Origin: Phycisphaerae bacterium | Lineage (GTDB): Bacteria; Planctomycetota; Phycisphaerae; UBA1845; Fen-1342 | Direction of reading: 5' to 3' | Assembly: GCA_028279405.1 (NCBI GenBank) | Contig: JANQNU010000050.1 | Coordinates: 1-52,576, forward strand | Length of the DNA: 52,576 bases | Shown: positions 1 to 52,576 of the stretch, piece after piece | Position numbering within the stretch: the stretch's first letter is position 1 | How the letters are laid out: each line of letters opens with the position of its first letter | Translations under genes and position numbers: made by a program | The notes under the pieces: generated by a model | The model's input: only the letters and a program-made list of their open reading frames with translations | The model's database searches: none | What the model was told of the DNA's origin: nothing

Positions 1-5
1 CGGTC

Positions 6-1628
6 TTGTTCAATTGTTTCGCTCAGTCAAAGTTTGTCCGCGGTGATCGACGGCGCGACACGCTCGTAGAGCTGACGCGCGTCATCAACAGTTCTTTCGA
101 ACTTTCGAAGGTGCTGCAACTGGCCCGCCAGGTGATCGGGACACTGGAAGGTCATTGCGTCAGTGAAATCGGACTGCTTAACGAAGGCGAGGAGTCGTTC
201 GTTGCTTATCGTCTGCACACGTCCACGGACGACGGGCGAGTGGTCGAACACCCACCCCAGACCGTTCCCATCGCGAACAGCGCCATGGCGCATGTCGTGG
301 CGGAGCGTAGCACCTATGTGTCGGACGATCTGGCCCGCCGGCAGCATTTTCCGGCTGATGCGGACGTGTTTCGATTAGGCGTTCGGCGGTATGTCGAGAC
401 GCCGTTGATTGCGCGCGGCCGGGTGCTGGGCGCCTTTTTCGTCGGTAGCCGTGACCCACACAGGCCATTACGAATGGACCTGTGGCTGTACGAGAACATG
501 GCGCTTCAGATGGCGCTCGCGTTCGACAACGCCATCAAGAATGACCAGCTACAAAAGTTGACGCGCCGACTCCAGGAAGAGAACGTCTATCTCCGCGAGG
601 AGATCACCAGCGAGCACGGCTTCAGCGAGATCGTCGGTAACTCGGCGATCCTGCACGGCGTCCTCGACACGGTCTCCCGGGTCGCTGAAACCGACTCGAC
701 GGTGTTGATCTACGGCGAGACCGGCGTCGGCAAGGAGTTGATCGCGCGAGCGATCCACTCTCGCAGCCCGCGCGCCGACAAGCCGATGGTCAAGGTGAAC
801 TGTGCAGCGATCCCCGAAGGCATGGTCGAAAGCGAGCTGTTCGGTCACGAACGGGGGGCGTTCACCTCGGCGGTCGAACGGCGGATCGGCCGCTTCGAAC
901 TGGCCAGCGAGGGAACACTGTTCCTCGATGAAGTCGGTGAACTCCCGCTCGCGATTCAGGCGAAGCTGTTGCGCGTGTTGCAGGACGGCGAATTCGAGCG
1001 CGTCGGCGGTACCAAGACGCTCCAGACCAACGCGCGAATCATCGCGGCCACCAATCGCGACCTGGCACTGAGCGTCGAGGCGGGCGGGTTTCGTCGTGAC
1101 CTGTACTATCGCTTGAACGTGTTTCCTTTGACCATCCCGCCGTTGTCGCAGCGTAGGGAGGACATTCCGTCGCTGGCGCAGCTATTCGTTGACCAACTCA
1201 ATCGGCGTATGGGCAAGAAGGTGCAATCGATCGATCGCGCGTCGCTGGAAGCACTCACGGTCCGCAACTGGCCGGGAAATGTGCGCGAGCTGAAGCACGT
1301 GATCGAACGCGCAATGATCCTTTCCGACGGGCCGGTGTTGGTCATCGAAGGTGCCGAGCTGGGGCCTGGGCCCGGTCCGGGCGTCTCACCCACGCCGGCG
1401 GCCGCTGCGCTGGACGCAGGTGGGCGCATAGCGGGGCCGTCGGAGGCCGCGGCCGGTGGAGTGGCCACCCTCGAGGAGATGGAGCGCCGGCATATCGTCG
1501 AGGCGCTTGAGGTTGCGAACGGGGTCATCGAAGGACCCGGCGGCGCCGCGAAGATGCTCGGCTTAAAACCCTCCACCTTGCGATTTCGTATGAAACGCCT
1601 CGGCGTACGACGCCCACAGCGCGGCTAG
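6..1628 (+). CDS. Sigma-54-dependent transcriptional activator, GAF-AAA+-Fis HTH (possibly 5'-partial)
   Basis: A bacterial enhancer-binding protein that remodels RNA polymerase carrying sigma-54. The N-terminal 20-185 residues look like a GAF sensor domain. The AAA+ domain has Walker A GETGVGKE near residue 238, the sigma-contact loop as GAFTSA near 284 (usual form GAFTGA), Walker B LFLDEVGELP, and the RRDLYYRLNVFPLTIPPL block. A C-terminal Fis-type helix-turn-helix spans about 505-537 (AAKMLGLKPSTLRFRMKRLG). There is no receiver domain, so a small ligand or a partner protein, not phosphorylation, is the likely input. The only start seen is TTG at 6; the frame is open to the window edge, so the true start may lie upstream. 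A GGCTCC/GGAGCC hairpin (1639-1655) follows the stop. A perfect sigma-54 promoter lies 160 bp downstream of the stop and is a plausible target. Confidence 0.93.
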   Translation: MFNCFAQSKFVRGDRRRDTLVELTRVINSSFELSKVLQLARQVIGTLEGHCVSEIGLLNEGEESFVAYRLHTSTDDGRVVEHPPQTVPIANSAMAHVVAERSTYVSDDLARRQHFPADADVFRLGVRRYVETPLIARGRVLGAFFVGSRDPHRPLRMDLWLYENMALQMALAFDNAIKNDQLQKLTRRLQEENVYLREEITSEHGFSEIVGNSAILHGVLDTVSRVAETDSTVLIYGETGVGKELIARAIHSRSPRADKPMVKVNCAAIPEGMVESELFGHERGAFTSAVERRIGRFELASEGTLFLDEVGELPLAIQAKLLRVLQDGEFERVGGTKTLQTNARIIAATNRDLALSVEAGGFRRDLYYRLNVFPLTIPPLSQRREDIPSLAQLFVDQLNRRMGKKVQSIDRASLEALTVRNWPGNVRELKHVIERAMILSDGPVLVIEGAELGPGPGPGVSPTPAAAALDAGGRIAGPSEAAAGGVATLEEMERRHIVEALEVANGVIEGPGGAAKMLGLKPSTLRFRMKRLGVRRPQRG

Positions 1629-1667
1629 CGGCCCCCATGGCTCCGTCCTGGAGCCGCCGCAATCGGC

Positions 1668-1727
1668 TGCGGGTCCGCAATCGACCACGGCGCCGCGCCA
1701 TCAACATTGCGGGCGTCCGTGATCGAC
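1668..1727 (+). promoter_or_regulatory. Candidate activator-binding sites (pair of related 18-20 bp motifs)
   Basis: Two similar segments lie at 1668-1685 and 1708-1727. Both follow the pattern TGCGGG, then TCCG, then ATCGAC; the second has a 2-bp insertion after the G-run. The first contains the dyad TGCGG-GT-CCGCA. Their centres are about 41 bp apart, close to four helical turns. They sit roughly 70-110 bp upstream of the -24/-12 promoter at 1788, the usual distance for enhancer sites of sigma-54 activators. Binding by the adjacent regulator is inference. Confidence 0.45.
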
Positions 1728-1787
1728 AACAGCACCAAAACCTGCTTTGCGCGTCGTGAGGGACGATTTGCGAAGAGAAGAGCGATC

Positions 1788-1803
1788 TGGCACGACCATT
1801 GCC
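1788..1803 (+). promoter_or_regulatory. Sigma-54 (-24/-12) promoter
   Basis: TGGCACG at 1788-1794, four bases, then TTGCC at 1799-1803. This matches the sigma-54 consensus TGGCACG-N4-TTGCW in every conserved base with exact spacing. With the C of the -12 GC at 1802, transcription would begin near 1814, one base before a 14-bp hairpin. It is the only exact match I found in the window by eye on either strand. Confidence 0.75.
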
Positions 1804-1813
1804 CTTGAAGATG

Positions 1814-1911
1814 GGCGTGAGACGGCACCGTGGCGGCACCAATGTGCCGTCTCGCGCTTTCTGAACCGCCGAACGGTGTTAATCGCTGGCACACCGTTCG
1901 GCTTTTTTTTT
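1814..1911 (+). ncRNA. Candidate sigma-54-dependent small RNA, about 98 nt
   Basis: The predicted transcript starts at the expected +1 of the promoter at 1788 and ends in a T-tract. Hairpin 1 pairs 1815-1828 with 1844-1857 (14 bp, one G-U); inside its loop GTG (1830-1832) can pair with CAC (1837-1839). A short single-stranded linker (1858-1867) follows. Hairpin 2 pairs 1868-1879 with 1891-1902, 12 bp perfect, followed by nine T. There is no convincing reading frame with a ribosome site inside it. An upstream leader of lpxB is unlikely because the terminator is strong and lpxB starts 90 bp beyond it. Target genes are unknown. Confidence 0.55.
1868..1911 (+). terminator. Rho-independent terminator
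   Basis: Perfect 12-bp inverted repeat GCCGAACGGTGT / ACACCGTTCGGC with an 11-nt loop, immediately followed by nine T (1903-1911). It is the clearest intrinsic terminator in the window. It separates the candidate small RNA from lpxB. Confidence 0.9.
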
Positions 1912-2000
1912 GTCACCACCCCGCTACCCTGTCTCACTACGCATCCAGAATCGCTAAATGGGTCCACGATGTCGAACGTCGTCCAGTTGGGGTCGTTCGC

Positions 2001-3140
2001 GTGAGCGCGCGAAAGACCGTCTTCATCTCAGTCGCGGAAGACTCCGCCGACATGCACGGCGCCGCGCTCGTGCGGTCGGCGGCGGAATCGCTCCCGGGCG
2101 TGACGTTTCGCGGCTTTGCGGGGCCACGCTTGCAGGCCGCGGGGGTTGCGCCCATCGGCGACCTCACCCGTGATGCCGTGATGTTGACGGGTGTGGCAAA
2201 GGCGCTCGGAAAGGGCTGGGCCGCATTGAGGACGGCTCAGACAGATTGGCGTACCAATCGGCCCGACGCGGTCATCGTGATGGATTCGAGTGCGTTGCAC
2301 CTGCCGATGGCTGCGGGCGCTCGAAAGCTGGGGCTGCGCGTCTTGTACTACATCGCACCGCAGACCTGGGCGTCGCGGGCTTACCGCAATCGTCGCTTGG
2401 CACGCGATGTCGAGCGCGTCGCGTGCATCCTGCCCTTCGAAGAGGCCTATTTCAGGTCACGTGACGTCGACGCGACCTTTGTCGGACATCCGCTGTTCGA
2501 GCATCTGGCCGCGGACCCCGTCGAGGCGAGCGGCGTGCAGCGGCTTCGATCGGCGGGGCGTCCGTTGGTTGCGATCTTGCCGGGCTCGCGTCGACAGGTG
2601 ATCGCGAGCATGCTTCCGCGGCAACTGGACGTTGTCAGCCAGATGGACACCGCGGTTGAGTTCGCGATCTCGGCTGCGTCCGAGCGCCAAGCGTCACAGA
2701 TCCGGGCAATCCTCGAGCGTCGACGGCAGTCGGCGACGGTGCTCGTCGACCGGAACGCGACGCTTCTGACGGCCGCCGACCTGGTGCTGGTCGCCTCCGG
2801 TACAGCGACGTTGCAGGTGGCGGCGTATCGCAAGCCGATGGTGGTGATGTATGACGCCGGCCGGCTGCTGCGCGCGCTCTATCCGCTGCTTGGGCGCTTC
2901 GTGTTGACTACGACCCATCTCTCGTTGGTCAACATTCTCGCCGATGCGCCGGTCGTTCCCGAGTTCATGCCGTTCATTCGGAGTACAAGGCCGATCGCGA
3001 CCGTTGCGGACGAACTGTTGACCGATGTGGCGCGGCGTGAAGCGATGATGCGCGACCTCGACCGGCTGGTGACGCCGTTGGAGCAAGGCGGTGCGTCTCG
3101 GCGCGTTTGCGAGATGCTGGGAGAGATGCTGGAGGGATGA
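2001..3140 (+). CDS. lpxB: Lipid-A-disaccharide synthase family glycosyltransferase (LpxB)
   Basis: GT19 enzyme that joins UDP-2,3-diacylglucosamine to lipid X in lipid A synthesis, at the inner face of the cytoplasmic membrane. Family blocks are in order: GFAGPRLQAAG, PDAVIVMD (the Asp aligns with catalytic Asp98 of E. coli), YYIAPQTWASRAYR, ILPFEEAYF, FVGHPLFEHL, LPGSRRQVIASMLP, ASGTATLQVAAYRKPMVVMY and THLSLVNILAD. The N-terminal loop usually written GEASGD reads AEDSADMHGA, and the DFN after Asp98 is not kept, so the donor pocket may differ. The start chosen is GTG 2001, which gives 379 aa, normal for the family. The frame is open further upstream, but that would run back through the terminator. 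It stands alone, not with lpxA/lpxD. Confidence 0.85.
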   Translation: MSARKTVFISVAEDSADMHGAALVRSAAESLPGVTFRGFAGPRLQAAGVAPIGDLTRDAVMLTGVAKALGKGWAALRTAQTDWRTNRPDAVIVMDSSALHLPMAAGARKLGLRVLYYIAPQTWASRAYRNRRLARDVERVACILPFEEAYFRSRDVDATFVGHPLFEHLAADPVEASGVQRLRSAGRPLVAILPGSRRQVIASMLPRQLDVVSQMDTAVEFAISAASERQASQIRAILERRRQSATVLVDRNATLLTAADLVLVASGTATLQVAAYRKPMVVMYDAGRLLRALYPLLGRFVLTTTHLSLVNILADAPVVPEFMPFIRSTRPIATVADELLTDVARREAMMRDLDRLVTPLEQGGASRRVCEMLGEMLEG

Positions 3141-3167
3141 CCTGCGCCGGCACCGAGCCAGCGCAGG
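3141..3167. terminator. Hairpin between convergent genes, possible bidirectional terminator
   Basis: CCTGCGC (3141-3147) pairs with GCGCAGG (3161-3167), with an inner GGC/GCC stem and a 5-nt loop. It sits directly after the lpxB stop and 22 bp from the stop of the converging dockerin-repeat gene. There is no T-tract on either strand, so termination is only a guess from position. Confidence 0.35.
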
Positions 3168-3188
3168 CCTGTCGATCGCACGTTGCGA

Positions 3189-4562
3189 TTAGCTACAGAG
3201 GCTGTCCTGTGCCGTGCCGCGGCCGAAGTTGCCGAGCACGAGGCTGAGGTCGGCCGAATCGACCGAACCGTCGCCGTTGAGGTCTCCCTGGGCGCGGGTG
3301 GCGGACGTCGAGCCAAAATTCCCGAGAACGACGCTCAGGTCGGCACTGTCGACCTGGTAGTTGCCGTTCACGTCACCATGCAGGAGCCCCACTTCCTTGT
3401 TGAGCAGGTCGGCTAGCGCCGCGACATCGTCGTTGTCGAGGCCGCCGTTGATGTCGATGTCTCCGTTCACGATGTAGCCGGCGTCAGTGTCTTTCAACGT
3501 TCCGCCGAGCAGGGCGGCACGCAGCGCGACAATATCGCAAACCGACAGAACGCCGTCCTGGTCGACATCACCTGTCAGGCAGGCGTCGGTTGCGTTCAGG
3601 ACCGCTTGCAGGATGACAAGGTCCTCGGTGTCGAGGTCGTTGTCGCCATCGAAGTCGAGGATGATCGAGAGATCGGGGCCCACAGGATTGGACGGGTTGG
3701 CGCTGACCGCCTGACGGAGCGCGAGCAAGTCCGCACAATCCGTGTCCCCGTCGGCGTTCGCATCGAACGTCGTCTCGTCAAACCGGACCGTTACGAGCGC
3801 CGTTCGGACGTTGACGCTACCGGCCCCCGGGGCGATCGCGGTTTGGATCGTTGTGGATGCGCCCTGGCCGTTCGGCTGGATCTCGGACGGATCGAATCCG
3901 ATGAATTGCTGGTTTCCCGATACCGGGTCGATCATCGTGCCGTAAACGTACGTCTCCGATCCGAGCACGTACACCATTATCTGTCGCGGCTGATTGCCCG
4001 AGAAACTGCTGCTACCAGGGCCACCACTACCGATATCGGCGCAGAGCGCGGCGAAGACCGGGCATTCCAAATCCGAGTCGACGTCGACCGAGGCCAGTGA
4101 GAACATGATTACCGGTTCATGGATTTCGTACTCGGCGACGTAACCACCGCCGGCACCGCTGAGCACCCGCCATCCACAACCGCAGAACCCGAAGGCGGAC
4201 GACGAGCTGGCCCGGTTCGGGTTGAGCTCCGAGGGCAGGTTTCTCGTGTTGGCGCCGGCTTGGGAAAACACGGCACACGCAGAAGCGGATATGTTCAGGC
4301 TTGCCGGGGCGACGGCTGTGTTGCTGTCCGCATCGGACCACAAGGCAGGTGGATTATTGCAGGGCAACTGGACGCTTCCGGCCCATACGCTCATGGTCGC
4401 GAAGACCGGGTCGACGGCACTGCTCGGCGCCGGATTCCCGTTCGGGTCGGTGAAGTAGGCGCGCGCCGCCAACTGTGTTGTTCGCCAGACATCGCCACGC
4501 GCGAGCCCGCCGGTGAGCCCGACCGCGACGACGGAAGCGGTAACAAGACCTCTCATGTTCAT
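3189..4562 (-). CDS. Secreted protein with dockerin-like calcium-binding repeats
   Basis: 457 residues starting MNMRG, with an N-terminal signal peptide (about 1-23, ending GGLARG). AGGAGGT at 4567-4573 sets the start four bases before ATG 4562; an upstream extension of the same frame runs through intergenic repeats and is not coding. The first half is an unrecognised extracellular domain, with a run of serines and paired cysteines (FGFCGCGW). From about residue 255 six EF-hand-like dockerin units follow in pairs, each D-x-N/D-x-D-G...D-x-x-D-L, such as GDVNGNYQVDSADLSVVLGN and GDLNGDGSVDSADLSLVLGN. Such repeats are common at the C-termini of planctomycete exported proteins. No catalytic domain is recognised. 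Confidence 0.85.
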   Translation of the reverse strand: MNMRGLVTASVVAVGLTGGLARGDVWRTTQLAARAYFTDPNGNPAPSSAVDPVFATMSVWAGSVQLPCNNPPALWSDADSNTAVAPASLNISASACAVFSQAGANTRNLPSELNPNRASSSSAFGFCGCGWRVLSGAGGGYVAEYEIHEPVIMFSLASVDVDSDLECPVFAALCADIGSGGPGSSSFSGNQPRQIMVYVLGSETYVYGTMIDPVSGNQQFIGFDPSEIQPNGQGASTTIQTAIAPGAGSVNVRTALVTVRFDETTFDANADGDTDCADLLALRQAVSANPSNPVGPDLSIILDFDGDNDLDTEDLVILQAVLNATDACLTGDVDQDGVLSVCDIVALRAALLGGTLKDTDAGYIVNGDIDINGGLDNDDVAALADLLNKEVGLLHGDVNGNYQVDSADLSVVLGNFGSTSATRAQGDLNGDGSVDSADLSLVLGNFGRGTAQDSLCS

Positions 4563-4800
4563 TGATACCTCCTGAAACAAGTAGAAAACGAATGCGGACC
4601 GTCCCTGGTCACCCCCACGGACGCATCGCATACCTTGCGGTATCCGGGCTCGCGATCGCCGGGAATGTTGCAGGAATCGATCCAGACCCAGGGCGGCAAA
4701 ACGATAGTGATCCGCCCCACCCAAAGCAGATCTTAGGCTCGTGACTGCGCGAATCCCGTCGGTGCAAGAAAAACCGACGTGTGGAGGGCTGGCGACACTC

Positions 4801-4977
4801 GTTTCGTACGAAACGAGCCCGGAGCGCGAGCGCCAGCGAGCGGTCCAATGGCGGGCGAGACGCCCGCCCCACCCACTATTTCTAGGGATCGCACTTGCCA
4901 GGGCAAGCGGCGTAGACGCTTGCCTCGCAAAGGGAGCTTGCTCCCCGCTCGCTGGTGCTCGCGACTCGCATCGGCGT
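4801..4977. repeat. Composite intergenic hairpin-repeat block
   Basis: The block contains the perfect palindrome TTTCGTACGAAA (4802-4813), the GAGCCCGGAGCGCGAGCG unit (4814-4831), the hairpin GGCGGGCG-AGA-CGCCCGCC (4850-4868), and GGGAGC-TT-GCTCCC followed by CGCTCGCTGG (about 4932-4957). The same units recur at 12.5-12.9, 30.7-30.9 and 48.7-48.8 kb. The whole 4574-4980 gap holds no convincing gene; a 7-bp CGTCGGT/ACCGACG stem (4757-4779) is also present. Confidence 0.75.
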
Positions 4978-4986
4978 TTCTTTGGG

Positions 4987-5445
4987 CTAGTAGAAAAACA
5001 CGATGAAGCACCCGCAGCCAAGGACCGCGATCACGGTCTGAACGAAGAGGAAACCGAGCGTCAGCAGCGTGATGAAGAGCGGGCTCCGTGCTCGCTTTTC
5101 GGAAGGGAGTCTGAGAAGCCGCATGTAGTCGAGTGAGTTTGCGACGAAGAAACTGAAAAGCGCGCCGACGACAATCGCAACTGGCCACGCGGCGACGAGG
5201 AAAGGCATTGCGAAGAGCGGCGGGCCGAGCAACAACGCAGTGCCACCAACCAACGAGATTCGCCGGACGCGCCACCGCTGCGTGAGTTCATCGGTGGTGA
5301 ACGCGCCGCCGCACTCCGGGCAGCGAACGGGCTCCCGGTCAATTGGCGGCATGAGGTCGTAGTAGCAGTGTGGGCAAACGTCCGTGGGGATCGGATCGCG
5401 ATCCAACTGATAGTGATCGCGATCCTCAGTCACCGTCCTGCGCAC
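4987..5445 (-). CDS. Small zinc-ribbon membrane protein
   Basis: Up to 152 residues. An N-terminal zinc ribbon has two knuckles, CPHC (about 24-27) and CPEC (about 42-45). Three hydrophobic, likely membrane-spanning, segments follow; the last ends the protein (VIAVLGCGCFIVFFY). GTG at 5445 or GTG at 5433 are the only early starts. The protein belongs to a loose class of planctomycete zinc-ribbon/multi-TM proteins, and a larger member is at 29020-29841. No enzymatic function can be assigned. It lies downstream of the 268-residue membrane protein on the same strand with a 29-bp gap, so co-transcription is likely. Confidence 0.7.
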   Translation of the reverse strand: MRRTVTEDRDHYQLDRDPIPTDVCPHCYYDLMPPIDREPVRCPECGGAFTTDELTQRWRVRRISLVGGTALLLGPPLFAMPFLVAAWPVAIVVGALFSFFVANSLDYMRLLRLPSEKRARSPLFITLLTLGFLFVQTVIAVLGCGCFIVFFY

Positions 5446-5474
5446 CCCCGGCAGCGGCGGCTCGTTTCATTCCG

Positions 5475-6281
5475 TCAGGCGGTTGCGGCCTCGCCTTGGG
5501 GTTCGACGCTGATCCGGGCCTTTGGTTTGCGGATGTCCGCGAAGTTCAGTAGCACTGACCCGACCCAGAGGACGCCGACGCCCATCCATGCCGCGGCGTT
5601 GTTACTCATCAGCCACTCGAGCGCCGATGGGAACAGTCGATCGAGCAGCATGCTGAGGCCGATACCGGCCAGCAGGACGCCGGTCGTGGCGGCCCAGAGC
5701 GCGCGCGACAGGCGCGGCAGGAACGCGGCGAAGATCGCGCCGGCCAGGCCCAGCACGCTAATGATCGAAAAGACGCTTACTTGGAAGTTCGGTACTTCGC
5801 TCGTCAGGAAGCTCCAGCGCTCGCTCACGACCTGCCACGGGCCGCCGGTCGTGCCGACAACCGTGCCTTCGGCCGGCAGGGTCACTTCGCCTTCGGGCAA
5901 CTGGAAGCGGCTCAGCGGTTCGTGCAGCACGCGGGACTCATAAACGCCAAGTCCAGCCAGCACGAAGAACGCCGAGACCACGATGGACAACCACATCCGA
6001 AACAGCAGAAAGCCGCTGATCATTGCCGCCGCTGCTACGATCCCGACTGTCGGGAGCACCGGCGTGCCGAATTGGGCCGCCGCGGCGCGACCGGCGATCG
6101 CGCCGCCGACTAACAGCAGGAACGCCAGCAGCGTGGGGGCGAACCGCGCACCCTTGACCATCAGCAGGAATCCGAGCGCACCGATAGACAGCATCCCGAC
6201 ATACGGCACCCACGCCACGTCAGATGGCAGGGATTGCATGATGGTGTCGTTGATCCGACCGAAAAGCTCGCTCGTGTTCAT
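5475..6281 (-). CDS. Multi-pass membrane protein, TMEM198/DUF4203-like pattern
   Basis: 268 residues starting MNTSELFGR. Hydrophobic segments cover about 26-45, 49-70, 76-115 and, after a soluble loop of about 60 residues (RVLHEPL...NFQVS), 170-195, 200-222 and 232-252. The repeated pattern of a small-residue-rich helix, an F/R turn and another helix resembles the protein at 50039-50665, and loosely DUF4203-type membrane proteins; that family link is inference. It follows ftsQ by 81 bp on the same strand, where ftsA/ftsZ would stand in many bacteria. Function unknown. Confidence 0.7.
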   Translation of the reverse strand: MNTSELFGRINDTIMQSLPSDVAWVPYVGMLSIGALGFLLMVKGARFAPTLLAFLLLVGGAIAGRAAAAQFGTPVLPTVGIVAAAAMISGFLLFRMWLSIVVSAFFVLAGLGVYESRVLHEPLSRFQLPEGEVTLPAEGTVVGTTGGPWQVVSERWSFLTSEVPNFQVSVFSIISVLGLAGAIFAAFLPRLSRALWAATTGVLLAGIGLSMLLDRLFPSALEWLMSNNAAAWMGVGVLWVGSVLLNFADIRKPKARISVEPQGEAATA

Positions 6282-6362
6282 CCTCTATGCCTCCGCCCGT
6301 CGAACACACATCCGTTTACGGCCCGTCCGCCCACGGTACATCTCGCACGATGCACGGGGGCG

Positions 6363-7283
6363 CTAGTCGGCCTGCGGTTCCAGGTGAATCCGATTGTCCG
6401 CGTCCCGAACGTCCAGGGGGCCGTTGTTCGGGAGACTGCGCAACTCCGCGTGCAGCACCCACAGCTTGGCCAGCTTGGCGTCGGCACGCGCTTCCATATC
6501 ATACTCTTCGCCCGGCGCCCGGCCCCATTCAATATAACTTCCCGGGTGAATTGTAATGATCCGTAACGGAGCGGCCAAAGGCGACCGCCGACCGCCAACG
6601 TTACTCACGTCAACTGCACGGAACTCGCTCCGCAGCAGCGCCGGCGTCTTCTCGTGCAGATATTTCACCAGTTTCAAGCCTGCCTGAACGTCCTCGCCTT
6701 CCCAGCGTGTGCCGGGCGTCGTCGGCGGGGATGCCTGCACCCCGCGCAGGAACACGCCGTGATCGGGTCGGCGGTAATCCAGCGAGATGAATCGGGGCAG
6801 GAGGACTCCCTCGTCGTCCACCAGATAACCCGTATGGCCGAATTCGATCATCGTCAGCGGTCGACGGAACGTAGCCCGCACGCGGATCACACCGTCCGAC
6901 CGTTTGCGCACTTCGTTCACCGCCGCGATCCACGGCGACGTCTGCAGCGCCTCGGCAATGCCGACACCAAGGTCCGGATCCCGCAGCGGCACATGCTGTA
7001 GCGAACCCAGCGTCGTTTCCACGTCCCGCTGGTCGAAATCCGGGATGTCCGCGAGCCAAGCGGGCGGATCGACCCACTCAATCGCCCATCGTCCGTCCGC
7101 ATGGTTGAGCGCGTGGGCGCCGTCTTCGATCACCTGTAGCCCGTAGGCACCAGCCCCCAGTGTCAGCCCCCACAGCGCCAAGAGGCCAATCGGCTTCCAC
7201 GGGAGTGTTCGAATCGAGCGGGCAGCGGATGCGCCCGACTTGCGCGCTGAGGGTCGGCGTGCCTTGGGTTTCGCCCGACTCAT
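6363..7283 (-). CDS. ftsQ: Cell division protein FtsQ-like (POTRA domain)
   Basis: 306 residues. A basic cytoplasmic tail (1-30) is followed by one membrane helix (about 31-52) and then a periplasmic part. This has a POTRA-like region (DFDQRDVETTLGSLQHVPLR, then SPWIAAVNEVRKRSDGVIRV) and the FtsQ beta-domain block RATFRRPLTMIEFGHTGYLVDDEGVLLP. FtsQ/DivIB links division-site septal synthesis to the divisome. The ATG overlaps the TGA of ddl (ATGA at 7280-7283), so the two are translationally coupled. Sequence is divergent, but gene order murC-murB-ddl-ftsQ supports the call. Confidence 0.83.
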   Translation of the reverse strand: MSRAKPKARRPSARKSGASAARSIRTLPWKPIGLLALWGLTLGAGAYGLQVIEDGAHALNHADGRWAIEWVDPPAWLADIPDFDQRDVETTLGSLQHVPLRDPDLGVGIAEALQTSPWIAAVNEVRKRSDGVIRVRATFRRPLTMIEFGHTGYLVDDEGVLLPRFISLDYRRPDHGVFLRGVQASPPTTPGTRWEGEDVQAGLKLVKYLHEKTPALLRSEFRAVDVSNVGGRRSPLAAPLRIITIHPGSYIEWGRAPGEEYDMEARADAKLAKLWVLHAELRSLPNNGPLDVRDADNRIHLEPQAD

Positions 7284-8230
7284 CGCGACTCCTCCAGCCC
7301 CAACCAGGCCAGTCGTTCGACCAACTCATCGAACGAGACCCCGGTGCGATCGGCGGCCTTGGGCAGTACGGAATGGGTCGTGAAACCGGGCAACGTATTC
7401 GCCTCGAGGAAGAACAGTCGATTGTCGCGACCGAGCATCCAGTCCAGTCGGGACAGGTGCAGACAACCCATCGCGCCGAACAACTGCTCGCTCCAAAGGC
7501 GGGCCTGTTGCAGCACCTCGTCGGGAATGTCGGCATCAAACAGGTATTCCGTCGTGTCATCCCGATATTTGGCATCATAGTCATAGAAGCCGCGTCGGGT
7601 CCGAATACAAATCGGGGGCAGCGATCTCCCACCGACGACCCCAACTGTCAACTCGTCGCCAACGACGAACTGCTCGACCAATGTCCGACCGAACTGCGCG
7701 ACTGCTTCTCTGACCGCCGGCAACAGCTCCGACGTTTCCTGCACGACCGCGGCGCCGACACTGCTGCCCTGATCGATCGGCTTGACGATCACGGGCAAAT
7801 CCAGCGATGTCGAATCTTGTCGTTTCAGCTGGGCAGTGTCCCAGACCTCCCAGGGCGCGGTGGGGATTCCGAGGCGCTTGGCCAGTTGCTTGGACGCGAC
7901 CTTGTCCATCGCGAGGCGTGACGCATCCGACCCGCAGCCGACAAACGGCAGGTGGCGTCTTTCGAGGATCCGCTGGAGCGTACCGTCCTCGCCGAAGGTT
8001 CCGTGAAGCGCGGGAAAGACCACGTCGACGGGTTCATCGAGCGCCGCGAGATCGTTCGGCTGGATATCCCGGACGTGCACGTCGTGGCCGCGCCGACGGA
8101 GGGCATCCGCGATCGCTGCGCCGGATTCGAGGCTGATCTCGCGTTCGAGACTGGGGCCGCCGGCTAGGACGGTGATGCGAAGCTTACGATCGACAGTGGT
8201 CACGGCGGCTGTTTCGGGGCTGGTCGTCAT
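7280..8230 (-). CDS. ddl: D-alanine--D-alanine ligase
   Basis: ATP-grasp enzyme making the D-Ala-D-Ala dipeptide for peptidoglycan. Motifs in order: AGGPSLEREISLESG, FPALHGTFGEDGTLQ, the PFVGCGSDASRLAMDK block, VKPIDQGSSVGAAVV, a DYDAKY segment, SRLDWML and LEANTLPGFTTHSVLP. The start chosen is ATG 8230 (316 aa, normal length), with AGGGAA upstream and 22 bp after the murB stop. A longer in-frame start at 8305 would overlap murB and adds a basic tail with no homology I recognise. Confidence 0.95.
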   Translation of the reverse strand: MTTSPETAAVTTVDRKLRITVLAGGPSLEREISLESGAAIADALRRRGHDVHVRDIQPNDLAALDEPVDVVFPALHGTFGEDGTLQRILERRHLPFVGCGSDASRLAMDKVASKQLAKRLGIPTAPWEVWDTAQLKRQDSTSLDLPVIVKPIDQGSSVGAAVVQETSELLPAVREAVAQFGRTLVEQFVVGDELTVGVVGGRSLPPICIRTRRGFYDYDAKYRDDTTEYLFDADIPDEVLQQARLWSEQLFGAMGCLHLSRLDWMLGRDNRLFFLEANTLPGFTTHSVLPKAADRTGVSFDELVERLAWLGLEESR

Positions 8231-8252
8231 GTGAGCGCTTCCCTGCAGCGGG

Positions 8253-9134
8253 TTACCAGAGCTCGACTTCCGTTTCGAGCGTGACGCCGGTTTCCGCACG
8301 GACACGATCCCGCGCGATGGCGATCAAATCCAGTACATCCTGCGCGCGGGAATCCTCGCTTGCAACAATAAAATTGGCATGTTTCGTGCTGATTTCGGCG
8401 CCGCCGACACGGGTGCCCTTGAGCCCGACCCGATCGATCAGGGCCCCGGCCGCGTGTTTCGGCGGATTCTTGAAGATGCAGCCGCTGGAGCGGTGTGAGA
8501 GGGGGGGCTGGGTAGCGTACTTCTCGCTCCAGATCGCTCGGTACCGCTCGTAGATCTCCGCCGGTGTTCCGCGTCGGAGTCGCAGGGTGGCCCCGAGCAC
8601 GATGCAGTCGGCCAGCGCGGTACCGCGGTAGCGAAAGCCGACCTCTTCCCGGGAGCGGACAACGCGTGTGCCGGTCGGGTCGCAGAGTTGGACGGACTCG
8701 ACGTAGTCCGCGATGCAGCCGTACTTGCCGCCGGCGTTCATGCGGATGATGCCCCCGAGCGTGCCGGGGATGCCCGCGAGGTTCTCGAGGCCTGCGAATC
8801 CATCCGCGACGAGCTTCTTGACGATGCGGGTAAAGTCGCAGCCGGCGCCGACGGTGACCCGTTCGTCCTCGAACGTGACGTCCTCCCAGGCCGGACCGCA
8901 GAGGTGCAGGACGGCGCCGTCGAACCCCTCGTCACGGACCAGGATGTTGGCGCCCTTGCCGAGCACGCGCCACGCCAGATCGTGGTCGCGACAGATCGTG
9001 AGTGCGGTTGTTAGTTCGGAATGGTTGCGCGGAGTAATGAACCAGCGGGCGGGGCCGCCGATCTGATACCAGGAGTGGTCCCGTAACGGGACGTTACTCC
9101 GACAAGCCTCCCCCAGCGCGCTGAACAAGTGCAT
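8253..9134 (-). CDS. murB: UDP-N-acetylenolpyruvoylglucosamine reductase (MurB)
   Basis: FAD enzyme that reduces UDP-GlcNAc-enolpyruvate to UDP-MurNAc with NADPH, in the cytoplasm. FAD-binding signatures are WYQIGGPARWFI, LGKGANILVRDEGFDG and AGIPGTLGGIIRMNAGGKYG. The active-site block reads SSGCIFKNPP...GLKGTRVGGAEISTKHANFIV, so the proton-donor position is Cys where most enzymes have Ser (GSxFKNP). There is no extra type-I domain, so it is the short type. The start is ATG 9134 (293 aa) inside the 3' end of murC (41-bp overlap); GTG 9161 is possible but has a worse ribosome site. Confidence 0.94.
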   Translation of the reverse strand: MHLFSALGEACRSNVPLRDHSWYQIGGPARWFITPRNHSELTTALTICRDHDLAWRVLGKGANILVRDEGFDGAVLHLCGPAWEDVTFEDERVTVGAGCDFTRIVKKLVADGFAGLENLAGIPGTLGGIIRMNAGGKYGCIADYVESVQLCDPTGTRVVRSREEVGFRYRGTALADCIVLGATLRLRRGTPAEIYERYRAIWSEKYATQPPLSHRSSGCIFKNPPKHAAGALIDRVGLKGTRVGGAEISTKHANFIVASEDSRAQDVLDLIAIARDRVRAETGVTLETEVELW

Positions 9135-10542
9135 CCGCGAGTTTCCAGATGTTGCCGGCACCCATCGTCAGGACCACGTCACCGGGTTCCGTCCGCGAGT
9201 AGACGTAGTCCACAATTCGCTCAAACTCGGGAATATACACTGCATTGCCGCCCCGTCCACGCACCCGGGCGACCAGATCCTCCGAGCAGACCGCATGCCG
9301 ATCGCGCTCACTGTCGCGAACGAAGAAGATGTCCGGCAGAATCACCTCGTCAGCCTGGTCGAAGCTCGTCGAGAAATCGTCGAGCAGAAACCGCGTTCGC
9401 GAATGCTGGTGCGGCTGGAAGATACACAGCAGCCGACGCGGCTTGTAGCGTTCCCGAGCGGCCAGGAGCGTAGCCTGGATCTCCGCGGGATGATGCGCGT
9501 AGTCGTCGAGGATGGTGACGTCGCGGACAGCGGCCCGCCATTCGAGTCGACGCTTGGCGCCCGTGAAGCCCGCGAGCCCGCTCGCGATCGCTTCCCAGGG
9601 TACCCCGCAGTCATGCGCGAGCGCCGCGACAGCCAGAGCGTTGAGCACGTTGTGCTGGCCGGCGAGTTGGATGTGGACCCGACCCAACAACGCCTGGTGG
9701 TGACAGACATCGAACGCATAGGTCCCGTCGCGCAGTTCGAGGCGCGTTGCTTGCCAGTCGGCCTCTTCCCGCAGCCCGAAGCTCTCGACCGGTGCCGCCG
9801 ACGCGGAGCGAATCCGCCGACAGCCGGCATCGTCCGCGTGAATCAACACCAGGCCGTCCGGGTGGTTCTGACCGACGAATGCCGCAAACGCTTCCTCGAT
9901 CGCACTGCGGTTCGGATAGCAGTCCAGATGGTCCTCGTCGATGTTGAGGACCACCGTGCGGCGCGGATGCAGGTTCAGGAACGAGCGGTCATACTCGCAC
10001 GCCTCGACGACGAATTGCGGCCCGTCACCGACGCCGCTCCCGCCCCCGAGTTGGGCGACGTCAGCGCCGATGACGTAGTTCGGGCCGCGTCCGGCCTGTT
10101 GGAGCGTGTACGCCAGCCAGGCAGTGGTCGTGCTCTTGCCGTGCGTGCCGCTCACCGCGATGCCCTCGTAGCAGCCGAGCAGCACGCCCAACAGCTCGGC
10201 GTACTTCAGCACGCGCACGCCACGTGATTGAGCACGAAGGAGTTCCGGGTGGGTCGGCGGAATCGCGGCGGAGACGACGACCAGGTCGACCGGGTCGGGG
10301 AGCGCGACGCGCTCGTGCTCGAGTGTGATCCGAGCGCCTTCGGTCGTTAGTGCCCGTGTGACGCTGCTCTCTTGTCGATCGGAGCCGCTGACGCGCGCTC
10401 CACGGCGCAGCAGTATCGCGGCCAGACCGGCCATGCCGCTGCCGCCGATGCCGAGCATGTGAATGCGGGCGCCCTGCAGATCCCGTGCGCTGACGTTTTC
10501 CACACTCGAGAACAACTCATCCAGGGGTACAGACGTCGGCAT
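9094..10542 (-). CDS. murC: UDP-N-acetylmuramate--L-alanine ligase (MurC)
   Basis: First Mur ligase: adds L-Ala to UDP-MurNAc using ATP in the cytoplasm. The protein shows the nucleotide-sugar Rossmann start MLGIGGSGMAGLAAILLRRG, the ATP loop GTHGKSTTTAWLAY, EACEYDRSF, NIDEDHLDCY, DDYAHHPAEIQATL and FQPHQHSRTRFLLDDF. The start is ATG 10542 (MPTSVPLDELF; 482 aa); an upstream in-frame start at 10602 would add 20 residues with no domain. It is the first gene of the minus-strand run murC-murB-ddl-ftsQ, so the promoter should lie in 10543-10784, shared with the divergent DUF2330 gene. Confidence 0.95.
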   Translation of the reverse strand: MPTSVPLDELFSSVENVSARDLQGARIHMLGIGGSGMAGLAAILLRRGARVSGSDRQESSVTRALTTEGARITLEHERVALPDPVDLVVVSAAIPPTHPELLRAQSRGVRVLKYAELLGVLLGCYEGIAVSGTHGKSTTTAWLAYTLQQAGRGPNYVIGADVAQLGGGSGVGDGPQFVVEACEYDRSFLNLHPRRTVVLNIDEDHLDCYPNRSAIEEAFAAFVGQNHPDGLVLIHADDAGCRRIRSASAAPVESFGLREEADWQATRLELRDGTYAFDVCHHQALLGRVHIQLAGQHNVLNALAVAALAHDCGVPWEAIASGLAGFTGAKRRLEWRAAVRDVTILDDYAHHPAEIQATLLAARERYKPRRLLCIFQPHQHSRTRFLLDDFSTSFDQADEVILPDIFFVRDSERDRHAVCSEDLVARVRGRGGNAVYIPEFERIVDYVYSRTEPGDVVLTMGAGNIWKLADALVQRAGGGLSE

Positions 10543-10784
10543 AGAACACTCACTGAACAGTACTGCGCCGTGCGGCTGGTGACAATCGGAGAGCGCATCC
10601 ATTCACCCTCGCATTTTCGATATCGACCGAATCGCTCACGGAAGTTGAGCCAACCTCGGAATCGCGCAAGTGCGGGTCGGTTGTCCTGTCCGCTATACTG
10701 AAATGGCGTCATGTCGACGCCGGTCGTGCTACCGTCGGTCTTCGGTGGCATGCCACTTCGATGCAAACACAGGGAGACGGACGC

Positions 10785-12446
10785 ATGGGGCGATGCATGC
10801 ACAGACGAATGGGTGCGGTCCTTTTGGCTGCAATCGTGGCCGGAGGCTCCACGCCGGTGCCGACGCGTGCCTGCGGCGGGTTCTTCTGCACGCTGGTGCC
10901 GATCGTGCAGACGGCTGAGCAGATCATCTTCCGCCAGGACGGCTCGCAGATTACAGCGGTCGTGCAGATTCAGTATCAGGGGGCCGCGGAGGATTTCTCC
11001 TGGGTCGTGCCGGTGCCCGGCGTACCCCAGCTGTCCACGGGCTCGGATCTGCTGTTCACGCAGCTCGAACGCCAGACACGACCGCAGTTTCGGCTGGAAA
11101 TCGAAGGCGATGTGTGCCCGGACATCCTCCGCATGTTCGATACCCCGCTCGCAGGGGCGCCCGAATTCGATGACAGCGGTACGAACGATGTCGACGTTCT
11201 CCAGGAGCTGGTCGTCGGTCCGTTCGATGTGCAGATCGTCACCAGCGACAATTCAGAAGCGCTCGCCACGTGGCTAGTCGAGAACGGCTACGACCTGTCC
11301 GATCGTGGTAGCGCCCTGATCGACTCGTACGTGGCGGCCGGGATGAACTTCGTGGCGCTGCGATTGCGGCAGGACCAGGGGGTGGGGGACATTGAGCCGC
11401 TGACCATGGTGTACGAGAGCACCCGACCGATGATCCCGATCCGTCTGACGGCGATCGCGGCCAACGATGACCTCGGGCTGATCGTCTGGCTGCTCGGCGA
11501 CGGCCGGGCGATCCCCGCGAACTACCACCACGTCACTCCAAACTACGCTCGGCTGAACTGGTACAACGGCGTGCAGTCGGCGTACGCCAGCTACCAGACG
11601 CTGATCACCGAGGCGATGGATGACGTCGGGGGACAGGGGTTCGCGACGGACTATGCCGGGCGGGACGAAACGATGAATCGTTCGTTCGCCGGGCTGCCGG
11701 ACGATCTCCGCGCAGTGCGGGACGCGGTCGCGGCCGTGGAAGACCCCGCCGAGAGCCTCGCAAGGCTGATCAACAACGGCATGCTGGATGGCGCGAAAAT
11801 CCTCGAGATCTATCGGCGAGTGTTGCCGTTGCCCGACCAGGCCCCCGAGTTCACCTACAACAACGCGTCGCTGCTGCGGGCTACATTCGACGCTCAAACA
11901 CTGTCGGAGGCCCGGACGACAGCCTTCGTTGCGGTCGACGATGAGCTGCTCGCACCATTGAGCGATGTCGCCCGGCTATTTGCGGACAATCCCTACGTGA
12001 CGCGCTTTTACACGACGTTGTCCGCAGACGAGATGACGCTCGACCCGGAGTTCGACTTCAAGGCCGACCTTCCAGACCGATCGCTGGAGCGGAGCGCGAC
12101 GCTGGCCGTGCGCTGCAACGCGGGTCTCACCGAGTGGTCCGTGACCCTCGGGCCGGGGACCGGGCGCGACGGCGAGGTGATCATCACCGGGAACGGTTCG
12201 CCGCCAGTGGCGGTCCCGCCGACGCTCGCGGACCAGTCGGCGGTCAAGCAGGCATCGCTCTTCCGCGAGTTGAGTGGTGCCGGCGACGATCGCACCTTCA
12301 CCGAGGAGATCGTGATGGAGAACGGTTTTGCGCTGAGCCGGACTTCGATGTTCGGCATGGGATGCATGCCGGCGACCCTCGCGCTGACCTTAGGATCGCT
12401 CGCGGGCATCCACTTCGCACGCCCGCGGCGGCGATCAGCGGGATAG
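10785..12446 (+). CDS. DUF2330 domain exported protein
   Basis: 553 residues. The signal segment (about 9-29) is followed at once by the DUF2330 hallmark ACGGFFC (29-35) and then AEQIIFRQDG, YQGAAEDFSWVVPVPGVP and later blocks usual for this uncharacterised exported family. ATG 10785 is preceded by AGGGAG at 10771-10776; ATG 10761 is in frame but lacks a ribosome site. The C-terminus is Cys, a hydrophobic helix and an Arg cluster (GCMPATLALTLGSLAG, then RPRRR), which looks like an anchor or a processed sorting tail. The remaining conserved residues are acidic or aromatic, without a catalytic signature. Confidence 0.85.
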   Translation: MGRCMHRRMGAVLLAAIVAGGSTPVPTRACGGFFCTLVPIVQTAEQIIFRQDGSQITAVVQIQYQGAAEDFSWVVPVPGVPQLSTGSDLLFTQLERQTRPQFRLEIEGDVCPDILRMFDTPLAGAPEFDDSGTNDVDVLQELVVGPFDVQIVTSDNSEALATWLVENGYDLSDRGSALIDSYVAAGMNFVALRLRQDQGVGDIEPLTMVYESTRPMIPIRLTAIAANDDLGLIVWLLGDGRAIPANYHHVTPNYARLNWYNGVQSAYASYQTLITEAMDDVGGQGFATDYAGRDETMNRSFAGLPDDLRAVRDAVAAVEDPAESLARLINNGMLDGAKILEIYRRVLPLPDQAPEFTYNNASLLRATFDAQTLSEARTTAFVAVDDELLAPLSDVARLFADNPYVTRFYTTLSADEMTLDPEFDFKADLPDRSLERSATLAVRCNAGLTEWSVTLGPGTGRDGEVIITGNGSPPVAVPPTLADQSAVKQASLFRELSGAGDDRTFTEEIVMENGFALSRTSMFGMGCMPATLALTLGSLAGIHFARPRRRSAG

Positions 12447-12533
12447 TGCGGAGTACACGCCGAGCGATGTGCGTCGGCGTGGCACCCGGCTCGCGCTCGC
12501 GGCTCGTAGTCGACTGCCATGGGACGTCAGTGC

Positions 12534-12650
12534 GAGCCCGGAGCGCAAGCGACGGGGGGAGCAAGCTCCCTTTGCGAGGCCTGTGTCTATGCCACAGGCC
12601 CCGACGCGAAACAGACCCTCCACACAACGAGCCCCGAGCGCAGGCGAAGG
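12534..12650. repeat. Intergenic repeat (GAGCCCGGAGCG / GGGAGC-GCTCCC family)
   Basis: The region carries GAGCCCGGAGCGCAAGCG (12534-12551), then GGGGGAGCAAGCTCCC with TTTGCGAGGCC (12554-12580), a GGCCTGTG/CACAGGCC hairpin nearby, and a second GAGCCCCGAGCGCAGGCG copy (12630-12647). These match the 4.8, 30.8 and 48.8 kb blocks, some in inverse orientation. Confidence 0.7.
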
Positions 12651-12668
12651 GATCTGACGGCGCCACGT

Positions 12669-12812
12669 GGGGTGGCACTGGCGGCTTGTCCGCCAGTGTT
12701 CAGAGTCGTGCTTGCTCCTTGCGGTGTACCAAACAGGAGCATCGCGGTCTTCGCATCGCGCGCTGGCTACGTATGCTCCCATTCACTGGCGGACAAGCCG
12801 CCAGTGCCACCC
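12669..12812. repeat. Inverted pair of CACTGGCGG hairpin repeats (MITE-like unit)
   Basis: The left end has CACTGGCGG-CTTGT-CCGCCAGTG at 12676-12698 inside GGGGTGGCA. The right end has CACTGGCGG-ACAAG-CCGCCAGTG at 12784-12806 followed by CCACCC. Each end is itself a hairpin and the two ends are inverse copies about 85 bp apart. Paired copies recur near 43.8-43.95 and 46.33-46.44 kb, singles at 30998 and 48581. No transposase is inside. Confidence 0.75.
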
Positions 12813-12835
12813 GTCCGTCGAAGCGATGGGTTGAT

Positions 12836-12854
12836 GGCGGGCGAGACGCCCGCC
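12836..12854. repeat. GGCGGGCG-AGA-CGCCCGCC hairpin repeat
   Basis: A perfect 8-bp stem with a 3-nt loop, identical to copies at 4850-4868 and 30859-30877. It lies 42 bp downstream (minus-strand sense) of the fpr stop. It could act as a transcript end but has no T-tract. Confidence 0.7.
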
Positions 12855-12895
12855 CCACCCCGTGCCTCTTGCGACCGCTCTTGTTGGGCAGATCG

Positions 12896-13672
12896 CTACC
12901 AGTAGCGTTCGAAGTGGATGTTGCCGTCGGGTGATTTCTTGGCGTTGTATTCTTGGAAGCCGAGCGGCTCGAGCCGTTCCTGGACCGTCGTGATCATGTC
13001 CGGGTTGCCGCACAGGAAGACGTGGCACTGCTCCGGATCGAGTGGGCTGCCGACGAGTTCCTCGTAGCGGTTGTCCTCGAAGAGAATGTTGACGCGCCCG
13101 TTCAGGCCGCCCCAGTCTGGCTCGCGGGTGACCATCGGGATGAAGACGATGTCTTCGGACTTCGAAGCCTCTTCCAGCTCCGGCACGTAACCCAGGTCGG
13201 CGGCGACGCGCACGCCGTTGACGATGATGAGCTTGCGCCAGCGGCCGGTATTGCGGAAGGTGCGCATCATCGAAACGTAGGGCGCGAGGCCGGTGCCGGT
13301 CGAGACCAGGACGAGGTCCTTGCCGTCGGGCACGGGGTCGAGTGTGAAGTGGCCGTTGATCTTCTTGTCCATCCAGATTCGGTCGCCGACCTCGAGCTGC
13401 CACAGCTTCGGCGTCAACTTACCCTCGTCCACCAGCACAATATAGAGTTCGAGGCTGTCTTTTTCGTTGGGTGACGACGCGATCGAATACGCGCGGCGCA
13501 GCCAGCGCGTGCGCTCGGGGGTGGAGTCCTCGCGCTTCACGCCCAGCGACGTAAACTGGCCCGGGACGAAATCCGGTACGACGCCGTCATCCCATTGGAA
13601 CTTGAAGATGGCCAGATGGCTGTGGTAATCCATCCGCTCGACGAGTCGAGCATTCTCCTCACGGTCTGCCAT
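12896..13672 (-). CDS. fpr: Ferredoxin--NADP reductase (Fpr type)
   Basis: 258-residue flavoenzyme moving electrons between NADPH and ferredoxin/flavodoxin in the cytoplasm. The FAD-binding RRAYSIAS lies at 59-66, the NADP loop STGTGLAPYVSMMRT at about 124-138, with the C-terminal block FLCGNPDMI and the end NIHFERYW. The aromatic end ERYW is typical of bacterial Fpr, whose terminal residue stacks on FAD. Length matches the family. No redox partner is adjacent. It is divergent from the acyl-CoA metabolism pair across 244 bp and ends in the repeat-rich gap 12447-12895. Confidence 0.9.
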   Translation of the reverse strand: MADREENARLVERMDYHSHLAIFKFQWDDGVVPDFVPGQFTSLGVKREDSTPERTRWLRRAYSIASSPNEKDSLELYIVLVDEGKLTPKLWQLEVGDRIWMDKKINGHFTLDPVPDGKDLVLVSTGTGLAPYVSMMRTFRNTGRWRKLIIVNGVRVAADLGYVPELEEASKSEDIVFIPMVTREPDWGGLNGRVNILFEDNRYEELVGSPLDPEQCHVFLCGNPDMITTVQERLEPLGFQEYNAKKSPDGNIHFERYW

Positions 13673-13916
13673 GGTGGTGGACTTCCCTTCGTAACAAGGG
13701 TCCGAACGAGATCGTCAACGCGGCGTCGTGGCCGTCGAAGGCATCGCGAGCACCGGCCGGGACGGAACGCGACCTGCGAACCGCTCTCCTTGCACTTGTT
13801 ATTGTGGGGTGCGGACGACAGCATTTCCACTGCCGAGGGCCCGCGAAACGCGCGCCGAACCGGTGTACAATTGCGGGTTACGATACCTTCCGCCGGCCCA
13901 CAGGAGAGTGACGAAT

Positions 13917-14702
13917 ATGGCTGATTTCATCGACTACGTCGTCAAGGACCAGACTGCCTGGATCACGCTGACCCGGTCCGAGGTGCACAATGCGCTGAAC
14001 GACGATTTCATGAACCAGCTCGACGAGCGGTTCAAGCAGGCGTCGGAATCCGACGACGTGCGCGCGGTGGTGCTGGCCGCGGAGGGCAAGTCGTATTGCG
14101 CCGGTGCCGACATCCATTGGATGAAGCGCATGGTCGACTATTCGATCGAGGAGAACATCGCGGACGCGACCGTGCTGGCGGACATGCTGCGCCGCATCCG
14201 CGACTGTCCCAAGCCGACGATCGCCCGCGTGCACGGGGCGGCGTTCGGTGCCGGTGTCGGGCTGATTGCCGCCTGCGACATGTCGGTTGCGGTGCAGGGT
14301 GCGATCTTCTGTCTTAGTGAGGTGCGACTCGGCATCGTGCCCGCGATCATCTCGCCGTTCGTGTTGGAGAAGATCGGCATGAGTGCCGGGCGGCGCTACG
14401 CGTTGACCGCGGAGCGCTTCGACGCGCGTGCGGCGTATCACATCGGTCTCGTCTCGGACGTCGTCGAAACGTCGGACGAGCTTGATCCGTGGATCACGGC
14501 AGTCGTCGCGCAGATTCGGCAGAACGGCCCCAATGCGATTGCAGAGTGCAAGCGGATCATGAGCGAGATTCAGCCGTTTCAGTGGGAGCAGGCGCAGAAG
14601 CTGACGACCCAGCGACTCGCGCGCGTACGCGTATCTGCCGAGGGGCAGGAGGGACTGCGGGCGTTTCTCGAAAAGCGGAAGCCGAGTTGGGCGGTGGACT
14701 AA
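13917..14702 (+). CDS. liuC: Enoyl-CoA hydratase/isomerase, methylglutaconyl-CoA hydratase-like
   Basis: Crotonase-fold enzyme, 261 residues. The oxyanion-hole segments are GKSYCAGAD (58-65) and HGAAFGAGVGLIAACD. The stretches GADIHWMKRMVDYSIEENIADA and EVRLGIVPAIISPFVLEKIG resemble the AUH/LiuC group, which hydrates 3-methylglutaconyl-CoA to HMG-CoA in leucine breakdown. That assignment is from remembered family pattern, so another short-chain enoyl-CoA substrate is possible. AGGAGAG at 13902-13908 fixes ATG 13917 (the frame extends upstream to 13728 without support). The stop overlaps the ATG of the next gene by one base. No other leucine-catabolism gene is in the window. Confidence 0.85.
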   Translation: MADFIDYVVKDQTAWITLTRSEVHNALNDDFMNQLDERFKQASESDDVRAVVLAAEGKSYCAGADIHWMKRMVDYSIEENIADATVLADMLRRIRDCPKPTIARVHGAAFGAGVGLIAACDMSVAVQGAIFCLSEVRLGIVPAIISPFVLEKIGMSAGRRYALTAERFDARAAYHIGLVSDVVETSDELDPWITAVVAQIRQNGPNAIAECKRIMSEIQPFQWEQAQKLTTQRLARVRVSAEGQEGLRAFLEKRKPSWAVD

Positions 14703-15295
14703 TGGCGACGCGCGAAGACGAGTGGGTTTTGCTGGAAACGCCGCGGCTGCGACTGCGCGAGATCGTCGATCGGGATCGGCCGCACTTCGACGCGATAAAC
14801 GCGGATTCGGAGATCATGAAGTACATCGGCCCGGCGCTCTCCGCGGAGCAGTCGCAGGCGTTCTACGAGCGGATTCGCGGCGAATACGAAACACGACATG
14901 ATCTGGGTTGGTTCGCGATCGACGAACTGGACGGGGAGCGCTTCGTCGGGTTCGCCGCGCTGAAACACTTGTCTGAGGGGAACCACAAGGCGATGGTCGA
15001 CCTGCTGCGCGATACGCAGCCGGAAGAACGGATGGAGTTCGGCTGGCGATTTCGCAAGCCGTATTGGGGACGCGGCTATGCCACCGAATCGGGGCGGGCG
15101 CTGGTTCGGCTGGCGCTCGAGCACCATCGCTTCCCGCGGATCGGTGCGGTCGCGATGACCGCCAACCTTGGAAGCTGCCGCGCGATCCGAAAATGCGGAT
15201 TGCAATCCCGCGGGGACTACGAGATCAACGGCAACGCCGCGCGCTACTTCGTGCTGAACCGCGACGACTATGACCGGCAGCGGGCCGGCGGCTGA
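14702..15295 (+). CDS. GNAT family N-acetyltransferase (RimJ/RimL type)
   Basis: 197 residues. It has the N-terminal LETPRLRLREIVDRD of the RimJ/RimL acetyltransferase_3 group and the acetyl-CoA-binding region FGWRFRKPYWGRGYATESGRALV. The last part is MTANLGSCRAIRKCGLQSRGD, the usual NxxS motif for these enzymes. Substrate unknown: members modify ribosomal-protein N-termini, small molecules or antibiotics. It starts on the last base of the preceding stop codon (TAATG at 14700-14704), so it is translationally coupled to the hydratase. A fatty-acyl role is not implied by the sequence. Confidence 0.85.
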   Translation: MATREDEWVLLETPRLRLREIVDRDRPHFDAINADSEIMKYIGPALSAEQSQAFYERIRGEYETRHDLGWFAIDELDGERFVGFAALKHLSEGNHKAMVDLLRDTQPEERMEFGWRFRKPYWGRGYATESGRALVRLALEHHRFPRIGAVAMTANLGSCRAIRKCGLQSRGDYEINGNAARYFVLNRDDYDRQRAGG

Positions 15296-15463
15296 GTCGA
15301 GCGCTCGGGCTACTACGCTCCGGACGACGGGCCTGGATAGCCGCGGGGATGGGCGTACAATCCCAGTGGACGGAAACTGCCTGGAGTGCCGAATCGCTCG
15401 GGCTGGCGGGGACCGATAGCGTTCTTCGGTGAATCCAACAACTACGGATAGTTAGGGTGCAAG

Positions 15464-18442
15464 ATGTTTCGATCGATCACGATGGTGGTTCTGACAATCG
15501 TCAGCCTGGGTGTTCTGCCGGCGAAGTCCGATTCACCAACGCAGCAGGGGCATGAGTCGGAGTTGCTTGGCAATACGCGGCAGCTCATCTTTGAAGGCAA
15601 GCGGTCCGGCGAGGGGTACTTCAGTGCCGACGGCAGCGAACTCGTCTTCCAAAGCGAGCGCGAGCCGAGTAATCCCTTCTACCAGATCTACGTGATGGAT
15701 CTCGAGACCGGCGATGTCGAGCGGATCTCGCCGGGAACGGGAAAGACCACGTGCGCCTGGATCCATCCCGACAAACGGCGCGTACTCTTCGCTTCGACGC
15801 ACGACGATCCGAAAGCCGTCGAAAAGCAGGAAGCGGAGTTGCAACTCCGCGCGGAAGGTCGGCAGCGGCGCTACGCTTGGGACTACGACGAGCACTTCGA
15901 GCTGTACGCGTTCGACCGGAGTTCAAAGGTCTACAACCGGCTGACCAACGCGCGCGGCTATGACGCGGAAGGATCGTACTCGCCGGACGGTCAGTGGATC
16001 GCATTTTCGTCGAATCGGCACGCCTACGCGGGGAATCTGTCGGAAAAAGAACGGGTGCGACTCGAGATCGACCAATCGTATTTCCTCGACCTGTACATCA
16101 TGAAGGCGGACGGGAGCGGGCTTCGGCGATTGACCGAGGTGCCGGGCTATGACGGCGGGCCGTTTTTCTCGCCGACCGGAAGCCGCGTCTGTTTTCGGCG
16201 GTTCTCCGAGAGCGGCGAGATCGCCGAGATCTATACCATCGGCGTCGATGGTCGCGACGAGCGGAAGTTGACAAGCATCGGTGCATTATCCTGGGCCCCG
16301 TACTATCACCCCAGCGGCAGGTACCTGATCTTCACGACCAACCGCCACGGCTTCGCAAACTTCGAGCTGTACATCGTCGGCGTCGACGGCGGTGAACCCG
16401 TCCGGGTCACCAATACCGACGGCTTCGACGGGTTGCCGGTCTTTTCGCCGAATGGACGACAGCTGGCGTGGACCAGCAGCCGGACCGCGAACAAGAAGGC
16501 TCAGATCTTCATGGCCGACTGGGACCACGAGGCGGCGCTGAAGCTCTTGCGCGGTCAGCGCGTGGCGCGCCCCGCCGGGTCCTCGGCCAACGTGCCGGCG
16601 CAGCCTGCGACACAGGCCGCGATCGACGCCAAGGATCTCGAACATTACGTCGCGGATCTCGCATCGGCCAAAATGGAAGGACGCGAAACCGGGACGGTGG
16701 GCGAGCGGATGGCGACTACGTACGTCGCGCGGGCGTTCAAACGACTCGGCCTCGAACCGGCAGGCGACAAGGGCACGTACTTTCAGACATTCGACTTCGT
16801 GGCCGGTGTGTCGATCGGCGATGGTTGCCAGTTGCAGCTCAACGGTGCAGCCGAAACGCCGCCGCTCGTCATCGACAAGGACTGGCGCCCGCTTTCTTTT
16901 TCCCGGACCGGTTCGGTCTCCGCGAGTCCGATCGTCTTTGCCGGCTATGGAATCGTGGCGCCCGCCACCGATGAGCAGGCCGCGTACGATTCGTTTGCCG
17001 ATCTCGACGTCCAGGGCAAATGGCTGCTGGTCTTCCGTTACGTTCCCGAGCAAGCGAGCTCCGATCGGCGACAATACCTGAACCGGTTCGCGAACCTGCG
17101 TTACAAGGCGATGCTGGCGCGCGACAAAGGAGCGGCGGGGCTGATCGTCGTCAGCGGTCCGAACGCAGCGGTCAAAGACCAGCTTGTGAAGCTCGCCACG
17201 GATGCCTCGATGACGGCCATGAGCGTGCCGGCAATCTCCGTTACGGACGAGGTCGCGTCGCGCCTGCTGGCAGGTAGTGGAACGACACTGCGGGAACTTC
17301 AAGATGCGCTCGACCGCGAGCAGGCCGTGCAGGTCGCAGACCTGCCGAAGGTCAAGCTCGGCGCTCACATCACGATGAAGACCGAGAAGCGCACCGGGCG
17401 GAACGTTCTTGCGTGGCTACCGTGTTCGGATTCGCCGGCTGCGACGTTCGCGGGTGCGGCGAAGGTGGCGCCGCTGGGGCACCCGTTGATTGTCCTCGGG
17501 GCGCACGTCGATCATCTCGGGCGCGGCGGTGCGTCCAGTTCGCGGGCGCGGGCCGACGAGGTCGGGCAGGTTCACTACGGAGCCGATGACAATGCTTCTG
17601 GTGTCGCCGGCATTCTCGAGATCGCAGAGTATCTCGCAGGGCAGTGCACGTCGGGCAAGTTGCGTCTGAAGCGCCCGGTGCTCTTTGCGGCCTGGTCCGG
17701 CGAGGAACTGGGCCTGCTGGGCTCAGCGCACTTCGTCGCGAACCTGCAACAACACGCACCGTCGAAGAGCACGCCTCTGCACCAGATGGTCGGTGCATAC
17801 GTCAATCTGGACATGATCGGTCGTCTCGAAAAGTCCCTCGCACTCTCCGGCGTCGGGTCGAGCGCCATTTGGCGCAGCGAGATCGAGAAACGCAACGCAC
17901 CCGTCGGTCTGCCGCTCGTGCTTCAGGACGACGGCTATGCGCCGACTGACTCGACGTCGTTTTACCTGAAGGGGGTTCCGGTTCTCAGTGCGTTCACGGG
18001 CGCTCATGACGATTATCACACGCCGCGGGATACACCGGAGACGCTGAATTATGACGGAATGCAGCGGATTTCGCGGTTCGTCGGCCTGGTTGTACGGGGG
18101 CTGGCAACCGCCGACGGGGTGCCGGATTTCGTGGAGCCGAAAACGAGCGCGCCGCGCGGCCAGCGTGCGAATCTGAGAGTGTACCTCGGCACGATTCCGG
18201 ACTACGCGACCGGCGACGAACCCGGAGTCCTGCTCTCCGGCGTGTCGAAAGGCGGACCGGCGGAGCAGGCCGGTCTTCGAGGTGGCGATCGGATCGTCAA
18301 GTTGGCCGGGAAGACGATCGAGACCATCTACGACTATACCTACGCACTGGACGCGATGCAGGTCGGCAAGGCTGCGGAAGTCGTCGTCGTTCGTGATGGG
18401 GCGCGGGTGACGCTGACGATTATGCCCGGCGTGCGCGAGTAG
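15464..18442 (+). CDS. Exported WD40-like propeller / PA / M28 aminopeptidase / PDZ protein
   Basis: 992 residues with a signal peptide (about 1-21). Domains in order: PD40/TolB-like beta-propeller (about 35-365, repeats such as ADGSELVFQSE, SPDGQWIAFSSN, SPTGSRVCFRR), a protease-associated domain (about 470-600) and an M28 zinc peptidase (about 650-870). The M28 metal ligands are all present: GAHVDHLG (His/Asp), GADDNASG (bridging Asp), SGEELGLLGS (catalytic Glu and ligand Glu), NLDMIGR (Asp) and HDDYHTPRD (His). A C-terminal PDZ runs about 905-990 (GGPAEQAGLRGGDRIVKLAG). It is likely a periplasmic peptidase for extracellular peptides, with the propeller and PDZ guiding substrates. A long antisense frame here is a shadow. 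Confidence 0.92.
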   Translation: MFRSITMVVLTIVSLGVLPAKSDSPTQQGHESELLGNTRQLIFEGKRSGEGYFSADGSELVFQSEREPSNPFYQIYVMDLETGDVERISPGTGKTTCAWIHPDKRRVLFASTHDDPKAVEKQEAELQLRAEGRQRRYAWDYDEHFELYAFDRSSKVYNRLTNARGYDAEGSYSPDGQWIAFSSNRHAYAGNLSEKERVRLEIDQSYFLDLYIMKADGSGLRRLTEVPGYDGGPFFSPTGSRVCFRRFSESGEIAEIYTIGVDGRDERKLTSIGALSWAPYYHPSGRYLIFTTNRHGFANFELYIVGVDGGEPVRVTNTDGFDGLPVFSPNGRQLAWTSSRTANKKAQIFMADWDHEAALKLLRGQRVARPAGSSANVPAQPATQAAIDAKDLEHYVADLASAKMEGRETGTVGERMATTYVARAFKRLGLEPAGDKGTYFQTFDFVAGVSIGDGCQLQLNGAAETPPLVIDKDWRPLSFSRTGSVSASPIVFAGYGIVAPATDEQAAYDSFADLDVQGKWLLVFRYVPEQASSDRRQYLNRFANLRYKAMLARDKGAAGLIVVSGPNAAVKDQLVKLATDASMTAMSVPAISVTDEVASRLLAGSGTTLRELQDALDREQAVQVADLPKVKLGAHITMKTEKRTGRNVLAWLPCSDSPAATFAGAAKVAPLGHPLIVLGAHVDHLGRGGASSSRARADEVGQVHYGADDNASGVAGILEIAEYLAGQCTSGKLRLKRPVLFAAWSGEELGLLGSAHFVANLQQHAPSKSTPLHQMVGAYVNLDMIGRLEKSLALSGVGSSAIWRSEIEKRNAPVGLPLVLQDDGYAPTDSTSFYLKGVPVLSAFTGAHDDYHTPRDTPETLNYDGMQRISRFVGLVVRGLATADGVPDFVEPKTSAPRGQRANLRVYLGTIPDYATGDEPGVLLSGVSKGGPAEQAGLRGGDRIVKLAGKTIETIYDYTYALDAMQVGKAAEVVVVRDGARVTLTIMPGVRE

Positions 18443-18556
18443 TCACCGTGGTCGGCCGCGGGTGCGCAGACGGCCCGCGATCCTGGTATATTACGGGTAC
18501 ACGTGTGTACTGATCGGTTGGGGATACCTGCGGCCGGACGGTCATTGGATCCAGCA

Positions 18557-20806
18557 GTGTCAGCCAAGCAGAACAGCATCCCGCTCACCGTGGTCGCTTG
18601 TGACGAGGGGCAGCGAGCGCCGCTCGCGCGATCGAAGGCGAGTCGCTTGCGGGCGGCCGTGCTGATCGCCATTCACGTACTGGCCGCCATTCATATCGCG
18701 CATTGGCTGACGACCGGGAAGACGCTTTCGCCGGTGGAGCCGAGCGAAGCGGGGTACACCTTCTCGCGCGGTCTGGTCAACGCGGGTTTCGTGCTGCTGC
18801 TGCTCGCGACGCTATCGACGTTCGTCTTCGGACGGTTCTTCTGCGGCTGGGGTTGTCACCTGGTTGCGCTTCAAGACCTGTGCACGTGGCTGCTGCGCAG
18901 GGCCGGCATCCGTCCGAAGCCGTTCCGCTCGCGGCTGCTGATCTTCGTGCCGCTACTGGCGGCAATCTACATGTTCATCTGGCCGGCGCTGTACCGGCAT
19001 GTCGTCGCGCCGTGGCAGGGCGTCTCCGTTCCACCGTACCAGTCGCACTTCTACATCGAGGGTTTCTGGGACACGTTTCCGGGTTGGACCGTCGGGATCA
19101 TGACCTTCGTGGTCTGTGGCGGGTTGATTGTCTACATCCTCGGAAACAAGGGCTTTTGTACCTACGCGTGCCCGTACGGCGGGATCTTCGGCGTCGCCGA
19201 CCAATTTGCACCGGGCAAGATCCGCGTTACGGACGCCTGTCACCAATGCGGGCACTGTACCGCCACCTGTACTTCCAACGTTCGCGTGCACGAAGAGGTG
19301 CGCGACTATGGTATGGTGGTCGACCCGGGTTGCATGAAGTGCATGGATTGTGTTTCCGTATGTCCCAACGACGCGCTCTATTTCGGTTTCGGTAGGACCG
19401 CATTTCAGAAACCGGCGCCCCGCGCCGTGCGCCCCGCCCGGCGGTACGACTACACGTGGTTGGAAGAGCTGTCGCTGGTGTTCACATTCGTGATCACTTT
19501 CCTGGCATTGCGAAGTCTCTACGACAAGATTCCATTCCTGTTCGCCTTGGGGTTGGCCGGGATTACGGCGTTCCTCGGGATGACGCTGGCGCGGCTCGCG
19601 TATCAAGCGAATGTTCGCGTACATTGGGCGCAACTCCGACGTGGTGGGCGGCTCACGAAAGCCGGGGTCGGCTTCGCGGTCGGGATGCTGGCGTGGATCG
19701 GACTGGTGCTGCACTCGCTTACGGTTCAGGTTGCCGAGTATGAAGGCAATCGCCGGTTGGATGCAGGCAAGGACACCTATTTTGCGAGCGGGTCCAAGCC
19801 GGGTTCAATAACAGAGCCGGCTCGGGCAGCGCTGACGAATGGTCGTGACTGGCTGCAGTGGGCGGCGGATTGGAGCCTGCTGCCGTGCGCGCGACTCCAG
19901 GGGCGCATCGGGTCGGCGTACAACTTCCTGGATGACGCGGACAATGCCCAGGCCCGCTTTGAGTTCGCGAGTCGGTTGGCGCCACGGCACGATGCGGTCT
20001 ACCGCTTCGAATTGGCACTTCTCGCGCTTGGTCGGCCCAGCCCGGACGCTTCCGTCGCGATCGCACACCTCGAGCACATCTTGCGTCGCAGTCCGGACTA
20101 CCCGAACGCGGCGGCGCAGCTATCGAAGATCTACAGCCAACTCGGCGATCATTCCCGGGCCGAAGCGGTGTGGACTGCGGCGCTCGAACGCCGACCGCAT
20201 GACATCGGTCTCCGAACCGGGCACGTCCAGTACTTCCTGTTTCGTCAGAAGATCGAGGCGGCGCTGGCTGCGGCGCATCGCGCGGTGGAAGAATGCCCGC
20301 GACACGTCGAGGCGTATACGTTGTTGGCAGGCCTGCTGATGGAGCGCGGGCAGATTGACGAGGCGGACGCGCAGCTGGTCGCGGCGCTGAAGGTCGTTGG
20401 GAACAATGCCCACCTCCATTATCAGCGTGGGCTGATTGCGGGCTTCCGCGAGGACTATGCGAAGGCGCGGGAGCATCTGACCGCCGCCGTCAAGGCGCAA
20501 CCGACATTCGCGCCGGCACTGATTCGGCTGGGACAACTGGCGCGGCGAGCGGGCGATCTGCCGGAGGCGCGGCGACGATTGCTGGCGGCGCTGCAAGTCC
20601 AACCGCTAGATCGCGAGGCCGCCGACACGTGGGCGCAAGTCGTCGTCCAGGCCGGCGATGCCGAGGCGGCAATCGAGCAGACCCAGGCCGCGGCTGCCAA
20701 GGATCGTGCGGTACTCTTCCGATTGGCGTATCTCTATCGGGCGGCGGGTCAGACTGCGGAGGCCAGTCGTACGATGGCGATCTTCGAGGGGCGAGAACCG
20801 CAGTGA
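18557..20806 (+). CDS. NapH/CcoG-like polyferredoxin membrane protein fused to TPR repeats
   Basis: About 749 residues from GTG 18557; an upstream GTG at 18503 is in frame. The N-terminal half has five or so membrane helices, the NapH-type Cys motifs FCGWGC and CTYACPYG, and two 4Fe-4S clusters: CHQCGHCTATC (about 227) and CMKCMDCVSVCP (about 258). NapH/RdxA relatives pass quinol electrons to redox partners. After three further helices (330-410), the C-terminal 320 residues are TPR-like helical repeats (AEAVWTAALERRPHD, EARRRLLAALQVQPLD). The long TPR domain on the same chain is unusual. No nap, nos or cco gene is near. A GTACAC-GT-GTGTAC dyad lies upstream near 18496. Confidence 0.85.
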   Translation: MSAKQNSIPLTVVACDEGQRAPLARSKASRLRAAVLIAIHVLAAIHIAHWLTTGKTLSPVEPSEAGYTFSRGLVNAGFVLLLLATLSTFVFGRFFCGWGCHLVALQDLCTWLLRRAGIRPKPFRSRLLIFVPLLAAIYMFIWPALYRHVVAPWQGVSVPPYQSHFYIEGFWDTFPGWTVGIMTFVVCGGLIVYILGNKGFCTYACPYGGIFGVADQFAPGKIRVTDACHQCGHCTATCTSNVRVHEEVRDYGMVVDPGCMKCMDCVSVCPNDALYFGFGRTAFQKPAPRAVRPARRYDYTWLEELSLVFTFVITFLALRSLYDKIPFLFALGLAGITAFLGMTLARLAYQANVRVHWAQLRRGGRLTKAGVGFAVGMLAWIGLVLHSLTVQVAEYEGNRRLDAGKDTYFASGSKPGSITEPARAALTNGRDWLQWAADWSLLPCARLQGRIGSAYNFLDDADNAQARFEFASRLAPRHDAVYRFELALLALGRPSPDASVAIAHLEHILRRSPDYPNAAAQLSKIYSQLGDHSRAEAVWTAALERRPHDIGLRTGHVQYFLFRQKIEAALAAAHRAVEECPRHVEAYTLLAGLLMERGQIDEADAQLVAALKVVGNNAHLHYQRGLIAGFREDYAKAREHLTAAVKAQPTFAPALIRLGQLARRAGDLPEARRRLLAALQVQPLDREAADTWAQVVVQAGDAEAAIEQTQAAAAKDRAVLFRLAYLYRAAGQTAEASRTMAIFEGREPQ

Positions 20807-20834
20807 ATCGGACGAGACCTCCACGGGTGCGAGT

Positions 20835-21494
20835 ATGAGTCAGCGCTGCGTAATCTTCGACATGGATGGCGTACTGGTTGCTTCCGGCAATGCGCACCAC
20901 GCCAGTTGGCGGCAATTGGCACGGAAACACGGGATCGAGGTGGACGCGGCGACGTTTGCCGGGACGTTCGGGATGACCAGCCGTGAGATCATCCGGACGT
21001 TGTGGGCGCGCGAGCTCACGGACGACGACGTTCGCAGAATCGACGAGGAAAAGGAAGCGGTGTACCGAGCGTTGATCACCGGCATGGTGCCGCTGGCGAT
21101 CGGGGCTCGCGAGTGTTTACACGCGCTGCAGCAGGCTGGCTTGGTGCTCGCGGTCGGTACTTCCGGGCCGGTCGAGAATCTCGATCTCGTGCTGGATGAG
21201 ACGCAGTTGCGGTCCTTCTTCTCAGCTACGGTAACCGCGGAGGACGTGGCGCATGGCAAGCCGGCGCCCGACGTCTTCCTGAAAGCCGCCGAGCGCGTTG
21301 GCATCGCGCCGACGGCATGCGTGGTGATCGAGGACGCACCGGTGGGCATCATGGCCGCGAGGGCGGCGGAAATGGTCGCGGTTGGCTACACGGGCACTCA
21401 CGAGGCCGCGGCCCTTCGTGAAGCTGGCGCCGGCATGATCGTGGCCGGCATGTCCGAGATCACCCCCGGTCTGATAAGCGATTTGTTAACGTAA
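20835..21494 (+). CDS. HAD-superfamily hydrolase, beta-phosphoglucomutase-like
   Basis: 219 residues. HAD motif I is FDMDGVLV (nucleophile and acid/base Asp), motif II GTSGP, the motif III Lys is in HGKPAPDVFL and motif IV is VIEDAPVG. The helical cap between motif I and II is of subfamily IA (NAHHASWRQLARKHGI), as in beta-phosphoglucomutase and 2-deoxyglucose-6-phosphatase relatives. The two Asp of motif I permit phosphatase or mutase chemistry; substrate unknown. The frame reads upstream to 20658, but ATG 20835 is the first sensible start, 28 bp after the NapH-TPR gene. No carbohydrate genes are adjacent. Confidence 0.9.
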   Translation: MSQRCVIFDMDGVLVASGNAHHASWRQLARKHGIEVDAATFAGTFGMTSREIIRTLWARELTDDDVRRIDEEKEAVYRALITGMVPLAIGARECLHALQQAGLVLAVGTSGPVENLDLVLDETQLRSFFSATVTAEDVAHGKPAPDVFLKAAERVGIAPTACVVIEDAPVGIMAARAAEMVAVGYTGTHEAAALREAGAGMIVAGMSEITPGLISDLLT

Positions 21495-21695
21495 CGTCGA
21501 TGCCACATCCCGCGCTTTGGCCCCAGTTGTCGCGCGACGTCCGATAGCGCGACCGAACATGGGAGAAATCGCGCAATCGCGATCGAATTCGCTTGAATTG
21601 ACGTCGCGCAATTCTCACCCTCCTACGAGCCGAGCGATCCGCACGCCGCGGGTCCCGGAGTCGATCCGCAACTACTGCAAGAAAAGGGGCGCACG

Positions 21696-22307
21696 ATGTG
21701 TACGGCAGCGCAGAAGGTCCTGGTGCCGATGCGGAATCAGCAGTCGCGGCAGCGCCTCTATCCCGCACGTGTTCTCGAAGCGGACCATACGACGTTGGTC
21801 CTGCACTTTCCGACGGGCCAGCACCCGCGTCCCGGCCAACGTACCGAGTTGTTCCTGCACACGCCGACTGGAGAGTTCGAGCGCGCGACGGCGACGATTC
21901 AGCAGGTGCTGGAACCGGGCCGCCAGCCGGTCGTACAAGTGCGGTTCATCACCAAGCCGGTTCAGTGCGATCGACGATTGAGCTTGCGTGTCGAGTTGGT
22001 CGACTTTGACCAGTATGCCGAGATCAATGGCGGCGCCGTGCGCGTTCGAATCGTCGATGTCGGCGCCGAAGGCCTCGGCGTCCATTCGACCACGCGATTG
22101 CGTGTCGACGAATCGATCGGCGTCGCGATCAGCATCGGCGGGCGCAAAATGGAAGGGTGCGCACGCGTCAGCAACGAAGTCGAGACCTCTGCCGGCTACC
22201 GGTACGGTCTCTCTGTTTCGGAGTCGGAGAGCGCGCTGCGCGTCGCGCTCGATGGCTTGATGTGGACGGCCCTCAATCGGCTGGCCGTTGTGGAACAGGT
22301 TGCCTAG
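21696..22307 (+). CDS. PilZ-domain-like protein
   Basis: 203 residues. A YcgR-N-like beta domain (about 1-85) is followed by a PilZ-like domain, with the c-di-GMP-binding arginine motif as CDRRLSLRVEL (RxxxR) and the D/NxSxxG motif as DVGAEGLGVHS (about 110-120; Ser replaced by Gly). Binding of c-di-GMP is therefore plausible but not certain. PilZ proteins tune motility, exopolysaccharide or other surface outputs; no flagellar gene is close. The 201-bp gap upstream holds an ATCGCG-CAAT-CGCGAT dyad (21568-21583), a candidate operator. Confidence 0.75.
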   Translation: MCTAAQKVLVPMRNQQSRQRLYPARVLEADHTTLVLHFPTGQHPRPGQRTELFLHTPTGEFERATATIQQVLEPGRQPVVQVRFITKPVQCDRRLSLRVELVDFDQYAEINGGAVRVRIVDVGAEGLGVHSTTRLRVDESIGVAISIGGRKMEGCARVSNEVETSAGYRYGLSVSESESALRVALDGLMWTALNRLAVVEQVA

Positions 22308-22324
22308 TGATAGCGCGATCGCGT

Positions 22325-22726
22325 TCACGACTGGCGCGTGAATTCGAGCGTGCCTGACTCGCCTGCCGTCGGTGCGATGCGAAAGCGGCCGATGAGTCGT
22401 TCTCCTGCGAGTGTCATCTCGTGGGCGTCGGCGGTGATCTCGTATGCCCGCACAGTGCCCCGGTCCACACGGCGCACGCGACCGCGGCCACGTGTGAGTT
22501 CGCCCTCATACTCGAGATAGATGCGACGATGATCGGGGAGACGGGTGGCGTGAACTGGGGTCAGGGTGACGATCGGATTGTCGTCGAGACGCCAGGTCGC
22601 TAGTTCGTCAGTGGTCGAACGCTCGATCAGGAAATCCCAATGAGGGACGGGAGTGCCGCCGGGTTGCGGGCACGTGTCGTGTTCCAACAGGACGAATCGC
22701 AGGAGTGTCGGGGTGTCCGATTGCAT
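22325..22726 (-). CDS. LigD-type 3'-phosphoesterase domain protein
   Basis: 133 residues. The start RFVLLEHDTCPQPGG, then VPHWDFLIE and LATWRLDDNP match the stand-alone form of the DNA-ligase-D phosphoesterase domain (PF13298 type). The conserved His and Asp of HxD (HDT, HWD) are retained. In LigD the domain trims 3'-ends during end joining. No ligase or Ku is in this window, so a repair role is inferred only. It lies 36 bp downstream of the PEP-CTERM gene on the same strand, an unexpected operon partner. It ends 17 bp from the converging PilZ gene with no visible terminator. Confidence 0.75.
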   Translation of the reverse strand: MQSDTPTLLRFVLLEHDTCPQPGGTPVPHWDFLIERSTTDELATWRLDDNPIVTLTPVHATRLPDHRRIYLEYEGELTRGRGRVRRVDRGTVRAYEITADAHEMTLAGERLIGRFRIAPTAGESGTLEFTRQS

Positions 22727-22762
22727 GGCGCGGCGTTCATCCCGCGTCCGGCAACACCGCTC

Positions 22763-23650
22763 CTAGCGCCGTCGAAAGACCAGCAGCCCGCCCACGAGAA
22801 CCATGCCGATCGTCGTCGGCTCCGGTACCTGAACACCCGCGGGTGTCGCAGTCGCGGAAAGAACGGTCAGCGAATCGACCACGCCGCTGGCGGCCAACTC
22901 GTTGGCAACCGACGTACCCGCCACCAGATCTCCTGGCAGGATCTGATCCTGAATCGCCTGCGTGATGCGGTCGATCGGCGAGTCGCTAAAGGCGTTGCTG
23001 ATCGCAGAGGTGTCGATTCCGAAGTTCGAAAGCAAGCCGGCAAACAGATCGACGAAAAGGTTCCCCTGCACCGAGATCGGGCCGATGTCCCAGTCGAGAT
23101 TCTGGTTGTCCTCTGCCAACACGCCGTCGATCGTCACCTGGCTATTGTTGTTGTTGGCGACCAGCGTTGCAGAGTAGAAGCCGAACTGGTTGATCTCGAT
23201 GTTGTTGGTCAGCGCGAACGTGCCTTGAACCTGGATGTTCTGTGCGCCGGTGCGCCCGCGAAAAATGTACCCCAGGTTCTGCGCCGCGATGTTCGCGTTG
23301 CCAATCAGGAAGCCGCGGTTGGTGTAGCCGAGCGTCATCTGAGTGTTGCCCGCGAGCTGGAGATCGATCGGGCCCAGATCGAGCACCTCGGGACGTCCCT
23401 GCGAATCGACCCCAAAGCTGCGATCGAACTCGAGGGAATAGCCGTTGCCGACCTGGTCGGGGAGAATTCGCAATCGGCCCGTACGCTGACCGTTGACGCG
23501 CGTGCCGTCGCCGGTTTGAAGGACCGGCGCCCCGCTGGGCGTTGCCAGCAAGTCGAGCCCGCGGAACACATCCTGGAAGACGCCCGCGCTCGAGGCCTCC
23601 ACAGAAAGAGCGAATACCAAAACGGTCGGGAAAACCAGCTTGCGAAACAT
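22763..23650 (-). CDS. PEP-CTERM exported protein
   Basis: 295 residues starting MFRKLVFPT, with a signal peptide (about 1-22) and AGGAGT upstream setting ATG 23650. The mature part is beta-rich and Asn/Gln/Gly-rich (SQVTIDGVLAEDNQNLDWD, TFALTNNIEINQF), suggesting an extracellular structural or adhesive protein. The C-terminus is the PEP-CTERM signal: VPEPTT, a hydrophobic helix, then FRRR. This is cut by an exosortase in other bacteria; none is in this window. No catalytic domain is recognised. Confidence 0.88.
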   Translation of the reverse strand: MFRKLVFPTVLVFALSVEASSAGVFQDVFRGLDLLATPSGAPVLQTGDGTRVNGQRTGRLRILPDQVGNGYSLEFDRSFGVDSQGRPEVLDLGPIDLQLAGNTQMTLGYTNRGFLIGNANIAAQNLGYIFRGRTGAQNIQVQGTFALTNNIEINQFGFYSATLVANNNNSQVTIDGVLAEDNQNLDWDIGPISVQGNLFVDLFAGLLSNFGIDTSAISNAFSDSPIDRITQAIQDQILPGDLVAGTSVANELAASGVVDSLTVLSATATPAGVQVPEPTTIGMVLVGGLLVFRRR

Positions 23651-23974
23651 CCGCCACTCCTGAGTGGTCAGTTCCAAACAAATCCCTACAGCCCTTCAGC
23701 ATACGGGCCGTTCCGCGCCCGTTCAAGGGGCCTGCACCCTCATCCTATCGGCCCATTCGCGGCCGGGTTGCAATCCGCACGGCAAAGCGCGAAAAGTCGC
23801 CTCGATTACCTAACTTCCGCGACCATTGGCGGTATATTCCTGTTGCGCGGGTCGGGTGAACCGGCCGAATCCGGGATGGGCATGGAACGAGCTCTTTCGT
23901 GATCTCGTCGGCGTCCTTTTCCACGCCGTCTTTTCTGAGCGCATTGCGAGCCAGTTCCCTGTTATCGGGCTTTC

Positions 23975-26230
23975 GTGGACGTTTTCCAGGCTCCGTCGAG
24001 GGGTGTGGTGCGCGACGTGCGAGCTTCATCTCGGTTGCTGTTCAGTGTCATCGCCGCGATTGCGTGCGCGTCGGGCGCGGGCGCCGGCGCGCAAACGCCG
24101 CCTGAGCAGTCCTGGATCGATCGGCTTTCAGGCGCCACCTCCGACGCAGCGCGGGATGCTGTTCTCGATGATCTGATACGTACGACCGATAACCCCATTC
24201 CGGCCGTGCGCGCGATTCTGACGAGCGATCGGGCCGATTGGCGGGTTCCGCTTGCCGTTCGTCTCTGGCGCGATCCGGAAGCGATGCGGCCTGCGTACGT
24301 TGATCCGCTGATCCGGATGTTGTTTTCGGCCGAGGAAGCCGAACGAACGGCGTCGGCGAGGGCGTTGTCGATCGAGCCGGGTTGCCTCGATCGGCTGGTA
24401 GCGATTGCCGACCAGGCGCAAAACCCGGTCGCCGCACGCCGGGCGGCAACTCGCGCTCTGGGGTGGATCGGCACGCGCTCGGCAGCCGAGCAGTTGGTGC
24501 GCGGTGTGGGTTCGGGATCGGATGGCGCACTGGTTGCAACGCGGCTCGAGGCACTGCAGGCATTCACCCATCGACGGCTGACGACGGTCGAGCACGTGGA
24601 GCGCTGGTGGCAGGACGCCGGCGGGTTGTCCGAAGCGGCTTGGCAGCGCCGACAGGTGGCGCGGGCGGCGCGGGAAACGCGTGCGCTGCGCGATCGTCAC
24701 CAGACGACAATTCGTCGGCTTGTGGCGACCTTGCGCGAAAACTACCTTCGTATACCGGAAAGCGAGCGGTTCCAGGCCCTCCAGGGGTTCGTCACCGACA
24801 CGCTTCCCGAGGTTCGGCTGCTGGGTCTGGAGTTGATCCAGATCCTCGTCGGCGAGGGACAGACGATCGAAGCCGCGCTGGGCAGCGCGATGCATGAGTT
24901 GTTGCGCGACGCGGATTCGCGCGTCAGGGCCGCAGCGGTGCGGGCGATGGTCACGACGCGCAACCCGACGAACGCCGACCGATTCCGTCAGATGTTGGCG
25001 AATGAGGGCAATGCGCCGGTCCGTCTTGCGCTGATCAACGCGCTCGGCTACATCGGGGACGAGTCAGCCGTCGCCCCATTGCTGGCATTGGTTGGAAGCG
25101 ATGACGCCGAAGCGGCCGAGGCGGTCTCCGCGCTAGGGCGACTGATCGAGCGCGACGTCGCGCGTGTGGATTCGCGGGAGCGCATCGGGCAAGCACTGGT
25201 TGCCTGGATCGATCGGCACCCGGAGTCTACAAACGGTATCTATGAGCGGGTCTTGATAGCGCTAGGGGCGCTGCGAAGTCCCGACTCCTTCGAGCGCCTG
25301 GTGGCGGCGCTGCAGTCGCCGTCTGCGGGCGCGCAGTTGGCAGCTATTCGCGGGTTGGCGGTGTTCGGTGATCCGCGTGCTGTGGATGCGGTGGCGTCCG
25401 TCGTGGACAGTCCGGACGTTGGGGTGCGCCGCGCAGCGATCGAGCTGCTGGCACAACAGGGCCAGCGGGACGCGCATCTTGACGCATTGTGGCGGCATGC
25501 GTTCGCCGGTGTCGAGCCTGAGGAGACGATTCGGCGGCCGGCTTGGGAGGGCGCTTTGCGGTTGCTGAAGACCAGGCCGATCGACGTCGTCCTGGCCCGG
25601 CTCGACCAGCTGCCGGCGCCGGAGGACACGAACGGACGAGCAATCACGCTGCTCCGTACGGCGGAGGCCGTGCTTGCAGGCCGTGAGTTGACGGTGGCGG
25701 AGCAACGCGCACGCGGCGAGTTGCGGACGAGACTCGCGCGCCGCCTGGCGCGCACCGGTAGTGCCGAGGATGCGATCGCAACCTATCGGGCGGCGTTGGC
25801 CGATTTTCATGCGGCGGCGCCGGAGAACGTATCGGAGACCGGGGCGCAACTTGTCGTTCTGGCGATCGAATCGGGACGCTACAACGATGAGTTGGTCGAT
25901 GCGTTGCGCGCCGGCAACCCGCCGTTGGATGCCAACGTGGTGTGGAACAAAATTGCGCTACGCTTCGAAGAACTTCGAGCGCGGCAGGAGACAGAGGCCG
26001 CCCGGCGGTTGCTCGAGGCGTTCCGCGGGCGACCCCCGGTTGCGCTTCCCGCTGATGTCGCGTCCAAGACTGACGCGTTGCTCGCGGCTTTGCCGGCTCC
26101 CAAGCCGCCGACCTCTCAGCCCGCCGCCACGACCCAACCTGTTTCACCGACCGATGTCGTCGAGCAACCGGCGGCACGTGGCGCCGCTGGTCCGACCAAT
26201 GACGAGCGTGAGCCGGAAGCGGTCGATTGA
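23975..26230 (+). CDS. Exported HEAT-repeat protein
   Basis: Up to 751 residues. A signal-like segment (RLLFSVIAAIACASGAGAGAQ) is followed by many HEAT/PBS-lyase-type helical repeats from about 60 to 520, such as SRVRAAAVRAMVTTRNP, ESAVAPLLALVGSDDAEAAE and AQLAAIRGLAVFGDPRAVDA. A coiled or TPR-like tail and a Pro/Thr/Gln-rich end follow. It is probably a periplasmic scaffold. The exact start is unclear: GTG codons at 23975 and several nearer 24005-24020 are in frame. It is divergent from the PEP-CTERM gene; the 320-bp gap carries a TATATT box at 23833-23838. No enzyme motif is visible. Confidence 0.75.
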   Translation: MDVFQAPSRGVVRDVRASSRLLFSVIAAIACASGAGAGAQTPPEQSWIDRLSGATSDAARDAVLDDLIRTTDNPIPAVRAILTSDRADWRVPLAVRLWRDPEAMRPAYVDPLIRMLFSAEEAERTASARALSIEPGCLDRLVAIADQAQNPVAARRAATRALGWIGTRSAAEQLVRGVGSGSDGALVATRLEALQAFTHRRLTTVEHVERWWQDAGGLSEAAWQRRQVARAARETRALRDRHQTTIRRLVATLRENYLRIPESERFQALQGFVTDTLPEVRLLGLELIQILVGEGQTIEAALGSAMHELLRDADSRVRAAAVRAMVTTRNPTNADRFRQMLANEGNAPVRLALINALGYIGDESAVAPLLALVGSDDAEAAEAVSALGRLIERDVARVDSRERIGQALVAWIDRHPESTNGIYERVLIALGALRSPDSFERLVAALQSPSAGAQLAAIRGLAVFGDPRAVDAVASVVDSPDVGVRRAAIELLAQQGQRDAHLDALWRHAFAGVEPEETIRRPAWEGALRLLKTRPIDVVLARLDQLPAPEDTNGRAITLLRTAEAVLAGRELTVAEQRARGELRTRLARRLARTGSAEDAIATYRAALADFHAAAPENVSETGAQLVVLAIESGRYNDELVDALRAGNPPLDANVVWNKIALRFEELRARQETEAARRLLEAFRGRPPVALPADVASKTDALLAALPAPKPPTSQPAATTQPVSPTDVVEQPAARGAAGPTNDEREPEAVD

Positions 26231-26366
26231 GCGACTGATCAGTCTCACAGTCGGATTCAAATGCCACCCGCCGCGCACAATGCGCGACGGATGGCGCCCG
26301 AGGCATCCCTGCCGAAAGCGTTACGCGAGCGCACCGTGTCGGGCGCGCGGTCTCGCGTCTGGAGTG

Positions 26367-26480
26367 TTAGAGGTTGGGGAAAATCTGGCCCAACAGATCG
26401 TTGAGGAAGGGGACGAGCGCGTCGGAGAAGAATCCCTCGATCACGCCGACGATTGCGGAAAAAAGCTGTTCGAAAAACAT
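26367..26480 (-). CDS. 37-residue small amphipathic protein
   Basis: A reading frame with a good ribosome site (AAGGAGT, eight bases before ATG 26480) encodes MFFEQLFSAIVGVIEG, then FFSDALVPFLND, then LLGQIFPNL. It is rich in Phe/Leu/Ile/Val with four acidic and no basic residues; two short amphipathic or membrane-associating helices are likely. It lies 107 bp downstream of the ACP-FGE gene on the same strand and could be the last cistron. It is not a standard toxin by any motif I know, since toxins of this kind are usually basic. Small leader-less lipoproteins of this style occur elsewhere in the window (31278-31460). Coding status rests on the ribosome site and the frame. Confidence 0.55.
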   Translation of the reverse strand: MFFEQLFSAIVGVIEGFFSDALVPFLNDLLGQIFPNL

Positions 26481-26587
26481 CGTGCGACTCCTTGTAGCAA
26501 ACCTCTGCGTCGCCCGGCCTCACCATGCTAGGCAGGGGGTCAAGGGTGTCCCGGGGCTTTTTGCGCCGCGGTCTCGCAGAAAAGCGA

Positions 26588-27859
26588 CTAATTGAGGGCA
26601 CGTACGCAGCGGAATCCGAGGCATCGTCCGCGAGCGGCCGGTGGACGACCGCGCCGATAGGAGCTGCGGGCTAGCGATGGACCGCCGACCCAACTTCCGC
26701 CGCGCTCGCTGCGGATTCCGCTTGGGGCGGCATTGAGTGGATTGTCGCGGCGTGCGTCGGCGGACGTGTAGAAGGTCTCGTCGTACCAGTCGCGACACCA
26801 ATGCCAGACGTTGCCGGCCATGTGGTTCATGCCGAATGGGGATTGTCCGAGCGGCGCGTTCACGGATACCAGCGGCAGCGTTTCGGCCGTGTAGGTCTGC
26901 CCGGGTCGGTGACGCGCGACGTTGGCGCGCGTCGCTGTCGGCGGTTCGTCGCCCCACGGGTAGCGTTGCCAACGCGCGCCGCGGGCTGCGTATTCCCACT
27001 GCGCTTCCGTCGGCAGAAAGCGCGCGTCATCGACATCCTTCGCTTGAAACCGCGACCAGTCGTCTCCGTGCGCCCACAAGGCGTACGCGTTCGCGCCGTA
27101 CCACGAAACCAGCATCATCGGCCAGGTCTCGCTGCCTGGGATTGGCGACCATCGTCCTTCTCGGTGGGTCAGCAGCACGTGCGGACGTCGCACGTCGTCG
27201 TCGTCGAGGATGAACCAGGTGCGCAACAACGCGTCGTCGATCGGGCCGACCGAGTTCAGGAATCGAGCGTACGCCGACGTCGACACGGGCTCGGCGTCGA
27301 TCCGGAACGCGTCAAGCATGACGCGTCGTGCCGGTCGTTCGTCGGACGCGCCGACTTCGTCGCTACCCAACTCGACCTCTGCAGCCGGAATTCGCACGCA
27401 ACACATCCCATCGCGGCGCCGTCGTTCGACACGGTCGTTCAAGCGCTCATACGGTTGATCATCGTCGTCCGTCGTCATCGGTTCATAGCGGCCGCTGAGC
27501 TGCGTGAACGGCAGGGGGCGGTTACCGGCGGCCTGGCGCGACGGTGCGCTCCATTTGTGCTCGGGCCGACCCGTTCCGTATTGCATATGGACGAGCTCCG
27601 CGAGGTCGCGCACGCGGAACGGCGTGCGGGTGAAGACCGCCTTGAACGCAGAGCCGTGGGAGCGGTCGCTCAGATCGACGTCGAACGCTTCCTCGAGTTC
27701 CAGCATCAGGTCGAGGATATCGAGGCTGTCCAGCCCAAGGTCCTCGACGAGCCGACTCTCCGGGTGAACGCGGCTCTCACGCAGCGCGGACGATTCGCAG
27801 AGCACGCGAATCACGTGTCGTTCAATCGTTCCAAGATCCGGACGCGTCTGTAGTGGCAT
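26588..27859 (-). CDS. Acyl carrier protein fused to FGE/SUMF1-like domain
   Basis: 423 residues. Residues 1-85 are an acyl/peptidyl carrier domain, with the phosphopantetheine site LGLDSLDILDLMLELEEAF (Ser45). A variable linker (about 90-145) includes TDDDDQPYERLND. The C-terminal 270 residues have the formylglycine-generating-enzyme (SUMF1) fold: PVSTSAYARFLNSVG, LPTEAQWEYAARG, the MAGNVWHWCRDWYDE block, GGSWVGG and CLGFRCVRALN. The FGE catalytic cysteine pair expected after GGSW is absent (Gly and Ser/Arg instead), so oxidase activity is doubtful. Of the two adjacent ATGs (27862, 27859) the second is better spaced from GGAGG. No polyketide or fatty-acid genes are adjacent. It is a possible tailoring or sensory module. 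Confidence 0.85.
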   Translation of the reverse strand: MPLQTRPDLGTIERHVIRVLCESSALRESRVHPESRLVEDLGLDSLDILDLMLELEEAFDVDLSDRSHGSAFKAVFTRTPFRVRDLAELVHMQYGTGRPEHKWSAPSRQAAGNRPLPFTQLSGRYEPMTTDDDDQPYERLNDRVERRRRDGMCCVRIPAAEVELGSDEVGASDERPARRVMLDAFRIDAEPVSTSAYARFLNSVGPIDDALLRTWFILDDDDVRRPHVLLTHREGRWSPIPGSETWPMMLVSWYGANAYALWAHGDDWSRFQAKDVDDARFLPTEAQWEYAARGARWQRYPWGDEPPTATRANVARHRPGQTYTAETLPLVSVNAPLGQSPFGMNHMAGNVWHWCRDWYDETFYTSADARRDNPLNAAPSGIRSERGGSWVGGPSLARSSYRRGRPPAARGRCLGFRCVRALN

Positions 27860-27954
27860 CATGATCCTCCCTACGTGGCGGGATACCAATAGAGCTATCC
27901 CCCGGTACGACGAGCTTCGCGTACGGTTCGAGAACGACCTTGCGCGTCGGGAAA

Positions 27955-28869
27955 CTACGGCCGACCGAGGATCGGCGGGCTCGTCCAGGGCAGATTTCCG
28001 TACCAGGTGCCGACAGAGTTGGCCTGGAGCTTGCCGTGCGCGTTCCGGCTCACCTCGAGCGTCTGTCCGCTACCGGCGAAGATTGCCTGGTGCACGCCAG
28101 TTCGTACTTCAATGTAACCCTCCTGTCGCTTGATGCGCAGGATCGGCTGCTTCGAATCGCGGCGGAGACCGATCTTAAAATTGCTCACATCGATCGTGCC
28201 ATCGGGAAGCACTTTCGCATCGTGCGGCAGGAACGGCGGCGGCGCCGTTCGCACGAAATCGACCAACTCAATCGTCTCTTGCTCAGAGACGCCTACGGGC
28301 ACGGGGAACGGCAGATGTGATTCCCGCGGAACAACGATCGGTCCGCTGAATGGCTGATTGGCCGGTGAAACGTGCCAATAAGTACGCGGCGGCGGCGGTC
28401 CGGGCGCAGGCTGGTTTGGCTGAAGCTTCTCTCGCATTTTCTCGATGATCGGGTCCGGCGGGCCGTTGTCCCGGACAAAATGCCCCTTGCAGAGCCGCGC
28501 GGATCGCTCGTGCGGCTCGAAGAAGACGGTCACATTGATGTGCTCCCGACCGTCACCCCATCCGAAGCTGGAATGCTGGTAGATGAACCAAGGCCGGTAC
28601 TGATCGCCATATCGCGCGCGAACGCGCTCGAGAACACTCGCGACTTGCTGCGGCGTTAGCGCGGGTTGCTTCATTCGTCGACTGCGCTCAGCCTGTACCA
28701 GCGGGATTGCTACCTCCGACGGCCCGGCAGGCACCATCACCTTACCGGTGAACGGAATGTGGATGACGATCGGTACTGGTTTGATCGTGGGTTCACCCGC
28801 GGGCAGGTTGCCGACGAACATACCGAACAGAGCAGATGAGCCCATTATTCGAACGACGGTCTTGATCAT
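27955..28869 (-). CDS. Unknown exported protein
   Basis: 304 residues. The N-terminus MIKTVVRIMGSSALFGMFVG resembles a signal peptide (cut near ...PAGE, about 22-24). GGGGAG precedes ATG 28869. The first third has the aromatic segment YRPWFIYQHSSFGWGDGREH, a middle FEPHERSARLCKGHF, then a proline-rich linker (QPNQPAPGPPPP) and a C-terminal region repeating acidic and hydrophobic strands (FKIGLRRDSK, RIKRQEGYIEVRTG). No family is recognised. It precedes the ACP-FGE gene by 95 bp and may be co-transcribed. A perfect TATAAT lies 36 bp upstream of the start. Confidence 0.65.
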   Translation of the reverse strand: MIKTVVRIMGSSALFGMFVGNLPAGEPTIKPVPIVIHIPFTGKVMVPAGPSEVAIPLVQAERSRRMKQPALTPQQVASVLERVRARYGDQYRPWFIYQHSSFGWGDGREHINVTVFFEPHERSARLCKGHFVRDNGPPDPIIEKMREKLQPNQPAPGPPPPRTYWHVSPANQPFSGPIVVPRESHLPFPVPVGVSEQETIELVDFVRTAPPPFLPHDAKVLPDGTIDVSNFKIGLRRDSKQPILRIKRQEGYIEVRTGVHQAIFAGSGQTLEVSRNAHGKLQANSVGTWYGNLPWTSPPILGRP

Positions 28870-28904
28870 GACACTCCCCTGACACATGCGTCTGTTGCCA
28901 ATGC

Positions 28905-28910
28905 ATTATA
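28905..28910 (-). promoter_or_regulatory. -10-like box (TATAAT)
   Basis: TATAAT on the minus strand, 35 bp before ATG 28869. A good -35 at 17 bp is not present (only a partial match), so this is a single-element call. Confidence 0.3.
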
Positions 28911-29019
28911 CGCCTCGCCAAGTGGCCGGGTGCGGGGGGAAACGCAATGACGACTCCCGCGGATCGAACCGAGGTGCGGTCCCGCTGGCGTATTGCATAC
29001 GACACTGGTATCGCTAGAA

Positions 29020-29841
29020 CTACCACCGGATCGGGATGAGCCATTGGTGCATGGGTAGGCCAACATACTCCACCGCAGCTCCATAGATGCACCATAACAG
29101 CAGCCAGACGACCAGCGATCGTATCCAGAACAGGATGGTCTTGTTTGCCCCGCGTTGGCGCGCAACGAAGACAATGGTCAGTGCGACAGTCCAGCTCAGT
29201 ATTTGTAGACGGAATACGAAGAGCCTGGCGTCTTGAAACTCGAAGAACAACGAGCGCATCGCATCTCGCTCCAGGAAGCTGGACAGGGCGAGCTCCGGTG
29301 GACCATAGACCACCTCCGTTAGCATCACCGCGGACGTATAGCCGCCGACGACGAGCCAGAAGAGGAACGAATGCCCCCAGTGTCGATCCGACACGATCCA
29401 GCTTTGTCGATCGAGCGTTGCCAAGATGACGGACTGAGCCACGATGCATGCGAGGGCTGCACTCCACCATACGACAAAAAAAGCCCATCCAGTGACAAGT
29501 GTCGCACGCGTGACGAGCGTGCCGGCGAAGCAGATCAGTCCGAATGCGGCGCCGTGCCGGAAGCTGTAGCCGGCGGTGACCCTGCGAGCAAACACCCAGG
29601 GTCGAACAAGTACGTTGAAGCAGGTGATGAAGAACGCCGGTATTCGACGCCAGCCCGTGGCGGACTCGAACGCGAGGCGTTCATGAGTGCGTTGCAACTG
29701 CTCTCGCGAGTACGTTTGGCCGCACTCCGGGCAGCGTAACGTTGGTAAGCCGTGAAGATCGTATTCGCAGTCCGGACACCGCCAATGCTCGAGGGCATCG
29801 TTCACGGCGGGAACGGAATCAAGCACCGCGGGATCGTTCAT
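29020..29841 (-). CDS. Zinc-ribbon multi-pass membrane protein
   Basis: 273 residues starting MNDPAVLDS. The zinc ribbon is CPDCEYDL (about 22) and CPECGQTY (about 38). At least six hydrophobic segments follow (PAFFITCFNVLVRPWVFARRV, FGLICFAGTLVTRATLV, FVVWWSAALACIVAQSVILA, FLFWLVVGGYTSAVML, LSWTVALTIVFVA, SLVVWLLLWCIYGAAVEYV). It resembles, at the N-terminus, the 152-residue protein at 4987-5445. ATG 29841 lies 17 bp after the PhyH stop, with GAGG upstream, so the two may be co-transcribed. Function unknown; such zinc ribbons may hold metal or protein partners. Confidence 0.75.
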   Translation of the reverse strand: MNDPAVLDSVPAVNDALEHWRCPDCEYDLHGLPTLRCPECGQTYSREQLQRTHERLAFESATGWRRIPAFFITCFNVLVRPWVFARRVTAGYSFRHGAAFGLICFAGTLVTRATLVTGWAFFVVWWSAALACIVAQSVILATLDRQSWIVSDRHWGHSFLFWLVVGGYTSAVMLTEVVYGPPELALSSFLERDAMRSLFFEFQDARLFVFRLQILSWTVALTIVFVARQRGANKTILFWIRSLVVWLLLWCIYGAAVEYVGLPMHQWLIPIRW

Positions 29842-29858
29842 GAGCGGCCTCGCGCGAT

Positions 29859-30671
29859 TCAGGGCGAATAGAGGATCGGGTTGAGCGGGTCGTCCATGAT
29901 CTCCCCGGGCTGCGTCGTCGGCGAGAACGCCTCCCAATCGACACGTTGCGTGTCGGTCATGTCCACGCTGAGACGCATGTCCGCGTCCATGTAAATGACA
30001 GTATGGACTTTGCGCGGTTGTTCAGTCTGGTTGGCACCGGCGCGGTGCAGTGTCCAGCCGAGATGGAAGCTGACGTCGCCGAGTGCGAAGGGTGCAGCGA
30101 TTTCCTCGATCTCACGCTCCTGCACGGCACGCGCGATGATCCGGTCCGACTCCTCGGAGATCGCTACGTTGCGCGCGATGTCGAACCGATGGCTGCTGCG
30201 ACCAAAGCTGAGCGGTCCCATATCGACCGGGACTGCCTGGAACGGGATCCACGCCGTCACGCTACGATCGCTGGCCATCGGCCAATATTGCTGGTCGACG
30301 TGCCAGAACGTCGAGCCGCCGCCGGGCTCCTTGTAGAGCGCCTGGTCGTGCCATAGACGCACGCCCGCAACATCGAGCAATTCCGCCGCGATCCGCGCCA
30401 GACGCCGACTGAACGTCAGTTCCCGCGCGAGTGTGCTCCGCTGCCAGACCTGCGCGATCTGGATGAACGCGCGATGGTACGCGTCGCGATCGGCGAGCGG
30501 CGTATCCTTGTGCGGGTTGGCTTCGAGCGTGATTCGTGTGATCTCGCGATCATATGGCGCGAGCGTATCAGCATCGAACACGTTCGGCAGTTGGATGAAG
30601 CCGTCGGCGCGAAACTGCGCGATTTGCTCGGCGGTGAGCGGATACGGAGTGTCAAGAGCGCTCATGGACAC
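29859..30671 (-). CDS. Phytanoyl-CoA dioxygenase family (PhyH) oxygenase
   Basis: Fe(II)/2-oxoglutarate oxygenase of the PhyH group, about 270 residues. The iron ligands are His and Asp in FWHVDQQYW and the distal His in LGWTLHRAGANQT, with the 2-oxoglutarate-binding Arg just after (PRKVHTV). The N-terminal block LTAEQIAQFRADGFIQLPNVF is typical. AGGAGT at 30679-30684 is seven bases from GTG 30671 and thirteen from ATG 30665; I took GTG, and ATG would shorten by two residues. The substrate is unknown. The longer upstream frame reads through intergenic repeats and is not real. Confidence 0.88.
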   Translation of the reverse strand: MSMSALDTPYPLTAEQIAQFRADGFIQLPNVFDADTLAPYDREITRITLEANPHKDTPLADRDAYHRAFIQIAQVWQRSTLARELTFSRRLARIAAELLDVAGVRLWHDQALYKEPGGGSTFWHVDQQYWPMASDRSVTAWIPFQAVPVDMGPLSFGRSSHRFDIARNVAISEESDRIIARAVQEREIEEIAAPFALGDVSFHLGWTLHRAGANQTEQPRKVHTVIYMDADMRLSVDMTDTQRVDWEAFSPTTQPGEIMDDPLNPILYSP

Positions 30672-30748
30672 GGCAGCGACTCCTTTTCGCGCAGGGTACC
30701 GCGCCGTGATGCGCGCGAGCAAGCAAAGGGGGGCGCCGACCTCACCAA

Positions 30749-30896
30749 GTTGCGAAAGGGAGCTTGGTTCCGCTCGCTTGCGCTCGCGGCTCGCAATCGG
30801 CGTCCCCTGGTCTCCTCGGACGCACACAACGAGCCCGGAGCGCGAGCGACGGGTTACCGGCGGGCGAGACGCCCGCCCCACCCTCGAAGGGTGGGG
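30749..30896. repeat. Composite intergenic hairpin-repeat block
   Basis: The block contains the GGGAGCTTGG / CGCTCGC unit (30758-30790), GAGCCCGGAGCGCGAGCG (30831-30848), the perfect hairpin GGCGGGCG-AGA-CGCCCGCC (30859-30877), and an overlapping CCCCACCC-TCGAA-GGGTGGGG hairpin (30876-30896). Units match blocks at 4.8, 12.5-12.9 and 48.7-48.8 kb. The gap 30672-31277 shows no convincing gene. Confidence 0.7.
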
Positions 30897-30997
30897 CACC
30901 TCGCGACCCGCCGATGCTTCCTATGGCAATCCTGGCAAGAGGGTGGCACTGGCGCTTTCGCACGAAGCTGAGTAGCGGGGGCTGACTGGGCCTTTCT

Positions 30998-31031
30998 GGG
31001 TGGCACTGGCGGCTTGTCCGCCAGTGTTCGG
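30998..31031. repeat. CACTGGCGG hairpin repeat, single copy
   Basis: GGGTGGCA followed by CACTGGCGG-CTTGT-CCGCCAGTG (31004-31026) and TTCGG. It is the same unit as at 12676 and 48581. A degraded opposite end (GTGCCACCC, about 31099) suggests an originally paired element. Confidence 0.7.
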
Positions 31032-31277
31032 AACGCGCGTAAGTCAAGCTCCGCGTTCTTCGGTCCTGGAGCGCCCTGAACACCGATAGCAACGACCCGT
31101 GCCACCCGGAACGCACGCTGAGAACCGGGTAGGGATCGCACTCCTCGAAAGAACGCGTCAATGTGAGAACGAGGGGAGTCGGTGCGTTCCTGAAAGGGAA
31201 CGCACCCTACACGTGCTGAAGAGAAACACTACGGCCCCGGACCGCGAGCCAGGGCTCGATAGTGGGACCGTTGCCCC

Positions 31278-31460
31278 TTAGGCCGCTCCGGCCGCGGTGA
31301 TTGCGGTGTTGACGGCGGTCGTCAGCGCGGTGGTCAACACCGTTTGCAGGATCGACGCCAACTGCTGGTCGCTCAGCGGACAACCCGCGAACTGCGGCAG
31401 AATCGCGCCGGCCGAGAGGTACATCACCATCCATCGTCGTCGGAAGTACTTCCGGGTCAT
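31278..31460 (-). CDS. Small lipoprotein-like protein, 60 aa
   Basis: MTRKYFRRRWMVMYLSAG gives a basic n-region and hydrophobic core, then a lipobox-like FAGC (Cys21 or so), then a short mature part with alternating Thr/Ala and small residues (QTVLTTALTTAVNTA). The frame opens at 31508, but ATG 31460 has GAGG eight bases upstream. It could be a membrane-anchored small protein; no family assigned. It lies in the 204-bp gap downstream of nusA on the same strand. Confidence 0.5.
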   Translation of the reverse strand: MTRKYFRRRWMVMYLSAGAILPQFAGCPLSDQQLASILQTVLTTALTTAVNTAITAAGAA

Positions 31461-31664
31461 CTCAACATCCTCGCTTTGTTGGGTCCAGGCGGCCATGCCT
31501 GCAACCATAATCCCACTACGATCCCGTGCCCTTCGACACGCTGACAGCAGATGGTCACCGAAAAGCCGAGGATGCTCAAGAGGGCGCCGAAAACGCGTCG
31601 GCGCTCCATGCCAGGCTTGCTCGTCCCCAGCCCGGGGCCCTCGCGATTGTCGGGTACTGCCGCT

Positions 31665-33302
31665 CTAGGAGTTGGTCGGCTTCGTCTCGTCGTTCGGCTC
31701 GGTGATCGCGAGCCCGTCTGTCGGCGCGGATTCCGTTTCCGCCGACTCCGGCTCGGCAATTACCGCTTTCGCAACCGTGTCATCCACACTCTCTACCGAA
31801 TCCGAAACGACCGCTTCCGCTGATTCCGGAGCCGGAGCGTCCGTCGCGATCGGCTCGGCTGCGTCTGCCGCCGGATCGGGCGACGTCGCACCGAGGTCGG
31901 CCGGCGTTTCCGCGACGGTCGCGTCTTCCGAAGAGTCGCCGAGCGATTCCGTAACCGATTCCGAAGTGTCGTCGGTCGAGGTCGGTGTTGCGTTCTCTGG
32001 CGCGCTCTCGGCCGCTTCCGGCTGTTCCGGGTCGGCGACGAACGCTGAGGGAGCGGGGGAGGGGGAGGGGGCGGGAGCGGGGGTCTCGCCGGGGATCGGC
32101 AACCCGGCAGCGCGCGCTTCGGCTTCCGCCTTGGCCTTGGCTTCCTTTTCCTCTTCTTGCCGAATGACCTCTTCGCCACACGCTTCGGCGATGGCTTCCG
32201 CCAACTCGGAACTGAGCTCCATCTCGGAGATCATCGGATCCGGTCCCAGATCGTCGACGTCCAGCGCCGAAATACAACCCATCGCAATCAGCTTGTCGAC
32301 GATCACGTCGTCGGTGCCTTCGACGGACTTCACGATCCGCGCCATCGTTTCGAGGTTCTTGTCGTAGGCTTCGGGTGTCATGATGTCGATGTCCCAGCCG
32401 GTCAGGCGTGCGGCCAGACGGACGTTCTGGCCACGCTTGCCGATCGCGAGCGAGAGCTGGTCTTCGTTGACCACGACCGTCGCCTTGCCCAACTCGAAGC
32501 AGAGGGCGATTTCAGCGACTTCGGCCGGCTTCAGCGCGTTCTGAATCAGAATCTGACTCGATTCGTTCCAGCGCACGATGTCGATCTTCTCGTTGTTCAA
32601 TTCCTCGACGATGTTCTTGATGCGACTGCCGCGGACGCCGACGCAGGCCCCGACCGCGTCCACCTTCGAGTCGATGCTGGTGACCGCGACTTTGGTGCGG
32701 TAGCCGGCTTCGCGGGCCAGCGCCTTGATCTCGATCACACGTTCGGCGACTTCCGGCACCTCGACCTCGAACAACCGCAGAATGAACTCAGGATGCGATC
32801 TCGACAGGATGACCTTGACCTGATTGGGCAACTCGCGGACTTCGAGAATCAGGGCGCGGAGCCGGTCGCCGACCTGATGGGTTTCTCCGGGGATCTGCTC
32901 ACTGCGCGGCAGGAAGCCCTCCGTACGGCCGATGTTGACGAGCAGATTGCCGCCCTCGGCGCGTACGACATTGCCACTGACGATCGATCCGCGGCGCTCG
33001 CTGAAGTCTTCATAGATGCTATTGCGCTCGCGTTCGCGCGTCTTCTGGATGATGACTTGCTTGGCGGTTTGAGCGGCGATCCGTCCCAGCTCCCGCACCG
33101 CGATGTCATCGTCGCCGATGCTGGCGGAGAAGTGGCCGCCGAGCGGATCAAATTGCACGAGTACCTCGACTTCGGGGTCCGCGTCGTACTCTTTGCGGAT
33201 CGCGCTGGCCATCGCGTTTTCGAGATCGTTGACAAACGACTCACGCTCGATGTTCTTATCGCGACAGATGCTATCGATCAGTCGCAGCAAGTCCTGGCTC
33301 AT
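31665..33302 (-). CDS. nusA: Transcription termination/antitermination protein NusA
   Basis: RNA-polymerase-binding factor that promotes pausing and intrinsic termination and takes part in antitermination. The N-terminal domain starts MSQDLLRLIDSICRDKNIER. The S1 domain is near RRGSIVSGNVVRAEGGNLLV, and KH modules follow with GSRIKNIVEELNNEKIDIVRW and AIGKRGQNVRLAARLTGWDID. The C-terminal about 160 residues are an acidic, Ala/Ser/Pro/Glu-rich tail, longer than usual, poor in structure. ATG 33302 has AAGGTGG upstream; the frame opens further, at 33356. The usual partners rimP (before) and infB (after) are absent: upstream is a TPR lipoprotein, downstream a small lipoprotein. Confidence 0.94.
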   Translation of the reverse strand: MSQDLLRLIDSICRDKNIERESFVNDLENAMASAIRKEYDADPEVEVLVQFDPLGGHFSASIGDDDIAVRELGRIAAQTAKQVIIQKTRERERNSIYEDFSERRGSIVSGNVVRAEGGNLLVNIGRTEGFLPRSEQIPGETHQVGDRLRALILEVRELPNQVKVILSRSHPEFILRLFEVEVPEVAERVIEIKALAREAGYRTKVAVTSIDSKVDAVGACVGVRGSRIKNIVEELNNEKIDIVRWNESSQILIQNALKPAEVAEIALCFELGKATVVVNEDQLSLAIGKRGQNVRLAARLTGWDIDIMTPEAYDKNLETMARIVKSVEGTDDVIVDKLIAMGCISALDVDDLGPDPMISEMELSSELAEAIAEACGEEVIRQEEEKEAKAKAEAEARAAGLPIPGETPAPAPSPSPAPSAFVADPEQPEAAESAPENATPTSTDDTSESVTESLGDSSEDATVAETPADLGATSPDPAADAAEPIATDAPAPESAEAVVSDSVESVDDTVAKAVIAEPESAETESAPTDGLAITEPNDETKPTNS

Positions 33303-33341
33303 CTCTGCCACCTTCTTTTTCACAGCCGGAATCGGGCCAAG

Positions 33342-33366
33342 AAAAAAGGGCCGCAACTTGCGACCC
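33342..33366 (-). terminator. Intrinsic terminator in the nusA leader
   Basis: On the minus strand GGGTCGC-AAGTT-GCGGCCC (7-bp stem with one G-U, 5-nt loop; 33366-33348) is followed by six T (33347-33342). It lies 39 bp before the nusA ATG and 223 bp after the upstream TPR-gene stop. A second hairpin, CCGTGGC/GCCACGG (33423-33444), lies before it and its loop carries a near-copy of the terminator's left arm. It may end the upstream operon or attenuate nusA. Confidence 0.6.
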
Positions 33367-33589
33367 TCGCGGATTCCGAAGAATCGGGTTCGCTGATTTT
33401 CAGACGCTGTCGAAACAACGTCCCGTGGCCCTTGCGAGCCACGGATACATCATAGTCAACATCCCGCCGAACTGCCAGCATCTACGGCGCATTACAACAT
33501 TGAGCCCGGTTTTTTTGTTGGTGAACGATACCCGGCGCCGGCCTGCGACCGCGATGGGTATCGCCCGATTGGGTGATGTGATTTGTGCC

Positions 33590-34753
33590 TTAGCGACGCG
33601 CCCGGCGCGACTGGTCGGTCAATGGCGTGTCGCCCAATTCTCGCAAAATCCGCTTGTAGAGTCGCCAGGCGTCGAGATCGTCGCGGTTGATTTGCAGTGC
33701 CCGCTGAATCGCGGCGTGGGCGTCCTCGAGGCGGCCGTTGCGGAGATACAGATTCGCGACGATCAGTTGGGCCTCGAACAGCTGCCCGTCATTATGTGCG
33801 GCACGCTGGGCGGCAGCGAGGGCGCGGCGCGCATCGCCGGAAGCGTCGCGGGCCTGTGCCAACAGGAGCCAGAGGCGGGCAGAATCCGGATAATCCACCA
33901 CAAATCGATCAAGCCAGCGCACCGCGTCTCGATAGGACTCCAGCGCGAGCAGCGCGCCGGCGTAGGCCGTTTTGACCGATTCGTTGGCCTTTTCCGTCCG
34001 TACGACGTCGCCGAGGTTGACGCGGGCCGCCTTGAAGTGTCCGAGCCAATACTGACAGAGCCCGAGCGCGCCCCGTACCTCCGGGTCGTCGAGCCCCAGT
34101 CGAAGTGCCTTGTCGTACGACGCGCACGCTGCCGGCAAGCGGCCAGCATCACGCTGCAACTCGGCGCGGGTGACGTGAAACCCGGGAACGTCCGAGTAGT
34201 CCGATTCGCGACGGGTCATCAGCGCGAGCGCTGCCTCGATCCCGTGCTGGTTGCGCAATGTTTGCGCCCACGCCACGAGATACGCGAGTCGTGCCGGATC
34301 CAGTGTCGCTGCCTGCTCGAACGCGTCTGCGGCCTGGCCCCAATCGCTGGCGCGCTCCGCGATGGTTCCCAACAGATACCAGCAGCCCGGGACCTCCCGG
34401 TGCTTGCTGACGACCGCTGTCAGGAGATTCTGAGCGGTGCGGAAGTCGCCTTTGGCAATGTACGTCTGTGCTACGAGCTCGGCATGGCTCGGATTTTCCG
34501 GATCGAGCGTGAGCGCTTCCTGCGACAAGGCCAAAGCCTGGTCTGTGCGGCCGCGGTGCAACTCCTCGCTCGCGAGCTGGTACTTGAGCGCCGCGCGCTG
34601 CTGGTCCCAGGAGAGCGCGATCGTCTCTTTCTCAGACGGCCCCGGCAGCTGGCAGCCTGCGAGTGTCAGCAGCGCCGCTACCGTAACGAGCAGCCGTGTT
34701 GCGGCAGACGCGTGTTCACAGGACGGGTTACGTTGTTGAATGCAACGGGCCAT
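33590..34753 (-). CDS. TPR-repeat lipoprotein
   Basis: 387 residues. The signal peptide ends in a lipobox, LTLAGC (about residues 29-34). It is followed by about eight TPR-like repeats through 380, such as ALALSQEALTLDPENPSHAE, AFEQAATLDPARLAYLVAWA and AHAAIQRALQINRDDLDAW. The ATG is 3 bp after the secretin stop and its ribosome site GGAGG lies within the secretin 3' end, so the two are a tight pair. TPR lipoproteins often help secretins insert in the outer membrane (pilotin-like); that role here is inference. Confidence 0.88.
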   Translation of the reverse strand: MARCIQQRNPSCEHASAATRLLVTVAALLTLAGCQLPGPSEKETIALSWDQQRAALKYQLASEELHRGRTDQALALSQEALTLDPENPSHAELVAQTYIAKGDFRTAQNLLTAVVSKHREVPGCWYLLGTIAERASDWGQAADAFEQAATLDPARLAYLVAWAQTLRNQHGIEAALALMTRRESDYSDVPGFHVTRAELQRDAGRLPAACASYDKALRLGLDDPEVRGALGLCQYWLGHFKAARVNLGDVVRTEKANESVKTAYAGALLALESYRDAVRWLDRFVVDYPDSARLWLLLAQARDASGDARRALAAAQRAAHNDGQLFEAQLIVANLYLRNGRLEDAHAAIQRALQINRDDLDAWRLYKRILRELGDTPLTDQSRRARR

Positions 34754-34756
34754 TGA

Positions 34757-36643
34757 TTACCTCCGATCGGACGGGAGGGGGTACATTGGCTCAGTAGCGC
34801 CGGACGTGCCCGGCGCTTCATCTGACGCGTGTGCCGGAGCTGTCGCGCTGTCGGCCGCGTCGGACGGACGTTTGGGAAGGCGGCCCGTAGACGGATCGGG
34901 CTCCGGTTGCGTTGCGTCGCGCAACATCGCCGGAATGTCGGGCTCGCCGAAGACCGGGCGGCGCGGGTCACCTTCGTGTTCGTTCAGGTGCTCGCGCAGG
35001 TAGGACCGCATGATCGACCCGGAGATCGACCAGGTGCGTTTGTTTTCGAGCTGTTCCTTGAGCTTGATCGCGTCGGTATGGCGCGGATTCAGGTGCAGCG
35101 TCATGCGCAGGTTCGATAGTGCCCGGTCGATGTCGCCTTCGTCGAGCGCGCCGACCGCTGCTCGGAAACGGGCCTGCGCCATCTGCTCACGGCCCGTCCC
35201 CATCAAGCCTCGTCGGGCGCCGACCCGAAACCGTTCGATGTCGTCCTCGAGGTGCTCAAAGCCGTCCTGCTGATCCAGGTCGTCCAACACGTGTACGGTC
35301 AAGAGGATGATGACCTCTTCCCGCACCGTCTGATCTTGTGACACGCCGAAGAGTGCGCCGACGAACGGCACGTTTCCGATGAGTGGTGTCTGTTCGCGGG
35401 CGGCGGTGGTACGTTCGCGGAACAAGCCGCCGATGAGGATCGTGTGGCCATCCTTGAGCAGGACATTGGTCGTGGCCTCGGTCGTTTCCTGGAACGGCAG
35501 ATTGGCTGCGGTGAGTCCGCCGTTGCTGTCCTCCGGGTGCACTTCCATGCGGACGTAGCCGTCGCCGGTGACGTGTGGGCGGAAGACGAGTTTCGTTCCG
35601 GTTTCGAGGTATTCGACCGTCTGGACGGCGGCGGTCTCGGTGACCGTCGTGGTGATGAAGCCGTCGCGTCGGCCGACGATCACCTCGCCGCGCTGTTTGT
35701 TGAGCGTGAGTACCTTCGGGTTGGCCATGATCGTCACGTCGGTAATGCGTTCCAGCGCGCGGACGAAGCCGGCAACCTGGTCCTTGACGATCCCGAACGT
35801 GAATCCGCCGGGCGGAATCGAGGCCGCGAAGTCGGTCTGGACCGTTGCGCTCGTGTCGTCGAACTCGTTTGCGGGTAGCGGTCCGAGCGTCAACGTGGTG
35901 AGGCCCGGGCTCGCGGCGGTCATGATCTGGAAGTCGACACCCATCAGCGTGTTGAAGTCGATGCCCAGTGCGTTCTGGTCGTTGAGCGTGGCGCGCATGA
36001 TCGTCGCCTCGACGAGCACCTGAGCGGGTTTGCGGTCGATCTCGCGGAGCGCCAGCTCGACCAGTTCGACGAGGTGCTCCGGTCCGACGACGCCGATCAC
36101 GTCGTTGCCTGCGGGGGTCGTCTCGCCTTCCTCCGCGTCGAGTCCGCCAGTGGCGCTCTTGGTGGCCGCGATCACGACGTCCGATCCGACCAATGGCTGG
36201 ATGAACTCGACGGCGTCCGCTGCGGCGATATGGTTCAGGCGAAAAATGCGCGTCACCGGTTCGAACGCCGGCCGCTCGGGCTCCGGCGGCTGCGGGAACA
36301 CGTGAATGATCCCGTCTCGTCGTTCGTACATGAGCCGATTGGCCGAGAGCATCGCATCCAGGGCCTGCTCGAAACTCACGCGGCGCAAGAGCAGGTTCAC
36401 CTGCCCGGTGACGTCGTTGTGAACGATGATGTCTTCGTGCGTCTGCTCACTGAGCATCTCCAGCGCATTGAAGACGTCGACGTTCTGCAATCGCAGGGTC
36501 AGCGTGTCGCCGTTATCCTTGCGGATCCAATCCTGTGCTGCGGAGAGCAGCGAATTGGCGACCTCCTGAATCGGATTGTTGTCATTGGCCTTCGGCGGCT
36601 CCGCCACCGGACCGGCCTGAAGCATCAGCAAGAGTGTAACCAT
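34757..36643 (-). CDS. Secretin-family outer-membrane channel protein
   Basis: 628 residues from ATG 36643, with a short hydrophobic N-terminus (MVTLLLMLQAG). A secretin/TonB N-terminal domain (about 55-115, VFNALEMLSEQTHEDIIVHN) and a NolW-like segment (RIFRLNHIAAADAVEFIQPL) follow. The secretin barrel domain has VEATIMRATLNDQNALGIDF, VLTLNKQRGEVIVGRRDGF, the gate block TNVLLKDGHTILIGGLFRER and VREEVIILLTVHVLDD. The final 130 residues are not secretin: helical TPR-like MAQARFRAAVGALDEGDIDR and a disordered tail. No other type II or IV secretion gene is adjacent, though pilT lies 8 kb away on the same strand. Confidence 0.88.
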   Translation of the reverse strand: MVTLLLMLQAGPVAEPPKANDNNPIQEVANSLLSAAQDWIRKDNGDTLTLRLQNVDVFNALEMLSEQTHEDIIVHNDVTGQVNLLLRRVSFEQALDAMLSANRLMYERRDGIIHVFPQPPEPERPAFEPVTRIFRLNHIAAADAVEFIQPLVGSDVVIAATKSATGGLDAEEGETTPAGNDVIGVVGPEHLVELVELALREIDRKPAQVLVEATIMRATLNDQNALGIDFNTLMGVDFQIMTAASPGLTTLTLGPLPANEFDDTSATVQTDFAASIPPGGFTFGIVKDQVAGFVRALERITDVTIMANPKVLTLNKQRGEVIVGRRDGFITTTVTETAAVQTVEYLETGTKLVFRPHVTGDGYVRMEVHPEDSNGGLTAANLPFQETTEATTNVLLKDGHTILIGGLFRERTTAAREQTPLIGNVPFVGALFGVSQDQTVREEVIILLTVHVLDDLDQQDGFEHLEDDIERFRVGARRGLMGTGREQMAQARFRAAVGALDEGDIDRALSNLRMTLHLNPRHTDAIKLKEQLENKRTWSISGSIMRSYLREHLNEHEGDPRRPVFGEPDIPAMLRDATQPEPDPSTGRLPKRPSDAADSATAPAHASDEAPGTSGATEPMYPLPSDRR

Positions 36644-36809
36644 CGACGTCCCTGTCGTTTCGCGGACCAAATCCCACCGCGGCAGACGGCACCGTGCCAA
36701 TCGCTATCGGCGTCTCGGACCGGCAGACTGTGCCCGCGGGCGCGACGCTTGCGCGGCCGGCGGCGATCGAAGATCGCGGGGCGTCATCTCCGGCGCGCCT
36801 TCGCGGATG

Positions 36810-37631
36810 CTACCCTGAGGTGCGGATTGTGTCGCCGTACTCGGCGAAGGTCTTCGGAGTTTCGTATACGCGGACCTTCCGCAGCACTCCGTCGGGCAGA
36901 TGTTGCGCGAGAATGCCGTGGATCACCATCGCAATGTTCTCCACGCTCGGGTTCAGCGTCGCGAACTCCGACGTGTCGAGATTCAGGTGTCGGTGGTCGA
37001 AACGGTCGATTACCCGGACGCGCACGATCTGCTCGAAGGCCGTCAGCGGCATGATATGGCCGCTCTGCGTGTCGGGGACTCCGCCGATTGTGACCTCAAC
37101 GATGTAGTTGTGGCCGTGCCCGTTCGGGTTGTTACATTTTCCGAAGATCTCGCGGTTCTGCTCGTCACTGAGCGTCGGACAATGCAATCGATGGGCAGCG
37201 GAGAACTCGAATTGTTGGGTCAACGTCACCATCGGCTCATGCTCCCGTTCAATCATGACGGACAACGTCGGAGACAGCACGCATACCAGGCGCTGCCAGA
37301 TTCCCGAAACGCGGTTCAGCCCCGGCTCAGATCGCGTCAATCGCGCCCAGATCGCTTGAATCGCGGTTTCCGCGCCCGTGGGTGGTGGTTTCTCGGAGGA
37401 AAGCAGGCAGTCTGTTACGGCGTCGCGCAACGCGCGATCGAGATCGCGAATGTTGCATAGATAGCCTGTTTGCGGGTCGGGCTTGCCGGAGACGGTCCCA
37501 CGAAGGCGCAGGTGGGCCTGGAGCGCGGTGGTTGTCGGCCAACCGCCCCAGGAGTTAGCGCCCTTTGCGTCGGGATCGACTGCCGGGTCCGTGACGAGCG
37601 CCAATCGGATTTCGCGGGTCAACTCGATCAT
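36810..37631 (-). CDS. 6-pyruvoyl-tetrahydropterin synthase/QueD family, tandem T-fold
   Basis: 273 residues. The C-terminal half (about 134-273) is a complete PTPS/QueD domain: zinc ligands in QFEFSAAHRLHCP and NPNGHGHNY, active-site Cys in EIFGKCNNP, the DRFDHRHLNLD His/Asp block, and Glu in YETPKTFAEY. The N-terminal half looks like a second, degenerate T-fold (EIRLALVTDPAV, LRLRGTVSGKPDPQTGYLCN, IRDLDRALRDAV) without the zinc histidines. The product would be 6-carboxy-tetrahydropterin for queuosine/preQ0 or a pterin. No other queuosine gene is near, so naming it queD is not safe. It lies 166 bp upstream of the secretin gene. Confidence 0.85.
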   Translation of the reverse strand: MIELTREIRLALVTDPAVDPDAKGANSWGGWPTTTALQAHLRLRGTVSGKPDPQTGYLCNIRDLDRALRDAVTDCLLSSEKPPPTGAETAIQAIWARLTRSEPGLNRVSGIWQRLVCVLSPTLSVMIEREHEPMVTLTQQFEFSAAHRLHCPTLSDEQNREIFGKCNNPNGHGHNYIVEVTIGGVPDTQSGHIMPLTAFEQIVRVRVIDRFDHRHLNLDTSEFATLNPSVENIAMVIHGILAQHLPDGVLRKVRVYETPKTFAEYGDTIRTSG

Positions 37632-37829
37632 TGCCGGATTGTACGTCGTTGGCGGGAGAAGGGGAGTGTTGTGTGGCGCGGCGCTCTCTGAGGAGGGGCG
37701 GGAAAGTAGGTCCGTTGCGCTTTCATCTCTTGTGCGAAAGCGTAGATCGCTTCGGCAAGGGCTGTTTCATCGCGGGCGAATTCGTGTAGGATTCGCGGCA
37801 CGGAAGCCGGACGGAAATGGAGGTCGTCG

Positions 37830-39881
37830 GTGAGTGCTCACGAGAACACGCGATCGCAGCGCGAATCGACCTCTGGCGCGCACGCCGGTGGGGGCCCGGC
37901 GACGGCACAGGTCGTGATCGATTCGAACCTTCCACAATTTACACTCCGGGCAATCCTGACCGGGATGATTCTCGGGGGCCTGCTTTCGATTTGTAACATC
38001 TACGTCAGCTTGAAGATCGGGTGGAGCCTCAACATGTCGATTACCGCGGCATTGTTGGGCTTCGGGATCTGGGAGGGGCTACGTGCCGTTTTCCCGGCGT
38101 CGCGTCCGTTCAACATCCTCGAGAACAACATCAATCAGACGGCCTGCTCGTCGGGTGCGTCGATTTCGTCGGCCGGTCTGGTCGCGCCGATTCCCGCGTT
38201 GGCGATGATGACAGGCGAAACGCTCAGTTGGGCCCAACTGGCGATCTGGGTCTTCTCGGTGTGTCTGGTGGGTATCCTCGCAGCGGTCGTGCTTCGTCGA
38301 CCCATGCTCGAAGTGGACAAACTGCCGTTTCCAAGCGGCGTTGCGAGCGCGGAAGTTCTCGAAGAGATGTATGCGAAGAGCAAGACGGCGCTGACCAGTC
38401 TGTATACGCTGCTCGTTGCCACCGGGGCCGGCAGTCTGGTAAAACTCCTTTCGCACTTTTCGATCGTCAAACCATTTCCGCTCAGTCCCCCGATCAATGG
38501 CTTTTCGGCCAAGGCGTTCGGGCTGCAGTTTCAGCCCTCGGCCGTGCTGTTCGCGATCGGCGGGCTGATCGGTTTTCGTGCCTGCTGGTCGCTGCTGCTC
38601 GGAGGGCTTGTATCGTGGTTGGTGCTGTTGCCGAATCTGCTTCAGAGAGACCTGGTGCCGATCGCGCAATCCGTGACCGTCGCGTTGCCGGAGACCACCA
38701 CGTTTCCCGACTCTGCGGGCCTGCAAGCAACGTACCTGCCTCAGGAGGGATCCCTCACCTGGCGCGGGCGGATGAGTGGATACCAATTGGAGCACCTCAA
38801 TGCGTTGTGCGATGATCCGGACTTTCTGGCAGAGACGCACGAGCTGTATGCAAGGGTCAACAATCCGGCCCTGGAGCCGAAGTATGGAGATTCAGTCAGC
38901 TGGTTGCTCTGGCCCGGCGTTGCGATCATGGTGCTGGCTTCGTTGACGTCGTTTGCGTTCTCGTGGCCGTCCGTCGTTGCGCTGTTCCGCAAGTCTGGTG
39001 CCGAGAGCGATGACGACGACGACGCAGCCCAGGGGCAGAGAAGGGACACGCTGCCGGTCGCGTGGTTCGTCGCCGGGCTGGCCGTTGCGCTTGTGTTGTC
39101 GGTCACGCTTCAGATGCGGTTCTTCGGCATCATGGCATGGGTCGCGGTCGTCGGCGTGCTGCTTTCGTTTGCGCTGGCGATCGTCGCGGCGCGGGTCTCG
39201 GGCGAGACGGGTGTCACCCCGGTCGGCGCCATGGGAAAGGTGACGCAGCTGACATTCGGTGCTTTCGTCCCCGGCGCCCCGCCGGCGTCCAACCTGATGA
39301 CCGCAAACGTTACCGGCGGCGCCGCCAGCCAATGCGCCGACCTGTTGCACGATTTGAAATGCGGTCAATTGGTCGGCGCGTCGCCGCGGTTGCAGGCGAT
39401 GGCGCAGGTATTGGGCTCACTGGCCGGGGCCGCCGTTGGCTCGGCCGCGTATCTGTTCCTGATCAAGGATCCGCGGAAGGATCTGTTGACCGCTGATTGG
39501 CCCGCGCCCGCGGTGGCGGCGTGGAAGGCGGTCGCGGAGCTGTTCCAGAGCGGGCTGGAAGCGCTTCCGGCGGGGGCATTGGAAGCCGGTTTGGTCGGTG
39601 TCGGTATCGGCATTCTGCTGCCGATTATCGAGAAGCTGACGCCTGCAAAGCACCGGCGCTTCATCCCCAGCGCGGCGAGCTTCGGCCTGGGTTTTGTGGT
39701 ACCGATGTATCAGGGGTTCATGATCTTTCTTGGGGGACTCGTGGCGTTGTTGTTTGCGTTCGGTTGGCCGACCATTTCGAAGCGGTTTGCGGTGACTATT
39801 TTTGCGGGCCTGATCGCCGGCGAGAGTCTGGTCGGGACAGCGCTCGCGCTGTTCGAGACCATACCGGCCCTGCTCGAATAA
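37830..39881 (+). CDS. OPT-family oligopeptide transporter
   Basis: 683-residue multi-pass protein with about 14-16 hydrophobic segments, of the OPT (oligopeptide/metal-chelate) family. Typical blocks are LGGLLSICNIYVSLKIGW near the start, ILENNINQTACSSGASI (the NPG-like OPT signature region), VDKLPFPSGVASAEVLEE, and the late FGLGFVVPMYQGFMIFLGG. GGAGGT at 37819-37824 puts the start at GTG 37830. Substrates in the family are peptides or metal chelates; none can be chosen here. It reads together with the two CNNM genes, 7 bp to the next start, suggesting co-transcription. Confidence 0.9.
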   Translation: MSAHENTRSQRESTSGAHAGGGPATAQVVIDSNLPQFTLRAILTGMILGGLLSICNIYVSLKIGWSLNMSITAALLGFGIWEGLRAVFPASRPFNILENNINQTACSSGASISSAGLVAPIPALAMMTGETLSWAQLAIWVFSVCLVGILAAVVLRRPMLEVDKLPFPSGVASAEVLEEMYAKSKTALTSLYTLLVATGAGSLVKLLSHFSIVKPFPLSPPINGFSAKAFGLQFQPSAVLFAIGGLIGFRACWSLLLGGLVSWLVLLPNLLQRDLVPIAQSVTVALPETTTFPDSAGLQATYLPQEGSLTWRGRMSGYQLEHLNALCDDPDFLAETHELYARVNNPALEPKYGDSVSWLLWPGVAIMVLASLTSFAFSWPSVVALFRKSGAESDDDDDAAQGQRRDTLPVAWFVAGLAVALVLSVTLQMRFFGIMAWVAVVGVLLSFALAIVAARVSGETGVTPVGAMGKVTQLTFGAFVPGAPPASNLMTANVTGGAASQCADLLHDLKCGQLVGASPRLQAMAQVLGSLAGAAVGSAAYLFLIKDPRKDLLTADWPAPAVAAWKAVAELFQSGLEALPAGALEAGLVGVGIGILLPIIEKLTPAKHRRFIPSAASFGLGFVVPMYQGFMIFLGGLVALLFAFGWPTISKRFAVTIFAGLIAGESLVGTALALFETIPALLE

Positions 39882-39888
39882 TGGCAGG

Positions 39889-41238
39889 ATGCCGATCTTC
39901 GGTATGATGCCGCCCATGGCCTCCGAACTCTTGCTTGCCGCCGCGACTTCGAACTGGACCGCTACGGCGTTCAGCGCGTTGTTCCTCACGATTCTGGTGG
40001 TGCTCTCCGGACTCTACTCCGGCAGCGAGGCCGTCCTGTTCTCGCTCACCCCGGCCCAACTGGAGGCCGACAGTCGTAGCGACAACCCGGTTCGGCGGAC
40101 GATCGTGGCGCTCATGCGGGCGCCGCAGCGCACGCTGATGAAGATCCTCGTCGGCAACACCGCGGTGAACGTGCTGCTGTACGCGAATACGTACGTTCTG
40201 TTCCACAACATCGCGGCGCAATGGGGAACGTGGGTGACGCCGCTCGCCGGCGTGCTGAGCGTGCTGGTCGTGGTGACGTTCGGGGAGGTGGTTCCCAAAG
40301 TTTTGGGCGTCAGTCTTGCCGACCGGCTCTCACCATATTCCGCGGCGCTGATTCATACGACGGGATACGTACTGGAGCCGATCGGGCGTGTGATCGACTT
40401 CGCCTTCGTGGAGCCGATTCAGCGGTTGCTCTTCGGTCGTCCGCGTCATTCGCGCGAAGGAGCGCGGCCGATCACGACGGACGAACTGAAAGCGGTGGTC
40501 GACCTGAGCCGGCGTCGGCGGTTGATCAACCGGGTCGAGGATCGGTTTCTGCGCGAGGTGATCGATCTCGGTTATCTGCGCGTGCGCGACATCATGGTCC
40601 CGCGGGTCGAAGTGCAGGCGTATGACCTGGCTGGCGGACCGGCCGGGCTACGCGCGCTGATGCGCGCTACGCGCCTGAAGAAGATTCCCGTGTACGACGG
40701 CGCGATCGACAACATCGTAGGCCTGATCTATGCCAAGATGCTGTTCCTGCCGCCCGAGCAGACGTTGCCCGAGCTCGTGCAGCCGGTGCACTTCGTTCCC
40801 GAGATCATTCAATGCGAACAGTTGCTGCATCATTTTCGTGAGACGCGGTCGCAGATCGCGATCGTTGTGGACGAGTACGGCGGCATGGCGGGTCTCGTGA
40901 CGCTGGAGGACGTGCTGGAGGAGATCGTCGGCGAGATCGAGGAGTCGGATGATGTTGCCGGCCGGCCGGAGGTGGTGCAACTGACCGACTCCGAGTACGA
41001 CCTCAGTGGGGGCCTGAACGTCCATTATTGGGCGGAACTGTTCGACCTGCCGCGCCTCTCCGAGCGAGTGGCGACAGTCGGCGGGCTGGTGACGTCGCGT
41101 CTGGGGCGCCCGCCGACGGTTGGCGACCATCTCGAGTTCGCGAATCTGCGCCTGACGGTCACGGGCGTCATCGGCCGGCGCGTCGATCGACTGCGCGTGG
41201 AACTCACGCCTGATCGACAGGGAGGGGGCGCGGAATGA
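39889..41238 (+). CDS. CNNM/CorC (HlyC) family membrane protein with CBS domains, first of a pair
   Basis: 449 residues. An N-terminal DUF21 membrane domain has four helices and LYSGSEAVLFSLTP, the EVVPKVLGV turn and a basic loop. Two CBS domains follow (about 220-340, IMVPRVEVQAYDL and KKIPVYDGAIDNIVGLIYAK, then IAIVVDEYGGMAGLVTLEDVLEEIVGEI). The C-terminal CorC_HlyC domain has DYDLSGGLNV-like DSEYDLSGGLNVHYWAELF. The family handles Mg2+/Co2+ efflux or related ion roles. ATG 39889, 39904 or 39916 are possible starts. The stop overlaps the next start (ATGA, 41235-41238). Confidence 0.9.
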   Translation: MPIFGMMPPMASELLLAAATSNWTATAFSALFLTILVVLSGLYSGSEAVLFSLTPAQLEADSRSDNPVRRTIVALMRAPQRTLMKILVGNTAVNVLLYANTYVLFHNIAAQWGTWVTPLAGVLSVLVVVTFGEVVPKVLGVSLADRLSPYSAALIHTTGYVLEPIGRVIDFAFVEPIQRLLFGRPRHSREGARPITTDELKAVVDLSRRRRLINRVEDRFLREVIDLGYLRVRDIMVPRVEVQAYDLAGGPAGLRALMRATRLKKIPVYDGAIDNIVGLIYAKMLFLPPEQTLPELVQPVHFVPEIIQCEQLLHHFRETRSQIAIVVDEYGGMAGLVTLEDVLEEIVGEIEESDDVAGRPEVVQLTDSEYDLSGGLNVHYWAELFDLPRLSERVATVGGLVTSRLGRPPTVGDHLEFANLRLTVTGVIGRRVDRLRVELTPDRQGGGAE

Positions 41239-42227
41239 CGATCGCGTTGCTGCTGGCGGTCGGTGCGCTGGTCGGCGTGGTGATGAGCGCGTTCTTCTCG
41301 GGCGCGGAGACGGGTATCTACTGCGTGAATCCAGTCCGCACGCGGGTCGCGTCCGAGCAAAACCGGCCTGGGGCTCGGCGGTTGGCGGACCTGCTGGAAC
41401 GCACCGACGACCTGGTCATCACCTGTCTGATCGGAACCAACCTGGCGGATTACATCACGACGGTCTGTGCTACCGTGCTGCTATTGCGAGCGGCGGTGTC
41501 GGAGAGTCAGGCGGAACTGTATGCGACCGTGATTCTGACGCCGACGATTCTGGTATTCGGTGGCGTGGTTCCCAAGGATTGGTTTCGGCGGCGCAGCGAT
41601 CACCTGATGCTGGCCATGGCGCGGCCGCTGATAGCCTGCGTGCGGTTGTTCAGCGCCGTCGGATTGATCTGGTTCTTCCGCTCGCTCTCGCAGGGGCTGC
41701 TGCACCGGATCGACTCACGTCGTGCGAAGGACGCGACGGGTATCATGCCGCGCGTTCAGACGTTGCGGCTGCTGCGCGAAGGCGCGGCACACGGGGCATT
41801 GACGCAGTATCAGCGCGACGTGATGGAGCGCGTCATGCAGCTCTCGAGTGTTCGTGTCGCGAGCGTCATGATTCCCCGAGCGCGTGCCGCGCTGATCCCG
41901 CACGATATTGCGCGCGACGATTTGCTGCGCATTGCGCGGATGGCTCATTTCTCACGGCTGCCGGTCTTTGAAGGACATGCGAGCCGCGTTGTCGGAATTC
42001 TCTCGCTGTTCGATGTGCTCACGGACGAACACGAGCGACCACTGAGCGAGTGGATTCGCGCGCCGTTGCGATTGCCGGCCAACATCACGGTTGCAGGCGC
42101 GCTGGTGCGTTTGCAGGAAGCGCGAAATACGATGGCGATTGTCGAAAACCGCGCTAACGAATGCGTTGGCATCCTGACCGTTAAAGATCTGGTTGAAGAA
42201 ATTGTCGGCGATCTCGAAGCGTGGTGA
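41235..42227 (+). CDS. CNNM/DUF21-CBS family membrane protein, second of a pair
   Basis: 330 residues. It starts MTIALLLAVGALVGVVMSAFFSG (first helix). It has the DUF21 SGAETGIYCVN turn and VVPKDWFRR, where the usual PK motif is followed by Asp-Trp. CBS halves are VRVASVMIPRARAALIPHDI and FSRLPVFEGHASRVVGILS, with a final NECVGILTVKDLVEEIVGDLEAW. It lacks the CorC_HlyC tail of its neighbour, so the two may form a heteromeric pair. Translation is coupled by the ATGA overlap. No terminator is seen after 42227. Confidence 0.9.
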   Translation: MTIALLLAVGALVGVVMSAFFSGAETGIYCVNPVRTRVASEQNRPGARRLADLLERTDDLVITCLIGTNLADYITTVCATVLLLRAAVSESQAELYATVILTPTILVFGGVVPKDWFRRRSDHLMLAMARPLIACVRLFSAVGLIWFFRSLSQGLLHRIDSRRAKDATGIMPRVQTLRLLREGAAHGALTQYQRDVMERVMQLSSVRVASVMIPRARAALIPHDIARDDLLRIARMAHFSRLPVFEGHASRVVGILSLFDVLTDEHERPLSEWIRAPLRLPANITVAGALVRLQEARNTMAIVENRANECVGILTVKDLVEEIVGDLEAW

Positions 42228-42770
42228 ATTTCGACTTGCCCCCGCGGCGCGCGCCTGCCTACGATGAAATGGTCGAGCGAGTCATGAGAGTTTCTTCTCG
42301 ATGCTCGACGATCGATCGCTCTGATCGAACTTATGACGACGAACAACAGCGAGCGTATCGGCGTGACGGCCGCACTCGCAAACGAAATATCCTAGCGCCG
42401 GCATTTCATCACGCCGGGCAATTGCAGCAGCGTCCGCGGTCGACCGCGCAGCAGCGGTTGTAGCGAGGGCTTCAGCGGACACGATAACGCGGTCGGATCT
42501 CAGGGTGCCGCCCGTACGGTCAGATCACAATCGTTCTAAGGGCCGTTCGGTCGCCGACCACCTGCAAGAGCAGGGTACGAGCAATTACGGAATCATTTGT
42601 CGTTTATCCGTTCGGTACGGCTCGTGGTCGGTGCGGCTCGTCGCAATGCGAAGCGTGCACGCGATGTGCATCGCTTGCATCAGACGCAGGCAGGTGCTCT
42701 TCGGGAGAGAGAAGCGATGCCGGGCTCAATTCGCGCGGCGCGCCCACCGACCTGGAACCTTGGAGGGGTA
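42228..42770. other. Intergenic region with no convincing gene
   Basis: This 543-bp gap lies between the CNNM pair (plus) and the mazG-like gene (minus). Short frames on both strands (60-130 codons) have no ribosome site or family pattern. GC-rich dyads are scattered. No repeat unit of the CACTGGCGG or GGCGGGCG families is present. I see no tRNA-like cloverleaf. Confidence 0.5.
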
Positions 42771-42817
42771 GATTCGGGGCCCCGGCGTCTGTCAATGCCC
42801 GCCGGGGCCCCCGAGTC
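42771..42817 (-). terminator. Strong 17-bp hairpin directly after the mazG-like stop
   Basis: GATTCGGGGCCCCGGCG (42771-42787) pairs with 42800-42817, which reads as its near-perfect complement with one G-U and one extra C. The loop is 12 nt. It touches the stop codon of the mazG-like gene (42818-42820). There is no T-tract, so it may be a transcript-stabilising or Rho-assisted end. Confidence 0.5.
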
Positions 42818-43129
42818 TCACCGTCCGGAGCCCGGGGCGCCCGTCGAATGCACGCGGTCCCGGTACTTGGCGAGCACTGTCTCCAATGCCGACCCTAGGT
42901 CGACGTCGGTGGCGTTGGCCAGGCAGCCGAGCGCAAAGAGCACGTCGCCGAGTTCCGATGCCCATGCTTCGTCGGGCCGAAACTCAACGCGGCCGTAGTC
43001 GGTCGCTTTCAAATGCTCCTTGGCGAGTTCGCCGACCTCGGACGTGAGGTCGAGCAGTCGATGGGCGGGCGAGGCCTCCAGGCCCAGCTCGTCCACGAGC
43101 TGCCGAATCTTTCGTTGGACGTCATCCAT
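42818..43129 (-). CDS. MazG-like nucleotide pyrophosphohydrolase
   Basis: 103 residues in the short MazG/all-alpha NTP-PPase group: DLTSEVGELAKE (EVGEL, first metal acid pair) and ELGDVLFALGCLA (second). These enzymes hydrolyse (d)NTPs or damaged nucleotides to the monophosphate. The start is ATG 43129, with AGGA six bases before; TTG 43135 is also in frame. It begins 8 bp after the glutathione peroxidase stop, so the two form an operon. The link to a peroxidase suggests oxidised-nucleotide cleaning, as inference only. Confidence 0.88.
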   Translation of the reverse strand: MDDVQRKIRQLVDELGLEASPAHRLLDLTSEVGELAKEHLKATDYGRVEFRPDEAWASELGDVLFALGCLANATDVDLGSALETVLAKYRDRVHSTGAPGSGR

Positions 43130-43137
43130 CCGCAATC

Positions 43138-43740
43138 CTACTCGGCGGGCTTGGCCGCCAACGCGCGTTCGAGCACCGCGATCAATTTCTTGTCGTCCGG
43201 CTTCACGCGTGGGTGAAATCGCGCAATCACCTTGCCGTCGCGGTCAACGACAAACTTCGCGAAATTCCACTCGATGTCGCCCGCCGTCGATTCGTTCGCG
43301 CGCTTCGACGTCAGAAACTTGTATAGCTCGCACTGGTCCTTGCCCTTGACCGATACCTTGGAGAAAAGGTCGAACGCGACGTTGTACCGACTGGAGCAGA
43401 ACTCCTTGATCTGGGCTTCCGTCCCGGGTTCCTGGCCCCGGAAGTTGTTCGCCGGGAACCCGAGGATCGCGAGTCCCTGACCGTGCAACCGCTCGTGCAG
43501 CGCCTGGAGCGCTTCGTACTGCGGGGTCAGGCCACATTTCGACGCTACGTTCACGACCAGCAGCACCTTGCCCTTGTAGCGCTTCAGCGGCGCATCTTTG
43601 CCGTCAATGTCCTTCATGGTGAAGTCGAGAACGCTCTGGGCCTTCTCGGCCGTCAGCGGCGCGTCGGTCGTTTTCATTGTCTTGTCCTCCGCGCCCGCCG
43701 CGAGTAACGCCGCGGCGAAGACTGCAATCCATGTGCTCAT
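43138..43740 (-). CDS. Glutathione peroxidase-like thiol peroxidase, exported
   Basis: 200 residues. An N-terminal signal-like stretch (MSTWIAVFAAALLAAGA) suggests periplasmic location. The GPx fold follows with VNVASKCGLTPQYEALQ (active Cys), GFPANNFRGQEPGT (Gln of the catalytic triad) and WNFAKFVVDRDGKVIARF (Trp, Asn). A resolving Cys may be IKEFCSS, as in thioredoxin-dependent GPx. The substrate is a hydroperoxide. It precedes the mazG-like gene by 8 bp. GGAG is 9 bp upstream of ATG 43740. Confidence 0.92.
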   Translation of the reverse strand: MSTWIAVFAAALLAAGAEDKTMKTTDAPLTAEKAQSVLDFTMKDIDGKDAPLKRYKGKVLLVVNVASKCGLTPQYEALQALHERLHGQGLAILGFPANNFRGQEPGTEAQIKEFCSSRYNVAFDLFSKVSVKGKDQCELYKFLTSKRANESTAGDIEWNFAKFVVDRDGKVIARFHPRVKPDDKKLIAVLERALAAKPAE

Positions 43741-43815
43741 TCAGGATCTCCTCGAGTGGTTCGCCTTTTCGGAGATGATAGCACGGAAACCGCGACGTGC
43801 GGGTGACATTCGGTC

Positions 43816-43951
43816 GAGGGTGGCAGGTTCTGCCTGCGCCGCCAGTGTCAGTGTTCAAAGCGTGCCTGACGAGCAGAATCGCTACATTTCCCGTCGCCTG
43901 GTCATCAAGCGCACGTTCCAGACATTGGCGGACAAGTCGCCAGTGCCACCC
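43816..43951. repeat. Degenerate inverted pair of CACTGGCGG-type repeats
   Basis: The left end is GAGGGTGGCAGGTTCTGCC plus CGCCGCCAGTGTCAGTG (43816-43853). The right end is ATTGGCGG-ACAAG-TCGCCAGTG and CCACCC (43924-43951). It is a diverged copy of the unit at 12669-12812, between the glutathione peroxidase promoter and the ABC ATPase gene. No gene is seen in the rest of 43741-44038. Confidence 0.55.
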
Positions 43952-44038
43952 AACGCAGGATAGGGCGGGGCACCGTGTGTGCGTACCTGTGGCTCTGTAG
44001 CTTACTACCCGTGTTCAGAGTGCGCCTGGTGGCCGTTA

Positions 44039-44950
44039 TCAGCGTGCGAAGGTGCTGGATTCGAGCAGAATCCGCTCGTATTCGTTCGGGCCGTCCGATT
44101 CGGTCAGTGGTCCCGAGGCGTTGCCGTTGAGGAACTGGTGCATCAACTGTTCCTCGCGGGTTTCGAACGAATCCGGGGCCGCGTCGCGGATGGTCTCGAA
44201 CTCATGTCGCGGTCCGATCCGCAGCACGCGGCCGCGGTCGAGCATCACCATCCGATCAGCGATCCGAAATGCCGAGTCCATCTCGTGGGTGACGACGATG
44301 CTGGTCACCTTGAGCTTGCCCGAAAGGCTCATGATCAACTCATCGATGGCGGTCGACGTCACCGGATCGAGTCCGGCGCTGGGCTCGTCGTAGTAGAGAA
44401 TCTGGGGGTCGAGCGCCGTGGCGCGGGCCAGACCGGCGCGTTTCTTCTGGCCGCCGGAAAGTTGCGACGGGAATTTGTCACGGTGTGGCAGCATGTGAAC
44501 CTGCTGGAGCTTCATCGCTACGACGATGTCGATGATGGTCGGATCGACGTGCGAGTGTTCACGCAGCGGCAGCGCAACGTTGTCGGCGACGGTCAGCGAA
44601 CTGAACAGCGCGCCGGACTGAAACAGGATTCCGAACTGTTTGCGCAGATCATTGCGCTGTACGTCGTTTGCTCCGCAGAGGTCAACTTCCCCCAGCTCGG
44701 GCAGATGGTAGACGATCCGTCCGCCGGCCGGCTGGATTTCGCCGATCAGGCAGTTCAGGAGCGTGCTCTTGCCACAGCCCGATCCTCCCATGATCACGAG
44801 GGTTTCGCCGCATTCCACATCGAACGTGATGCCGTCGAGTACGGTGACCGCCGGCCCGCGCGGCGTTTCGTAGCGGACGACCAGATCGCGGACGCGAATG
44901 ACGGGAGGTCGCGCTGCGGTGTCACCCTGCGGCGTGTCGGAGTCGCTCAT
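44039..44950 (-). CDS. ABC transporter ATPase, MlaF/Ttg2A-like
   Basis: 303 residues. Walker A is GGSGCGKSTLLN and the signature is LSGGQKKRAGLARATALDP (the QKKRAGLAR form is usual for MlaF/Ttg2A and plant TGD3), with Walker B ILYYDEPSAGLDP and the switch His in VTHEM. Such ATPases drive phospholipid exchange with an inner-membrane MlaE permease and an MCE protein. Neither lies in this window, so the partner is elsewhere or the call is only family-level. The C-terminal extension (about 45 residues) is longer than usual. It is 15 bp downstream of the pilT stop, on the same strand. ATG 44950 has GGGAG. Confidence 0.85.
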   Translation of the reverse strand: MSDSDTPQGDTAARPPVIRVRDLVVRYETPRGPAVTVLDGITFDVECGETLVIMGGSGCGKSTLLNCLIGEIQPAGGRIVYHLPELGEVDLCGANDVQRNDLRKQFGILFQSGALFSSLTVADNVALPLREHSHVDPTIIDIVVAMKLQQVHMLPHRDKFPSQLSGGQKKRAGLARATALDPQILYYDEPSAGLDPVTSTAIDELIMSLSGKLKVTSIVVTHEMDSAFRIADRMVMLDRGRVLRIGPRHEFETIRDAAPDSFETREEQLMHQFLNGNASGPLTESDGPNEYERILLESSTFAR

Positions 44951-44965
44951 GATGCTCCCGCGGAT

Positions 44966-46108
44966 CTAGTCCGTGGCGTCCTCTTCGAGCTGCTGCCATT
45001 CGGTCTTGTACATGACGGCGCCCGGCCCGGCCTGACCCTTGGCCTTTTCTTCCATCTTTTTCTGAAACTCCGCCGGCTGTCGCGCGCGGTCGAGGCATTC
45101 GTCGCCGGGGCACGACCCGTCGTCGTACAGCTTCCACAGGTGATCGTCGAGCAGCTGCATGCCGTACTTCTTGCCGGTTTGGATGGCCGAGTCGATTCGG
45201 TAGGTCTTGTTTTCACGGATCAGGTTGGAGATGGCCGGCGTGATCACCAGGAACTCGTACGCGGCGCGCCGACCGTCGCCGTCGACCGTCGGCAGCAGCG
45301 TCTGTGACAGCACCGCGAGCATCGTCGTACTGAGCTGAACGCGAATCTGCTCCTGCTGGTCGACCGGGAAGGCGTCGATGATACGGTTGATCGTGCCCTG
45401 CGCACCCGTGGTGTGCAGCGTCGCGAAGACCAGGTGGCCCGTTTCGGCCGCGGCGATCGCCGCTTCCATGGTCTCGAGGTCGCGCATTTCGCCGACCAGG
45501 ATGACGTCCGGGTCCTGACGCAGCGCACGTCGTAGCGCCTCGGCGAAGCTTGGCACGTCCACGCCGACCTCGCGCTGCGAGAAGACCGACTTCTTGTGCG
45601 GGTGGTAGTACTCGATCGGGTCCTCGATCGTGATGATGTGTCGGTCCTGCGTCTCGTTGATGTGATTCAGCATGCTCGCCAATGTCGTCGTCTTGCCGGA
45701 ACCAGTCGGCCCCGTGACCAGGAACAGCCCGCGCGGCCGGCGGCAGAGCGACGCGATTACCTTCGGCAGACCGATCTCATTGAAGCTGAGGATCTTGTTC
45801 GGAATCTGCCGCAGCACGATGGAGATATTGCCTTTCTGCCGAAACACCGAAACACGGAATCGGGCCTTGTCGCCAAACGCGAAGCCGAAGTCCGTTCCAC
45901 CCTCCTCCTGCAATTCCTGCTGATTCCGCTCCGGCGTGATCGACTTCATGAGCGCGACGGCGTCGTCCGGTTCGAGCGTCTTGGTCTCGAGGCTCCGGAG
46001 CCGGCCGTGGATCCGGATCACCGGCGGTCTTCCGACAGAGATGTGGATATCCGATCCGCCGGTGCGGATGCAGGTCTCCAGCAAACGATCAATATGAACA
46101 GTCGCCAC
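44966..46108 (-). CDS. pilT: Type IV pilus retraction ATPase PilT-like
   Basis: 380 residues. The N-terminal PAS-like segment is HIDRLLETCIRTGGSDIHIS. The ATPase core has Walker A GPTGSGKTTTL, the Asp box TIEDPIEYYH, Walker B DVILVGEMRDLETM and the His box FATLHTTGAQGTINRIIDAFP. The PilT-specific C-terminal block PAISNLIRENKTYRIDSAIQTG follows. A 30-residue charged tail is extra. GGGAGAGA precedes GTG 46108; the frame opens to 46144. In pilus systems PilT powers retraction; here no pilin is nearby, and the only related gene is the secretin at 34757. Gene order with the MlaF-like ATPase is unexplained. Confidence 0.9.
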   Translation of the reverse strand: MATVHIDRLLETCIRTGGSDIHISVGRPPVIRIHGRLRSLETKTLEPDDAVALMKSITPERNQQELQEEGGTDFGFAFGDKARFRVSVFRQKGNISIVLRQIPNKILSFNEIGLPKVIASLCRRPRGLFLVTGPTGSGKTTTLASMLNHINETQDRHIITIEDPIEYYHPHKKSVFSQREVGVDVPSFAEALRRALRQDPDVILVGEMRDLETMEAAIAAAETGHLVFATLHTTGAQGTINRIIDAFPVDQQEQIRVQLSTTMLAVLSQTLLPTVDGDGRRAAYEFLVITPAISNLIRENKTYRIDSAIQTGKKYGMQLLDDHLWKLYDDGSCPGDECLDRARQPAEFQKKMEEKAKGQAGPGAVMYKTEWQQLEEDATD

Positions 46109-46332
46109 AGTCTCTCTCCCAATTTGCGGCCGACGTGGCAGCACGCTCCGTTCGGCCCGGTGAACCAGCCTCGGGATTATACCCTACGACCGCTCCGGTC
46201 GCTGCAATCCGTTTCGTCGGTGTCCGCCATTTGAATACTCGCAGTTCGTGTGGCGTTTCCGCATTCGGGGCAGCGCACGTTGGGCCCGATCGCGGGCGGA
46301 GGAGCCGCAAGTGGACGACTTCGAATGAACAT

Positions 46333-46442
46333 CGGGTGGCACTGGTAGCTAGCTACCAGTGTTCAGCGGGTGCTTGCGCGCTATTCGCTCGATCCACAAG
46401 CACACGTTCCGAACACTGGCGGACAAGCCGCCAGTGCCACCC
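46333..46442. repeat. Inverted pair: CACTGGTAGCT palindrome and CACTGGCGG hairpin
   Basis: GGGTGG and then the perfect 22-bp palindrome from 46340 to 46361 (CACTGGTAGCT and its complement) form the left end. The right end is CACTGGCGG-ACAAG-CCGCCAGTG (46414-46436) plus CCACCC. The left hairpin has swapped its loop and inner stem relative to other copies while keeping the outer CACTGG/CCAGTG. A fragment GCCAGTGCCGCCC follows near 46470. The rest of the gap 46109-46681 holds no gene. Confidence 0.7.
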
Positions 46443-46597
46443 AGCTAGCGCGTGCACGTGCCTTCGTGCGAAACCCGCCAGTGCCGCCCAGAAAGGCTCA
46501 GTTAACCCCAGGATGGAGTGGGATATCGGGCCGCTCGGTGTCGGCGTGTGGTGACAAGTTCTGACATCCCGCAGACAACCACTGACCCGACAGTACT

Positions 46598-46603
46598 TAT
46601 AAT
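46598..46603 (+). promoter_or_regulatory. -10 box (TATAAT) upstream of sppA
   Basis: TATAAT lies 78 bp before the sppA ATG. No clear TTGACA is found 16-18 bp upstream (ACAACC only), so the promoter is suggested by one element. Confidence 0.35.
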
Positions 46604-46681
46604 CGCGCCTGACCGTTGTCGGTGCCGCTCTCGCGACCGGTTGCGCCCGGCCTCGGCGTTCGATGAAACAGGAGGAACGTC

Positions 46682-48547
46682 ATGCAATCTCGAACCTACC
46701 GGCACTGGCTTTGCGGAGCGCTGGCAGTGGTCATTCTCACCGGCACGGCATTGCCGGCACTTGCGGGGAAGACCGTGCTGCGCGTGCGGCTCGACGGCCC
46801 CGTGATGGAAGCCCCCAACGAAAACATGGAGCTGATGGCCCTGCTCGGCGGCTCCAAGTCACGCACCCTACGGCAGTGGACGGGGATGATCGACAAGGCC
46901 GCCAAGGACAGTGACATCGACGCGATGGTGATGATCGTCGAGCAGCCGATGATGTCGCTGGCACAGGCCGAGGAGTTGATCCGCAGCCTGCAGGCGTTCC
47001 GCGCCGCCGGCAAGAAGATTCATTGCTATCTCGATTATGGCACCAACCTCTCGTACCTCCTGGCGACTGCCGCTGACGATATCACGATGCCGCCGTACAG
47101 CGCGCTCGAGACCGTCGGTCTGCACGCCGAACAATGGTACTTCAAGGGCATGCTGGACAAGATCGGTGTCGAAGCGGACATGATGCATTGCGGCGACTAC
47201 AAGAGCGCTCTCGAACCCTACACGCGCACGGGCCCCAGCGACGCTGCTGCGGACAACATCAACTGGCTGCTGGACGGGATCTATGGCCGCTGGACGGATC
47301 TGATCGCGACGAATCGCGGACACAGCAAGTCCGCCGTGCAACGCGCGATCGATAACGCGCCGCTCGATTCGGACGCTGCGCTCGAGGCCAAGCTCGTGGA
47401 CCGCGTGGCCTCCTGGGGCGAGTTCAAGAAGTATGTCGAGAAGCACTATGGCAAGGATGTCAAGGTTCTGAAGAAGTACAAGGAAGAGGATCCGTTCAAG
47501 CTCGACTTCGATAACCCCTTTGCGTTCTTCAACATCTTCAACGAGCTGATGGAGAAGACGCAGGAGGCCAAGAAACCTGGACTCGCCGTGATCTACGTCG
47601 AGGGCGGAATCGTCGTCGGCAAGAGCCAGAACAACGCGTTCGATGGAACGATCGCCGGCAGCACCTCCGTCCGCGCCGCACTCGAGGATGCCCGTGGGGA
47701 TGACCAGGTCAAGGCCGTCGTGCTGCGCGTCGATTCGCCCGGCGGCTCGGCGATTGCCAGCGATCTGATCTGGCAGGCGGCGACACGTCTGGCCGAAGAG
47801 AAGCCGCTGATCGTCAGCATGGGCGGGGTGGCCGGTAGCGGTGGGTACTACGTCTCGATCCCCGGGGACCGGATCTTCGCCGAGGAGATGACCATCACCG
47901 GGTCCATCGGCGTAGTTGGCGGAAAGCTCGTTCTGCGCGACCTGTTCAACGACAAGCTCGGCATCACCGTTGCCGAGTACGACCGCGGAGCGCGTGCCGG
48001 TCTGATGAGTTCCACCCGCCAATGGAGCGACGGCGAACGGAAGTACATGCGCAAGATGCTCGACGACATCTACGACCAGTTCAAAGGGCGCGTCACGCAA
48101 TCGCGCGGCGATCGCATCAAAGGCGAACTCGAGGAACTGGCCGGCGGGCGCGTCTACACCGGTCGGCAGGCGCTGGAGCGCGGCCTGGTCGACGAAATCG
48201 GCGGACTCGGCGATGCAATGGCCTATGCCGCCAACAAGGCCGGTCTCGAAACAGACTTTAAGGTCTATACGCTGCCGAAGCCCAAGGACCTGACCGACGT
48301 TCTCCGCGAACTTTCCGGCGAGCCCGGACGCGACGAATGGGAGATCGGCTCCGCCAACGCACACACCCCGCTACGGGCGGCGCCGAAGCTGCCGACGCGT
48401 GCGCCGTGGCTCGAAGCCGCGTTGCCGCTGCTGCAGAAGTTGTCGCCCGAAGCCGCCGAGGCCGCGACAACCTGTTTCCGGAATCTCCTGGTAATTCAGG
48501 AGGAGCACGTCGGCTGCTTCATGCCGGCCGTGCCCAGCATTCGATAA
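46682..48547 (+). CDS. sppA: Signal peptide peptidase SppA
   Basis: 621 residues, the long (67-kDa) form. The N-terminus is a signal or anchor helix (about 10-28). The catalytic Lys is in CGDYKSALEPY (Lys174, N-terminal half) and the Ser is in GVAGSGGYYVS (Ser386, C-terminal half). This split Lys/Ser layout is as in E. coli SppA, which degrades leftover signal peptides in the membrane. Other blocks are VVLRVDSPGGSAIASD and GSIGVVGGKLVLRDLF. AGGAGG is nine bases upstream of ATG 46682. The tail (about 560-621) with two Cys is not part of the known fold. Confidence 0.93.
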   Translation: MQSRTYRHWLCGALAVVILTGTALPALAGKTVLRVRLDGPVMEAPNENMELMALLGGSKSRTLRQWTGMIDKAAKDSDIDAMVMIVEQPMMSLAQAEELIRSLQAFRAAGKKIHCYLDYGTNLSYLLATAADDITMPPYSALETVGLHAEQWYFKGMLDKIGVEADMMHCGDYKSALEPYTRTGPSDAAADNINWLLDGIYGRWTDLIATNRGHSKSAVQRAIDNAPLDSDAALEAKLVDRVASWGEFKKYVEKHYGKDVKVLKKYKEEDPFKLDFDNPFAFFNIFNELMEKTQEAKKPGLAVIYVEGGIVVGKSQNNAFDGTIAGSTSVRAALEDARGDDQVKAVVLRVDSPGGSAIASDLIWQAATRLAEEKPLIVSMGGVAGSGGYYVSIPGDRIFAEEMTITGSIGVVGGKLVLRDLFNDKLGITVAEYDRGARAGLMSSTRQWSDGERKYMRKMLDDIYDQFKGRVTQSRGDRIKGELEELAGGRVYTGRQALERGLVDEIGGLGDAMAYAANKAGLETDFKVYTLPKPKDLTDVLRELSGEPGRDEWEIGSANAHTPLRAAPKLPTRAPWLEAALPLLQKLSPEAAEAATTCFRNLLVIQEEHVGCFMPAVPSIR

Positions 48548-48580
48548 GCCCGATTCCAAGGGACGCAACCTACCGGATGG

Positions 48581-48602
48581 CACTGGCGGCTTGCCGCCAG
48601 TG
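48581..48602. repeat. CACTGGCGG hairpin repeat, single copy
   Basis: CACTGGCGG-CTTG-CCGCCAGTG, same stem as copies at 12676 and 31004 but with a 4-nt loop. It sits 34 bp after the sppA stop and may serve as a transcript end, without a T-tract. Confidence 0.65.
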
Positions 48603-48698
48603 TCCGGGGTCCTTGGCAGCACACGATCGGCATCGATAGGCTTCCCCGTTTTTCCAATCGCGCAATGGTTACGGTGCCCCAGTCCACTGGGCATAGTG

Positions 48699-48838
48699 CC
48701 CACCCTTCCAGGGTGGGGGACGTGTTTCGCGCAGCAGGTTGATTTGTCCCCCCGGGTAGAACCCTAGGGCACCAAACCTAGACACAGGCCTCGCAGAGGG
48801 AGCTTGCTTCCCTCGCTGGCGCTCGGGGCTCGTTTTTT
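48699..48838. repeat. Composite repeat block (CCCACCC hairpin and GGGAGC unit)
   Basis: CCCACCC-TTCCA-GGGTGGG (48699-48717), then GCCTCGCAGAGGGAGCTTGC and CGCTGGCGCTCGGGGCTCG (48788-48832), matching the blocks at 4.8, 12.5 and 30.8 kb. This fills most of the gap between sppA and the next gene. Confidence 0.65.
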
Positions 48839-48959
48839 GGGCTTTCGCGCCCGAGTGCGCGACCCGTCGGCAAACCCATCTTGACCCGCCAAAACTCGGC
48901 AACGACGAATTTTGCGTCAATTTGGCTCTGAATCGTGCCTCTGATCTGCGCGTTTGACG

Positions 48960-49012
48960 CTTAATCACTATGTCGCCCGGTTGGGCGCTTAATGAAAACG
49001 CGTGTGATTAAG
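48960..49012 (+). promoter_or_regulatory. 5'-UTR inverted repeat overlapping a ribosome-binding site
   Basis: CTTAATCAC (48960-48968) is a perfect complement of GTGATTAAG (49004-49012). The right arm runs into the Shine-Dalgarno AAGGAG (49010-49015) of the gene starting at 49024. The loop holds a nested GCCC-GGTT-GGGC hairpin. Pairing would hide the first three bases of the ribosome site. A regulatory role is inference. Confidence 0.4.
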
Positions 49013-49023
49013 GAGAACGATCA

Positions 49024-49818
49024 ATGAGTTTGCGAAACTACCTGATATCGGCTTTCGTCCTGTGTTTCGTGGTCGAGGCGGCGTGGGCACAGTGCGTGTA
49101 CCGCCAGCCGTGGCGCGCCCGGCGCTCGTCGCACGTCTCGGCCGTCGTGCAATGCGAGGTGCCGCGGCCGATGCCGCGCATGGTTTTTGACGACTTCGTT
49201 TGCGAGGAAGACGGCTTCATCGAGCGGATCCGGTGGTGGGGAACGGTCTCGGATCCGGAGCAGCTCAACCGAACCTATGTCATCACCTTCTGGCGCGACG
49301 ACCAGGAATGCGGGACGCTCGAGCGGGTTTACGAGGCGTGCGTTCGGCCGACGGCGCGGCTGGTCGGCCCCGATTGCACGGAAGAGCGTGTCTACGTGTT
49401 CAGCACGTGTATTCCGCCGTTTCTCGCGATTATCGGCCCTCATTGGGTTTCCATTGCCGAGGACGACGAGCGCAGCATTCAGCCGAACGAGGTCGATTTC
49501 CGCTGGTCGGGACGACGTGAGATTCGACGCTGCCCGGCCTTTTCGCGCGACGCGAACGGCAACCGTTTTCCGCTGTTCGATAACTGTGACGAGGAGCGCA
49601 ACGACGTCAGCTTCGAGATGCTGCTCCGCGGCGACATGAATTGCGACGGCGTGGTATCGGTCGGCGACATCAACCCGTTCGTCCTGGCATTGACGAACCC
49701 GGCCGCGTACCAAGCCGCTTTCCCCGGCTGCGACATTTTCAACGGTGACTGCAACTGCGACGGACAGATCTCTGTCGGTGACATCAATTGCTTCGTGAGT
49801 CTGGTTACCGGCCCGTAA
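49024..49818 (+). CDS. Secreted Cys-rich protein with dockerin-like C-terminus
   Basis: 264 residues. The signal peptide is about 1-23 (SAFVLCFVVEAAWAQ). The mature part is Cys-rich with an unrecognised domain (IRWWGTVSDPEQLNRTYVIT, ECGTLERVYEAC, HWVSIAEDDERS). The last 65 residues form two dockerin-like units with Cys pairs: GDMNCDGVVSVGDINPFVLA and GDCNCDGQISVGDINCFVSL. This pattern is common in planctomycete secreted proteins. AAGGAG is eight bases upstream of ATG 49024. A strong terminator follows. No catalytic residue set is seen. Confidence 0.85.
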   Translation: MSLRNYLISAFVLCFVVEAAWAQCVYRQPWRARRSSHVSAVVQCEVPRPMPRMVFDDFVCEEDGFIERIRWWGTVSDPEQLNRTYVITFWRDDQECGTLERVYEACVRPTARLVGPDCTEERVYVFSTCIPPFLAIIGPHWVSIAEDDERSIQPNEVDFRWSGRREIRRCPAFSRDANGNRFPLFDNCDEERNDVSFEMLLRGDMNCDGVVSVGDINPFVLALTNPAAYQAAFPGCDIFNGDCNCDGQISVGDINCFVSLVTGP

Positions 49819-49852
49819 TCAAGTACCACTCCGCTGAGCCACCCGAACCCGG

Positions 49853-49887
49853 CCCCTCGCGCACGATTTGCGCGGGGGGTCTTTTTT
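49853..49887 (+). terminator. Rho-independent terminator
   Basis: CCCCTCGCGCA (49853-49863) pairs with TGCGCGGGGGG (49869-49879), an 11-bp stem with one G-U and a 5-nt loop, followed by TCTTTTTT (49880-49887). It lies 35 bp after the dockerin-type gene stop. Confidence 0.88.
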
Positions 49888-50038
49888 GTGGCGTCGCGCC
49901 GCGACGGACGCGATCACAGGTGGTTCCGCGACCGAGTCGACGTTCTTATTCAATTCGGATGCTTCGTCGATCGATGAACGACGTGAGGGTCCACGTGTCT
50001 GCGCAGGCCGCGAGGGCGGTCGCAGTCGGGAGCGGCTT

Positions 50039-50665
50039 ATGAGCGTTCAGGATGTTGTGTTTCGCTGGGCATCCCATCAACAGGAGCTTACCGGGGTGGT
50101 GCTCTTTGCGGTGGGGATTGCGTACGCTTTCTTCGGCTTCCGGCTGGTGAACGGCTTGTTGGCGATTCTGGCGGCTGCGATCGGATTCGGTGGCGGGCTG
50201 GCCGTATCTCAGTTCGCGGATAGTTCGATCTCGCCGTTGGTGCCGGCCGGGGCGCTGGCGGTCGTGGGGGCTGTGGCAGGGTTTCGGTGGCCGAAGCCAT
50301 GGGTTCCGCTCTCCGCCGCGCTTGCGTGGGGTGTGCTCGGGGCCTACCTGTTCGAACAGATCCGTGCGACCACGCCGATCGTTGCCGTCGTTGGTTTCAT
50401 CTCAGCCGTGCTCGGTTTGTTCTTCGGGATGATCACGCCGCGCGCCATGACGCTGATTCTCACGACGTTGGTAGGGACCGGCCTGATGATCGTGGGGTTC
50501 GTCTCGGTGACTGCCGGCATTGCGCCGGTGTTGAACGGGACATTCCGCGAAATGGCCGGTAGCTACGGCATGCTCGTGCCGGTCCTGATGGCCATGGTGT
50601 TCGTCGCGGGCTATTCCTACCAATCCATGCAGATTCAAGGCGATACCGTTACCGGCGCCACCTGA
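50039..50665 (+). CDS. Multi-pass membrane protein, TMEM198/DUF4203-like pattern
   Basis: 208 residues with about seven hydrophobic segments covering almost the whole length (GVVLFAVGIAYAFFGFRLVN, GLLAILAAAIGFGGGLAVS, LVPAGALAVVGAVAGF, LSAALAWGVLGAYLF, IVAVVGFISAVLGLFFGM, LILTTLVGTGLMIVGFVSV, LVPVLMAMVFVAGYSY). The G-F-R-L-x-N and small-residue patterns resemble the protein at 5475-6281. GGGAG precedes ATG 50039. The frame opens at 49868, but that part crosses the upstream terminator. Function unknown. Confidence 0.72.
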   Translation: MSVQDVVFRWASHQQELTGVVLFAVGIAYAFFGFRLVNGLLAILAAAIGFGGGLAVSQFADSSISPLVPAGALAVVGAVAGFRWPKPWVPLSAALAWGVLGAYLFEQIRATTPIVAVVGFISAVLGLFFGMITPRAMTLILTTLVGTGLMIVGFVSVTAGIAPVLNGTFREMAGSYGMLVPVLMAMVFVAGYSYQSMQIQGDTVTGAT

Positions 50666-50707
50666 TTGGCCGATGGTGAGCGAGGCGTCCATCCCACGCT
50701 CAAACGA

Positions 50708-51946
50708 CTATTGGGATGCGAGCATGATCAGCAATATGAGGTTCATGACGACGCTGATCCCGGAAACAATCGCGAGTACCACGATCAGCGTGTTGGGCGG
50801 CGCAGCGGCCGGCGGATAGTACGCGCCGTTGCCGTCGGGGCCCACGGAGACACCTTCGGCAAGATCGGTGATCGTGTCCGCGTCGTACTGCTGGGCATAC
50901 TTCGGTCGGCGACCCGCGAGCATACGATCGATATCTTCGATCAACTCCTTGGCCGAGTGGTAGCGCGCGTCGCGTTCCTTGTTCATCAGCATCTCGATCA
51001 TCGCACCACACCCAGCGGTCAGCTTGGTGTTCACGTGGTCCGGCGGAACGAGCGGTTCCTTGAGATGCTTGTGCATGACTGCGGAAGGGGTCGGTCCCTC
51101 GAACGGCACCCGTCCGGTCACCATGTGATAGAACGTGCCGCCCAGCGAGTACAGGTCGGCGCCGTGATCGACGTCGACGTCACCACGGATCTGTTCGGGG
51201 CTGATGTAGTAAGGCGTTCCATACGCCCGACCCGCCTCAGCGAGCGCCGCCTCATGGTCGCTGGCTTCGCGTGCCAGGCCCATGTCCGCGAGCTTGGCTA
51301 CCCGATCGCGGGTGAGCATGATGTTCTTGGGTTTCACGTCGCGGTGAATGAAGCCGCGCTCGTGGGCATGCAATAGCGCGTCGGCCATTTGCCGAACGAT
51401 TTCGAGCGCTTCCTTCTCGGTGTACACCTTTCCTTGCGCGATCTCGTCATAGACAGTGCAGCCGTCCACGTACTCCATCACGAAGTAGTGGTAGCCCCCG
51501 GCTTCCCCGACATCGATTGCCTGGACGATATTGTTGTGATTCAGGCGGGCGGCGGCGCGACCCTCCTGATAAAAGCGTGTGACGAACTCTTGGTTCTGGC
51601 TGAGCCGCTTGGGCAGCACCTTCACGGCGACCACGCGATCGAGACTAAGTTGGCGCGCCCGATAAACCACGGCCATCGCGCCTGCACCGATCTTCTTCTG
51701 GAGCTGGTAGCCGGGGATCTGCTGAGCGGGACGTCCGCCGGAGTCGTCGTTGACTCCTTGCAGGCGGCCGAGCTGGGTGCGGGTCAGGAAGCCGAGGTCG
51801 ACCAGTACGTCCCCGAGCGGTCGTTCGCGTCCGCCTTCGGCGAGCATCTTTTGATGTTCGCTGGCGGCGCGCACTTCCTGAGTGGTAGCGAGTTGCCTCT
51901 CCACTACGAAGCGCGAGAGTTGCGTATCTTCCGGACTCTCTGCCAC
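50708..51946 (-). CDS. Membrane-anchored Ser/Thr protein kinase (PknB type) with GspE-N-like region
   Basis: About 412 residues. An N-terminal segment with the pattern FVVERQLATTQEVRAASEHQ and PLGDVLVDLGFLTRTQLGRL resembles the N-terminal repeats of GspE/PilB ATPases. The kinase domain has the Gly loop IGAGAMAVVYRA, Lys in VAVKVL, the catalytic loop HRDVKPKNIML, DMG in place of DFG (LADMGLA), and GTPYYISPEQIRG. A single membrane helix is near the C-terminus (TLIVVLAIVSGISVVMNLILLIMLASQ region), so the kinase faces the cytoplasm. GTG 51946 is the only reasonable early start; longer in-frame options run into the promoter and start of the divergent gene at 52080. Confidence 0.88.
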   Translation of the reverse strand: MAESPEDTQLSRFVVERQLATTQEVRAASEHQKMLAEGGRERPLGDVLVDLGFLTRTQLGRLQGVNDDSGGRPAQQIPGYQLQKKIGAGAMAVVYRARQLSLDRVVAVKVLPKRLSQNQEFVTRFYQEGRAAARLNHNNIVQAIDVGEAGGYHYFVMEYVDGCTVYDEIAQGKVYTEKEALEIVRQMADALLHAHERGFIHRDVKPKNIMLTRDRVAKLADMGLAREASDHEAALAEAGRAYGTPYYISPEQIRGDVDVDHGADLYSLGGTFYHMVTGRVPFEGPTPSAVMHKHLKEPLVPPDHVNTKLTAGCGAMIEMLMNKERDARYHSAKELIEDIDRMLAGRRPKYAQQYDADTITDLAEGVSVGPDGNGAYYPPAAAPPNTLIVVLAIVSGISVVMNLILLIMLASQ

Positions 51947-52079
51947 AGTTGTCCGTACTTTCCAAGACGCGGGTGTTTCGATTACCGGTCCGGGGCATTT
52001 TAGACGTACATATGGTTGGATTTCAACGCTTGCCCCGGCTACAGTCCGAGATCGCCTTTTTTTGGAGAACGGTCCGAGT

Positions 52080-52576
52080 ATGAACATCGACCGAACGCAC
52101 TGTTCGAGGAGTGTTACGTCCCTCGCAGGCCGGGCGGTTTTGTCCGGGGGATTGGCGATTTCGATGCTGATCGGTGCCGCGCACGCGGATGACGTGCGCG
52201 TCAGCGATGAGTCGGTCGATCTCGCGATCGTGCGCGCCGTGCGCTGGCTCAAGGAGCGAAAGAACGAAGACGGGAACTGGGAGACGTCCGGGATGCCCGT
52301 CGAGAGTCGCGAGCACGGTGGCCGAACAGCGCTGGCGCTGCTCGCGTTGCTGTATGCCGGCGAAGATCAGAACAGTGCCGAGATCAGCAAGCCGCTGGCG
52401 TGGCTGGCGACTCAGGATTTGGCTGGGACATACGCGTATGGGCTGCGAGCCCACGTCCTCGCACTGCTTTCCGGGCGCAAATACCGATCGCGGCTCGAGG
52501 GTGACCTCGACTGGTTGGTGCGTGCGCCGAACCCGCGCGGCGCGCAGGGCGCCGGCGGCTACGGATACTCGTCGTC
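52080..52576 (+). CDS. Exported prenyltransferase/squalene-oxidase-repeat-like protein (3'-partial)
   Basis: 165 codons are visible, open to the window end. After a signal peptide (about 20-36, SGGLAISMLIGAAHA) comes AIVRAVRWLKERKNEDGNWE, matching the (alpha/alpha)6 helical-repeat pattern of squalene-hopene cyclase and prenyltransferase proteins. Then GGRTALALLALLYAGE and YAYGLRAHVLALLSGRK follow. GGAGAA lies before ATG 52080, ten bases away. In planctomycetes such exported proteins often carry a second domain (for example DUF4159); that part is beyond the window. The gene is divergent from the kinase, with a shared 133-bp control region. Confidence 0.75.
   Translation, partial: MNIDRTHCSRSVTSLAGRAVLSGGLAISMLIGAAHADDVRVSDESVDLAIVRAVRWLKERKNEDGNWETSGMPVESREHGGRTALALLALLYAGEDQNSAEISKPLAWLATQDLAGTYAYGLRAHVLALLSGRKYRSRLEGDLDWLVRAPNPRGAQGAGGYGYSS

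Follow-up and report, generated by a model that had tools for sequence, protein, structure and literature searches.

A predicted sigma-54-dependent noncoding RNA beside a GAF-type activator gene in a Phycisphaerae bacterium

Introduction

What would a sigma-54 promoter be for, if the transcript that starts from it meets a strong terminator less than a hundred nucleotides later? This question is raised by a locus near one end of a 52,576-nt stretch of DNA, contig JANQNU010000050.1 of a draft Phycisphaerae genome, the whole of which was analysed and is called the window here. The element lies behind an activator gene and in front of lpxB. Small RNAs controlled by activators of this kind are known from other bacteria. 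The Qrr RNAs of Vibrio are short, structured and sigma-54-dependent, and they stand under the AAA+ enhancer-binding protein LuxO (PMC10162802). In enterobacteria, glmY is found near an activator gene, in the order glmY-qseE-qseG-qseF (PMC8745638), and sigma-54 control of GlmY has been noted (PMC3162934). We found no sigma-54-dependent small RNA described for Planctomycetota in the literature.

A preliminary description of the locus proposed such a sigma-54-dependent small RNA under the adjacent sensor. The promoter beside a likely activator and the short structured RNA both stand; conservation of the RNA, which that proposal had expected, does not. On balance, we see about an even chance that the locus produces an activator-controlled short noncoding transcript, which is probably a lineage-specific regulatory RNA.

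Results and discussion

The activator gene

The window opens within the gene of a sigma-54 activator, whose C-terminal 541 aa it encodes (positions 3-1628, + strand; Pfam Sigma54_activat 3.8e-70, GAF_2 2.4e-7, HTH_8 1.3e-7). The protein has a GAF region, an AAA+ domain with the GAFTSA loop and a Fis-type helix-turn-helix, so the GAF-type activator that had been reported just upstream of the RNA is indeed there. Its first 155 aa are found on another contig of the same genome, C74, where an exact overlap of 99 bases (window 1-99 = G000:C74:46690-46788) completes the gene and gives a joined protein of 696 aa; the draft contigs had been left unjoined. The length of the protein and its alignment with homologues suggest two GAF domains, of which the second alone scored. 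On the other side of the activator lie what appear by eye to be housekeeping genes, fmt- and rsmB-like. The gap on this divergent side holds no sigma-54 promoter, which leaves the site at 1788 as the only strong candidate adjacent to the activator.

The promoter and candidate activator-binding sites

That site, TGGCACGACCATTGCC, reads TGGCACG-ACCA-TTGCC (1788-1803, +) and comes 159 nt after the stop of the activator gene. It agrees with TGGCACG-N4-TTGCW at 11 of the 12 specified positions, or 15 of 16 when the free spacer is counted. It had been described as perfect; the place is right, but the final base is C instead of A or T, and we therefore call the site near-perfect. The predicted +1 is 1814, 12 nt past the -12 C.

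Taken alone, a match to the consensus means little. The window holds 7 matches with up to two mismatches, versus 8.4 in shuffles, and the genome as a whole has 75 one-mismatch sites versus 116 for the reversed pattern. The context of the 1788-1803 promoter, unlike a bare consensus match, exceeds chance. The combination of TGGCAC-N5-TTGC with a T7 run 75-105 nt further on was found at four places in 114 genomes, and the reversed pattern gave no such case. The other places with this combination (L208, L210 and L211) were set aside: none adjoins an activator, and one is close to the start of a gene that looks NuoE-like by eye. A nearly identical second promoter elsewhere in the genome, C46:58001, sits within a long ORF.

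Between activator and promoter, two candidate activator-binding sites, GTCCGCAATCGACCAC (1673-1688, +) and GTCCGTGATCGACAAC (1715-1730, +), form a direct repeat with 13 of 16 positions identical and a spacing of 42 bp, or four helical turns. An equal repeat arose in 8 of 150 shuffles, and the assignment of these repeats to activator binding is suggestive only. The second site, about -90 from +1, carries the motif CGACA. Among 5-mers in the DNA that separates activator from promoter, scored for seven homologous activators, CGACA/TGTCG shows the highest enrichment (z 4.5, with 95% of the shuffle maxima under 3.8). In the window CGACA precedes the promoter by 64 nt, and in a relative, G071, by 65 nt. 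In another, G002, where no consensus promoter was found, it precedes the end of the scanned region (+170) by 63 nt.

The predicted RNA

Promoter and terminator together delimit a predicted noncoding transcript of 98 nt (1814-1911, +). A stem-loop with a 15-bp stem begins at the predicted +1 (1814-1858, +), just where a hairpin had been noticed before, and is followed after some ten unpaired bases by an intrinsic terminator (1868-1911, +), with a 12-bp stem at 1868-1902 and nine T at 1903-1911. This T9 is the longest T run among the hairpin-T sites in the 237 kb of genome examined. Seven Watson-Crick stems of at least 10 bp exist in the entire 52.6 kb, and two of them belong to this RNA. Its folding energy (1813-1911) is -54.9 kcal/mol, with a z of -6.5 against shuffles; the 5′ hairpin by itself has -30.9 and a z of -5.5. 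The minimum-free-energy and centroid structures agree, both consisting solely of two separate stable hairpins. Thus the earlier account of a roughly 98-nt RNA with two stable stems and a strong terminator is borne out at the level of prediction.

The RNA contains no Shine-Dalgarno-like motif and no plausible ORF. A hidden small protein was considered and rejected, since the frames have no Shine-Dalgarno and either span just 6-15 aa or exit the unit. A role as a CsrA sponge was likewise dropped, as the RNA is without any GGA. The earlier statement that there is no coding frame needs one amendment: no Shine-Dalgarno-led ORF is present, but the frame of lpxB is open back to a GTG at 1830. This open frame has neither a Shine-Dalgarno nor a counterpart in relatives.

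Homologous activators in other genera

The activator family is rare, being found with the GAF query in 9 of 397 genomes of the class. We compared ten homologues from other genera that have readable downstream DNA. In two of these, sites as strong as that of the window stand at the corresponding place: TGGCACAGCTGTTGCC lies 157 nt behind the stop of the homologous activator in G071, and TGGCATCCCCATTGCA 158 nt behind it in G082. Strong sites thus occur at 157, 158 and 159 nt in three genera, and are missing in eight of the ten homologues. Weak candidates are seen in G024 (141 nt) and G036 (223 nt) and a moderate one at L130 (74 nt); the remaining homologues examined have no promoter candidate behind the activator. 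On average, some 22-33 kb of strand contain one site of such strength. The probability of a match at one given place is accordingly about 2e-4 for each homologue, on a home-made score and with the homologues treated as independent. The comparison with relatives makes the 1788-1803 site a convincing promoter candidate.

These observations bear on one alternative explanation of the locus, namely that the two hairpins are tandem terminators of the activator gene and that a promoter-like sequence falls by chance between gene and hairpins. Both hairpins do lie on the same strand, 186-283 nt behind the activator stop, and one-mismatch consensus sites are common across the genome. The place of the promoter, however, is common to two other genera, the first stem starts exactly at the predicted +1, and only the second stem is backed by a full T run. 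We rank this explanation last and regard it as quite improbable.

The eleven planctomycete activators form a supported clade (98/99), within which the three carriers of a strong site are scattered. This scatter is compatible with an old promoter that was lost several times and also with repeated gains, and the tree favours neither.

In the relatives, the promoter leads to the start of a gene, either for a DUF3466 protein or for a Cys-rich exported protein. The transcripts of G071 and G082, as predicted from sequence, would open with a 5′ stem-loop and continue into a gene that has a Shine-Dalgarno and whose product begins in a signal-peptide-like manner; the stem-loop energies are below those of 97.5% and 93.5% of shuffles, respectively. 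Similar exported-type genes (DUF3466, FG-GAP) come after the weaker sites of G024 and G036, and the genes differ. The gene calls at these loci come from a simple ORF picker, and their details may be in error. A search of related genomes thus finds the position of the promoter kept in G071 and G082, but not the RNA; the promoter runs into protein genes there. BLAST of the RNA in 27 genomes of the family returned no homologue, and a single-sequence covariance model run over 114 genomes of the order gave chance-level matches with no promoter or activator nearby. The expectation of a conserved RNA with covarying stems therefore fails for these genomes; none of the collections searched contains a close relative of the genome of the window.

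Could the RNA then be what was left when a protein gene disappeared? On this account, which we take as the chief rival, an exported-protein gene was lost, promoter and terminator ended up close together, and a short RNA is made that has no function. The relatives speak for it, given that at a like distance their promoter leads to an exported-protein gene in G071 and G082, and that the weaker sites of G024 and G036 precede such genes as well, differing ones; the RNA being without relatives points the same way. Yet no trace of an ORF is left, both stems are intact and not decaying, and a remnant would not need a 15-bp stem running exactly from +1. Even as the foremost of the alternatives, we consider it unlikely.

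The lpxB neighbour

Past the terminator lies lpxB (2001-3140, +; Pfam LpxB 7.6e-61), whose presence had led to the suggestion that the RNA may act on envelope genes. In the relatives lpxB is unlinked to the activator and located elsewhere. Pairing of the unpaired parts of the RNA with the lpxB start does not go beyond chance (p 0.23 to 0.91). Since the lpxB neighbourhood is not conserved and the pairing is not significant, the proposed link to the envelope finds no support. A preference of sigma-54 for exterior functions is known (PMC3162934), and the promoter targets in the relatives look exported.

It is also conceivable that the RNA is the leader of lpxB, an attenuator in which sigma-54 transcription halts at 1911 unless a signal permits passage into the gene. 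The start of lpxB is on the same strand only about 90 nt past the terminator, an open frame traverses the RNA in the lpxB frame, and in relatives the product of the promoter is a coding mRNA that starts with a stem-loop. Against this, the regions upstream of lpxB share nothing with those of relatives, where the gene is not beside the activator; the predicted structures are two separate stable hairpins; and a housekeeping gene such as lpxB would need a promoter of its own. We find this reading improbable and place it second among the rivals.

Comparison with known RNAs and systems

In a search of Rfam, nothing credible was found at the gathering score or at E<=10, in keeping with the earlier expectation that no family would match. 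The best match of sRNA type is Qrr (RF00378), with 15.9 bits and an E of 3.1, far under the cut-off of 50; this score and the lack of a detectable Hfq led us to reject Qrr membership. Membership of GlmY/GlmZ was rejected as well, there being no match to its Rfam model at E <= 10. Hfq (PF17209) has no match in this genome, which is 95.5% complete, and control genomes were positive. A classical Hfq-type sRNA is therefore unlikely.

The likeness to Qrr lies in the short structured RNA, the sigma-54 promoter and the AAA+ activator, all predicted from sequence in the present case. In contrast to Qrr, the sensor here would be of tandem-GAF type and not a LuxO-type response regulator, no Hfq is detectable, and the phylum is unrelated. 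The locus resembles GlmY as a predicted sigma-54-dependent small RNA near an activator gene (QseF/GlrR in enterobacteria); it differs in that the RNA here follows the activator gene and in that there is no evidence of a glmS-type target. An activator beside its target promoter is also the ordinary arrangement, seen in paralogues of this genome and in G071 and G082, whereas the target here is predicted to be a terminated noncoding RNA and not a protein gene.

A possible mechanism

Sequence and comparison support the activator, the promoter and its conserved position, both stems, the terminator, the lack of a plausible ORF and the lack of Hfq and Rfam matches. In the reading that we prefer, the sigma-54 promoter next to the activator gene would belong to it, the two forming one unit. 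The tandem-GAF activator would sense a signal and bind some 90-140 bp ahead of +1; once bound, it would open the sigma-54 polymerase at 1788-1803. Transcription from 1814 to 1911 would then yield a stable 98-nt RNA with two hairpins, which may act in trans by pairing or by protein binding, having taken over from a protein gene as the product of the promoter.

We infer that transcription does occur, under the control of the adjacent activator, and that its product is a regulator particular to this lineage, in place of a protein gene. That it regulates something is suggested by its compactness, by a 5′ end lying within a stem and by its likeness to Qrr and GlmY. As the position of the promoter is kept in relatives for a secreted-protein gene, the RNA looks like a young regulatory RNA. 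A broader reading, which we offer tentatively and with less than even confidence, is that of a cassette: a conserved sensor-activator and sigma-54 promoter with an exchangeable product, which may be the mRNA of an exported protein in some planctomycetes and, in the lineage of the window, a newly born, Hfq-independent regulatory RNA with its hairpin at +1. If the RNA is transcribed as predicted, activator-controlled sigma-54 small RNAs would extend to a genome without detectable Hfq. In addition, a regulatory RNA would have been born by replacement of the product behind a conserved promoter that makes an mRNA in relatives.

Sigma-54 sites and repeats elsewhere

The genome encodes rpoN (match 2.7e-54). 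One paralogous activator adjoins TGGTACGTAAGTTGCA, which precedes a gene of ferritin-like (Dps-type) kind, and another adjoins TGGCACGTGGGTTGCG, which precedes a gene for a carboxymuconolactone decarboxylase, suggesting stress-response regulons for these pairs. The paralogue loci with strong sigma-54 promoters are L113 7934-8425 (-) and L112 10412-11053 (+). A perfect consensus precedes an Hsp20 gene (L082 1501-2012, +), and of the six sites with a perfect consensus the majority seem to be intergenic, as judged with a simple ORF picker. Together, the paralogue promoters and the Hsp20 site indicate that the sigma-54 consensus is in use in this genome. At L127 (G000:C89:47324-47339), a perfect site is immediately followed by a long hairpin, GAGGGCTGCCACC...GGGTGACAGCCCTC, within what looks like an mRNA leader. 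Stem-loops at the 5′ end may be a common feature of sigma-54 leaders in this genome, though most of them were not significant against shuffles.

The window also contains dispersed short repeats, GGCGGGCGAGACGCCCGCCCCACC and GGGTGGCACTGGCGGCTTGTCCGCCAGTGTTC (4848, 12834 and 30857; 12670, 30996, 43910 and 46405). Repeat GGGTGGCACTGGCGGCTTGTCCGCCAGTGTTC occurs in both orientations, with up to 40 nt perfectly complementary. Finally, a perfect 20-base palindrome, CTCGTTTCGTACGAAACGAG (window 4798-4818), is located upstream of a minus-strand gene for a dockerin-bearing exported protein.
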